From positions 1-43,958 of the forward strand of contig JAFGNN010000003.1 in NCBI GenBank assembly GCA_016926955.1: a DNA stretch of 43,958 bases, in the 5' to 3' direction. Shown one piece after another: positions 1 to 43,958 of this stretch. The stretch's first letter is position 1. Each line of letters starts with the position of its first letter. The notes beneath the pieces were generated by a model. That model ran no database searches. It worked only from the letters and a program-made list of their open reading frames with translations, and was not told the origin of the DNA. Source of the DNA: Spirochaetales bacterium. GTDB taxonomy: Bacteria > Spirochaetota > Spirochaetia > Treponematales > UBA12059. The position numbers and the translations under genes are program-made.

Positions 1-1
1 C

Positions 2-580
2 CACGCCGAGGGCTACGACGCGGCCGAGTTCAAGCACGGGCCGAACACCATACTCGGCAAGAACACCGTGCTCGGCCTCGCGCGCGCGGAAGCCCTGCTC
101 GATTCCTACAGGCGGACCATCGCCGCCTGCCCGCCCGCCGAACGCGCGCGGCTCGAAGCCCTGCCGCTCGAGCAGCTCCTGGCCGAGAGGCCGGAGATAT
201 TCGAGGGGAGCGTCGCCAACTACCCGCTCGTGTTCGTCTGCCCGCCGGACGAGCGCGACGTCCGCATCACCATCAGCCAGATCCACACGCACAAGATCCG
301 GGGCGCGGACATCGTGCTGGTCGCGGAGAAGCGAGCCGACCTGGCCCTGGCCGCATCGGGCAGGCCCGCGGGCGACGGGCGTTACCGGTCCTTCCTGATC
401 GAGACGCCGCCCACGGGCGACCGCGACCTGTTCGTCTTCTCCGCCACCTTGGTACTGCAGTGGCTCGCGTTCCGCATGTCGGCGATAAAGATGGAAAAGC
501 TCGACGCGCTGCGTGTCGCGGACCACGGCGTCCACCCCGACGTGCCGAAGAACGTCTCCAAGTCGATCACGGTGGACTGA
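2..580 (+). CDS. glmS: GlmS-like SIS-domain sugar isomerase, 3' part
   Basis: This is the C-terminal part of a SIS-domain protein whose reading frame is open from base 2, so its start lies outside the window. The visible frame carries the EFKHGP motif near its beginning, which corresponds to the ELKHGP loop of the fructose-6-phosphate isomerase domain of GlmS. It ends in VPKNVSKSITVD, which matches the conserved GlmS C-terminus (PRNLAKSVTVE in E. coli). GlmS makes glucosamine-6-phosphate from fructose-6-phosphate and glutamine in the cytoplasm. Compared with E. coli, about 60 extra residues follow the KHGP motif, so it could be a GlmS paralogue rather than the canonical synthase; the glutaminase domain cannot be seen. 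A terminator follows directly. Confidence 0.75.
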   Translation, partial: HAEGYDAAEFKHGPNTILGKNTVLGLARAEALLDSYRRTIAACPPAERARLEALPLEQLLAERPEIFEGSVANYPLVFVCPPDERDVRITISQIHTHKIRGADIVLVAEKRADLALAASGRPAGDGRYRSFLIETPPTGDRDLFVFSATLVLQWLAFRMSAIKMEKLDALRVADHGVHPDVPKNVSKSITVD

Positions 581-603
581 GGTCGACATCCCGAAAGGCG
601 ACC

Positions 604-634
604 CGCCGCCGGCTTCCGGGCCGGCGGCGTTTCC
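604..634 (+). terminator. Rho-independent terminator after the SIS-domain gene
   Basis: A perfect 10-bp stem (604-613 with 620-629, CGCCGCCGGC / GCCGGCGGCG) encloses a 6-nt loop and is followed by a short T run. It lies 24 bp past the stop of the isomerase gene and could also stop transcripts arriving from the convergent GH3 gene. The same stem sequence is reused in the terminator at 23878-23913. Confidence 0.75.
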
Positions 635-694
635 ATTTGAGGGTCAGGCCGCCAAGCCCGGCGCCCCGACCGGCGTCGCTCGCCGTCCGCGCTC

Positions 695-2641
695 TCAGCC
701 GCCCAGGCCCCAGCCGCGGGGGAAGAGGACGCCGGGGCCGGTCATCGCGGACTGTATCGGAATGGCGTCGACCGAGTCGGGCCAGGTGTAGGGCAGCCTT
801 CCCGTGAAGGGGAACTCGCCGAAAAGCAGGTCCGCGAGCCCGCCCGCCTCGGTGCCGGGCAGGAAGCCCGCGACGAAGGCCCGGCTCAGGCCGAGGGCCT
901 CCCCTATCATGAGGGGTCGGCCGGAGAAGAGGACAGTCAGGGCCGGGACACCCGCCGACTCGAAGGCGCGGAGGTATTCGAGGTCGGCCGGGCGGAAGAG
1001 CAGGACCCCGTCATCGCCCATCCCCTCGGCGTAGGGCCGCTCCCCGCTCGCGACGACGGCCACGTCACCTTCCTTCCTCATGCCGGCGATCGACTCCGGA
1101 TCCTCCACGACTATGACTTCAACGCCGGGGCCGCCCACCTCGCGCAGGGCCTCGACGAGGCTCGTGCCCGGAATGGCGTTGCCCGAGACGCCTTGCCAGG
1201 TGAGCGTCCAACCGCCGCACTGGAGCCCGACATTGTCCGCCGCGGAGCCCGCGAGCAGGATGCGGCCGGTTTTCGGCAGGGGCAGGAGTCCTTCGTCCTT
1301 GAGCAGTACCTGCGAGGCCCGTACGGCTTTCCGGGCGACGGCGCGGTGCGCGGGGCTGCCGACCGCGGACAGCAGGCTCCGCTCGGCCCAAGGGCGCTCG
1401 AACAGGCCGATCCTGAACTTCGTCTCGAGGATGCGGAGCACGGCGTCGTCGACGCGCGCCATCGACACCTCGCCCGAGCGGACCAGGCCGAGCAGGGTTT
1501 CGATGAAACCCTTGTAGTCGTCCGGCACCATGACCATGTCGATGCCCGCATTGATGGCCAGCCTGACCTGCGTCACCGGGTCGCCGGGGGCTTCGCGCAC
1601 GCCCGCCCAGTCGGAGACGACGATGCCCTTGAAGCCGAGCTCGCCCTTCAGCACCTCGGTGATCAAGTAGCGGTTCTGGTGCATGGGTTGCCCGTTCCAG
1701 CTCGAGAACGAGACCATGACGGAACCGACCCCCGCCTCGAGGGATGGAAGATAGGGCGAGAGGAAGAGCGAGCGGAGCGTCGCCTCGTCCACCCGGGTGT
1801 CCCCGCGATCCCTGCCGCCCCCGGTTCCGCCGTCGCCCAGGAAGTGCTTGGCGCAGGCGAGGATGGAGTCTTCGGGCCGGCCCTCCTGGAAGCCGCGGGT
1901 CGCCGCCTCGCCGAGGATACCGGCCAGGGCGGGGTCCTCGGAATAACCTTCGTAGGTGCGGCCCCAGCGGATGTCCCGGACGGGCGCAACGCAGGGGGCG
2001 AAGGTCCAGTCGACGCCCGTGGCCGCCACTTCGACGGCCGTGACGCGGGCTGCTTCGCGGACCAGCTCGGGGTCGCCGGCGGCTCCCATGCCGATGTTGT
2101 GGGGGAAGATGGTGGAACCGCGGACGTTGTTATTGCCGTGGACCGCGTCGATGCCGTAGATCATCGGGATGCCGAGGCGGCTCGAAAGCGCGGCCCTCTG
2201 GTAGCGGTCGTACATGTCGGCCCAGGCCTCGGCCGTGTTCGCCCTGGGACCGGAACCCCCGCCGGAGAGCAGGGACCCGAGGCCGTACCTCGCGATGTCC
2301 TCCTCGGCGCCGAGCAGGTAGTCCCGGGCCGCCTGGGTCATCTGGCCGACCTTCTCCTCGAGCGTCATGCGGGAAAGCAGGTCGCGGGCCCGCTCCCCGG
2401 GGGTCGCGGCGGGGTTCCGGCAGACCGCGTCCGCGGGAATGGCGCCATTGGCCAGGGGAGCCGGAAGCATGTCGTCCGCCCCGGAGAGATCCTCCGCTTC
2501 CATCGACAGCTCCACTCCCGTCGCGGACCCGGCCCGGGAGGCCGCGGACGAACAGGCGCCGCCGCAGGCCGCGAGGATCAGGGCCGCCGGAAGGAAGCTC
2601 GCCGCCCGTATCGTTCCAAGTCCCGTCTTCAGGGCGCTCAT
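695..2641 (-). CDS. GH3 beta-glucosidase / glucan exohydrolase, lipoprotein
   Basis: The product is a 648-residue glycoside hydrolase family 3 enzyme that would release glucose from beta-glucan oligomers. The start chosen (ATG at 2641) has a GGAGGAG ribosome site and overlaps the stop of the upstream phosphorylase gene as ATGA, so the two are translationally coupled. A lipobox (LILAAC, Cys26) predicts a lipid anchor, placing the enzyme in the periplasm or at the cell surface. Family features are clear: the KHFLGD segment around residue 265 and the nucleophile motif VVSDWAG with Asp344, followed by a C-terminal GH3 domain. It is the last gene of the operon headed by the binding protein at 9158. 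Exact specificity (beta-1,3 or beta-1,4) cannot be read from the sequence; the neighbours favour beta-1,3-glucan. Confidence 0.92.
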   Translation of the reverse strand: MSALKTGLGTIRAASFLPAALILAACGGACSSAASRAGSATGVELSMEAEDLSGADDMLPAPLANGAIPADAVCRNPAATPGERARDLLSRMTLEEKVGQMTQAARDYLLGAEEDIARYGLGSLLSGGGSGPRANTAEAWADMYDRYQRAALSSRLGIPMIYGIDAVHGNNNVRGSTIFPHNIGMGAAGDPELVREAARVTAVEVAATGVDWTFAPCVAPVRDIRWGRTYEGYSEDPALAGILGEAATRGFQEGRPEDSILACAKHFLGDGGTGGGRDRGDTRVDEATLRSLFLSPYLPSLEAGVGSVMVSFSSWNGQPMHQNRYLITEVLKGELGFKGIVVSDWAGVREAPGDPVTQVRLAINAGIDMVMVPDDYKGFIETLLGLVRSGEVSMARVDDAVLRILETKFRIGLFERPWAERSLLSAVGSPAHRAVARKAVRASQVLLKDEGLLPLPKTGRILLAGSAADNVGLQCGGWTLTWQGVSGNAIPGTSLVEALREVGGPGVEVIVVEDPESIAGMRKEGDVAVVASGERPYAEGMGDDGVLLFRPADLEYLRAFESAGVPALTVLFSGRPLMIGEALGLSRAFVAGFLPGTEAGGLADLLFGEFPFTGRLPYTWPDSVDAIPIQSAMTGPGVLFPRGWGLGG

Positions 2642-5600
2642 CGGAGTCCTCCTCCCGTTCTCGGCTCGAGCGGTACGGTCAACGCGATGCCCGCTTCCAC
2701 GGACCTCGCGCGTTCGATCGGTATCTCGGTTCCCGGGCATTCCTCCCAGCCCCCGGGGCCGAGTATCCTGATCCAGGGCTTGTCCGACGCCAGGTAGCGG
2801 AAGGGGACGCGGCGATAGGTGAATTCCAGGCCCCCTTCCCGGTCGAGCTCGCGCGGATCGAGGAGGATGGGCTCCAGGAACAGGCGGCCGCGGCGCCAGC
2901 GCAATCCGAGTTCGTTCCAGCGCGCGAGGAGTTCCTCCTTGACCTGGCCGGTCATGCCCGGCTGCTGGGCTCCTCCGCCCGCCGGCGTGTGCGAATAAGG
3001 ATCCGCGGGGAATGCGCCGTATTCGGCTACGGACTTGCGGTAGCCGAGCCCCGCCTGGATGGCCCGGTACCGCTCCGTGAGCTCCGCCAGGACAGGAGAG
3101 GCGACGGCGGCCGCCGCGAAGCAGGCTTCCGAAGCCGCAAGCAGAAGTTTCGCGACCATGTGCCAGTACACCGAGCCGAGGCCTTCGAAGCCGAACATGG
3201 TGCCGGAGCGGCCGGTGAACTCGCGGTGCCGGAGCAAGCGCTCGTAGTGGCCGGCGAGGACGGCGGCGCCCGCGGGGTCGTAGGCCAGAGCCCGCTCGAC
3301 GTCATGGCGGTTGGCCATGCCGGGCGCGAAGCGAACCGTCCCGTCCGCCTGGCGCTCGAGGACGCCCCCGCCGCCCGCCGCGAGGAGCCCGCGGACGACC
3401 GGCGTGGCCAGGGTTTCCTCGTCCAGGACGTTTCGCTCCAGGAATCCGGGAAGATCGCGGTCCGGATAGAGGATGTAGCTCCGGCGGTCCGCGACGTACA
3501 GCTCGCTCGACGCGAGCGCGCCGAGGACCGAGGCGGACTCATCCGGGGAAAGCAAGCCGCTGCCGAGCACTGCAACCTGACCCTCTAGCATCAGGTAGAG
3601 CTGGTCCACCTCGACGCCCCCGGGACCGCGGCGCATCAGGTTGTAGCTGTGCCAGAGGCCGTCGCTCCGGCGATTGGCACGGAGGGTGGCGTCCACCAGG
3701 CCGAGCAAACCTTCGACAAAGGCGCGAAGGCGGCCCGCAGGCAGGTCTGCCAGGGCCGGTTCCGGGACAGGATCGCCCGCCTCGGCACGGATGGAGGCGC
3801 GGTCCGCGGACTCGTAGCGGGCGTTCCGCCATACGTCCATGACGGGGCCGACGGAGTCCATCCAGGCTCCTCGGGCAGCGCTGTCGCCGACCGCCCCGGA
3901 AGGGGTCCCCGCGATGATGCCGACGAAGGCCGAAATTGCGGCAGCGCTTTCAGCCGCGATTTCGACGGCCGAGTCGAGGCAGTCGAGGCCGCGCAGGAAG
4001 ACGAGGAAGCGCCGCAGCTCCGCGAGGCTCACCAGCGAAAGCCCCCAGCCGGCAAGCGCGTTGTTCGCGTCGTTCCACTCGGGCCGCTGGGTATTGAGCC
4101 AGAGGCCGCCGCCGGGAACCAGGTTGCCTGCCTTCGCCAGAAGGATGGTCACGAGTTTCTCGGCCAGGCTCGCGAGCAGGGGCTGCCCGTCCGGACCCGG
4201 CACCAGGCGGCCTTCGGTCCCGACCGATTCGGATCGCGCAAGCGCGCGGCGGTGCGCGGCGGCGTCGAAACGTATGCCCTCCTTCGGCCGCTCGATGAGC
4301 TCGGCGTAGGGACGGATGCGGTAGGGAACGTCCGCGAACGCGAAGGCCCTCTGGTTCCAAAGCCTGGCGAGCGCGCCGGGCTCGCGGGCTTCCGCCGCTT
4401 CCAGCAGCTTGACGAGGTACACCATCTGGTGGTCGCCCCAGTAGCCGATGTAGCTCCACGGATCGTCCTCGTCCACGACCTCCCAGTCCACGCCGAAGCG
4501 GCCGATGCGGTAGGGATTGTGTCCGTCGGCTGTCATCGCGGACAGGAAGGTGGCTATGAAGGACTCGGCGTAGGCAGGTTCGGAAGCGAGGAGGGCCTCC
4601 CAGTTCTGGAAGATGTCCCGCCAGTTCCCCTGGTAGTCGACGAGGCGCCGTCCGGCTTCGTCGCGTACCCGGACCGAGAAGCGGTTCCAGGGCCGGCTCG
4701 GGTCGCCGTGGCGACGGCTCCAGGTCAGGGGTAGGTATTCGCGCGCCAGGCGGCGAAGGCCCGGGTCAGCGTCGCGCAAAGCAACCATGACGGCCGTGCG
4801 TTCGGTCCGGTCGGGGAGCCCGGAAAGGGCCTCGGCAAGGCGGGGCGCGAGAAGGCGGTTCCTGGCGGCGGCGAATTCGAGGAGGTCTTTTTTGTCCCAG
4901 GCGGTGCCGTCGACGAAGACGCCGCCCCGCATGATGTTGAAGAGCGCGTTGGACGCGTGGTGGGCCGCGGCCATGGGATCGCCGGAGGCCTGCAGTCCGT
5001 CCGCGCGCGCTACCAAGGCCCGGACCCCCTCGTCGTTCGCGGCGAGCGCGGCCTCGATCGCCTCTTCGTCGGGTTCCCCGCGCGCGAGGGCGTCGGCCAG
5101 GTTAGCCACCCGGGCCTGCGAGCGGGGGCCGTCGAGGATCAGGCGCCATTCGAGGCTCTCACCTTCCAGCTCCGCCTCGAAGGCGCGGAGAAAGGCGCCG
5201 CGCCCGCCCCGGACCAGGGTTTCCGTGACCGGCGCGCGGCCGGCGCAGAAATCCCCGACCTGGCGGCTCGAAAGCAGGCCCGTCGACGGGACCCTTCGCC
5301 CGCCGGAAAAGCGCGGGCCGCTTGACCAGACCAGGTTCGCCTCGAAATTCTCCTTCGGTTCGGCGCGGTCCCAGATCTTCGCGTAAAGCGCGTAGAGGCC
5401 GAGCCGCCCGTCGGCGACGGCCTCGTTCCAGGTATAGGCGTCGGCCAGGTACGAGAGCGAGTTCCAGGTCGCGTTATCGACGCCGGCGGGCCTGATGCCC
5501 ACGACGCCGTCGAGGACGCGGACCCTCACCGGGCCGCGCGTGGCGCGGAGGCTCGCGCTCCGCACGAGCCCCGCGGAATCGGCGGCGGCCCACTCGTAAT

Positions 5601-6012
5601 CGAAGACGAGTCCCGACTCGGCATCCTCCTCCGAGAAGCGGATGCGCGCGGAGAGCGGATCCTTGCGAAGCTCCCGCTTCTTCGGCGCGGCGCCCGGCCG
5701 CAGGGCGAAAGGCTCCCAGAGGCGGACCGCCCCGTCCTTCTCGACGAGTATCCAGGTGCGGGGCCCGCAGTATTCCCAGCGCGCGTGCACGCGATCCGCG
5801 GTCTCGTAGGGGAAGAAGGAACCCTCGGCGTCGCGGCGCCCGGCCGCCAGGGACCCGGAGCTCGAGACATAGGCCCACAGATCGGAGTCGGAGGCCAGGG
5901 CCATGAGGAAGGGACGCATGAGGTCATAGCCCCGGATGCGGTACCAGGTCCGTCCCGCTTCCTCGACGAAATCTCCCGCGGCCCCGGACGGGCCGCTCGC
6001 GCTGTCGTGCAT
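2638..6012 (-). CDS. GH94-superfamily glycan phosphorylase (GH149/GH161-like)
   Basis: This 1,124-residue protein has no signal peptide, so it is cytoplasmic. Its size, N-terminal beta-rich segment, central helical region (motifs GNWRDIFQNWEAL, DPWSYIGYWGDHQMVYL) and EWNDANNAL at residues 645-652 resemble the (alpha/alpha)6 phosphorylases related to GH94. They resemble especially the long beta-1,3-glucan phosphorylases of families GH149 and GH161. WND (646-648) is similar to the catalytic-Asp segment of GH94 (WNDG). I infer that it phosphorolyses imported beta-1,3-oligoglucosides to glucose-1-phosphate. The gene follows two permease genes by 19 bp and is coupled (ATGA) to the GH3 gene. The ribosome site is GAAGGA. 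Family membership is by recall of the general pattern, not by alignment, so a GH94-like enzyme of other specificity remains possible. Confidence 0.68.
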   Translation of the reverse strand: MHDSASGPSGAAGDFVEEAGRTWYRIRGYDLMRPFLMALASDSDLWAYVSSSGSLAAGRRDAEGSFFPYETADRVHARWEYCGPRTWILVEKDGAVRLWEPFALRPGAAPKKRELRKDPLSARIRFSEEDAESGLVFDYEWAAADSAGLVRSASLRATRGPVRVRVLDGVVGIRPAGVDNATWNSLSYLADAYTWNEAVADGRLGLYALYAKIWDRAEPKENFEANLVWSSGPRFSGGRRVPSTGLLSSRQVGDFCAGRAPVTETLVRGGRGAFLRAFEAELEGESLEWRLILDGPRSQARVANLADALARGEPDEEAIEAALAANDEGVRALVARADGLQASGDPMAAAHHASNALFNIMRGGVFVDGTAWDKKDLLEFAAARNRLLAPRLAEALSGLPDRTERTAVMVALRDADPGLRRLAREYLPLTWSRRHGDPSRPWNRFSVRVRDEAGRRLVDYQGNWRDIFQNWEALLASEPAYAESFIATFLSAMTADGHNPYRIGRFGVDWEVVDEDDPWSYIGYWGDHQMVYLVKLLEAAEAREPGALARLWNQRAFAFADVPYRIRPYAELIERPKEGIRFDAAAHRRALARSESVGTEGRLVPGPDGQPLLASLAEKLVTILLAKAGNLVPGGGLWLNTQRPEWNDANNALAGWGLSLVSLAELRRFLVFLRGLDCLDSAVEIAAESAAAISAFVGIIAGTPSGAVGDSAARGAWMDSVGPVMDVWRNARYESADRASIRAEAGDPVPEPALADLPAGRLRAFVEGLLGLVDATLRANRRSDGLWHSYNLMRRGPGGVEVDQLYLMLEGQVAVLGSGLLSPDESASVLGALASSELYVADRRSYILYPDRDLPGFLERNVLDEETLATPVVRGLLAAGGGGVLERQADGTVRFAPGMANRHDVERALAYDPAGAAVLAGHYERLLRHREFTGRSGTMFGFEGLGSVYWHMVAKLLLAASEACFAAAAVASPVLAELTERYRAIQAGLGYRKSVAEYGAFPADPYSHTPAGGGAQQPGMTGQVKEELLARWNELGLRWRRGRLFLEPILLDPRELDREGGLEFTYRRVPFRYLASDKPWIRILGPGGWEECPGTEIPIERARSVEAGIALTVPLEPRTGGGLR

Positions 6013-6031
6013 GGTGTCCTTCTTTCCCGCC

Positions 6032-6940
6032 CTAGCGGTTCTCGAGATGCCTCGTCACGCGGCGGTTCACCGCGTTGAGCGCGATGATGACCAGGAAGAG
6101 GATCCAGGCGATGGCGCTGCCCTTTCCGAGCCGGTAGGCCTTGAAGGCCGTGAACATGAGGTAGTAGGCGGCGGTTAGGCCCGAGTTCGCGTCCCCGCCC
6201 ATGTTGTCGTAGCCGCCGGTGAGGATGTAGGGCTCCTCGAAGATCTGCATGCCCCCGATGATCGAGAGCGACACGGCGAAGAAGATGACCGGGAGCAGCA
6301 AGGGGAGCGTGATGGAGAGGTGCTGGCGCAGCTTGGTCGCGCCGTCCACCTCCGCGGCCTCGTAGAGCTCGGTCGGAATGGCCTGCAGGCCGGCCAGATA
6401 TACCACCATGTTGAAACCGACGAATTTCCAGTTGAGTATGACGGAGAGGACCGCCTTGATGCCAGGCGCCTCCTGCAGCCAGCGGATCTTTTCGCCGTCG
6501 GAGAAGAGGCCGATCAGCCAGTTCACCAGGCCGTAGTTGGTGTCGAAGAGGGTACCGAAGATCACCACCACCGAAACCGTGCTCGTGATGTATGGAAGGA
6601 AGTAGGCCGTCTTGAAAAGCTCGCGCCCTCGCACGAAGCGCCCGTTCACCAGGATCGCGAGGGGCAGGGCGATGAAGTGCTGGAGCAGGGACCCCGTGAA
6701 CAGCAGGATGACCGTGTTGAGCAGGGCCTGGTAGAAGAAGGGATCCACCGTTAGGACGTTGACGTAGTTCCTGAAACCCACGAACTCCGGCGCGGCGTTC
6801 CCGATCAGCTTCATCGAGAAGAACGAGGACCAGATCGAATAGCCGATCGGATAGAGGCCGAAGACCAGGAAGAGGACGAAGAACGGCGCAATGAAGACGT
6901 AGGGCGCGATTTTCTGCCTGCGGGCGGCGGGGTTTGCCAC
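6032..6940 (-). CDS. Carbohydrate ABC transporter permease, MalF/UgpA type (cassette 1)
   Basis: The product is a 302-residue inner-membrane permease with about six hydrophobic segments, beginning at APYVFIAPFFVLFLVF. It has an EAA loop (ELYEAAEVDGA, about two thirds along) that contacts the ATPase of CUT1-type sugar importers. The start is GTG at 6940, preceded by a strong AAGGAGGA site. The gene lies between the MalG-type permease upstream (12 bp gap) and the phosphorylase. It is clearly paralogous to the permease at 11327-12226, sharing long stretches such as FIAPFF, YFLPYITSTV and SLSIIGGMQIFEEP. No ATPase gene is present in either cassette, so a shared MsmK/MalK-type ATPase encoded elsewhere is expected. 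Confidence 0.93.
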   Translation of the reverse strand: MANPAARRQKIAPYVFIAPFFVLFLVFGLYPIGYSIWSSFFSMKLIGNAAPEFVGFRNYVNVLTVDPFFYQALLNTVILLFTGSLLQHFIALPLAILVNGRFVRGRELFKTAYFLPYITSTVSVVVIFGTLFDTNYGLVNWLIGLFSDGEKIRWLQEAPGIKAVLSVILNWKFVGFNMVVYLAGLQAIPTELYEAAEVDGATKLRQHLSITLPLLLPVIFFAVSLSIIGGMQIFEEPYILTGGYDNMGGDANSGLTAAYYLMFTAFKAYRLGKGSAIAWILFLVIIALNAVNRRVTRHLENR

Positions 6941-6951
6941 TTGGGTCCTCC

Positions 6952-7779
6952 TTATTGCTTGACCGCGCCCGCGGTGAGGCCGGCGATGATCCGCTTCGAG
7001 AAGAAGACGAATACGATGATGAGCGGCAGGAGGGTCAGGGCGTTGCCCAGCATGAGGGCGCCCAGGTTGTTGTCGACGCGGCTGTTGAGCGCCGAGAGGG
7101 CCACGGGCAGGGTCGTCGACTCCACTTTGGGGAGGAGGACGAGGGGGCCGGTGAAGTTGTTCCAGGAGCCGACGAAGGTGACGACGCCGAGAACGGCGAG
7201 CCCCGGCTTTGCCAGGGGGAAGATGATCCTTCGCAGGATGCCGAACTCGGTCAGCCCGTCGATGCGGGCCGCGTCAAGAAGCTCGTCGGGGATCGAGTTG
7301 GTGAGGAACTGGGTCATGAGGAAGATGCCGAAGGCTCCGGCCAGTCCAGGCACGACCAGGGGCAGCCAGGTGTTGATCCATCCGAACTTGACCATCATCT
7401 TGTAGAAAGGGATCAGGTTGAGAAAGCCCGGCACCGCCATGGTCGCGATGACGAAGCCGTAGAGGAAGTCCCGTCCCTTGAAGCGGTACTTGGCGAAGGC
7501 GTACCCGGCCATCGTGCAGAAGAAGATGTTGCCGAGCGTCGAGAGCGTGGCTATGCCGAAGCTGTTGAAATAATTGCGGGCGAATGGGATGCGCGCCAGC
7601 AGCTGCTGCCAGTTCTCGAGCAGACCGTTCCCGAACCAGAGGTGGGGCGGGAAGACGAGCACCTCCCGCGCGGGCCAGGAGGCCAGCACGAAGACCATCC
7701 AGAAAGGCAAGGCGAAGATCAGGCCGAAAACGGCCAGGGTGAGATGCGCGGGAAGGGCGGCGAGGGCTCGTCTGGTCAT
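6952..7779 (-). CDS. Carbohydrate ABC transporter permease, MalG/UgpE type (cassette 1)
   Basis: The product is a 275-residue inner-membrane permease with six predicted membrane segments and a MalG-type EAA loop, DELLDAARIDGLTEFGIL. It pairs with the MalF-type permease directly downstream to form the membrane channel of a CUT1 sugar importer. The start ATG at 7779 has a CGGAG ribosome site. The gene order (binding protein, G-type, F-type) is the reverse of the common binding protein-F-G order and is repeated exactly in cassette 2 (11327-14358). A 134-bp gap with a strong hairpin separates it from the binding-protein gene. Confidence 0.93.
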   Translation of the reverse strand: MTRRALAALPAHLTLAVFGLIFALPFWMVFVLASWPAREVLVFPPHLWFGNGLLENWQQLLARIPFARNYFNSFGIATLSTLGNIFFCTMAGYAFAKYRFKGRDFLYGFVIATMAVPGFLNLIPFYKMMVKFGWINTWLPLVVPGLAGAFGIFLMTQFLTNSIPDELLDAARIDGLTEFGILRRIIFPLAKPGLAVLGVVTFVGSWNNFTGPLVLLPKVESTTLPVALSALNSRVDNNLGALMLGNALTLLPLIIVFVFFSKRIIAGLTAGAVKQ

Positions 7780-7870
7780 GTCGATCTCCGGGGGCGGCCG
7801 ATGGCGCGGTATCGATGGCTCGGGCGGCGGTCAGCGCCTGGCAGGCACGGACCGTCGCCCGAGGAGCGGA

Positions 7871-7905
7871 GCTCCCGTCGGGAGGGCGCGCCTCGGGACG
7901 GGAGC
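7871..7905 (-). other. Intercistronic hairpin between binding protein and permease genes
   Basis: A perfect 9-bp inverted repeat (7871-7879 and 7897-7905, GCTCCCGTC / GACGGGAGC) with a 17-nt loop sits just after the binding-protein stop codon. There is no T run in the direction of transcription, so it is unlikely to terminate fully. Hairpins at this place in sugar-ABC operons commonly protect the upstream message, so the binding protein is made in excess over the permeases. That role here is inference. Confidence 0.5.
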
Positions 7906-7913
7906 CGATCCTG

Positions 7914-9158
7914 CTACTCGATCGTGGCTCGGATCTTCTTGAGGGCGTCGGCGTAGGCGGCCTCGGGGGTGGCCTTGCCGTTGACCACTGAGGTGACCGC
8001 GCCGTTCCAGATGCCGAGGATGAGGTTGTCGTACTCGGAGACCTTGTTCTCGGGAATGTTGAGAGCGACGTCGGCGAAGATCTTCCGGACCTTCTGGCCG
8101 CCGTAGAAGGCGACGGGCTCGTCCATCACGGGGTCCTTGTAGACCGTGGTGAGGGCCGGGAAGGCGTCGATGGCCCTGAAGCTGATGAGCTGGGCGTTGG
8201 GGCTGGTGGTGAGGTACTTGATCACCTCCCAGGCCGCGGCCTTGCGGGGAGCGGGAACCGTCTGCGGGATGGAGAGGTAGGTGCCGCCGAGCGAGGCCAT
8301 GATCTTGCCGGGCAGGTAGGCCACGCGCCACTTGCCGGGCTCGGGCGAGAGCCAGGTGCGGAGCGTGCCGCCGAACCAGGCGCCGTTGACCGCGGTGGCG
8401 ACCTTGCCGTCGAGGTAGGCCTGGGACCAGGGACCCGACCAGGCGCCCAGGTCGCCGTCCACCTTGGCGGCCTTCACCTTCTCGACGAGCTTGAGCGCGT
8501 CGACGAACTTGGCCTTGGGCTCGAGGGGCTTGCCGCCGGAGAACCAGCCGCCCTTGCCGCCGTTGAGAGGAATGGCCTGCACCGCGGAGGGATGCTCGAT
8601 GCCGTAGACGCCGCCGACGGAAAGCTTCTTCAGGGCCGCGATGTACTCGTCCCAGTTCTTGAGGGCGTCCATCTTGACGCCGGCCTTCTTGGCCAGGTCC
8701 TCGCGGTAGAAGAGGACCGCGGGGGCGATATCGACCGGCATGGCGATCAGTGAACCGGAGTCGGTGGTGGCATTGGCCACCGCGAACTTGACGATGTCCT
8801 TGGTGAAGACGCCGGCTTTGAAGGGCGCGGCGTTCAGGTCCGTGAGCCCGCCGGCCTCGACGAACTGAGCGATGAAGCCGACCTCGAGCGCCTCGATGTC
8901 GTTGGTCTGCTCGCCGGCGGCGAGGATCGTGGTGAGGCGGGTGTGGTGGCCGCCGAAGTCAGCGGTCTGGAACTTGACGGTGATGTTCGGGTACTTGGCT
9001 TTAAAATCGGCGGATTTGAAGACCTCGGCGTAGGCCTTCTCGAGGTCGCCGTAGCCGCCGAAGGTCACTTCGTACTTCTTGGCGGGATCGAATGCCTGGG
9101 CGGGCAGCAGGGTGATGGCGACAAGCGCCAGCACGAGGAATGAATACAAGCGCTTCAT
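7914..9158 (-). CDS. Sugar ABC transporter substrate-binding protein (cassette 1)
   Basis: The product is a 414-residue extracellular solute-binding protein (family 1 fold) with a Sec signal peptide (MKRLYSFLVLALVAITLLPAQA). It would capture glucan oligosaccharides in the periplasm for the permeases encoded downstream. Residues after the signal (FDPAKKYEVTFGGYGDLEKAY) and the segment VDIAPAVLFYREDLA are nearly repeated in the binding protein of cassette 2, showing a duplication. The ATG at 9158 has a CGGAGG site with 8-nt spacing. It is the first gene of a five-gene operon (binding protein, two permeases, phosphorylase, GH3) and is transcribed from a divergent promoter region that also serves GH16 and ROK. 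The substrate is inferred from context. Confidence 0.93.
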   Translation of the reverse strand: MKRLYSFLVLALVAITLLPAQAFDPAKKYEVTFGGYGDLEKAYAEVFKSADFKAKYPNITVKFQTADFGGHHTRLTTILAAGEQTNDIEALEVGFIAQFVEAGGLTDLNAAPFKAGVFTKDIVKFAVANATTDSGSLIAMPVDIAPAVLFYREDLAKKAGVKMDALKNWDEYIAALKKLSVGGVYGIEHPSAVQAIPLNGGKGGWFSGGKPLEPKAKFVDALKLVEKVKAAKVDGDLGAWSGPWSQAYLDGKVATAVNGAWFGGTLRTWLSPEPGKWRVAYLPGKIMASLGGTYLSIPQTVPAPRKAAAWEVIKYLTTSPNAQLISFRAIDAFPALTTVYKDPVMDEPVAFYGGQKVRKIFADVALNIPENKVSEYDNLILGIWNGAVTSVVNGKATPEAAYADALKKIRATIE

Positions 9159-9182
9159 TTGGGTGCCTCCGGGAGACTTTTT

Positions 9183-9197
9183 CTTGCAGTATGCAAG
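9183..9197. promoter_or_regulatory. Palindromic operator candidate CTTGCA-N3-TGCAAG
   Basis: CTTGCAGTATGCAAG is a perfect inverted repeat with a 3-nt centre, lying between the cassette-1 promoter and its first gene. Related CAAG/CTTG half-sites recur at 9253-9278 beside the GH16 promoter. The adjacent ROK regulator is the natural candidate to bind them; binding has not been shown. Confidence 0.5.
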
Positions 9198-9205
9198 TTA
9201 ACGAC

Positions 9206-9234
9206 ATAGTCCGGGACTATCCGGAAACTGTCAA
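9206..9234 (-). promoter_or_regulatory. Promoter of cassette-1 operon with palindrome over the -10
   Basis: On the minus strand a perfect TTGACA (-35, 9229-9234) is followed after 17 nt by GACTAT (-10, 9206-9211). A perfect palindrome, ATAGTCCGGGACTAT (9206-9220), covers the -10 region and could be an operator. The binding-protein start lies 48 bp downstream. Confidence 0.55.
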
Positions 9235-9252
9235 GCATAAATTCTTTCTTTC

Positions 9253-9291
9253 TGCAAGTATCTTGACGGTCCGCAAGAAAAGGGGTAGTAC
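9253..9291 (+). promoter_or_regulatory. GH16-ROK promoter with CAAG/CTTG operator half-sites
   Basis: TTGACG (9263-9268) and TAGTAC (9286-9291) are spaced by exactly 17 nt, which places transcription start near 9298. Inverted CAAG/CTTG half-sites (TGCAAGTATCTTGA at 9253-9266 and TCTTG...CAAGA at 9261-9278) overlap the -35. Since the ATG at 9293 would lie upstream of this start site, the GH16 start at 9320 is preferred. Confidence 0.55.
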
Positions 9292-9319
9292 GATGCCAGA
9301 CTGTACCGGAGGTCGCCTC

Positions 9320-10141
9320 ATGTTCGCCACACCCGCTGGGTTCGTCTCCGCCCGCAAATATGGAAGCTTGCTCCTTTCCGCGGCGCTCTGCTTCGCGGCC
9401 CTGTCTGCGGGCGCCCAGGAGCTGCCGGGCTGGAGCCTGGTCTGGAGCGACGAATTCGACGGCGCCGCGATAGACCGTGAAAAATGGCGCTTCATCGTCG
9501 GAGGCGGCGGCTACGGCAACAACGAGATGCAGTGGTACGACCTGGCGCCGGATAACGCCCGCATCGAGGAAGGCGTCCTGGTCATCGAAGCCCGGAAGCA
9601 GAAGAAGGCCGGCTGGCCCTACACCAGCGCCAAGCTCGAGTCGCGCGAGGCATGGACCTACGGCAGGTTCGAGGCCAGGGCCAAGCTGCCCGTCGGCGTC
9701 GGGTCCTGGCCCGCGGTCTGGATGCTTCCCCGGACGGAAGTCTACGGCTCCTGGCCGAACGGCGGCGAGATCGACGTCATGGAACACGTAGGCTACGATC
9801 CCGGCGTCGTCCACTTCACGGCGCATACCGCCGCCTTCAACCACAAGGCCGGGACCCAGAAATCCGCCATCGTCGCCGTTCCGGACGCCCAGGAGGAATT
9901 CCACATCTACGCCGTGGAGTGGGACGAGGCGCGCATCGCCTTCCTGGTCGACGGCCGCGAGGTCCACGAGTTCGCCAATACCGGAAAGGGCTGGCGGGAA
10001 TGGCCCTTCGACCAGGCCTTCTACCTTATCCTCAACCTGGCGGTGGGCGGCGACTGGGGCGGTCGCGAGGGTGTGGACAACGCCTCGCTGCCCTGGCGCA
10101 TGTACGTCGACTGGGTGAGGGTGTACCGTGCAGACGAGTAA
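9320..10141 (+). CDS. GH16 endo-beta-glucanase (laminarinase-like), secreted
   Basis: The product is a 273-residue family 16 glycoside hydrolase that would cleave internal bonds of beta-1,3 (or mixed-linkage) glucan outside the cytoplasm. The start at 9320 is chosen because GGAGG lies 7 nt upstream and because the promoter places the RNA start after the earlier ATG at 9293. A signal peptide with a predicted cut after AGA (residue 32) is followed by the GH16 core: WSLVWSDEFDG, then the catalytic EIDVME motif at residues 150-155 (nucleophile Glu150, acid/base Glu155), then LNLAVGGDW and the C-terminal VDWVRVY. It overlaps the ROK gene by 14 bp. It has no extra domains and is shorter than many laminarinases. 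Confidence 0.92.
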   Translation: MFATPAGFVSARKYGSLLLSAALCFAALSAGAQELPGWSLVWSDEFDGAAIDREKWRFIVGGGGYGNNEMQWYDLAPDNARIEEGVLVIEARKQKKAGWPYTSAKLESREAWTYGRFEARAKLPVGVGSWPAVWMLPRTEVYGSWPNGGEIDVMEHVGYDPGVVHFTAHTAAFNHKAGTQKSAIVAVPDAQEEFHIYAVEWDEARIAFLVDGREVHEFANTGKGWREWPFDQAFYLILNLAVGGDWGGREGVDNASLPWRMYVDWVRVYRADE

Positions 10142-11303
10142 CGCCGCCGCCCAGCGACGCAACAACCTGGCCGTCCTCGCCCGGACGGTGTGGAAGGAGC
10201 CGGGGGTGAGCCGGCGCGAGCTCGTGGAGCGTTTCGCCATCGACGAGTCGAGCATCTCGCGGCTCGTCGGGCTCCTCATCGGCCTGGGCCTCGTGGAGGA
10301 ATTCCAGGCCGGCGAGGAGGCGGCCCCGCGTGGCGCCCAGAGCGGGCGCCCGAGGCGCTTCCTCCGGATCAAGAGCGACTTCGGCATGGTCTGGGGCCTG
10401 ACCCTGTGGCGTGACCGCGTCAGGGTGGCCGTGCTCGACGTCCAGGGTCGCGTGCTCGCGACCTCGGAGCGCCACATCCCGCCTTTCACCGGGAACTGGA
10501 AAGGCTACCTCGAGCGGGCCTTGGGCTTCGCCCGGGAAACCGCCGCGGAGCTTCCCGCCCGCCTGCCCCTGCTCGGCCTGGGTTTCGGCGTCCCCGGCTG
10601 GATCGACTCCGACCGTGGCGTGATCATAGACTCCCGCGAATTCAACCTCCTCGACGCCGCCTGCCCCCATCCCTGGGAGGACAAGCTTCCCGTGCTCTGG
10701 GAGAACGACGCCAACTGCGGGGCCTGGTCGAGCCTGGACCACGAGACCTCCGGCGAGGACGAGCTGCTCGTCCTCGGCCGCTTCCTCGAGAACGGCCCCC
10801 TCGGCCTTCCCACCGAGCTTTCCGTGGGCTTCGGTCTCGTAGTCGGAGGCCGCCTCCATCGCGGCTGGCGCCACAAGGCCGGCGAGTTCCGCTCCGCGCT
10901 CTGGACGCCCCCCAACCGCATCCTTTTCGGCGTCGACGAGGCGGTCTTCGGCCGGAGCCGGGACGATCCGGTGGCCTTCCGGGCCACGGTGAGCGAGCTG
11001 CTGCGCAACCTGATCCCCGCCTCGCAGCTCCTCGACCCCCGCTGGATCGGAATCGGCGGCGACCTCAAGGCCCGCTTCGCCGAGCTCGTCGAGGTCTGCG
11101 AGTCAATCGGCTGGGTCGAAGGGCTCCCCCTGCTCCGTCCGCTTCCCGCCGACACGGACGAAGTTTCCACAGGCGCGGCGCTCCTCGTGCTCGACGAGAT
11201 CTTCGGCCGCGTCCCCGGTCCCCGCCACGTCCTCTACGGCCGTCACGCCGGGGAAAGCGAGGAGTCCGTGTGGCGGGGAGTGGATCCGGAAGCCCTGGGC
11301 TGA
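10128..11303 (+). CDS. ROK-family transcriptional regulator (NagC/XylR type)
   Basis: The product is a 391-residue repressor-type ROK protein. The N-terminal 70 residues form a winged helix-turn-helix (SRRELVERFAIDESSISRLVGLLIGLGLVEE). A sugar-kinase-like ROK domain follows, with GLGFGVPGWID and WENDANCGAW. The CxCGxxGCxE zinc motif typical of many ROK regulators is not evident. It starts with GTG at 10128, inside the last codons of the GH16 gene, so translation is probably coupled. I infer that it senses a glucan-derived sugar and controls the divergent region 9159-9319, where inverted repeats overlap both promoters. It converges on the cassette-2 permease gene with only 23 bp between them and no visible terminator. 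Confidence 0.85.
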   Translation: MQTSNAAAQRRNNLAVLARTVWKEPGVSRRELVERFAIDESSISRLVGLLIGLGLVEEFQAGEEAAPRGAQSGRPRRFLRIKSDFGMVWGLTLWRDRVRVAVLDVQGRVLATSERHIPPFTGNWKGYLERALGFARETAAELPARLPLLGLGFGVPGWIDSDRGVIIDSREFNLLDAACPHPWEDKLPVLWENDANCGAWSSLDHETSGEDELLVLGRFLENGPLGLPTELSVGFGLVVGGRLHRGWRHKAGEFRSALWTPPNRILFGVDEAVFGRSRDDPVAFRATVSELLRNLIPASQLLDPRWIGIGGDLKARFAELVEVCESIGWVEGLPLLRPLPADTDEVSTGAALLVLDEIFGRVPGPRHVLYGRHAGESEESVWRGVDPEALG

Positions 11304-11326
11304 GATCGCGCCGCCCGTCCGTCGAG

Positions 11327-12226
11327 TCAGTCCCCTCCGCCGGGCATGCGGTCGGTGGCCAGACGGTTGACCCGGTTGAGGAGCAGGATGACGACGAAGA
11401 TGATCCAGGCTATGGCGCTCGCCTTGCCGAGCCTGCCGGCCTTGAAGGCGGTGAACATCAGGTAGAACGCGGCCGTGAGCCCGGAATTACCCTCGCCGCC
11501 CATGTTCTCGTAGCCGCCGGTCAGCACGAAGGGCTCCTCGAAGATCTGCATGCCGCCGATGATGCTGAGCGACACCGCGAAGAAGACCACCGGCATCAGG
11601 TGGGGCAGCGTGATGGCCAGGTGCTTGCGGATTGTCCCCGCCCCGTCCATCTCGACCGCCTCGTAAAGCTCGGCGGGAATCGACTGCAGCGCCGCCAGGT
11701 AGATGACCATGTTCCAGCCTACGTACTTCCAGTTGAGCACCGCCGACAGGGCCACCTTGATGCCGACCGGATCGGCCAGCCAAGCCACCGGCTCGATGCC
11801 GAAAGCGCCGAGCGCCCAGTTGAATAAGCCGTAGTTCGTGTCGAAAAGGTTGGCGAAGATGATGGCCACCGCGACCGTGCTCGTAATGTACGGCAGGAAG
11901 TAGGCCGTCTTGAAGAATTCCTTGCCCTTCACGAAGCGCGAGTTGACCACGATGGCGAGCGGCAGCGCGATGAAATGCTGGAGCAGGCTGCCCGTCAGCA
12001 GCAGCACGAGCGTGTTGAGGACGGCGCTCAGGAAGAAGGGGTCGACGGTCAGCACGTTGACGTAGTTGCCGAGCCCGATGAACTCGACCGGCCCCGACAT
12101 CTTCCAGTTGAACAGCGACATGAGCACGGAGTAGCCGATCGGGAAGACGCCGAACACGGCGAACAGCGCGAAGAACGGAGCGATGAAAAGATAGGGCATC
12201 CTGCCCTTTCCGCGGGAAACTCGCAT
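11327..12226 (-). CDS. Carbohydrate ABC transporter permease, MalF/UgpA type (cassette 2)
   Basis: The product is a 299-residue inner-membrane permease, closely paralogous to the one at 6032-6940 in sequence and in place within its cassette. It has about six membrane segments and the EAA loop ELYEAVEMDGAGTI. The ATG at 12226 has an AAAGGAG site. It is the last gene of the operon that runs from the CBM9-like gene at 19863 through the surface lipoprotein and binding protein 2. No cassette-specific ATPase follows. Confidence 0.93.
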   Translation of the reverse strand: MRVSRGKGRMPYLFIAPFFALFAVFGVFPIGYSVLMSLFNWKMSGPVEFIGLGNYVNVLTVDPFFLSAVLNTLVLLLTGSLLQHFIALPLAIVVNSRFVKGKEFFKTAYFLPYITSTVAVAIIFANLFDTNYGLFNWALGAFGIEPVAWLADPVGIKVALSAVLNWKYVGWNMVIYLAALQSIPAELYEAVEMDGAGTIRKHLAITLPHLMPVVFFAVSLSIIGGMQIFEEPFVLTGGYENMGGEGNSGLTAAFYLMFTAFKAGRLGKASAIAWIIFVVILLLNRVNRLATDRMPGGGD

Positions 12227-12238
12227 GGCTTTGCTCCT

Positions 12239-13084
12239 TTAGCCCTTCACCGCGCCGGCGGTGAGCCCCGAGATGATCTGCCGCGAGAAGACAAGGAAGA
12301 TCGCCATCATGGGCAGGAGCGAAAGGGCGGTGCCGAGCATCAGCGCGCCCAGGTTGTTGTCGACGCGCGAATTGAGCGCCGCGAGCACCACGGGCAGGGT
12401 GGTTTTCGAAAGGTCCGGCAGGAACACGAGCGCGGAGGTGAACGAGTTCCACGAACCGATGAAGGTGATGATGCCGAGTATGGCCATGCCCGGCCGCGCC
12501 AGCGGGAAGACCACGCGGATCAGCAGCCCGAATTCGCCGAGGCCGTCGATGGCGCCCGCGTCGAGCAGCTCGTCCGGCAGGCCGTGCGCCAGGAACTGCG
12601 TCATCAGGAAGATGCCGAAGGCGCCGGCCATGCCGGGCACCACGAGCGGCAACCAGGTGTTGATCCAGCCGAAGGCTACCATCATCTTGTAGAAAGGCAC
12701 GATGTTCAGGAAGCCCGGCACCGCGAGCGTCGCGATGACGAAGCCGAGCAGCTGCTTCCGGAAGCGGAAGCGGTACTTCGCGAAGGCGAAGCCGGCCATC
12801 GTGCAGAAGAAGAGCGAAAGCACTGTCTGCGTGAGCGCGATACCCAGGCTGTTGAGGAAGCTCGAGAAATAGGGCACCCGCTCCAGCAGCACCTCGAGGT
12901 TGGCGGAAAGGCCGTTGCCGAAGACGAGGTGGGGCGGCAGCTCGAGCACCCGCTCGCCGGGCCAGGTGCCGAGCACGAAAATGTAATAGAAGGGAAAGGC
13001 GAAGAGCAGTGCCACGGCCGTCAGGGCGATCATGGCCGCGCCCCGGGGCACGGTGGTCCCGAACATCGGGCGTCGGGCTGTCAT
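12239..13084 (-). CDS. Carbohydrate ABC transporter permease, MalG/UgpE type (cassette 2)
   Basis: The product is a 281-residue permease with six predicted membrane segments and the loop DELLDAGAIDGLGEFGLL. The start is ATG at 13084 (MTARRPMFGTTV), 5 bp after the stop of binding protein 2. The reading frame is open further upstream, but that part only shadows the binding-protein gene. It is paralogous to the permease at 6952-7779: CTMAGFAFAKYRF, VIATLAVPGFLNIVPFYKMM and INTWLPLVVPG are almost identical. Together with its partner it would import an oligosaccharide, probably of a size or linkage different from that handled by cassette 1. Confidence 0.92.
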   Translation of the reverse strand: MTARRPMFGTTVPRGAAMIALTAVALLFAFPFYYIFVLGTWPGERVLELPPHLVFGNGLSANLEVLLERVPYFSSFLNSLGIALTQTVLSLFFCTMAGFAFAKYRFRFRKQLLGFVIATLAVPGFLNIVPFYKMMVAFGWINTWLPLVVPGMAGAFGIFLMTQFLAHGLPDELLDAGAIDGLGEFGLLIRVVFPLARPGMAILGIITFIGSWNSFTSALVFLPDLSKTTLPVVLAALNSRVDNNLGALMLGTALSLLPMMAIFLVFSRQIISGLTAGAVKG

Positions 13085-13089
13085 GGCGC

Positions 13090-14358
13090 TCACTCCACCG
13101 TCGCCAGGATCTTCTTCCGGGCTTCCTCGTAGAGGACTTCCGGGCTCTTCTTGCCGAAGACGACAGTGCTGACCGCGCGCATCCAGATGGAGAGCACCAC
13201 GTTGTCGTACTCGGACACCGGGGACTCGGGAATGTGGAGCGCGACGTCGGCGTAGATCTTCCGGACCTTCTGGCCGCCGAAGTACTCGACGCCCTCGTCC
13301 ATCACCTTGTCGGAGTAGACGGTGGTGAGCGCGGGGAAGGCGTCGATGGACCTGAACACGGCGAGCTGCGCGACGGGCGAGGTGGCGAGGTACTTGATGA
13401 CCTCCCAGGCCGCGGCCTTGCGCGCGGCGCTCACCTTGGCGGGTATGGCCAGATAGGTGCCGCCGACGGCGGCATAGAGCTTGCCGGGCAGGTAGGCCAC
13501 GCGCCACTTCCCCTTGGACTCGGGCGCTATCCAGGTCTTGAGCGCGCCGCCGAACCAGGAGCCGAGCGGCATGGTGGCCACCTTGCCGTCCTTGAGCGCC
13601 TGGGTCCAGGCGGGAGTCCACGCGCCCAGGTCGGCGTCGATACCCGCCCTGCGTATCTTGAGCACCAGGTCGAGCACATCGAGGAATTTCTGCTTCGGCT
13701 CGAGGGGCTTGCCATCCTCGAACCAGCCGCCGTTGCCGCCGTTGAGCGGGATGACGCCGACGTCGCCCGGGTGGGTGATGGCGAACTGGTCTTTCTTGCC
13801 GTCGCCGTCCCTGTCGAGCGTGAGCTTTTTGCCCGCCTCGATGTACTCGTCCCAGCTCTTGAGGCTGTCCAGGTTGACCTTGGCCGCGTCGGCAAGGTCC
13901 TTGCGGTAGAAGAGCACCGCCGGCGCGATGTCCACCGGCATGGCAACGAGTTTGCCCCGCGTTGTGGTGGCGTTGGACATCGCGAATTTAACCAGATCCT
14001 TGCCGACGACCCTGCCGTTGAAAGGTTTCGCGCCCAGGTCGGTAAGGCCGCCCGACTCCACCAGGTTCGAGATGAAGCGGATCTCCACCGCTTCGATGTC
14101 GTTGGCGGCCTCACCCGCCGCGATGATGGTGGCCAGGCGGTTGTGGTGGCCGTTCATGTCGGCCGTCTGGAATTTGAAAGTGATGTTCGGGTACTTCGAC
14201 TTGAAGTCCGGGCCTGAGAGCACCTCGCGGTACGCGCGCTCGAGGTCGCCGTAGACGCCGAAGGTCACCTCGTATTTCTTCCTCGGGTCGAAGCTCTGCG
14301 CGACGAGCGGAAGGGCCAGGGCGATAGCGAGCGCGAAGGCCGCGATGGCGCGTTTCAT
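13090..14358 (-). CDS. Sugar ABC transporter substrate-binding protein (cassette 2), Ca-loop insert
   Basis: The product is a 422-residue periplasmic solute-binding protein with a signal peptide (MKRAIAAFALAIALALPLVAQ). It is paralogous to the protein at 7914-9158 over its whole length: FDPRKKYEVTFGVYGDLERAY, NITFKFQTAD and VDIAPAVLFYRKDLA. Unlike that paralogue it carries LDRDGDGKKDQ at about residues 181-191, which has the D-x-D-x-D-G spacing of a calcium-binding EF-hand or dockerin loop; the paralogue has only KLSVGGVYG there. The ATG has an AGGAG site. Two strong hairpins separate it from the upstream surface-lipoprotein gene. The substrate is inferred to be a beta-glucan oligomer from context. 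Confidence 0.92.
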   Translation of the reverse strand: MKRAIAAFALAIALALPLVAQSFDPRKKYEVTFGVYGDLERAYREVLSGPDFKSKYPNITFKFQTADMNGHHNRLATIIAAGEAANDIEAVEIRFISNLVESGGLTDLGAKPFNGRVVGKDLVKFAMSNATTTRGKLVAMPVDIAPAVLFYRKDLADAAKVNLDSLKSWDEYIEAGKKLTLDRDGDGKKDQFAITHPGDVGVIPLNGGNGGWFEDGKPLEPKQKFLDVLDLVLKIRRAGIDADLGAWTPAWTQALKDGKVATMPLGSWFGGALKTWIAPESKGKWRVAYLPGKLYAAVGGTYLAIPAKVSAARKAAAWEVIKYLATSPVAQLAVFRSIDAFPALTTVYSDKVMDEGVEYFGGQKVRKIYADVALHIPESPVSEYDNVVLSIWMRAVSTVVFGKKSPEVLYEEARKKILATVE

Positions 14359-14421
14359 GTCGGTCTCCTGTGCTTCCCGACGGGCGGGAACGCGTGTTTC
14401 GGTCGAAGCGGTCGATGGGTT

Positions 14422-14472
14422 CCGCGGGGTGATGGGCCCCGCGGGACCGGCCCGCCGCGCGAAGGCGGCGGG
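14422..14472 (-). other. Two tandem intercistronic hairpins
   Basis: Two perfect 8-bp stems lie in the 126-bp gap between the surface lipoprotein and binding protein 2: 14451-14458 with 14465-14472 (CCCGCCGC / GCGGCGGG) and 14422-14429 with 14437-14444 (CCGCGGGG / CCCCGCGG). Neither is followed by a T run on the minus strand. They may set message stability or partial termination within the long operon. Confidence 0.45.
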
Positions 14473-14484
14473 CGCGTGAAATCG

Positions 14485-15951
14485 CTACTTGTGGAAATAG
14501 ATGTTGGTCACGTAAATCGTCCCCGCGGGGCTGAGGACGAGCTGCTTGAAGTGCTCGGCGGGAATGGCGAGTCCACCCGCGACCTGGAAATCGGCGAGAG
14601 GGATGTCGAGGCTGACCCACTCGCCGTTGACGAGATCATGGGCCAGCTCCTTCTCCGTATCGTCTCCGCCGCCGTAAGCGCCGTCGGCGCCGAAGTCCAC
14701 TAGCTTTACCTTGACCTGGGTCATGTCCGGCGACCACACGTCGATGTGGAAGTACGTCATGCCGGCGGTGCCGAGCGCTATCGGATCCATCTCGATGATA
14801 TCGTAGTCGGCGAGCGCGTACTGCTTGAGGTTCTTGCCGTCCACCGTCACGTCCGTCACGGTCCCGGTCCCCTTCCAGCTCGGGTGCCAGGAAACGTTGG
14901 CCGCGACGTTCGAATAGGTCTTGGTAGTGAAAATGGAAATGACGTCCGCGTCAGCCTCGGCCGGATCGGCGGGAGCGACGAGGGGAGCCTGGAATTCTAT
15001 GGTGGCGTCGATATCCGCGCCGGCGCCCGTCCCGTCCAGGAACGCGATGTCGCGGATCATGTATGACTCGCCGGCCGTCAGCGAACCCGCATATTCGCCG
15101 GTATATCCACCCCAGGCAATCATGAACGCGGTGTCGACGTACTGGCCGCCGGTCGAGAAATCGATGAAGCTCTTGCCGTAGCGCGTCGTTCCGCCTACGG
15201 CGGAAATATCCAAGGTGACCGTCGTCCAGTTGGTGATGTCCACCACGCCGAGTTCTCCGAGGTTCGCCGAGTACTCACCGCCGGTCGTAGGATCGGAGCC
15301 GAGCCACTGCATGAACCACTTGAGTTCCGAGGGCAGGATGGTCTCGGATCGTATCTGGAAGCTGACCGTCGTCACGCCGGAAAGATCGTAGTAGCCGACC
15401 GCGCCGGTGGGTTTTTGGGCCCACGCCACGCCCGCGCCCCACCACTGGGGATAGCCGCTGAAGGTGGCGGTAGCCGATCCGTCGCCATTGAGCTCGACCG
15501 AACCGGAGCCTTCCCACGCCGCGATCATGGCGGTCTCCGTGCCCGCGGGACTTTCGTCAGGGCTGACGTAGTGGTCTATCGTCGCATCAGCGAATAGCGG
15601 CGCGGGTTCGGCTACCTCTATCGGCACCTCGGCGGTCTTGCCGTTCCAGGTCGCGGTAACGGTCGCGGTTCCCGCGGCGACGGGCGTCACGACACCATCG
15701 GCTACCGTGGCCGTAGCGGTGGAATCGGACTCCCAGGTCGCGTCGCTTACGGTCGTGGTGCTGCCGTCCGACCATGCCGCGCTCACCGCGATCGTGGCGG
15801 TCTCGCCGCTTCCCTCGTAGAGCAGGACGCTGCCGGGAGACGCCGTTATGCCGGAAAGGGTCGCCTCCTCGACCGGATCGAGTCCGTTATCGCATCCGAA
15901 GCCGATGAGCGCGGCGGCCAGAACCGTAGCGGCGAACAGGTATCTCTTCAT
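14485..15951 (-). CDS. Surface lipoprotein with BIG2 and carbohydrate-binding-like domains
   Basis: The product is a 488-residue lipoprotein (lipobox ending GFGC, Cys20) with no catalytic motif that I recognise. Residues of about 25-110 form a bacterial Ig-like (BIG2) domain, with a Thr/Ala/Val-rich pattern ending in AGTATVTATWNGKTAEVPIEV. Two beta-sandwich segments follow, at about 125-265 (aromatic-rich: GYPQWWGAGVAWAQKP, SELKWFMQWLG) and 290-488. The second (TYFHIDVWSPDMTQVKVKLVDFG ... VSLDIPLADF ... TIYVTNIYFHK) resembles galactose-binding-like modules found next to laminarinases. A role as a surface glycan-binding protein, comparable in job but not in origin to SusE/F, is inferred. The reading frame is open upstream, but the start is set by GGAGG before tandem ATGs at 15954 and 15951; the second has better spacing. 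Confidence 0.75.
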   Translation of the reverse strand: MKRYLFAATVLAAALIGFGCDNGLDPVEEATLSGITASPGSVLLYEGSGETATIAVSAAWSDGSTTTVSDATWESDSTATATVADGVVTPVAAGTATVTATWNGKTAEVPIEVAEPAPLFADATIDHYVSPDESPAGTETAMIAAWEGSGSVELNGDGSATATFSGYPQWWGAGVAWAQKPTGAVGYYDLSGVTTVSFQIRSETILPSELKWFMQWLGSDPTTGGEYSANLGELGVVDITNWTTVTLDISAVGGTTRYGKSFIDFSTGGQYVDTAFMIAWGGYTGEYAGSLTAGESYMIRDIAFLDGTGAGADIDATIEFQAPLVAPADPAEADADVISIFTTKTYSNVAANVSWHPSWKGTGTVTDVTVDGKNLKQYALADYDIIEMDPIALGTAGMTYFHIDVWSPDMTQVKVKLVDFGADGAYGGGDDTEKELAHDLVNGEWVSLDIPLADFQVAGGLAIPAEHFKQLVLSPAGTIYVTNIYFHK

Positions 15952-16019
15952 CATGGTCCTCCTTCTTTCTGCACTATCCGACACGGCGCTCGGCCGTCCG
16001 AATTCACGTGGCGTTCTGC

Positions 16020-19000
16020 TCACAGCGAAAAATTCACCCATGCCCGAAGCTCGGCGCGCCAGTCGATCGTGCCGCCGAGGGTCTGTTCGGTCGGAGCATC
16101 GGGGCCGAAGCTGCGGTAGTGGAGCTCGAAGCCGAAACGGTTCGCGGCGTCCATGAGCGAGGGCTTGCCGAAGGCCCACGAGGCGCCGAGCTTGGCCTGG
16201 ACGGGAAAGGTGATCTGGAACTCGCGGTACCAAGGCTCCGGTCCCCAGGAGTCGAGGAAGAGCTCGCCGTCGAGCGTCAGGCGGTCGACGGTGAGGCGGG
16301 CAGTGCCGCCCGCATACTCGGCCGGCTCCTTGGCCGGATCGCCGCCGCTCTGCGCCTTCCCGGCCGAGGCTGTGGCGACGAGCCGGACCGCGGGGGCGAG
16401 CCGCGCCACCGCGCGCGCCTCGAGCGACCAGGTGCCGGAGATTTCGGGCAGGCCCGAGGGCCAGACCATGACGGTGCCGACCGAGTCCGATACGAAGCTC
16501 GGGGCGTCGGTCGCGCCGAGCAGGAAGTCGTAGCCGAAGGCCAGCGAGGCGGCGAAGGGCGCGTCCTCGCGGTCGTCATTGTTCCAGTCGTGGAACCAGG
16601 TGGCGCCGGTCGGGTCCCAGGCCGCCACGAGCTCGCCGCGGATCGCCTTCCTGTTGTTCCAGACGAAGAACAGGTCCGTGTAGTCGCGGGGATGGACGCC
16701 GAGGAACGATATATCGGGAAGCGGGCCGTACACCGGTCGGCGCCACAGGAACTTCGGGGACAGGGCCAGGGGACCGTAGGCGAAGGTCAACCCAGCCTCG
16801 ATGTCGAAGCGGTTGCCCGTGCCCGGGTCGGCGATGAAGCTGCCGCCGCGCGCGATGGCGCTCTCGCCGCCCGCGAGTGGACCCAGGTAAATTCCCTGCA
16901 CGTAGGCGAGAGGCAGGTACGGCACGGCGGCGGTCGAAAGCCTGAGCTTGGCGCCGAGCGCGTCGAGCGCCGTGGCGCGCCGGTCGAGCCAGACATTCCA
17001 GGCGCTGCCGCCCGAACCCATGCCGGGCGTGGTCGGCACGGCCACGTCGAAGGTTTCGCCGATCCGCTCGGGCGAGCCGAGCATGAGGCCGAGCTGCGCC
17101 GTGAACAGGTCGGGCCGTGCGTACTCGAACATCGCGCTCGTGCGGCGGGAAAGCGGAGTCTTGGCATACTCCGCCGCCCGAACCGCGCCTCCGAGGACCG
17201 CGTCCGGGTAGGCAAGCTCCTCGACGTGCACGAGGGCGGCGGAGAAGTCCCCGAAGTCGCGGCGGTATTTGCCGAGCAGCGAGGGCATGGCGCCGGCGTA
17301 GGGTTCGGGTCCGCCGTAGAGGGTCAGCCCTTCGAAGGCGCCCTTGAGACTGAGCTCGAGGGCGAAGGGGGCGGAGGATCCGTTAAGGTCCATCGAGTAG
17401 CGGTCGAAAGCTTCCGGCAGGAAGCCGAAGACGTCCCCTTCCAGCGCCCAGTCCGCGTGCCCTGTTTTATAGAAGAACTCGGCCCGGAGCGCGTCGTTCT
17501 CGTACAGTCCCGAGGCGGAGGCGACGGCGACCGGGGCCGTGGTGCCTTTCTGCCAGGTGAGCGTGCCGGGGGCCGCGAACCACGAGAGCGGCACGCCGTC
17601 CGTGTCGAAGTAGCGGCTGTCGGTCCCGAAGTCGAGGGACAGGGCCGCCTCGAGCCCGTCGTTCGGGCGGAAGTCCAAGTCGACGCGCGCCGTCTCGACG
17701 CGGCGGAAGGCAAGCCTTTCCTTGGCGCCCTCGAGGTCGGCCAGGTCGGTTTCGGTGGCGTCGAAAAAGCCGCGAGCCTCGACGGAACCGGTAACGGAAA
17801 GCGGCGAACGGTCCTTCAGAGCGTTCCGGAGCGCGAGGGTGTCGGCCCGGATTACAGCGTCGGCGATCGAAATCGCGGCGAAGTGGTCTTTCGCCTGCTT
17901 CGAGCCGGACCGGTAGAGATCGAGCGTCCATGCGTCCTTGAGCATCCAGTACGCGGCGCGCGGAATCCGCCGCCGGAGGCCGTCGTCGGAGAGCTCGCCC
18001 TGCGCGACGATGCCGAACCACTCCTCGTTCATGTTGTTCCGTCCCGGCATCGCGTCGAAATCGTAGGCTCCGTTCGTCCAGGTGCCCGTCGTGTCGTGTT
18101 CGTCGAGCCCGGACTCCATGCCGTGCTTCCACCACTCGTCCATCCACTCGAACACGAAGCCGCCCACCACGTTCTGGCTGCGCCCCTTGCCGTAGGCCTG
18201 CGAGTAGAGTTCGTCCCACTGGTCGCGGAGGTACTCCGCCTGGGAATACTGGTCCTCGACCGAGCGCGAGATGTCATAGGCGTCGGCCCCGAACTCGGTG
18301 AAGACGATGGGCACGTCGAGGGTCTCCTCGACGCTGGCGTAGAAACCGGAGTAAGCGCGTCGCCCCCGGTAGGTGTTGACGCCGAGTATGTCGAGTTCCG
18401 GACAGAGCTCGGCCACGAGGTCCAGGTACCCGAGGTCGCCGTTGACGATGCCCACGGGATGGTTCGGGTCGATCGACTTGCCGAGCTCGACCGCCTCGCC
18501 GAGCAGGCTGTAGAGGAAGCGCGCCTTGGCGTCGAGGCGCTGCCCCTGCGGCAGGTCCTCGATGGCGCCGGAGCTCCACTCGAGCCCGTAGTTCCCTTCG
18601 TTGCCCAGCATGAACATGAGGACGCCGTCGACGTCCCTGAAGGTCTCGAAGGTCTTCCGCGCCTGCTCGAGCAGGAACGCGCGCGTCGCCGGATCCGAAT
18701 AATCGGTGTGGGCGTACCAGCGTCCGTCCACGGTGACGCCGTAGCGGCCGAACAGGTCGTTGACGATGGTCCAGATGCCGTAGCGCGCGTGGATGTACTC
18801 TATCCATTCCGGGGGAATCGTGGTGAAGGCCCGGATCGCGGTGGCGCCCATGCGCTTCAGGAGCGTCATGTCGGCATCTATGGTCGCCCGGATGAAGTCC
18901 TCGGGTTTCGACCAGAGATCATAGGTGTAATTCTCGCCGATCGGCGTGTAGGACCACACCACGCCCTTTACCTGGAAGTCGCGGCCGTCGGCCACGAGCT

Positions 19001-19118
19001 TCCAGCCGCCTTCGTCCTTGATCGTCTCCACGAGCTGGCCTTCCGCGAAGGCCGGCGCGAGCGCGAGCAGGAAAGCCAGGAGGATGGCCGCCCGCGGGAA
19101 GCATTTCATCGATATCAT
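16020..19118 (-). CDS. Glycosidase-outer membrane beta-barrel fusion protein
   Basis: This 1,032-residue protein has a signal peptide (cut near AFA, residue 25). A clan GH-A TIM-barrel of about 400 residues follows, with the acid/base motif MLGNEG (Glu174) and nucleophile motif VFTEFG (Glu275), closest by eye to GH2/GH72-type enzymes. From about residue 435 to the end, the sequence switches to alternating hydrophobic/polar strands rich in aromatic residues, Gly and Ala (for example FAASLAFGYDFLLGATD, WSLEARAVARLAPAVRLVA, RAELRAWVNFSL). This is typical of an outer-membrane beta-barrel and long enough for 20 or more strands. I infer a surface enzyme anchored by, or feeding, its own pore. The ATG at 19118 has GAGGAG 6-7 nt upstream. 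It lies 10 bp after the CBM9-like gene. I do not know this architecture as an established family. Confidence 0.8.
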   Translation of the reverse strand: MISMKCFPRAAILLAFLLALAPAFAEGQLVETIKDEGGWKLVADGRDFQVKGVVWSYTPIGENYTYDLWSKPEDFIRATIDADMTLLKRMGATAIRAFTTIPPEWIEYIHARYGIWTIVNDLFGRYGVTVDGRWYAHTDYSDPATRAFLLEQARKTFETFRDVDGVLMFMLGNEGNYGLEWSSGAIEDLPQGQRLDAKARFLYSLLGEAVELGKSIDPNHPVGIVNGDLGYLDLVAELCPELDILGVNTYRGRRAYSGFYASVEETLDVPIVFTEFGADAYDISRSVEDQYSQAEYLRDQWDELYSQAYGKGRSQNVVGGFVFEWMDEWWKHGMESGLDEHDTTGTWTNGAYDFDAMPGRNNMNEEWFGIVAQGELSDDGLRRRIPRAAYWMLKDAWTLDLYRSGSKQAKDHFAAISIADAVIRADTLALRNALKDRSPLSVTGSVEARGFFDATETDLADLEGAKERLAFRRVETARVDLDFRPNDGLEAALSLDFGTDSRYFDTDGVPLSWFAAPGTLTWQKGTTAPVAVASASGLYENDALRAEFFYKTGHADWALEGDVFGFLPEAFDRYSMDLNGSSAPFALELSLKGAFEGLTLYGGPEPYAGAMPSLLGKYRRDFGDFSAALVHVEELAYPDAVLGGAVRAAEYAKTPLSRRTSAMFEYARPDLFTAQLGLMLGSPERIGETFDVAVPTTPGMGSGGSAWNVWLDRRATALDALGAKLRLSTAAVPYLPLAYVQGIYLGPLAGGESAIARGGSFIADPGTGNRFDIEAGLTFAYGPLALSPKFLWRRPVYGPLPDISFLGVHPRDYTDLFFVWNNRKAIRGELVAAWDPTGATWFHDWNNDDREDAPFAASLAFGYDFLLGATDAPSFVSDSVGTVMVWPSGLPEISGTWSLEARAVARLAPAVRLVATASAGKAQSGGDPAKEPAEYAGGTARLTVDRLTLDGELFLDSWGPEPWYREFQITFPVQAKLGASWAFGKPSLMDAANRFGFELHYRSFGPDAPTEQTLGGTIDWRAELRAWVNFSL

Positions 19119-19128
19119 GGCGCGCTCC

Positions 19129-19863
19129 TCACCGATCCCCGGGCAGGGGCAGAACCACGCCGTCTCCCCAGACCGAGGCGTCGGAGTAGGGATCGTCCTT
19201 CGGCGACTTCCAGTGTGTCAGCCGGTCGCGCTCGATGCGGGCGGCGTCGTTCACCTGGAATTCGAGCCGGATGGCCTGCCCTTCCGAAAAGCGCTTGATG
19301 AGCAGCAGGTCGAGCGGGATGCGGGCTTCGATGGAGTAACCGTCCTCGCGGTAGACCACCGCGGCCTCGCAGCGTTCGGCGACGCCCACGTCGTTTACTG
19401 AAAGGTCGAAAGCGAAGATGTCGTCCTTCGAGACCGGCACGATCCGGATGTGGTTGTCATCCTTGGCGAAGGCCTGGTGCCGCGAGGTGACGACGCCGAG
19501 GTAGATCTCGACCGAGTCGTCGCGCCAGGCGATGGGAGCCGGAAGGTCGACCTCGTTGGGCCTGAGGTCGTAGACGTCGGCGTAGACGTAGAGATCCTCG
19601 TTGTCGGAGCGGAGGACGAAAAAGCCGACTCCCTCGCCCTCGGTGCGCTTGCCGGCGAACACCACGGTCTCGGTGCTGGAGCCCTGGAGCCCATCCCAGT
19701 CGGAAAAGTCGCCGTCGATGGCTGGCGCCGGTCCGAGCCAGAGCACGCCCCGCCGGTTGTCCTCGAAGTTCCGCGTCTGCGCGAACGCGGGCGGGACCGA
19801 CAGTACGCAGGCGAGAGCCAGAAGCAACGCCGCTTCCCGCGGCAACGAAGTTGTCCGGTGCAT
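19129..19863 (-). CDS. Secreted CBM9-like carbohydrate-binding protein
   Basis: The product is a 244-residue secreted protein with a signal peptide ending near AFA (about residue 28). The remaining 215 residues follow the family 9 carbohydrate-binding pattern: an opening APAIDGDFSDWDGL motif, EDLYVYADVYD, RDDSVEIYLGV, GYSIEARIPLDLL, LEFQVNDA, and a closing HWKSP...WGDGVVLPL. No catalytic domain is present, so it probably binds glucan outside the cell or docks it to the neighbouring surface proteins. It is the first gene of the long minus-strand operon that includes the glycosidase-barrel, the surface lipoprotein and transporter cassette 2. It is transcribed divergently from lacI under paired operators. 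Confidence 0.82.
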   Translation of the reverse strand: MHRTTSLPREAALLLALACVLSVPPAFAQTRNFEDNRRGVLWLGPAPAIDGDFSDWDGLQGSSTETVVFAGKRTEGEGVGFFVLRSDNEDLYVYADVYDLRPNEVDLPAPIAWRDDSVEIYLGVVTSRHQAFAKDDNHIRIVPVSKDDIFAFDLSVNDVGVAERCEAAVVYREDGYSIEARIPLDLLLIKRFSEGQAIRLEFQVNDAARIERDRLTHWKSPKDDPYSDASVWGDGVVLPLPGDR

Positions 19864-19882
19864 GGGATTCCCCTGTCAAAAC

Positions 19883-19900
19883 TTTGTAGACGTATACATA
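19883..19900. promoter_or_regulatory. LacI-type operator O1
   Basis: TTTGTAGACGTATACATA matches the perfect palindrome at 22061-22078 at 14 of 18 positions. It lies just downstream of the predicted start site of the CBM9-like operon, a position suited to repression. Confidence 0.65.
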
Positions 19901-19911
19901 AAACTTGGTGA

Positions 19912-19940
19912 AGGGTAGACCCGTACTTTCGGGCTGTCAA
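19912..19940 (-). promoter_or_regulatory. Promoter of the CBM9-like / cassette-2 operon
   Basis: On the minus strand TTGACA (19935-19940) and TACCCT (19912-19917) are 17 nt apart. Operators O1 and O2 flank it on both sides. A second TTGACA at 19874-19879 is too near the ATG to act as a -35. Confidence 0.5.
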
Positions 19941-19946
19941 CCAAAA

Positions 19947-19964
19947 TATGTATACGTATTCATT
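19947..19964. promoter_or_regulatory. LacI-type operator O2
   Basis: TATGTATACGTATTCATT matches the consensus palindrome at 16 of 18 positions. It lies upstream of both divergent promoters, 5 bp before the -35 of lacI, so it could serve autorepression and loop with O1. Confidence 0.7.
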
Positions 19965-19969
19965 TTCTC

Positions 19970-19998
19970 TTGCCGCTCCGTGGCGAAGAACGTATAGT
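19970..19998 (+). promoter_or_regulatory. lacI promoter, probably leaderless
   Basis: TTGCCG (19970-19975) and TATAGT (19993-19998, five of six consensus bases) are spaced by 17 nt. The ATG begins 6 nt after the -10, which puts the expected RNA start on the start codon itself. No Shine-Dalgarno sequence is present. Confidence 0.6.
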
Positions 19999-20004
19999 CG
20001 AGTC

Positions 20005-21039
20005 ATGCCGAACCAACGCGACGTCGCGACCCTCGCGAACCTCTCTTCCGCCACGGTCTCCCGCTACCTGAGCGACCCGGCCAGCGTGAGCCCGGCCGCT
20101 GCAGCCCGCATCCAGGCCGCCATCGACGAGCTCGGTTACCACGTCGATTACTCCGCGCAGTGCCTGAAGACCGGAAAGTACAACCACATCGGAATCCTCG
20201 CGCCTGGCATCGGTCCCTTCTATTGGGAGGTGTTCTCGTGGATTCAGTGGCGCCTCAACGAAGAGGGCTACTTCAGCACCCTCTTCTTTACGCGCGACGT
20301 GAACACGCTCGACCACAGCTACGGCGACATGGTCCCGCCCTTCCTCAAGAAGCGCCAGCTCGACGGCGTCGTGTTCTTTCCCCTCCTTTCCCGGGAGGAC
20401 GACACCATCCTCGACAACCTGGCAAGCTGGAACCATCCTTTCGTCGTGGCTGACCGCTGCGTGGACGATCCGGGCCTCTTCCAGGCCTGCATGGACAACG
20501 AAGGCAGCGGCAGGCGCGCCGCCGAGGAACTGCTCGAGCGGGGGCACCGGGACTTCCTCTTCCTCTGGGGAAGGCGCGACTCCTCGGCCGCGGTCGAACG
20601 CCATCGCGGCTTCCGCTCGCGGCTCGCGGAGGCGGGAATCGAACTGAGTCCTGACCGCGAGCTCGAGGGCGAGTTCAACGCCGAGGTGAGCTATCAGCTG
20701 GCACGCGGACGGATGGGAAGCCTGCCGCCCTTCAGCGCGGTATTCGCCTCAAACGACTCCATGGCCATCGGCTTCATGCGCGCCGCGCACGAGGCGGGAC
20801 TCGCCTGCCCGCGCGACTACTCCATCGTCGGCTTCGACGACAACCTGGAATTCGCTCCATTCACGGACCCGCCGCTCTCGAGCTTCCGCCAGCCCGTCCA
20901 GGACTTCGGCGTCGCGGCCGCCTCGCTCATCCTCTCGCTGGTCCGGGGCGATGAGCCGGACAGGCGTCGCCTCCTGTTCGAGCCCCGCTTCGTGTCCCGC
21001 GACTCCATCGGACCCGCGCCGGACCGGAGCGCGCGATGA
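20005..21039 (+). CDS. LacI-family transcriptional regulator
   Basis: The product is a 344-residue LacI/GalR-type repressor. The N-terminal helix-turn-helix and hinge helix are clear (RDVATLANLSSATVSRYLSDPASVSPAAAARIQAAIDELGY). A periplasmic-binding-protein-like sensor domain follows, with DGVVFFPLL, FAVFASNDSMAIGFMRA-type motifs and a closing SIVGFDDNLEFAPFTDPPLSSFRQP. The start at 20005 places the HTH at the N-terminus and follows a promoter by 6 nt without a ribosome site. Four related palindromes in the two neighbouring promoter regions (19883, 19947, 21932, 22061) are its likely operators, so it would control itself, the CBM9-like operon, GH16 and GH17. The stop overlaps the GH16 start as ATGA. 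The effector is unknown, probably a glucan-derived sugar. Confidence 0.93.
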   Translation: MPNQRDVATLANLSSATVSRYLSDPASVSPAAAARIQAAIDELGYHVDYSAQCLKTGKYNHIGILAPGIGPFYWEVFSWIQWRLNEEGYFSTLFFTRDVNTLDHSYGDMVPPFLKKRQLDGVVFFPLLSREDDTILDNLASWNHPFVVADRCVDDPGLFQACMDNEGSGRRAAEELLERGHRDFLFLWGRRDSSAAVERHRGFRSRLAEAGIELSPDRELEGEFNAEVSYQLARGRMGSLPPFSAVFASNDSMAIGFMRAAHEAGLACPRDYSIVGFDDNLEFAPFTDPPLSSFRQPVQDFGVAAASLILSLVRGDEPDRRRLLFEPRFVSRDSIGPAPDRSAR

Positions 21040-21911
21040 AAGTCGGAGGACCGCCCCCCGCGATGCGCGCGGCGCGGCTCGCCGCCTTCGCCGCGCTGCC
21101 GCTGGCCATCTCCGCCTGCGTCGAACCGGGCGGCACCCTGGTCGAGGAATTCCTGACCATAGACCTTACGGACTGGACCCTGGCCTGGAGCGACGAGTTC
21201 GAAGGGCCTGGCCTCGACGCGGCCAAGTGGGTGCCCGAAATCGGCAACGGTTCGGGCGGCTGGGGCAATGGCGAACTGCAGTACTACACCGCGCGGCCGG
21301 AGAACCTCGCCATTGTCGAGGCGGACGGCGCCTCCGCGCTCCGCATCGCCGCGCGCGCGGAAGCCTACAAGGGCTTCGCTTACACCTCGGCGCGCATCAA
21401 GACCGAAAGGAAATTCTCGTTCCAGTATGGCCGCGCGGAAGCCCGCATCAGGCTGCCGGCGGGGCAAGGTCTCTGGCCGGCGTTCTGGATGCTCGGCGAC
21501 TCCATCGATCCGCTCGGCTGGCCTGAATGCGGCGAGATCGACATCCTCGAGATGAAGGGCGGCATCTCGGACGATACCGTGTCGGGCACCATCCACTACA
21601 AGAACGCCTCAGGCTATCACCAGTACACCCCCCCGGGCGAGGCGCCCCTCCCCTCAGGCGTCTTCGCGGACGGCTGGCACGTCTTCGGCGTCGACTGGAA
21701 CGCCGAACGCGTCCTCTGGTACCTCGACGGCGAAGTCTTCCACCGCGAATCCGTGGTCGAAGCGGACCGCGAGGAATTCCGCTCGGGGCCCTTTTTCCTG
21801 ATACTCAACCTGGCGGTCGGCGGGCAGTTCCTCGGATACCAGACGCCGCCTTCCGGCTTTGCAAGCGCGGAAATGCTCGTCGACTGGGTCAGGGTGTACC
21901 AAAAGCCCTGA
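21036..21911 (+). CDS. GH16 endo-beta-glucanase lipoprotein
   Basis: The product is a 291-residue family 16 glycoside hydrolase and probable lipoprotein (LAISAC, Cys28), so it should be held at a membrane surface rather than released. Its core motifs are WTLAWSDEFEG, GNGELQYYT, FWMLG, the catalytic EIDILE at residues 167-172 (Glu167 nucleophile, Glu172 acid/base) and the closing LNLAVGGQF / VDWVRVY. The start overlaps the lacI stop by 4 bp (ATGA), so it is made with the regulator. It is the second GH16 of the locus; the two differ in anchoring (secreted versus lipidated) and in inserts around the active site, which suggests complementary cutting. A laminarinase role is inferred. Confidence 0.92.
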   Translation: MKVGGPPPAMRAARLAAFAALPLAISACVEPGGTLVEEFLTIDLTDWTLAWSDEFEGPGLDAAKWVPEIGNGSGGWGNGELQYYTARPENLAIVEADGASALRIAARAEAYKGFAYTSARIKTERKFSFQYGRAEARIRLPAGQGLWPAFWMLGDSIDPLGWPECGEIDILEMKGGISDDTVSGTIHYKNASGYHQYTPPGEAPLPSGVFADGWHVFGVDWNAERVLWYLDGEVFHRESVVEADREEFRSGPFFLILNLAVGGQFLGYQTPPSGFASAEMLVDWVRVYQKP

Positions 21912-21931
21912 CTGAGCGGCCTCGCCACCCC

Positions 21932-21949
21932 AGTGAATACGTCTACATT
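21932..21949. promoter_or_regulatory. LacI-type operator O3
   Basis: AGTGAATACGTCTACATT matches the consensus palindrome at 15 of 18 positions and lies 5 bp upstream of the -35 of the GH17 promoter. Confidence 0.62.
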
Positions 21950-21954
21950 TTTTC

Positions 21955-21983
21955 TTGACAGCTCCCCGAAGCGGGGCTAGCCT
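21955..21983 (+). promoter_or_regulatory. GH17 gene promoter
   Basis: TTGACA (21955-21960) and TAGCCT (21978-21983) are separated by 17 nt, with operator O3 just upstream and O4 about 70 bp downstream of the expected RNA start. This gives a 5' leader of about 100 nt before the ATG at 22093. Confidence 0.55.
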
Positions 21984-22060
21984 CTCCACATTCCAGAACA
22001 GCGCACTTGCATCCGAGCCCATCGCGCCACGCGTGACAGAGTCCGGATGGATTGGCTGCA

Positions 22061-22078
22061 AATGTATACGTATACATT
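22061..22078. promoter_or_regulatory. LacI-type operator O4, perfect palindrome
   Basis: AATGTATACGTATACATT is a perfect 18-bp palindrome, 14 bp upstream of the GH17 start codon and inside its predicted leader. It is the best match among the four operator-like sites and serves here as the reference sequence for the motif. Confidence 0.78.
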
Positions 22079-22092
22079 CCGGGAGGAACCTG

Positions 22093-23859
22093 ATGAAGCT
22101 CCTGCAATTAGGCGCGCTTTCGTGCTCCGCCATCCTCGCGCTCGGCCTCGCGGCCTGCGACCCCTCGGGAACCCCTGTCGAGGACTTCCGGCCGGTCGTC
22201 AGGCGCGAGCTCCCCGCCGAATTTTCTGCGCGGCGCGCCGTCGCCTACTCCGGCTACCGCGAGGGACAGAGCCCCGCGACGGAGATCTATCCGAGCGAGG
22301 CCGAAATCCTCGAGGACCTCCAGCTGCTCGTCGACGGGGGCTTCGGCCTGATCCGGCTCTACGACGCCTCCGAGCACGCGGTCCGCACCCTCAAGGTGAT
22401 CGCCGACAACACGCTCGACCTCAAGGCCATGCTCGGGGTCTGGATCGCAGGTTCCAGGGCGACGCACGGAGCGGAGAACGACGCGCAGGTGGCGGCCGCG
22501 GTCGCGCTCGCGGACGCCTACCCGGACACCGTGATCGCGCTCAGCGTGGGCAACGAGACCCTGGTCGACTGGTCGAGCCTCGACGTGCCGCCGGACGATC
22601 TCAGGTACTATATCGACACCGTGCGCGCGGCGGTGTCGCAGCCCGTGGGCACCGACGACAACTGGGAACCCTTCAGCCTCAAGGCCGAGGGTGGCGTCCC
22701 GTACGCCGACGCAGCGGGCATCATAAAGGTGATGGGATCGGTCGACTTCCTGGCCGTCCACACCTACGCCTACTGGGACTCGAACTGGGACCTCTGGGAC
22801 TGGCGGCAGGCCGAGGTCGCGGAAGCCGACCGGGCCACGGCGATGATGGACGCGGCGCTCGACTACGCCAAGGCCAACCTCCGCGCCGTGCGCGAGGCGC
22901 TCGACGGACTGGGCTTCGACGTTCCCCTGGCCATCGGCGAGACGGGCTGGCAGAACGCGGGCTATCCCGGACGCGCCCACCCGGTCAACCAGAAGATGTA
23001 CTACGACCGCGTCATGGGCTGGACCTACGACGCCGCCGGGATGGATGCCGAGAGCCCCGTCGCCTGCTTCTGGTTCGAGGCCTTCAACGAGCCCTGGAAA
23101 GGCGGCGACGACGCGTGGGGCCTCTTCGACGTCGAGCGCGCCCCGCGCTACGTCATCAAGGACCTGGCCGCCTATTCGGCACTCGTCTCGCCGGATGCGG
23201 CCCTCACCGACGCGGACGCGCTCAAGTACACCGTCCTGGAGCCGCGGGTCGTGACCGCGCCGAGCTACTACGTCTACGCCGACACGATTCCGACCGATCC
23301 GGCCGTCGCGATGAGCTCGCTCGAGGACTACGCGTGGCCCTGGAATTTCTGGGAGAACGACACCACCGGCACCGCGGCCGAGGACACGACGGCCGCCGCG
23401 CCCGAGGGAACCAACGCGCTCAAGGTGACTCCCGATCCGCTCGTCTGGGGCTGGGGCATGGCCTACGCGCTCAAGGACGCGCCCGAGGACCTGAGCGCTT
23501 TCGTCGACGCCGGCCATCTGCGCTTCAAGGTCAAGACGACCTATGCCGGCAAGCTGGAATTCGGCTTCCTGACCGGAAACGCGCAGGACAGCCTGGCGGT
23601 CGACGTCTACCTCGCCGTCGACCCGGCCTCGAACGCCTACGGCTACGCTAATGACGGCGCCTGGCACGAGGTCGCCATCCCGATCGCCGCCATAACGGCG
23701 CGGGCGGCCCCCGCCTACGGAATGTCCGGCAGCGCGACCCTGAACATGGCGGAAGTCTACAACACCTTCGTGATAGCGGACCGCTACGCGACCACAGGAA
23801 ACGTCGCGGGCGCCACGACGGAGATCTGGCTCGACGACGTTCGCTGGACTCAGGACTAG
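22093..23859 (+). CDS. GH17-type beta-1,3-glucanase lipoprotein with C-terminal binding domain
   Basis: The product is a 588-residue lipoprotein (LGLAAC, Cys22). The catalytic part, about residues 45-390, has the GH17 layout: AYSGYREGQSP, IRLYDASEHAVRTL, ALSVGNETLVDW with acid/base Glu155, FLAVHTYAYWD, and PLAIGETGWQN with nucleophile Glu283. From about residue 440 a beta-sandwich module follows (AGHLRFKVKTTYAGKLEFGFL ... WHEVAIPIAAI ... EIWLDDVRW) that resembles carbohydrate-binding modules. GH17 bacterial enzymes act on beta-1,3-glucan, which gives the clearest hint to the substrate of the whole locus. The ATG follows GGAGG by 6 nt; the open frame further upstream contains operator O4 and is not coding. 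It is regulated by O3/O4 and followed by a terminator. Confidence 0.88.
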   Translation: MKLLQLGALSCSAILALGLAACDPSGTPVEDFRPVVRRELPAEFSARRAVAYSGYREGQSPATEIYPSEAEILEDLQLLVDGGFGLIRLYDASEHAVRTLKVIADNTLDLKAMLGVWIAGSRATHGAENDAQVAAAVALADAYPDTVIALSVGNETLVDWSSLDVPPDDLRYYIDTVRAAVSQPVGTDDNWEPFSLKAEGGVPYADAAGIIKVMGSVDFLAVHTYAYWDSNWDLWDWRQAEVAEADRATAMMDAALDYAKANLRAVREALDGLGFDVPLAIGETGWQNAGYPGRAHPVNQKMYYDRVMGWTYDAAGMDAESPVACFWFEAFNEPWKGGDDAWGLFDVERAPRYVIKDLAAYSALVSPDAALTDADALKYTVLEPRVVTAPSYYVYADTIPTDPAVAMSSLEDYAWPWNFWENDTTGTAAEDTTAAAPEGTNALKVTPDPLVWGWGMAYALKDAPEDLSAFVDAGHLRFKVKTTYAGKLEFGFLTGNAQDSLAVDVYLAVDPASNAYGYANDGAWHEVAIPIAAITARAAPAYGMSGSATLNMAEVYNTFVIADRYATTGNVAGATTEIWLDDVRWTQD

Positions 23860-23877
23860 CCGGCTCGCTTCATGACG

Positions 23878-23913
23878 GAAAACGCCGCCGGCCACCGGGC
23901 CGGCGGCGTTTTC
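23878..23913. terminator. Bidirectional terminator between GH17 and beta-propeller genes
   Basis: A perfect 12-bp stem (23881-23892 with 23899-23910, AACGCCGCCGGC / GCCGGCGGCGTT) has A residues on the left and a T run on the right, so it can act for both convergent genes. The right edge reaches the stop region of the minus-strand gene at 23915. Confidence 0.8.
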
Positions 23914-23914
23914 A

Positions 23915-25894
23915 TCACCATTCTTCCTTGCCGGCGCGAGCCGGCGGCAAAATGGCCCGCCCCTCGGGATACACGCAGTACAGCCTGAAATCCTCGCCGA
24001 CCGGCAGGATGGTGGCGAAGGCGAAGCCGGGGCGGACGGAGAAAAGCGTCTCGCCGTTCCGCGCGTCGACGGCGGATACGGTCCGGTCAGCGTCGTAGCC
24101 CCCGAAGACCGGGCGGCCAGCTTCCTCCCAGAACGCCAGGACGGGCCATTCAGGCCAGGCGGCGCGCGAAACCTTCCGCTCCGCCAGGTCTATCAGGGCG
24201 TATTCGCCCGTGCCGAGTGGGACGGCCGCCCAGTTCCGCCGATCGCTGACCAGCGCGGCGCCCGGGGCCAGCGCGTCGCCCAGCGCGAGCAGGCCGGTGC
24301 GCCTGCCGCTCGAGGCTTCGTAGAAGACGATGGACGAGGCGCCCGGCTCGAGGATCGCGACCGAGCCGTCCGCGGAGAAGAAGCCGCGGCTTCCCTCCAC
24401 CCAGGCCGACTCGAAGGGCAGCCTCGTGACAAGCTCGCCGTCGGCGCTCCGGTAGACCCGGCTCGGCCCGTCCTCCGGCGAAACGAGGATGAAGCGGCCG
24501 TCGGCCGAGGCGTCGACCTCGAGCGGCCACTCGCCGAAGCCCGTCGCGCGGCCGAGCGGCTCGAGGCCCGCGGCGTCGAAGGCCAGGACCTCGTCGCGCG
24601 ACGAGGCCAGCAGGACCGTGCCCGCCGCGCCGAAGCGGAGCCGGTCGAGCCGGAAACCCACGGGAAGCGCGACGGAGCTCCGCGCGCCCGGGTGGCGCGA
24701 CAGGTTCCGGACGATGTCCGCGGGATGTGTCGGGAGCCCGCCCGCTTCGGGGATCGCGCCGGTCGCGATCCAGTCGCCGTAGGCGGCCGCCCAGATTCCC
24801 GCCGAACCCGCGAAGTACGGCGTCTCGGTCATCCAGGGGCCCGCGAGGAGCGGCCGCGAAGCTCCGGAGCGGATGAAGGCGACCCCGCCCTTCTGGTTGC
24901 CGATGACCGCGGTGCCGCCGGAATAAGCGACCTCCGCGACGTACGCGACTCCGTTCTCCGGCATTTCCGGGCCGGGCACGGAGTCGAGCGGAAAATCGGG
25001 GTCGGCGAGCGCCGACACCGGAACGACGCGGAGCGCGCCGCCGTACCTGAAAGCCGCCAGAAGCGAGCCGAAAGCGTCCGCTCCGGCGAAACCGAAAAAG
25101 AAGGGATCCAAGCGCTCCGTCTTCGCCATGCCGAGAAACTCGCCGGAATCGACCTCGTATAAGAGGGTCCGGCTCTCGCTCGCCAGCGCGAACTCCATGG
25201 CCAGCACCGAGCCGTCGGGCGACCAGACGACCCTGCCCGGCGTCGCGTAGTAGGGATCGCCCACGGGCGAAAGGTCGAAGGGAAGGGGCCTGGCCGCCCC
25301 GCCCGGAACCTCGAGCGCCTGGACCGCCCGTTCCTTGGTCAGGATCAGGGCGAGCGTGCCGTCCGGCGAGAGCGCGTAGGGGATGCCGCTCGGACCGCTG
25401 AATTCGACCGACGTTCCGGCTTCCAGGTCGACAAGCACCCACGAGTGACTCTCCATCTGCGAGCCGTTGCCGCTCGCCAATGCGAAACGCCCGCCAGGCG
25501 CGACGGCGGCGGTCTCGCCCAGCTGGCCCGTGCGCGCGATCCGGCGGGTTTCGAGCGTCGCGGGGTCGAGCAGGTAGCAGGGCGAACGGGGCAGGAGCAC
25601 GGCGAGCGAACCGTCCGCGGCCCAGCCGAGGGCGCTGACCTTCCGGTCGAAGCGGCGGCTCGCCAGGATACGCGCGTCCGAAGTCCGCCAGAGCGCCAGC
25701 TCGTCGTCACAGGAAATCGCGGCAAGGTTTCCGTCGGGCGAAACCGCGATCCGCGTCGCCAGGCCCCGATTGACGGGCTCGAAGATTTCGGATCCGGCGG
25801 CCTGGGCGGCGAGCGGCGGAACGGAGAGCGCCGCGAGGCCGAGAGCCAGGACGAGCGCGGAAGCGGGGCCGTGGGCTGGCGATCGTTTCATCAT
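23915..25894 (-). CDS. Secreted WD40/TolB-like beta-propeller protein
   Basis: The product is a 659-residue exported protein with a signal peptide (MMKRSPAHGPASALVLALGLAALSVPPLAAQA). The rest is a chain of beta-propeller-like repeats of about 40-45 residues: ATRIAVSPDGNLAAISCDDELALWRTSD, VVWSPDGSVLAMEF, SADGRFILVSPEDG, FSADGSVAILEPG. These SPDG turns are typical of WD40/TolB or PQQ-like propellers. I see no enzyme motif, so the function is unknown; binding or scaffolding in the periplasm is most likely. The start is set by GGAGG before tandem ATGs at 25894 and 25891; the open frame upstream is not supported. It is divergent from the BMP lipoprotein gene. Confidence 0.78.
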   Translation of the reverse strand: MMKRSPAHGPASALVLALGLAALSVPPLAAQAAGSEIFEPVNRGLATRIAVSPDGNLAAISCDDELALWRTSDARILASRRFDRKVSALGWAADGSLAVLLPRSPCYLLDPATLETRRIARTGQLGETAAVAPGGRFALASGNGSQMESHSWVLVDLEAGTSVEFSGPSGIPYALSPDGTLALILTKERAVQALEVPGGAARPLPFDLSPVGDPYYATPGRVVWSPDGSVLAMEFALASESRTLLYEVDSGEFLGMAKTERLDPFFFGFAGADAFGSLLAAFRYGGALRVVPVSALADPDFPLDSVPGPEMPENGVAYVAEVAYSGGTAVIGNQKGGVAFIRSGASRPLLAGPWMTETPYFAGSAGIWAAAYGDWIATGAIPEAGGLPTHPADIVRNLSRHPGARSSVALPVGFRLDRLRFGAAGTVLLASSRDEVLAFDAAGLEPLGRATGFGEWPLEVDASADGRFILVSPEDGPSRVYRSADGELVTRLPFESAWVEGSRGFFSADGSVAILEPGASSIVFYEASSGRRTGLLALGDALAPGAALVSDRRNWAAVPLGTGEYALIDLAERKVSRAAWPEWPVLAFWEEAGRPVFGGYDADRTVSAVDARNGETLFSVRPGFAFATILPVGEDFRLYCVYPEGRAILPPARAGKEEW

Positions 25895-25974
25895 CGGTTC
25901 CTCCGTCATCATCTGTTCCTTCGTCGGGTCGATCATAACCCACGAGACGGAATCGCGCACCTCAGGCCTCCGCA

Positions 25975-26003
25975 TGGACGGCCCCCGGTCCCGGGAGTAT
26001 GCT
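25975..26003 (+). promoter_or_regulatory. Promoter of the BMP lipoprotein gene
   Basis: TGGACG (25975-25980) and TATGCT (25998-26003) are separated by 17 nt, with GGAGG and the ATG following at 26014 and 26026. The RNA start would fall near 26010, giving a short leader. Confidence 0.4.
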
Positions 26004-26025
26004 GGAGGCCGACGGAGGGAAGCAC

Positions 26026-27114
26026 ATGGCGCGGAACGGACTCGGAAAAAACATGGCGGCAGCGCTGGCGGCGGCGCTGCTCCTCGCCTCCTGCGGCACC
26101 ACGGGCGGCGGGGCCGACACGCGTACCGAGGCGGACATCGTCTACACGAAGAAGCCGGTGTCGGCCGCCGCCCTCGGGGTCGAAGGCCAGGCGAACGACG
26201 CGAGCTTCGCCGCGCTCGCGGCCGAGGCCGGGCGCATCGCCGCGGAATCAGGCGTCCGCGTCGAACTCGCGAACGAGGCCCTGGACCACTACGACGACGC
26301 ACGCGTCGACGAACGCATCGAGGCGTGGCAAGCCGAGGGCCGCGACCGCCTCGTCGCGCTGTCGTGGTTCTTCCAGGCGAACGTCGAGGCGGCGGCCGCG
26401 CGGCATCCGGAAGCCCGCTTCGCGATCCTGGAAGGCGGCGCGACCGCTCCGAACATCGTCGGCGTCAGGTTCCGGGAGCAGGAAGCCGCCTTCGTCGCCG
26501 GCTGGGCGGCCGCCCTGGTCGCGAAGGACCGCGGGCTGCCCGCCGTCGGCTTCCTGGGAGTCCTCGAGAACGCCTTCGAGGTTTCGCTCGAGGCCGCCTT
26601 CGGCGCGGGAGCCCGGGCGGCCTGGCCCGAGGTGGCGCTTGAGGTTTATTACCTTCCGGAAAGCGGCGCAGAAAACCGGGAAGGCAAGCTCGCCGAGGCC
26701 CTGTACGCCCGCGGCGCGGCGGCCATCGTCCTTTCCCCCTACTTTTACATGACGATCCCGGTGCTCGAAGCCGCCGCGCTCCGCTCGGCCTCGGGCGATC
26801 CGCGCTGGGTCATCGGCCTGATCGACGATCCGCGGGCATTCCTTGGTTGGAATCCGCAACCGAACCTGCTCGTGTCCGTGACGGGGAAACGTACGGCCCT
26901 GGCCGTCGAAGCCCTCCGCCTGCTGGCCGCGGAAGAGTTCGAGGGCGGCCGCTCCGTGGCGCTCGGCGCCGCCGAGGGCGCCTGGGAGCTCAGTACCGGC
27001 AATCCGCCGGAGGGCGAGCCCCTCGTCCCCGAACTGCAAAGCGTTTTGGAGCGGCTCGCCGCGGACGAGTTCGAGCTGCCGGACTTCCCCGAGGAGCGCT
27101 ACCTGGGCCGCTGA
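26026..27114 (+). CDS. BMP-family substrate-binding lipoprotein (TmpC/PnrA-like)
   Basis: The product is a 362-residue lipoprotein (LLASC, Cys23) of the basic membrane protein family. Family signals include the opening [43 protein letters not shown], and the hallmark [22 protein letters not shown] followed by VGFLGVLEN. Members such as PnrA (TmpC of Treponema) bind purine nucleosides for ABC import; others act as antigens or regulators. No transporter genes adjoin it, so either it works with a distant permease or it has another role. The ATG at 26026 has GGAGG 7 nt upstream. Confidence 0.82.
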
Positions 27115-27157
27115 ATCCGCGCGGACGTCCTTGCCGCGCGGAAACCATGCCGCGTCC

Positions 27158-27187
27158 TTGCCTCGCGGGCATCCGCGCGGCTACCAT
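27158..27187 (+). promoter_or_regulatory. AAA+ gene promoter, probably leaderless
   Basis: TTGCCT (27158-27163) and TACCAT (27182-27187) are 18 nt apart. The -10 ends 7 nt before the ATG at 27195, and no Shine-Dalgarno lies in between. Confidence 0.42.
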
Positions 27188-27194
27188 CGCGGCC

Positions 27195-29033
27195 ATGAAG
27201 CGCGAAGCATGGAAGGCGGCCCTGGCCGCGCACGGAGTCCCGTCCCTCGGCGTCCGCGAGGCGGAGATCCTCGAGCGGCTGGAAGGCCTGGCCACAGGTG
27301 ATCGGGCCGCCGTCGAGGGCGCCGCGCATGGCCGCATCGAGAACGGCCCGGGAGGACTCAACGGCGTCCTCGTCGCGGTGTCGGGTTTCCTGGCCTTCGT
27401 GGCGCCAGCCCCCGGAGCCTTCCGCGTCTGGTCGCGGGCCAGCCTCGATTCGGGCGGGCCCGCCCTGCCGCTCCGCGTCGGCACGACCTGGTCGGCGCGG
27501 GGACAGACCTGGAAGCTGGAAGCGCCCGGCGCCGAAGCCGCCCCTCCCCCGCCCCGCCCGCCGCGCCGCACCGAACCGAAGGCGCCGGCGCGTTCGGCCG
27601 ACGGCGCCTCGGACGAGCTCCTCGTGGCCACGGCGCGCCGCTTCGTCGAGGCGGTCGCCGCCGAGCTCGACGCCCTGCTGCCGGACGCCTGGGGACTCGC
27701 GGCGGCCTGCTACGACCGCGAAGGCCTCGGCCACCCGAGCCGCCGCGCCTTCGCCGCGCTCAGCTTCCTGCCCCTGATACCCGACGCGGGGCCCGGCCCC
27801 GACGGCATGAAGCCCTTCTTCCGCGATTCCACCCTCGACCGCGCCGAGCTCGAGGAGCTCATGCGCCACGCGGGCCTCGTCGAGTCGCGCGTCGCCGCGG
27901 CGCGCATGAAACCCTGGGGCGCCGGGCTCGCGGCCCTGAAGCGCGCCGACGAGGAAACGGGGGGCGCCCGCTTCGCGCGCGCGGCCGAAGCCTTCATGCA
28001 GTGGGCGGACGTCTTCGTCACCGCGGGGCAGCTCGGAGCGGGCGACGGGGATTTCCTCAAGGCGCTCAACCACCGCGTCATGCACGGCGGCGCCTCTCCG
28101 GCGGCTGGGGGCGAAGCAGTTCGTGACGGGGTGAATTTGGCCGGAGGCGCCGCCGGCGCGGGGGCGGGCGCCGCTCCTTTCCCCGGAAACGAAAAACCCG
28201 ACCCCGAAGCGGCCAGGAAGCGCCTCGCGGACGCGATCGCCAAGCTTGAAGCGCTGACCGGCATGGAGCCCATAAAGGAGCAGGTGAAGAGCCTCTCCAA
28301 CCTGATGCGCGTGCACCGCAAGCGCGAGGACCTCGGGCTGAAAGTCCCGCGCGTCTCGCTGCACTCGGTGTTCACCGGCAGGCCCGGCACCGGCAAGACC
28401 ACCGTCGCGCGCCTGCTCGGCGAGATCTTCGCGGCCCAGGGCTTCCTGGCCAGGGGGCACCTGGTCGAAACCGACCGCGCCTCGCTGGTGGCGGGCTTCG
28501 TGGGCCAGACCGCGGGCAAAGTGGACGAGGCCGTAGGCAAGGCCCTCGACGGCGTCCTCTTCATCGACGAGGCCTACACCCTGGCGCCCGCCGAGGGCGG
28601 CAACGACTTCGGACGCGAGGCCATCGAGACCCTCCTCAAGCGCATGGAGGACTGGCGCGAACGCCTGGTGGTCGTGGTCGCCGGCTATCCCGACGAGATG
28701 GAGCGCTTTCTCGACGCCAACCCCGGCCTCGCGAGCCGCTTCGGCCGCCGCTTCGTCTTCGACGATTTCTCGCCCGAGGAGCTCGAGGCGATCTTCCTGC
28801 GCTTCTGCGCGGAAGCGGGCATGAAGCTGACCGAAGGCGCGCTCGGCAAGTTGCGCGTGTACCTGCGCGCCGCCTGGGAGCTCCGCGACCGCAGCTTCGG
28901 CAACGGCCGCTTCGCGCGCAACCTGTTCGAAAAGGCGCTCGAGCGGCAGGCGGACCGCCTGGCGGGCTTCGCCGAGCTCGGCGTCGAGCTGCTTTCCACC
29001 ATCGAGGAAGGGGATTTGCCGGACCGCCTGTAG
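27195..29033 (+). CDS. CbxX/SpoVK-type AAA+ ATPase with unassigned N-terminal half
   Basis: The product is a 612-residue cytoplasmic protein. The C-terminal part (about residues 340-612) is an AAA+ module of the CbxX/CfqX/SpoVK group: [18 protein letters not shown], Walker A GRPGTGKT (395-402), [14 protein letters not shown], Walker B VLFIDEAY with Asp458-Glu459, and an arginine-finger segment [14 protein letters not shown]. Relatives remodel protein complexes, for example Rubisco activase CbbX or the ESX protein EccA. Residues 1-340 match nothing I recognise; they hold a Pro/Ala-rich linker (about 115-135) and a helical domain (about 140-310). The start at 27195 is preferred because of the promoter geometry; an upstream ATG at 27147 is possible. 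It has no clear operon partner, so the target is unknown. Confidence 0.82.
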
Positions 29034-29056
29034 CGCGCGACCGGCCTTCCGGCGCC

Positions 29057-29788
29057 TCAGCCCCAGACCGTCTCGGCGCGCGCCACCAGGTCGGCTCCAC
29101 GGCGCAGCTCGGAGAGGACGCCGGAGCCGCCCCTCGCCCAGCGGGCTTCCAGCTTTTCGCCCTCGAGCGCTTCGTTGGCGAATTCCACGCGGAGCTCGCG
29201 GAGGCCCGAACCGCGTTCGGAACGCGGCACCGCGTCCACCAGCCAGTCGATGAGCCAGGCGTTGTTGGCGTGGCCGTTGTGGTCGATGCAGGCGGGCCGC
29301 ACCGCGGGTTCGAAGGAGAGCGCGGTCTCCGCCGCGGCGGGCACCGCGTGCCGGAAATCGGCGACCGGGTGCGGCAGGTCCACCTTCATGTCGGGCGAAA
29401 GCAGGCGCTCGGGCCGCAGGGGACGGCGCGCCGCGAAATCCACCACCAGATAGGCGTAGACCGCGCGGACCAGGCTCGAGCCGTCAGCGCCGAGCATGGC
29501 CAGATCGCGCAGGGCGAAGAGCCGTTCGGTGCCCGCGGGCCAGGTGCGCACCGTCACGCGGTCGCCGGCTACCGGCAGGGCGTCGATCCGCACGTCGATG
29601 CGAGAGAGCATCCAGGTGCGGCCCTCCGCCTGCAGATGCTCCATGCCGATGCCGAGCTCCGAAGCCGACAGCCCGGCCGCTTCCTGCAGGAAATTCGCCA
29701 TCGAGAGGACGCGGAAATCGCTGCCATAGCCGCAGTCGAAGCCGTGTACCGGATAAGACACGTCGAGCGCGCGGGCGATCTGGTTCAT
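29057..29788 (-). CDS. Acyl-ACP thioesterase (FatA/FatB-like)
   Basis: The product is a 243-residue soluble double-hotdog protein of the acyl-ACP thioesterase family, which releases free fatty acids from acyl carrier protein. The N-terminal hotdog includes MANFLQEAAGLSASELGIG and GRTWMLSRIDVRI; the second contains CIDHNGHANNAWLIDWLVDAVP, the D-x-N-x-H pattern that carries catalytic residues in this family. Length agrees with bacterial members. The ATG at 29788 has AAGGAG 8-9 nt upstream. It is convergent with the AAA+ gene, with 23 bp between the stops and no evident terminator. Confidence 0.87.
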   Translation of the reverse strand: MNQIARALDVSYPVHGFDCGYGSDFRVLSMANFLQEAAGLSASELGIGMEHLQAEGRTWMLSRIDVRIDALPVAGDRVTVRTWPAGTERLFALRDLAMLGADGSSLVRAVYAYLVVDFAARRPLRPERLLSPDMKVDLPHPVADFRHAVPAAAETALSFEPAVRPACIDHNGHANNAWLIDWLVDAVPRSERGSGLRELRVEFANEALEGEKLEARWARGGSGVLSELRRGADLVARAETVWG

Positions 29789-29944
29789 GCGGGAACTCCT
29801 TACGGACCGTCATGATACCTGAGCCGGCGGCTGCGCGTCGACCGGGAATCCGGGCCGATCGAACGGGGCCGTGACAGGATTTTACGCTTGCGCCGGAGGT
29901 GTTTCTGCGCGACGATATCCCGACCGATCGATTGGGGGTTTCAC

Positions 29945-31135
29945 ATGCCGCGCACCGTCCCTGTCGCCCTCGCGGGCGCCGTCGCATCGACGGCTGTTCT
30001 GGCCTGGCTCTTCGCTCTGCCGGGCGTCGCGGGGCTTTTCCATTGGGGCTACCAGCGGCCGGCCTTCGTGGCCCTGGCCCTGCTCGCGGCCGTGCCGCCC
30101 GCCCTGCTCCTCGTCGCGCTGGCCGCCCGTCGCCTCGTTTCCGAGCGGGCGGCCCGGTATCCGCGCGCGGTAGCGGCGCTGGCGGGCGGACTCGGCCTCC
30201 TCGTTTCGCTCGCTGCCTGCGTGGGCGTGTCCGTCGCGCCGCTGCCGGGACGTCCTGCCGACTCGCCTCTCCGGCTCGTGGACGAGCGCGTCGGCATCGC
30301 TCCGGGATCCGCGCTGGTCCGGCTCTCATTCTCCTCCGATCCCCACTTCGGCGCCGCGAGCTCCGACCCGAGCGCCCGCGAAGATATCATCCGCGGCGTC
30401 GCCTCGTCCGTGCCGGCGCGCGACGCCTTCCTGGTTCTGGGCGACCATGTCGAGATGGGAATGTTCGCGAAACCCTGGAAAGAGGAAGCCGAGGCCTTCG
30501 CGCGCCTCGCCCCGGACCTGCCCCTCGTCGGCCTCATGGGAAACCACGACGCCCTTGTCAACGGCGCTCCGCGCTGGCGCGCCTACTGGAAACCCGACGG
30601 CGCCGACCCGGACTCCGGCTCTCCCTACTACCGCTCCTTCGACGCCGGCCCGGCAAGCATCGTAATCCTCGACCTGCTCTGGGGCGCCGAACGCTTTTCG
30701 CGCAAGCAGGAAGCCTGGCTCGAGCGAACGCTCGCCGCCATTCCTCCCGAAAGGCCCGTCATCGTGCTCTCCCACGCCTTCGCCTGGGCCTCCGGCTACG
30801 TCGACCCCGCCTCGCGGCGCCCCTGGTACGACGAGGCCGAGGTCATCGCGAAAGTCAGTCCCATCCTCGAGAAGTACCGGGTCGAGCTGATGATCTCGGG
30901 CCACAACCACTATCTCGAGCTGCTCGAGTCGAAGGGGGTCGCCTACGCGCTCGTCGGGGCCATGGGCGGCAAGCCGGACCCCGAGCCGAGCTACCGTTCA
31001 CCGGCCTCGAAATGGATCGCCGTCGGCACCCACGGGTGGCTGGACCTCGACGCGAGCGCCGCGGGGCTCGCACTCGTCTTCCGCGACCGGACAGGAGCCG
31101 CGCTCAAGGAAGCGTTCGTGGAGACCCGGCCGTGA
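29945..31135 (+). CDS. Membrane-anchored metallophosphoesterase
   Basis: The product is a 396-residue protein with three hydrophobic segments in the first 100 residues (about 7-29, 39-61, 76-98), followed by a calcineurin-like phosphoesterase domain. The metal-binding motifs are in order: SSDPHFG (Asp132, His134), VLGDHVE (Asp167), MGNHDA (Asn200, His201), LSHAFAW and SGHNHYLEL. The catalytic domain probably faces the periplasm. Substrates in this broad family range from nucleotides to phospholipids and cannot be chosen here. The ATG at 29945 has a G-rich site. Its stop overlaps the GTG start of the chemoreceptor gene (GTGA), so the two are coupled. Confidence 0.85.
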
Positions 31136-32961
31136 GGGCGCGCGGCTCCGCTCGGGATTTCCGCGGCATGGGCCTGTCGGGCCGATTCGCCGTTCTCTCG
31201 GTGCTCTCCGTATCGTCGATAGTCGCGATCGCGGGGCTGTTCTTCATGACGACCGCGGGCCTCCGCGCGAGGCTTACCGAAGCCACCGACACGGACATCC
31301 CGAGGTTGATCAGGCTGCAGGAAGGCGTCAAGAACCTGCTCGACGTGCAGACCGGCCTGTCGCGCCTCCTGAACACCGCCGCGACGGGGGCCTTCTCCAC
31401 CGAACAGCTCCGGCAACGGGGCGATGAGGTCAGGACCTCCCTCGCGTTCTTCATGTCCTCGACGGACGCGCTCGGCGTCTCCGCGTACATGGACGAATAC
31501 TTCGACAAGTTCTCCCGTTTCGTCGAAGAGTCGCTGGTCGCCTTGATCGAACAGGGCGCCGCCGAGGCCGCGACCCTGGCTGACGGAGCCTGGGACGCCG
31601 CGAGGCTGGCCCGCTCTCACCTGGAGATGGAGCTCGACGCCTCGCGCGACGACTTCGCCGAGTTCGAGGCGGAGGCTGCTTCCATACAGACCAGGAACGG
31701 CATCGTCCAGGGCGCCGCGGCGGCGGTGTTCACCCTCCTCAACGTGCTGCTCTCGGTCGCGCTCTCGCGCCTCGTGCTGCGGCCCCTCTCGTCGGCGGCC
31801 GCCGCGATCCACCGGCTCGAGGAAGGCGACTTTGCCACGCCCATGCCGACCACGAAGGCCAGGGCGGAGATGGCGAGGCTTCTGGGCGATGTCGAGTCCT
31901 TGAGGCGCAACCTCGAGACCGGTTTCGGCAAGGTCGCCGAAGCCGCAGGAGGGACCCTGGTTTCGACCCGCACCCTGTCGGAGGATTCCGAGCGCACGGT
32001 CGCCTTCCTCGACAGCGTCGAGACGTCGAACGATTCGATCCGGGAGCACATGGGCGGGCTCGGCGAGCGCGTCGCCGTGCTGGCCTCGGCCGCGGACGGC
32101 TTCGCCAAGGAGGTAGGCCGCGTCGACGCTTCGGTGGCCTCGCAAGCGGAAGCGGTCGAGGCGGTCCGCCAGGCCCTCTCGACGACGGGCATCGGGATCG
32201 GACGAACCGCCGAGATTTTCAGGGAAGAGGACCAGGTCGTGTCGTCGTTGCGGGAGCGGACTGCCGAGGCCGAATCACGGCTCGGCGCGACGCGCGACGA
32301 AATCGCGCGGCTCTCGGCCAGCGCCTCGGCCGTGCTCGGCCTCGTGACCGCCATCCAGGACATCAGCGAACGTACGAACCTGCTCGCGATGAACGCCGCC
32401 ATCGAGGCGGCGCACGCCGGAGCCGCGGGCAAGGGATTCGCCGTGGTTTCCGACGAGATCCGCAAGCTGGCGGAAAGCGCCCGGGGCAGCTCGGAGCGCA
32501 TCACCGGAACCGTGACCAAGATGGTCGAGGCCATCGACCGGACGGAAGAAAGCCAGTCCTCCCTGTCGGAGCTGCTCGGATTCTACATGGGCGAAACGGG
32601 CCGGCTCGGCGACCGACTTGACGAGAAACGCAAGCTCGTCGAACGCCTCGGCGCCGATTCGGCGGCGGTCTCCGAAGCATCCGACCGGCTCGAACACGCG
32701 CTGATCGAACTTCGCGCCGCGAGCGATTCCGCGCGCGGGGGACTCGCCTCCATGCGTACCGAGGTGAGCGCGACCGTCGAGACCACCGAAAGCGCGGTGG
32801 CCGAAACCGCGACGGTGTCAAGGAACGTGGCCGAGCTCGCGGTTCTTTCCCGGCGCATAGCAGAGGCGGGCGTCGCCGGACGGCGCGCGGTCGAGACGCT
32901 GGAGGAAGCCATGCTCGCCTTCTCGACCGTGGTGCCGGTCAAGGGCGACGACCCGGCCTGA
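31132..32961 (+). CDS. Methyl-accepting chemotaxis protein
   Basis: The product is a 609-residue chemoreceptor. TM1 (about residues 17-42, [20 protein letters not shown]) and TM2 (about 200-222) enclose a ~155-residue periplasmic, mostly helical sensor. A HAMP region follows ([19 protein letters not shown]), then a long coiled coil with the conserved hairpin tip [25 protein letters not shown] that contacts CheA and CheW. There is no C-terminal NWETF-like pentapeptide. The GTG at 31132 overlaps the phosphoesterase stop and has GGAG 8 nt upstream; an ATG at 31168 is an alternative start. Its ligand is unknown. A strong terminator follows. Confidence 0.9.
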
Positions 32962-32972
32962 CGGACTGCGGT

Positions 32973-33014
32973 AAAAAAGCCCCCGGGAGGCGAACCTTCC
33001 GGGGGCTGTTTTTT
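32973..33014. terminator. Strong bidirectional terminator after the chemoreceptor gene
   Basis: A 13-bp stem with one G-T pair (32979-32991 with 32996-33008, around CGAA) is bordered by six A residues on the left and a run of T on the right, so it works on both strands between convergent genes. Confidence 0.88.
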
Positions 33015-33028
33015 ATCGTCTCGCGGTG

Positions 33029-33112
33029 CGCGAAGGCGCTATGCGTTCTTCCTGAGAATCGACGAAGGGCGTCCCGCCCTTCGTCGCCGCGAAGGCGCTA
33101 TGCGCCTTCGCG
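33029..33112. repeat. 17-bp direct repeats and two tandem hairpins
   Basis: CGCGAAGGCGCTATGCG occurs at 33029-33045 and again at 33088-33104. Between them lies a perfect 12-bp hairpin with a 3-nt loop (33060-33071 / 33075-33086). The second copy extends into a perfect 10-bp hairpin (33088-33097 / 33103-33112) that contains the stop codon of the M20 peptidase gene. The upstream copy looks like a duplication of that gene's end. Confidence 0.6.
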
Positions 33113-34333
33113 AAGCATCAACGAAGCGAAGACCTTGGCGTCGCCGACGATGTTCGCGATCTGGGCGTTCTCGTTCGGCTGGTGCATCGTCTCGTCCTGG
33201 CGGGCCCAGACCACGCAGTCGAAGCCGGCTATGCGCAGGTACGCGCCTACCGTGCCGCCGCCGATGCCGACCGCGCGGGCTTCGACGCCGTAGACTTCCT
33301 TGACCGCCTTCTGGAGCAAGGGCACGACCGGCGTGTCCGCGGGCGTCGCCGGCGACTCGTTCCGCTGGACGATCTCGCGCGCCATCTTCACGCCGTACTT
33401 CTTTTCGACCTCGCGCATGCGCGCGTCCACGGCCTCGAGCACCGCGTCGACGGAGTAGGTCGGCAGGATGCGCATGTCGACGTAGAAGACGTCCTCAGCG
33501 GGGATGGTGTTGATGTTCGGGACGTTCGCTTCCTTCTTGGTCGGCGTGATGGTGGTGCGGTCCGGGTCGAAGAGCGGGTCGCGCGCGGTGAAGGTGTCGC
33601 GCTCGAGCTCGTTGAGCTTGAGCGCCAGCTCGCAGTTGGCCAGGAAGGCATTGGCTCCGACGTCGGGCGTCGAGGCGTGGCACTGCTTTCCCTTGGTGAT
33701 CACCTTGAGCCAGCAGATGTTCTTCTCGGCCACCTCGATCTCGGATCCGTCGGGCTTGCCGCCGTCGGGAATGACGATGAGGTCGTCCTTGCGGAAGAGG
33801 GACCGGTTCTCGAGAAGCCACTGGATGCCGAAGACCGAGCCGAATTCCTCGTCGGCGACGAAGAGGAGCTTGACCGTGTGCGCGGGCTTCGCGCCCGCCT
33901 CGACGAGCGCGGCGGCGGCCACGGCGCCCGCGACCAGGCCCTGGTGGTTATCCTCGACGCCGCGGCCGTAGATCTTGCCGTCCCTGACCGTCACCTCGAA
34001 AGGATCGGTATCCCAGAGCGAGCGTTCGCCCTCGGGCACCACGTCGAGATGGGCCATGATCCAGAGTCGCTTCGTATCGTCGGCGCCCGGGATGGTGGCG
34101 ACGATGTTCGGGCGGACGCCGCCCTCGGCGCGCGGATCCGGCGCGTCGTGGCGCTCGATCGCCGTGATGCCCTTGGCGCGGAGCCATTTCTCGAGGGCTT
34201 CAGCCTTGCGGAGCTCGCCCGTTCCGCCCGATTCGGGCGCGATGGCCGGAATCGCCACGAGTAGCTTCTCGAGCTCGATGACAAGCGGCTCGGCGCGGTC
34301 GAGAGCGGAGAATATGGTCTGCTTGTTCGACAT
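33098..34333 (-). CDS. M20-family metallopeptidase (dipeptidase/deacylase)
   Basis: The product is a 411-residue cytoplasmic zinc peptidase of the M20 family. Metal and catalytic residues are visible: WIMAHLDVVPEG (His95, Asp97), GRGVEDNHQG (Asp128), ADEEFGS (Glu162-Glu163) and PDGGKPDG, with a lid domain in the middle (FYVDMRILPTYSVDAVLEAVD). The C-terminal GIGGGTVGAYLR is typical of PepV/Sapep-like members that cut dipeptides or remove acyl groups. Exact substrate is unknown. The ATG at 34333 has a GGAGG site. The gene follows galE by 64 bp, a gap holding the short palindrome GCCCCGCGGGGC (34351-34362). Confidence 0.9.
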   Translation of the reverse strand: MSNKQTIFSALDRAEPLVIELEKLLVAIPAIAPESGGTGELRKAEALEKWLRAKGITAIERHDAPDPRAEGGVRPNIVATIPGADDTKRLWIMAHLDVVPEGERSLWDTDPFEVTVRDGKIYGRGVEDNHQGLVAGAVAAAALVEAGAKPAHTVKLLFVADEEFGSVFGIQWLLENRSLFRKDDLIVIPDGGKPDGSEIEVAEKNICWLKVITKGKQCHASTPDVGANAFLANCELALKLNELERDTFTARDPLFDPDRTTITPTKKEANVPNINTIPAEDVFYVDMRILPTYSVDAVLEAVDARMREVEKKYGVKMAREIVQRNESPATPADTPVVPLLQKAVKEVYGVEARAVGIGGGTVGAYLRIAGFDCVVWARQDETMHQPNENAQIANIVGDAKVFASLMLREGA

Positions 34334-34397
34334 GGTGCCTCCATGGCCGCGCCCCGCGGGGCCGGCGTTACGGTTTCATTTCGATCCGGATGCGGAT

Positions 34398-35378
34398 TCA
34401 GGAAATGCCGCGTGCGCGGCGGTATTGCTCCCAGGTGGTCCTCACGATCGAATCCAGCCCCGAACGCTCCGCCTTCCAGCCGAGCGTCTCGCGGGCAAGG
34501 GCCGAGGAGGCGACGAGCTTCGCCGGGTCTCCGGGCCGACGCGCCACAACCTTGACGGGAATGGGCGAGCCGGTCAGGCGGCGGGCCGCCTCGACGATCT
34601 CCATTACGGATAGCCCTTCCTCGCTGCCGAGATTCACGGTGAGGCTTTCCCCCGTCCCGACGATCCTCCTCAGCGAGGCCACGTGGGCTTTCGCCAGGTC
34701 CGAAACGTGCACGTAGTCGCGCACGCCCGTGCCGTCCTTGGTCTCGTAGTCGTCCCCGAACACCTGGAGCTCGCCGCGCATGCCCGCCGCCGCCTCCATG
34801 ACCACGGGAATCAGGTTGGCGGGATTCCTCTCGACGCCCTTCACGCGGCCGGCCTCGTCATACCCCGCCGCGTTGAAATAACGCAGCGCGGCGTAACGCA
34901 GCCCGGTCAGCCTGTCGTACCAGGAGAGGACCCGCTCGATCTCCAGCTTGGTGAAGCCGTAGAAGTTCTCCGGCTCGGTCGGATGCTTCTCGTCGATGGG
35001 CAGGTAGCGTGGCTCGCCGTAGACGGCGGCCGAACTCGAGAAGACCAGGGCCTTGCAGCCGGTCTCGACGCAAGCGTTCAGGATGTTGACGGTGCCCGCG
35101 ATGTTGTTGGTGGCGTATTTCCCCGGCGCGACCATGGATTCGCCCGCGGCCTTGAAGGCGGCCAGATGAACGGCCGCGTCGTAGCCTGCCGAGAGGGCGG
35201 CCTTGAGCGCCGCGTAGTCCATGATGCTGCCCTCGATGAAATGCGCTTCGGGGAAGAGGTTCTCGCGCATCCCGCTCGAGAGGTCGTCGAAGACCGTGAC
35301 CGAGTCGCCTGAATCGAGGAATTCGCGCGCGACGTGCGAGCCGATGTAGCCGGCTCCGCCGATGACCAGGATTTTCAT
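34398..35378 (-). CDS. galE: UDP-glucose 4-epimerase
   Basis: The product is a 326-residue extended short-chain dehydrogenase that interconverts UDP-glucose and UDP-galactose in the cytoplasm. The NAD-binding motif GGAGYIGSH is at residues 7-15, followed by VFDDLSSG, LAAFKAAGESM, the SSSAAVYGEP segment and the catalytic YGFTK (Tyr-x-x-x-Lys). ALRYFNAAG and the GTGVRDYVHVSDLAKAH motif are typical of GalE. The ATG has a GAGGAG site. A TAGAAT -10-like box lies upstream at 35430-35435, but no good -35 is seen. It links sugar uptake to envelope polysaccharide synthesis in a general way. Confidence 0.95.
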   Translation of the reverse strand: MKILVIGGAGYIGSHVAREFLDSGDSVTVFDDLSSGMRENLFPEAHFIEGSIMDYAALKAALSAGYDAAVHLAAFKAAGESMVAPGKYATNNIAGTVNILNACVETGCKALVFSSSAAVYGEPRYLPIDEKHPTEPENFYGFTKLEIERVLSWYDRLTGLRYAALRYFNAAGYDEAGRVKGVERNPANLIPVVMEAAAGMRGELQVFGDDYETKDGTGVRDYVHVSDLAKAHVASLRRIVGTGESLTVNLGSEEGLSVMEIVEAARRLTGSPIPVKVVARRPGDPAKLVASSALARETLGWKAERSGLDSIVRTTWEQYRRARGIS

Positions 35379-35483
35379 GGGTGCTCCTCGCGTCGTCCGT
35401 CAGTCCCGGATCAATGGGACGCTGCCGACATTCTAGCGCGGAAACGCCGCTTCGGGGAGGCCGCGCGACCGTCCCGCGCGGAC

Positions 35484-35516
35484 AAAAAACGGGGCCGTCC
35501 CGAAGGACGGCCCCGA
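35484..35516 (-). terminator. Terminator of the tRNA-Phe unit
   Basis: A perfect 11-bp stem (35490-35500 with 35505-35515, CGGGGCCGTCC / GGACGGCCCCG) with a 4-nt loop is followed on the minus strand by six T (AAAAAA at 35484-35489). It starts 5 bp after the tRNA. Confidence 0.9.
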
Positions 35517-35520
35517 TCGT

Positions 35521-35593
35521 TGCCACCGGTCAGAATTGAACTGACGACACGTGGATTTTCAGTCCACTGCTCTACCAACTGAGCTACAGCGGC
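35521..35593 (-). tRNA. tRNA-Phe (GAA)
   Basis: A 73-nt tRNA without an encoded CCA. The acceptor GCCGCTG pairs with CGGTGGC (two wobbles), the D-arm is GCTC-AGTTGGTAGA-GC, the anticodon arm GTGGA-CTGAAAA-TCCAC gives anticodon GAA, and the T-arm is GTCAG-TTCAATT-CTGAC. It is flanked by its own promoter and terminator. Confidence 0.93.
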
Positions 35594-35606
35594 GCGACAG
35601 GAAAGG

Positions 35607-35635
35607 TTTATACCGGAATCGCCCACGATGGTCAA
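35607..35635 (-). promoter_or_regulatory. tRNA-Phe promoter
   Basis: On the minus strand TTGACC (35630-35635) and TATAAA (35607-35612) are 17 nt apart, with the tRNA beginning 13 nt after the -10. Confidence 0.75.
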
Positions 35636-35652
35636 GACCTTCCTCGTACAAG

Positions 35653-35843
35653 AAACCACGGAGACACGGAGCTTCGGAGTTTCCCATGCCTCGGCGGTCG
35701 CGTCGCGTTGTGCAAAGAAGACCACGGAGGCACGGAGCTTCGGAGAGAAGAGGGAGGGGATGGACCCGAACCTCGGGTTCTTGATTTTCTCTTCTCCCGA
35801 TTCTTATCCTCCCTCCTTGCTCCGTGTCTCCGTGCCTCCGTGG
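35653..35843. repeat. CACGGAG fold-back repeat cluster
   Basis: A 25-27-bp unit (ACCACGGAGRCACGGAGCTTCGGAG) occurs directly at 35653-35679 and 35721-35745. A perfect 16-bp inverted copy lies at 35828-35843 (complement of 35722-35737), next to further CTCCGTG motifs at 35819-35827. The 259-bp stretch between tRNA-Phe and the FliM-FliG gene holds nothing else that I can identify. Dispersed non-coding repeats of this kind (CACGGAG-rich) occur in other bacterial genomes; whether this one is mobile is unknown. Confidence 0.6.
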
Positions 35844-35852
35844 TTGAGCTCG

Positions 35853-37775
35853 TCAATCCTCCTCGCGGGCGATGAAGATCCGGCCTTCCTCCTCGAGGGC
35901 CTTGATGGCTGCGACCACCCGGAAGCCGGCGGCGTCGGCGTCGGAGAGGCGCACGCGGCCGATCGAGGAGAAGGCGGCCTTGAGCCGCTCGCCTTCCGCT
36001 TCGCCCTTGACCTTCGCGAAACGCGCGAACAGCCGCTCGCGCAGGGGCTCCTGCACGACTTTCATGGCCACCAGCATGTCGCGTTCCTCCGCTTTTCCGA
36101 GCACGGCGTCGATCGACTCGTCATCGAGGATGGCGATGTCCTCGAAGACGAACATGCTCCGCTTGATGTTCTCCGCAAGGGCCGGATCGACGCGGTCGAG
36201 CGTCTGGATGACGCGCTTCTCCACCTCGCGCGGCACCAGGTTGAGCATTCCGACGATGGTCTGCACCCCGCCCGCGGCGCGGTTTTCCGCGCCCATGGCG
36301 GCGAGCTTTCTTGCGAGCACGCGGGCGCTCGACGAAAGCACCTCCGCGGACGCTCCCTCGAGACAGCCGATCCGCCGTACTACCTCCGCCTGGACATCCT
36401 CGCCAAGGCGGGGAAGAACAGCGGATGACAGGGCAGGGTCCAGCCACGAGAGCACCAGGGCGACCGCCTGCGGCCGCTCTTTCGAAAGGGAAAGCGCGAG
36501 GTCCTCCGCTTTGGCGCCCGACAGCTCCGCGAATGGCCGCGCGCCTGCCCGACGGGGGGGAAGCTCCTCCGCTCCCGAGGTCGCGCCGTAAAGGAGGCGG
36601 TCCGCGAGCGCTTCCTGCTTTCCTTCGAGCGCCGCCAACGAGGCGCCGAACCCCGCGATCGACGCTTCGACCTTCGCGCCGAAAACCTCGAGGCTTTTCT
36701 GGAGGCCTTCGGTCGCGCCGCGTCCCGAAGCGCCGTCGGAATCCCAAGGCGGCGCCTCGTCCGCTCCGGCGTCGGCGATCACCTCGAAGCGGAGCATCCG
36801 CCCCGAACGCGTCGCGGGTACGCGGAGCGTCCGCACTTCCGCGCCGCCCGAGCGGAGCCGCGCGACGCCGTCGTCGAGCCCCGGCAGCGGCACGAGGCTG
36901 CCCTTCCTGAGGGCGCGGAGCTCCGCCACGGAAAGCCGCGCGCCCGCGGCTATCGCTTCGGCGGACGCAGGCAGCCGCCAGGCTCCGGCCGCGCCGACCG
37001 TATCGCCGCCTTTCCGCGGGAGGCTGTACCAGAAGCCGGCCCGCAGCTTCGGCACAAGCGGCTCGATCAGCATGAAGGGGTAGACCAGGTTGAGGAGGCC
37101 CTTTCGCCCACCGATGACGAGCTCGATCGTCGCGATGACGATCATCTCGGTCGGCGGGACGATCTGGACGAACTGGACGTCGCTCTCGACCTGCTCAAGC
37201 GCGCATTCGAGCTTCTCGATGCCCGACCAGGCATCGGAGACGAGTCCGTACAGCTCGACGAGCGTCGATTCGAGCGCCGCGAACTCAAGGTCAGTCACGC
37301 CGGCCGCGCCGAGCCGGGTCTCCGCGCCGGCCGTCTTCAGCGCCTCATAGTCCGACGGCGCGCCGCTCGCGCCATACGCCGGAGCGGAGGCGGAGCTCGC
37401 GCCGAAAAGCCGCTCGACGAGGGCGTCCGCCGCCACCGGCTCGAGTTCGAGCGTGAAGCGTCCCTTGAGCGGCGCCATGCGCCCGACCGACAGCACGGTC
37501 GGAGTCGGGATCGAGTTCGCGTACTCCTCCCAGGTCAGCTGGTCGACCATCGAGAGCCGTGCCTCGCAGGGCAGCCGGAGCCGGGCAGAGAGAGCGGCCC
37601 CGGCCGTGCGGGCGAAGGTCTCGTGGATGTTTGCCACGGTGCGGATCTGCTCCTTGGTGAACTTGTCCGGCCGCCTGAAGTCATAGCGCTTGACCTGATA
37701 CCCCCTATCGACCGGACCGCGCAGGCCGAGTATTTCCCGGCCCGGCGTGAGGTCTTTCGTCTCGGCGTCGCTCAT
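35853..37775 (-). CDS. FliM-FliG fusion flagellar motor-switch protein
   Basis: This 640-residue protein joins two C-ring components. Residues 28-330 are FliM: the middle domain begins KRYDFRRPDKFTKEQIRTVANIHETFAR, IEPLVPKLRAGFWYSL closes it, and a SpoA domain spans about 260-333. The CheY-binding LSQxEIDxLL motif expected at the N-terminus is absent. A linker with a coiled-coil-like stretch (354-400) leads to FliG middle and C-terminal domains: ERPQ (433-436, in place of EHPQ), MFVFEDI (541-547), and the torque domain to residue 640. The FliG N-terminal, FliF-binding domain is missing. The acidic pair of the torque helix (Asp288/Asp289 in E. coli) aligns with Ala600/Ala601. It is ATGA-coupled to the FliN-like gene. 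Whether it serves a normal flagellum is open. Confidence 0.9.
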   Translation of the reverse strand: MSDAETKDLTPGREILGLRGPVDRGYQVKRYDFRRPDKFTKEQIRTVANIHETFARTAGAALSARLRLPCEARLSMVDQLTWEEYANSIPTPTVLSVGRMAPLKGRFTLELEPVAADALVERLFGASSASAPAYGASGAPSDYEALKTAGAETRLGAAGVTDLEFAALESTLVELYGLVSDAWSGIEKLECALEQVESDVQFVQIVPPTEMIVIATIELVIGGRKGLLNLVYPFMLIEPLVPKLRAGFWYSLPRKGGDTVGAAGAWRLPASAEAIAAGARLSVAELRALRKGSLVPLPGLDDGVARLRSGGAEVRTLRVPATRSGRMLRFEVIADAGADEAPPWDSDGASGRGATEGLQKSLEVFGAKVEASIAGFGASLAALEGKQEALADRLLYGATSGAEELPPRRAGARPFAELSGAKAEDLALSLSKERPQAVALVLSWLDPALSSAVLPRLGEDVQAEVVRRIGCLEGASAEVLSSSARVLARKLAAMGAENRAAGGVQTIVGMLNLVPREVEKRVIQTLDRVDPALAENIKRSMFVFEDIAILDDESIDAVLGKAEERDMLVAMKVVQEPLRERLFARFAKVKGEAEGERLKAAFSSIGRVRLSDADAAGFRVVAAIKALEEEGRIFIAREED

Positions 37776-38023
37776 GCTCCGCCTCCCGGACGGCCCGTGA
37801 GCTCGGTTACCCTGATGCCGAAGTTCTCGTCGATGACCACCACCTCGCCACGAGCCACCATCCGCCCGCCGGCGCGGAGCTCCACAGGCTCGCCCGCGAT
37901 CGACTCGAGCTGGATGATATTGCCCCGGCCCAGCTCGGAAAGCTCGCCGACCGTGAGCTCGGTAGCGCCCAGCACCACCTCGACCCGAAGCCTCGCGTCC
38001 TCTACCGTTCCCGTCCGCATCAT
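37772..38023 (-). CDS. FliN-like SpoA-domain protein (minimal)
   Basis: The product is an 83-residue protein consisting of little more than one SpoA domain: RLRVEVVLGATELTVGELSELGRGNIIQLES, ending in VVVIDENFGIRVTEL. This is the standard core of FliN, which forms the base of the flagellar C-ring with FliM; the usual N-terminal extension of FliN is absent. Tandem ATGs (38023, 38020) overlap the stop of the upstream SpoA gene, and the stop overlaps the FliM-FliG start (ATGA), so all three are translationally coupled. This order (FliN-like 2, FliN-like 1, FliM-FliG) suggests stoichiometric assembly of one complex. It could be the FliN of a secondary C-ring rather than the main motor. Confidence 0.87.
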   Translation of the reverse strand: MMRTGTVEDARLRVEVVLGATELTVGELSELGRGNIIQLESIAGEPVELRAGGRMVARGEVVVIDENFGIRVTELTGRPGGGA

Positions 38024-38289
38024 GCCTCCTCCCCCGGCCCGAAGAGCCGCGTAACCTTGAAGAAATTCCGGCCGCCCTTGCGAACGATGCGGCCTTCGGC
38101 TATCGCCGTGCCGCCGGCCTCGAGCAGCATCCGCCCGCCTTCGCCCGCGGGCAGCTCGATCCTGCCCTCCCGGCTTCCCGCGGCTATCTCAAGCGGAGAC
38201 AGGGAGCCGCGGACCAGCACGAGCTCGGTGGCCAGCACCACGTCCGCGGCCGGGTCCTCCCTGCGGTCCGCGCGTTTCGATCCGTCCAT
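38020..38289 (-). CDS. Second FliN-like SpoA-domain protein
   Basis: The product is an 89-residue protein with a short charged N-terminus (MDGSKRADRREDP) and one divergent SpoA domain (VVLATELVLVRGSLSPLEIAAGSREGRIEL ... AIAEGRIVRKGGRNFFKVTRLFG). It is a distant paralogue of the FliN-like protein encoded next to it. In type III secretion and some flagella, two SpoA domains pair as a heterodimer, so these two small proteins could form such a pair. ATG at 38289 has GGAGG 5 nt upstream; an in-frame ATG at 38301 is an alternative. It begins the motor-switch operon, and no clear promoter is seen in the 186 bp before it. Confidence 0.78.
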   Translation of the reverse strand: MDGSKRADRREDPAADVVLATELVLVRGSLSPLEIAAGSREGRIELPAGEGGRMLLEAGGTAIAEGRIVRKGGRNFFKVTRLFGPGEEA

Positions 38290-38475
38290 GGTTTCCTCCA
38301 TGCCGCAAAGCCTAGATCGGCGCGGAAAGGCGGTCTTGCACGATCTTGAGGAAATGCGGAGAGGAAACGGCACTCGATTGCGGGCGAAGCGGCGCGGCGC
38401 GAACGCCTCCGCGACTCAGGCTCGCCCGATGCCGCATTGCGGATGCCGGCGCCGGCCCCCCACACGCGGGACCGC

Positions 38476-39366
38476 TCACTTCCTCGCGCGTTCGCGCCAG
38501 GCCCGCGGCTGGAGCCCCATGAGCCTCAGGAAGTAGCGGTTGAAGAAGGAGAGGTTGTTGTAGCCGACCGCGAGCGAAACCTCGAGGATAGAGAGCTCGG
38601 TGTTCTTGAGCAGGACGCAGGCGCGCTCGACGCGCTTGCGGTTGACGTATTCGAAAAGCGGGCAGCCGGCGAGCGCCTTGAAGCGCCTCGAGAAGTCGCT
38701 CGGATTGGTGGCGCAGCGCGTCACGTAGAAGTCGAGCGAGTGCGCCTCGGCGCAGTGCTCCGCGGCCCAGCTCACCGCGTCCTCGACGCGCCAGGGACGG
38801 CCGTCCGGGGCCGCGTGGCGGGGGAAGGCCGGAAGCTCGGGGCGCCCTGAAATGACCGGAACCGCGGGTCGGGGCCAGGCGTAGGGTCGACTCCCCACGA
38901 GCGCCCGGAAACAGAGCGCGAAGAGCTCCGCGACGAGGGCTCCGAGCAGGGTGTCGCGCCATGCGTCATCCGGGCCGGTCTCGGAGAAGAGGGCGGCCGC
39001 GATCTCGCCGGCGCGCGAGAGTTCTCGTGGCTCGAGCCGTGCGACTCGGACGGCGCCAGAGCCGGTCGGTCCGGCCCCCAGCGTCCCGGGAAAACCTGGT
39101 TCGAAGCGGAGCGCGAAGCCCGCGGCGTCGCCGCGTGCGTCCTCCGGAAATCTTCCGTCCGCGGCGATCGCGATGCCGGGAGCCTCGATGAACGGCACCG
39201 TCACCTCGGCGCCTGGCTCCGCGGGGACGTCCAGGGTTCCCCGCTCGAGCACGACGAGGAGTCCTTCCGGCGAGCCGGATCCGGCTTCGGACGGCGCGCC
39301 GCGGAAGCGGGCGAGGGAAAATCGACGCATCGCGTCGGCCGCTCGCGGCCCGATGGAGAAGTCCAC
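38476..39366 (-). CDS. AraC-family transcriptional regulator
   Basis: The product is a 296-residue regulator. The last 100 residues form the AraC double helix-turn-helix: AEAHSLDFYVTRCATNPSDFSRRFKAL, then VERACVLLKNTELSILEVSLAVGYNNLSFFNRYFLRLMGLQPRAWRE. The N-terminal ~190 residues resemble a cupin-like sensor but without motifs that name a ligand. The start is GTG at 39366, with GGAAGAGG about 15 nt upstream, so the exact start is less sure. The gene is divergent from marR and ends 186 bp before the motor-switch operon on the same strand; control of that operon is possible but unproven. Confidence 0.88.
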   Translation of the reverse strand: MDFSIGPRAADAMRRFSLARFRGAPSEAGSGSPEGLLVVLERGTLDVPAEPGAEVTVPFIEAPGIAIAADGRFPEDARGDAAGFALRFEPGFPGTLGAGPTGSGAVRVARLEPRELSRAGEIAAALFSETGPDDAWRDTLLGALVAELFALCFRALVGSRPYAWPRPAVPVISGRPELPAFPRHAAPDGRPWRVEDAVSWAAEHCAEAHSLDFYVTRCATNPSDFSRRFKALAGCPLFEYVNRKRVERACVLLKNTELSILEVSLAVGYNNLSFFNRYFLRLMGLQPRAWRERARK

Positions 39367-39489
39367 GATTCCGGCTACCTCTTCCTTTCCTCGTTCCGCT
39401 TCGCGGCGCCCGGTCCGGAGCCCCGAGCCGGTAGTAGTATCGCCCCGGAGCGCGGCGGCGGCAATGTCTCCACCGTTGAACCTCTATAC

Positions 39490-39518
39490 TTGACATTATC
39501 AACTATTGAGTATATCAT
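39490..39518 (+). promoter_or_regulatory. marR promoter, leaderless, with inverted repeats
   Basis: TTGACA (39490-39495) and TATCAT (39513-39518) are 17 nt apart, and the ATG begins 6 nt after the -10, where the RNA start is expected. Inverted repeats overlap the promoter: TTGACATTATCAA (39490-39502), TCAACTATTGA (39499-39509) and TATACT/AGTATA arms (39485-39490, 39509-39514). This suits autoregulation by the MarR protein. Confidence 0.7.
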
Positions 39519-39524
39519 GCTTTT

Positions 39525-39998
39525 ATGGATGATCCACTCGACCTCGCGCGCTCCCTGCGGGACGCGTACCAGCGCCTGCTCCGGAGCGACCGCAAGTGGC
39601 TGTCCTCCCAAACCTTGAGTCCGGCTGAAGCCCGCCTTTTCGCGGTTCTCGGCGAAGGCCGCAAGGTCAGCGAACTCGCCGACGCCCTCGAGCTCACCGC
39701 CGGCGCCGTGACCCGCCTGGTCGACGTCCTCGAACGGCGGACGCTGGCCGAGCGGATCAGGTCCAGCGCGGATCGCCGGGTCGTGTTCGTGCGTCCGACA
39801 CTCGCCGGCCTCGCCGCGTGGCGGGAATGGGAACGCGCGGCGGACGCGGGCTTCGCCTCGCTCGTCGACGCGCTCGGAGTGGAAGACGCGAAGGCATACG
39901 CGCGCCTCCTTCTCGCCACCGCAGCGCATCTGGAGTCGATGGCAGCCGCAAGTACGAAAGCCGCGCCCGGCGGAAACCGGCGCGCGAAAGGAGACTGA
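39525..39998 (+). CDS. MarR-family transcriptional regulator
   Basis: The product is a 157-residue winged-helix protein of the MarR family. It has a helical N-terminus (LARSLRDAYQRLLRS), a recognition region (KVSELADALELTAGAVTRLVDVLERRTLAERIRSSADRRVVFVRPT) with the D-R-R wing motif, and a C-terminal dimer helix. The promoter places RNA start at the ATG and no ribosome site is present. It is followed directly by the SDR gene (1 bp gap), so both are one unit, and MarR probably represses the pair in response to a small molecule. Confidence 0.9.
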   Translation: MDDPLDLARSLRDAYQRLLRSDRKWLSSQTLSPAEARLFAVLGEGRKVSELADALELTAGAVTRLVDVLERRTLAERIRSSADRRVVFVRPTLAGLAAWREWERAADAGFASLVDALGVEDAKAYARLLLATAAHLESMAAASTKAAPGGNRRAKGD

Positions 39999-39999
39999 C

Positions 40000-40863
40000 A
40001 TGGCGAATCATGCGACGGCGACCCTCGTCACGGGTGCGAATTCGGGCATGGGGCGCGAGACCGCGCTCGGCCTCGCGCGAGCGGGGCGCGAAGTGATCGC
40101 GACGGTTCGCGACGAGGCCAAGGCCGCCGCGTTCCGGGACCACTTTCCCGTTCCTTCACGGCTCGTCGGGGTGGAAATCCTCGAGCTCGGTGACCTCGCT
40201 TCGGTGCGCGCGGCGGCTGCGCGCCTAATCGCTACCGGCAGGATCTTCGATACCCTCATCCTCAACGCCGGGGTGATGACGCCGCCATATCGGCGCACCG
40301 TCGACGGCTACGAAAGCCAATTCCAGGCGAACTACCTCGGCCACGCCCTGCTCTTCCGGCTCCTCGACGAAGCGGGCCTCGTAGCGCGCGACGCGAAGGT
40401 CATCTCCGTTTCGTCACTGTCCGGCGAGAAGGGCCGCGCCTCGACCATCGCGGAATTCGAGGCCGTCGCGACGGTGGGCGAACGCGACTACGACGCCATG
40501 CGCTCCTACCGAGAATCAAAGCTGGCGCAAACGCTCTGGAGCCGCGAGCTCCACGAGCGCTACGGCGAGCGCCTCAGGAGTTACGCGGTCCACCCCGGCG
40601 TCGTCAACACGAACCTCTTTTACCGGAGCGGCGGTCCCATCTACAAGGCCCTCATGCAACCGGCCGCCTGGCTCGGCTACCTCACGGGCTTCCTGTCGAC
40701 GCCGCGCCGCGGCGCGTCGACGGTGCTTCGCCTCGCGCTCGGCGACGAACGCCGGAGCGGGCTCTACTGGGCCGCGAAAAAGCCCCGCACACCGAACCCG
40801 CTGGTCGAGGACGCGGCCCTGCGCGCGGCGCTCCGGGATTGGACGATCCGCGCCACCTCTTGA
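40000..40863 (+). CDS. Short-chain dehydrogenase/reductase (retinol-dehydrogenase-like)
   Basis: The product is a 287-residue NAD(P)-dependent oxidoreductase with a Rossmann fold. The cofactor motif TGANSGMG is at residues 11-18, LNAGVM about residue 90, SVSSLSGEKG carries the catalytic Ser, and YRESK the Tyr-x-x-x-Lys pair, followed by VHPGVVNTNL. The pattern resembles the retinol dehydrogenase / WW-domain oxidoreductase-like branch. The substrate is unknown. AAAGGAG lies 8 nt before the ATG. Co-transcription with marR suggests induction by a toxic aldehyde, quinone or similar compound, which is inference. Confidence 0.9.
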   Translation: MANHATATLVTGANSGMGRETALGLARAGREVIATVRDEAKAAAFRDHFPVPSRLVGVEILELGDLASVRAAAARLIATGRIFDTLILNAGVMTPPYRRTVDGYESQFQANYLGHALLFRLLDEAGLVARDAKVISVSSLSGEKGRASTIAEFEAVATVGERDYDAMRSYRESKLAQTLWSRELHERYGERLRSYAVHPGVVNTNLFYRSGGPIYKALMQPAAWLGYLTGFLSTPRRGASTVLRLALGDERRSGLYWAAKKPRTPNPLVEDAALRAALRDWTIRATS

Positions 40864-40908
40864 ACCGCGGCCGTGGAGGGGCTGCGTCCGTCCGCTCCTC
40901 CATCAACC

Positions 40909-41325
40909 TTACTCGCCGATGATCTTGACGAGCACCCGCTTCCGCCTGCGTCCGTCGAACTCGCCGTAGAAGATCCGTTCCCAGGGTCCGAAGTGGAGCC
41001 GTCCCTCCGTTATCGCCACGACCGCCTCGCGCCCGAAGATCTGGCGCTTGAGGTGCGCGTCGGCGTTGTCCTCGCCGACGTTGTGCCGGTACGAGGACAC
41101 AGGCTCGTGAGGCGCCTGCTTCTCGAGCCAGTCGGCGAAGTCGGCGTGCAGGCCCGACTCCGCGTCGTTGACGAAAACCGAGGCGGTGATGTGCATGGCG
41201 TTGACCAGGCAGAGTCCCTCTCGCACCCCGCTCCGGGCCAGCGCTGCCTCGACCCGGTCGGTTATGTCGACGAACTCCATGCGGCGCTTCGTCTCGAACC
41301 AGAGTTCCTCGTGAAAGCTTTTCAT
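40909..41325 (-). CDS. yjbQ: YjbQ/UPF0047-family protein
   Basis: The product is a 138-residue protein of the YjbQ family. It has the family signatures [36 protein letters not shown] and [24 protein letters not shown]. Members form trimers with a conserved His/metal site, and some show weak thiamine-phosphate synthase activity, but the true role is unsettled. The ATG at 41325 lacks a good ribosome site and follows a -10-like box by 6 nt. It is divergent from the radical-SAM gene. Confidence 0.92.
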
Positions 41326-41331
41326 GCCGCC

Positions 41332-41360
41332 ACTCTAGCCGCGCCAACACGGGCGCGCAA
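41332..41360 (-). promoter_or_regulatory. yjbQ promoter, probably leaderless
   Basis: On the minus strand TTGCGC (41355-41360) and TAGAGT (41332-41337) are 17 nt apart; the -10 ends 6 nt before the ATG. Confidence 0.45.
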
Positions 41361-41424
41361 GCTTCGCGGCGTTCGAACCCGGCTCCACCCCGAAGCTTCG
41401 TGACACTCACCCATGGCCTCGTCG

Positions 41425-41430
41425 TATACT
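41425..41430 (+). promoter_or_regulatory. -10 box of the radical-SAM gene, probably leaderless
   Basis: TATACT (five of six consensus bases) ends 7 nt before the ATG at 41438. The -35 is weak (GTGACA at 41400-41405 with a long 19-nt spacer). No Shine-Dalgarno is seen. Confidence 0.42.
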
Positions 41431-41437
41431 GTACGTC

Positions 41438-43756
41438 ATGGCCAGCAATGCCCTCCGCGCCCTCGTCGTCCAAGCGCCCTTCGTCCAGCCCAACGCGCCC
41501 TATCCCGCGGCCTTCTACCTCGACGCCCGGCTGCGCGCGTTGGGCGTCGAGTCAACGGCCATCGACCACTCCATCGCCGCCTGGCGCTCGCTCCATTCCC
41601 GCTCGGGGCTCGCGCTGGCCTTCGACGAAGCCCGGCGCCGCCTCGACTCAGGCGAACTGGTCCTGCCCGACGAGGCGACGCGCGACCAGGTGCTCCGATA
41701 CCTCTCGAACCGCGACGCCTACCTCCGCGAGATCGACAAGCTCGTCGCCTTCCTGTCCTTCGCCGACCCGTCCTACGCGCACCGACTGGCCGCCTCGCGC
41801 GACTTGCCCTACGGCGCCCGCGCCGAGGCGCTCCTCGACGGGCTCGACGGCGAGCTCCGCGCGGAAGACGCCGCGCGCTTCGCCACGGCCATCCTCAACG
41901 ACCTGGGCGACTTCCTTTCCTACGCCGTCGATCCGGACTGGGGCGCCGTGCGCTACGCCGAGCGCATCGGCCGCTCCGGCGGCTCTTTCGCGGAGCTTTC
42001 GCGCGTGGCGGACTCGGGCTGGATACTCGACCGGATCTACCGTCCCCTCGCCGACGCCGAGTTCGAACGGATCGCCCTCGAGCTGTCCGCCGACGAGACG
42101 CTTCTCCTTCTCGTCACCATTCCCTTCCCCGGTTGCGCCGCAGGAGCCTTGGCCTGCGCCAGGTCTGCCCGCCGCGCCCTGGGGTCCCGCGTCCGCGTCG
42201 CCTTCGGCGGCGGCTACGTCTCCACCGAGCTCCGCGAGCTCTCCGACCCGGGCATCTTCGACGATGCGGACTGGCTTGTCTTCGATTCAGGCTACGCCGC
42301 GCTCGATGGCATCCTTGAGACGATCGCCGGCGCTCCGGACGCGTTCCTGTACCGCACCATGACGAGGGGGGAGGAAGGAAGGATCCTCGCGCACGGCTTT
42401 CCGCCCGCCGACCCCGCAGCGCTCAGCCACTCCGACCCGACGGCGTCCGCGGCCGCGCGCTCGGCCGCGGACGCCCGCTTCGCGCACGAACGCGCCGTCA
42501 TCGCCGGCACCTTCCCCGACTGGCGCGGCGCGCCCTGGACGGACTACGTCGGCGCGGTCGATTCGGCGAACCCCATGCACCGGCTCTGGTCGGACGCGCC
42601 CTGGCTCAAGTACCACCTGGCCTACGGCTGTTACTGGGCGCGTTGCGCCTTCTGCGACACCGAACTCGAATACGTGTCGCGCTACCTGCCCTCCGAAGTC
42701 CCCCGCCTCATGCAGGCCGCGCTCGCGGCGCGAGCGACGAGCGGACTGTCAGGCATCCACTTCGTCGACGAGGCCCTGCCTCTCCCCCAGCTGCTCCGCT
42801 TCGCCGCGGCCAACGCCGCCCTCGAAACGCCGTTCCACTTCTGGGGCAACGTCCGCTACGACAAGACCTGGACCGACGACGCTGTGTCGCTCCTGGCCGC
42901 GGGCGGCCTGGTGGCTGTCTCAGGCGGCATCGAGATCGCCACGGAGCGCGGCCTCGAACTGACCGGCAAGGGCGTCTCCTTCGAGGACATCGTGCGTTCC
43001 CTTCTGGCCTTCCGCCGGAACGGCGTCCTCGTCCACGCCTACCTGATCTACGGATTCCCCGAACAGGACGAGCGCGATATCGTCGACTCGATGGAGGCGG
43101 TCCGCCAGCTCTTCGCCGCAGGTCTCGTCGACTCGGCTTTCTGGCACCGCTTCGCGCTGACCCGCCACTCGCGCATGTACGCCGAGTGGAAGGCAGGCCG
43201 CCGCCCCGCCCTCGAGCCGATTGACAGCGCCGCGCGCCTCGAGCCAACGCCTGCCGCGTCCGTCTTCGCGGCGAACGATCTGTCCTTCCGGGGCGAAGAG
43301 CGATTCGAGCGTTGGGGTCAGGGACTCGACGCGGCGCTCGCCGCATGGATGGAGGGCGAAGCACTCGAAGAGCCGCTCGATGCATGGTTCGAAGAATTCC
43401 CGGCGCCGAAACCGAGCCTGCCCCCCGATTTCATCGACAGGCTTGGACGTGCCGCGGAGGCCGCCCTCGACGCGGAAGCCATTCCGGAAAACGCGCGCGC
43501 GCATTGGATCGCGGGACTCCCGCTCGTCGAAGGCTCAGGCTCGAAGGGACGGGCGAACCTTGCCTGGACCTGGCGCGGAAGGCTCGAGCGCCTCCGCCTC
43601 ACGGCCCCCGACGCCCATGCGCTCGCCTCGGCGATCCGGAAGCTCGCGGACGTTCCCGACGGACTTCCGTGGCCCGCGCTCGCGCTCGATCCTGTCTTCG
43701 GACCGCGCCTCGCCGGGCTTCGCGGCCGGGGCCTCGTGGCAACCCGGGCGTACTGA
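41438..43756 (+). CDS. B12-binding-like radical SAM protein
   Basis: This 772-residue protein has an N-terminal region of about 300 residues that resembles a cobalamin-binding Rossmann domain (LLLVTIPFPGCAAGALACARSARR, RVAFGGGYVSTELRELSDPGIFDDADWLVFDSG). The DxHxxG cobalamin-ligand motif is not visible. A radical-SAM core follows with its cluster cysteines in GCYWARCAFCD (Cys398, Cys403, Cys406), spaced CX4CX2C instead of CX3CX2C, then GIHFVDEALPL, FHFWGNVRYDKTW and SGGIEIATERGLELTGKGV, as in other B12-type members. A ~170-residue C-terminal region (about 600-772) has no known domain. The reaction is unknown; relatives do methylations and ring formations. It stands alone, with no partner genes in the window. 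Confidence 0.85.
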   Translation: MASNALRALVVQAPFVQPNAPYPAAFYLDARLRALGVESTAIDHSIAAWRSLHSRSGLALAFDEARRRLDSGELVLPDEATRDQVLRYLSNRDAYLREIDKLVAFLSFADPSYAHRLAASRDLPYGARAEALLDGLDGELRAEDAARFATAILNDLGDFLSYAVDPDWGAVRYAERIGRSGGSFAELSRVADSGWILDRIYRPLADAEFERIALELSADETLLLLVTIPFPGCAAGALACARSARRALGSRVRVAFGGGYVSTELRELSDPGIFDDADWLVFDSGYAALDGILETIAGAPDAFLYRTMTRGEEGRILAHGFPPADPAALSHSDPTASAAARSAADARFAHERAVIAGTFPDWRGAPWTDYVGAVDSANPMHRLWSDAPWLKYHLAYGCYWARCAFCDTELEYVSRYLPSEVPRLMQAALAARATSGLSGIHFVDEALPLPQLLRFAAANAALETPFHFWGNVRYDKTWTDDAVSLLAAGGLVAVSGGIEIATERGLELTGKGVSFEDIVRSLLAFRRNGVLVHAYLIYGFPEQDERDIVDSMEAVRQLFAAGLVDSAFWHRFALTRHSRMYAEWKAGRRPALEPIDSAARLEPTPAASVFAANDLSFRGEERFERWGQGLDAALAAWMEGEALEEPLDAWFEEFPAPKPSLPPDFIDRLGRAAEAALDAEAIPENARAHWIAGLPLVEGSGSKGRANLAWTWRGRLERLRLTAPDAHALASAIRKLADVPDGLPWPALALDPVFGPRLAGLRGRGLVATRAY

Positions 43757-43812
43757 GCGCCACCGCGGTCTGGAATCGCCCTTCGGTTCGCCTCCTGCAC
43801 CGCCTGCCAATG

Positions 43813-43840
43813 AAAAGAGCCGCCTTGCGGCGGCTCTTTT
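43813..43840. terminator. Bidirectional terminator after the radical-SAM gene
   Basis: A perfect 12-bp stem (43813-43824 with 43829-43840, AAAAGAGCCGCC / GGCGGCTCTTTT) with a 4-nt loop carries A and T runs inside its ends, so it acts on both strands. Confidence 0.85.
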
Positions 43841-43846
43841 CGGTCA

Positions 43847-43914
43847 TGGGCGGTGCAGGAGTCGAACCTGCGACCCCCAGCGTGTCATACTGTTCAACTC
43901 CAAACAGCCAGCCC
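43847..43914 (-). pseudogene. tRNA-Val(GAC)-like sequence with degenerate 5' half
   Basis: On the minus strand the 3' half fits a bacterial tRNA-Val: loop ATGACAC with anticodon GAC, GCTGG, GGGTC, T-arm GCAGG-TTCGACT-CCTGC, acceptor ACCGCCC and discriminator A, with no CCA. The 5' half does not fit: the best acceptor strand (GGGCTGG) pairs at five of seven positions, the anticodon stem has one mismatch, and only 12 nt remain for the D-arm. It could be a decayed tRNA, a 3' tRNA fragment left by an integrated element, or an unusual RNA that continues past the window edge. Confidence 0.42.
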
Positions 43915-43958
43915 CTTTAGCCACCATGGTCTAAGCAATCGTGCCTACCAATGGTCAG

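Follow-up and report, generated by a model that had tools for sequence, protein, structure and literature searches.

Does a protein in which FliM and FliG are joined end to end serve as the flagellar switch of its host, or does it stand beside an ordinary one? The question is raised by one gene, here called FliMG, in the stretch of 43,958 nucleotides from a Spirochaetales bacterium which was analyzed in full and is referred to as the window. The flagellar C-ring is regarded as having a single design, built of FliG, FliM and FliN, and the initial annotation had taken FliMG for the switch itself, with FliM and FliG fixed at 1:1 and the attachment of the C-ring altered.

Frame, domains and fold of FliMG

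ORF reading and Pfam confirmed the single frame with FliM and FliG parts that had been noticed, and placed it on the minus strand, where it runs from 37775 to 35853 without an internal stop; the plus strand of this interval is interrupted by a stop (Table 1).

Table 1. FliMG, its domains and the genes clustered with it, in window coordinates
Feature	Position	Strand	Evidence and remarks
FliMG, FliM-FliG fusion protein, 640 aa	35853..37775	minus	ATG to stop (stop included); Pfam, AlphaFold and VIA-align
FliM middle domain (two PF02154 stretches)	37044..37685	minus	Pfam FliM, E=1.3e-43
Degenerate SpoA (FliM-C) domain, residues ~265-335	36771..36983	minus	hhalign against FliN; PF01052 in relatives
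Predicted long linker helix, residues 349-396 (~48 residues), at the place of FliG-N	36588..36731	minus	AlphaFold
FliG middle domain, residues 424-496, ERPQ instead of EHPQ	36288..36506	minus	PF14841, E=2.5e-16
FliG C-terminal domain, residues 525-635, MFVF hinge retained	35871..36203	minus	PF01706, E=3.4e-20
FliN, stand-alone SpoA protein, 83 aa	37772..38023	minus	PF01052, E=5.7e-22; present at 31/31 FliMG loci
SpoA2, divergent SpoA-domain protein, ~89 aa	38020..38289	minus	hhalign to FliN, E 5.5e-8; 31/31 loci
AraC-type transcription regulator, first gene of the cluster	38476..39366	minus	HTH_18, E=6.2e-19

Pfam gives the order FliM, FliG_M and FliG_C, with FliM matched in two stretches (residues 31–129, then on to about 260). 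TIGR01397 (fliM) aligns to the front part of the protein and TIGR00207 (fliG) from model position 110 onward, and the C-terminal 220 residues, where FliG domains had been seen, do match FliG. The FliM and SpoA domains which had been assigned together to residues 28–333 are both present, although their bounds had to be revised to about 28–260 for FliM and 265–335 for a SpoA-like part. In the HMM search that had been proposed, FliM, FliG_M and FliG_C were matched and the SpoA-like part scored below the Pfam threshold in the window protein. In FliM the C-terminal SpoA domain is the one that pairs with FliN. A family profile of the SpoA-like part of FliMG aligns with FliN SpoA [hhalign, E 4.8e-6 over 51 columns], and PF01052 is matched inside two relatives [G231, 4.6e-7; G011, 2.6e-4]; a uniform scan of 26 full-length members showed that Pfam recognizes the domain in few of them only.

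The AlphaFold model has a mean pLDDT of 68.7, with FliM-M and FliG-M/C mostly at about 80–90. Its two halves are joined by a single predicted helix (residues 349–396), found where a coiled-coil-like linker (354–400) had been described. VIA-align comparison of the model gave Z values of 26.2 to the FliM middle domain [5x0z], 12.0 to FliG-C alone [1qc7] and 11.3 to stator-bound FliG [8ucs].

The FliG domain that binds FliF had been reported missing, and a Pfam scan likewise found no FliG_N (PF14842) in the window FliMG. Weak FliG_N matches occur in 13 of 26 members, all of them on the FliG-M segment where positions were checked. The median PDK-to-EHPQ spacing is 373 residues in FliMG versus 299 + 145 for the separate proteins, which leaves about 75 residues where FliG has about 145; these figures allow only a linker in the place of FliG-N. 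That a FliG-N lies concealed in the linker is thus ruled out, both by the position of the PF14842 matches and by the short spacing.

Distribution, origin and gene neighbourhood

Relatives with the same architecture, which the initial annotation had suggested seeking, are numerous. A search of 39 related genomes revealed nine further full-length fusions and partial ones at contig ends, the identity of FliMG being 77–79% within the genus, 42–46% in other genera and about 25–37% in other families. Using a profile of the fusion-specific middle part, FliMG was detected in at least 23 of 395 genomes of the class, representing 16 genera; it also occurs in at least two genomes outside the class. The loci that were read number 31, in 30 genomes and 13 families of Spirochaetota, and are mostly full length. 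Uniform domain scanning of 26 full-length proteins recovered FliM and FliG_M (PF14841) in 26/26 and FliG_C (PF01706) in 25/26. Among the matches listed in the contig scan, fusions came only from Spirochaetota.

On the minus strand the AraC-type regulator, SpoA2, FliN and FliMG lie in this order in a tight cluster that ends with FliMG. At 31 of 31 loci the order is SpoA2-FliN-FliMG, with SpoA2 and then FliN directly upstream and the partner genes mostly overlapping or abutting. In the window the 3' end of FliN overlaps the start of FliMG by 4 bases, as does SpoA2 that of FliN; SpoA2 starts at an ATG following GGAGG, the mechanical ORF beginning at the GTG at 38373. The partner FliN is nearly canonical, carrying an invariant AGEP...G.E..GIR.T and matching the FliN structures 1yab and 1o6a at about 1e-24. 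For SpoA2 the AlphaFold model is of low confidence and a structure search against FliN gave weak VIA matches (Z about 3), and its assignment therefore rests on profile comparison. The regulator adjoins the operon at 25/25 loci tested (21 upstream, 4 downstream). The operon is an orphan, unlinked to flagellar operons, and no membrane anchor, ATPase or stator gene accompanies it. SctK, SctL and SctN were not recognized, by inspection, in the ORFs neighbouring FliMG.

Within the genus dN/dS is 0.23–0.29 for FliMG and 0.21–0.23 for the partner FliN. Judged from these comparisons FliMG is under purifying selection, and the conservation of its architecture across genera and families, together with the dN/dS values, lies far beyond chance. 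An assembly join is ruled out by fusions in independently assembled genomes (31 loci). The frameshifted copy in one genome (G231) might point to an artefact or a decaying pseudogene, a reading that is barely credible given mostly intact frames in 30 genomes, an invariant operon and dN/dS well below 1. It is near certain that in FliMG a complete FliM core is naturally fused to FliG-M and FliG-C of the FliG2 type.

The FliG half is closer to FliG2 than to FliG1. The fusions cluster in trees, 25 of 26 FliG halves falling within one starred set, and a single clade is tolerated by both halves (p-AU 0.48 for FliM, 0.55 for FliG), in trees whose long branches give weak support for a single origin. 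FliM and FliG may have been joined on one occasion or on a few, and the invariance of the operon argues for a single one.

Several minor observations concern these loci. The G231 copy, in a one-contig genome [L170:7834-9896], is broken between FliG-M and FliG-C into frames of 570 aa and 123 aa that overlap, SpoA2 and FliN being present upstream, and G508 carries two diverged complete FliMG operons [L186:4897-6816, L188:4771-6585]. In two genomes of one genus a protein of about 930 aa with TPR and a transglutaminase-like stretch lies directly before the AraC-type regulator [L042:3656-6460, L050:2238-5015]. In the window FliMG is followed by tRNA-Phe, and between them, at 35715–35845, lies an inverted-repeat element of about 125 bp with ends CCACGGAGGCACGGAG. 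It looks like a MITE/REP-type repeat, similar sequence having 95 matches genome-wide.

The ordinary switch and the sites lost from FliMG

The separate fliM, fliG1 and fliG2 genes that had been proposed as a check are all encoded elsewhere in the same genome: a full FliM together with FliY on contig C69, FliG2 with FliG_N together with FliF on C11, and FliG1 with FliG_N on C83. Since these coexist with FliMG, the claim that it is the switch, with its consequences for stoichiometry and attachment, had to be abandoned; as sole switch FliMG is refuted. That it acts as the flagellar rotor instead of FliM and FliG is what the architecture alone would suggest, and is very improbable in view of these separate proteins, of the missing torque charges, CheY peptide and FliF-binding domain, and of the many relatives which have canonical FliM and FliG without FliMG. 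FliMG is an accessory paralogue, encoded in a separate operon, and coexists with a complete ordinary switch.

Of 28 genomes with the fusion, 27 also encode a canonical FliM as a protein of its own. One FliF was found in 11 of 12 genomes searched and none in G001, and MotA was matched at most once per genome in 26 genomes, PF20560 being a weak detector which gave no match in ten of them. With one FliF, no more than one detected MotA and canonical FliM nearly throughout, the operon is unlikely to be a second motor that brings a membrane ring of its own. A second complete flagellum is likewise unlikely, as no second FliF was found and no second MotA detected. The FliMG cluster probably has no stator of its own, but a divergent dedicated one may exist, considering the ten genomes in which PF20560 matched nothing.

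The stator-interacting residues of FliG are R281, D288 and D289, and FliF is bound by FliG-N, according to recent C-ring structures [PMC11528121]. Torque sites were compared in an alignment of Thermotoga maritima FliG with 27 canonical FliG and 26 FliMG proteins. The position of R281 is occupied by R in 27/27 canonical FliG versus 1/26 FliMG (E or D in 14), its register being somewhat doubtful in three FliMG of the same genus that have a 4-residue insert and gaps around the torque helix. The D288 and D289 equivalents are acidic in all 27 canonical proteins versus 5/26 and 8/26 FliMG, respectively. In the window FliMG all three are lost. The equivalents of K264 and R297 are retained, and so, for the most part, are the MFxF hinge and the EHPQ residues E and Q; within the window's lineage FliG-C has a conserved signature, GRxR....DAA..RV.

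On the FliM side the CheY-binding peptide LSQDEIDxLL was not found in the window FliMG, nor in 30 of 31 FliMG overall. The GGxG loop is replaced in the window protein by a low-complexity insert of about 30 residues; it is lost in the window's family and in G025, and retained in most others including G049 and G107. Joint decay of GGxG and EHPQ was considered as proof of a retained FliM-FliG contact and dropped (raw Fisher p 0.03, 2–3 independent pairs). The FliMG of G526 [L179:2050-3903] retains an N-terminal LTKEDVDGLL, like the CheY-binding motif, and is perhaps the least derived member.

How, then, should FliMG be classified? With FliM it shares the fold of the middle domain, the domain order and the N-terminal PDK..EQ.RT region; unlike FliM it has a degenerate SpoA domain and a covalent FliG tail and lacks the CheY-binding peptide and, in the window's lineage, GGxG. 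FliG-M, FliG-C, the MFxF hinge and the K264/R297 equivalents are common to FliMG and FliG2, the canonical spirochaete FliG, from which FliMG differs in having no FliG-N, in the loss or reversal of the R281 and D288/D289 charges, and in that its FliG part is placed behind FliM. Because it fails the CheY peptide of FliM and the FliG-N and torque charges of FliG, it is a new variant built from both and a member of neither. The engineered FliF-FliG [PMC6079021; PDB 8z4d] and FliM-FliN SpoA [PDB 4yxb] proteins also covalently join neighbours in the C-ring, but these are laboratory constructs of other pairs, whereas FliMG is natural and conserved. No description of a natural FliM-FliG fusion was found in the open-access literature searched (titles and abstracts for related searches), in agreement with the initial annotation. 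That annotation did not include the SpoA2, FliN and AraC-type genes, nor the loss of the CheY-binding peptide and of the stator-contact charges.

Possible roles

FliMG, FliN and SpoA2 most likely form one complex, since they supply every cytoplasmic-ring domain type except the FliF anchor and the set is conserved together. The explanation we prefer, at somewhat short of an even chance, is that FliMG belongs to a separately regulated kit for a C-ring protomer which would co-assemble with, or modify, the flagellar switch. The operon would supply a self-contained protomer in three tiers: FliG-M/C uppermost, FliM below it, and a base of three SpoA domains, those of FliMG, FliN and SpoA2. Through FliM-M, FliG-M/FliG-C and SpoA/FliN contacts it might join or decorate the ordinary C-ring, and that FliMG is swapped into or added onto this ring is suggested because FliM-M, FliG-M, the hinge and FliN stay motor-like. 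FliMG would be unable to bind FliF via FliG-N or CheY-P via FliM-N, and lacks the charges that engage MotA. Insertion under control of the AraC-type regulator would then yield rotor subunits passive to stator and chemotaxis, with the possible outcomes of lower torque, biased switching, altered ring size, or one population of motors that differs, for example at one cell pole.

The duplication of FliG1 and FliG2 in Borrelia is similar in that a second rotor paralogue stands beside the canonical one; FliG1 is, however, an unfused FliG, which includes FliG-N in the present genome (where FliG1, FliG2 and FliMG all occur), while FliMG links FliM to FliG and has a FliN and a SpoA2 to itself. We count as a precedent for co-assembly that Borrelia FliG1 localizes asymmetrically, structural differences between the motors of the poles being a proposed cause of asymmetric rotation [PMC7225975].

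Several points count against this protomer explanation. The operon is unlinked to flagellar operons; with all known input and output sites gone, a role outside the motor fits equally well; the lineage to which the window belongs has a decayed GGxG/EHPQ contact; and the weak detection of MotA by PF20560 leaves room for a divergent dedicated stator. Co-occurrence with flagella is, moreover, to be expected since most members of Spirochaetota are motile.

A possible if doubtful reading is that FliMG, FliN and SpoA2 build a second cytoplasmic ring whose production is conditional. It would be widespread among the Spirochaetota, to which all cases so far belong, and would be either a distinct class of flagellar rotor (for instance in one-pole motors passive to both CheY and the stator) or a free ring, descended from the flagellar switch, with a function other than that of a motor.

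The main rival, somewhat unlikely in our estimation, is that SpoA2, FliN and FliMG self-polymerize into a ring or scaffold outside the flagellar motor, flagellar parts having been co-opted for another task, like the SpoA proteins that serve in type III secretion pods. A full set of C-ring domain types in an unlinked operon would be explained, as would the loss of the anchor, CheY and stator sites alike and the lineage's own FliG-C signature. However, no anchor, ATPase or stator gene goes with the operon, carrier genomes have canonical FliM with one exception, and FliMG still has the MFxF hinge and the FliM core of a motor protein. The type III secretion sorting platform (SctQ and its C-terminal product) likewise has small extra SpoA proteins beside a larger one, but it is without FliG domains, and its SctK, SctL and SctN were not recognized beside FliMG.

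Alternatively, and this we consider unlikely, the three proteins might act as a soluble sink or cap: once the AraC-type regulator is active, they would titrate FliH or export parts, FliY/FliM or stator contacts and thereby stop flagellar assembly or rotation. A nearly canonical FliN, a FliG chain that would be capped for want of FliG-N, and the constant presence of the regulator are all compatible with this, but a simple inhibitor should not need two strictly conserved partner genes, and we know of no inhibitor of such a build.

As it stands, this lineage retains a standard C-ring and has in addition a protomer in which FliM and FliG are covalently linked; it comes with FliN and SpoA partners of its own and is stripped of its contacts to membrane ring, chemotaxis and stator. 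Should FliMG enter the motor, as in the protomer explanation we prefer, it would be a naturally occurring means of adjusting torque or switching through the exchange of rotor subunits, and would bear on the asymmetric running of the two polar motor bundles in spirochaetes, which the chemotaxis pathway does not explain [PMC7225975]. If it stays outside the motor, a new use for flagellar switch parts is indicated. Either way FliMG offers a natural template for FliM-FliG linkage in structural work.

Other FliM-related proteins were met in carriers of FliMG. Extra stand-alone FliM occur in G508 (311 aa) and G520 (343 and 322 aa), and the two genomes outside the class each encode a further FliM-like protein with two SpoA domains [G049:C113:21005-22174, 457 aa; G107:C670:25706-26809, 381 aa], distinct from both the canonical FliM and the FliMG present there.
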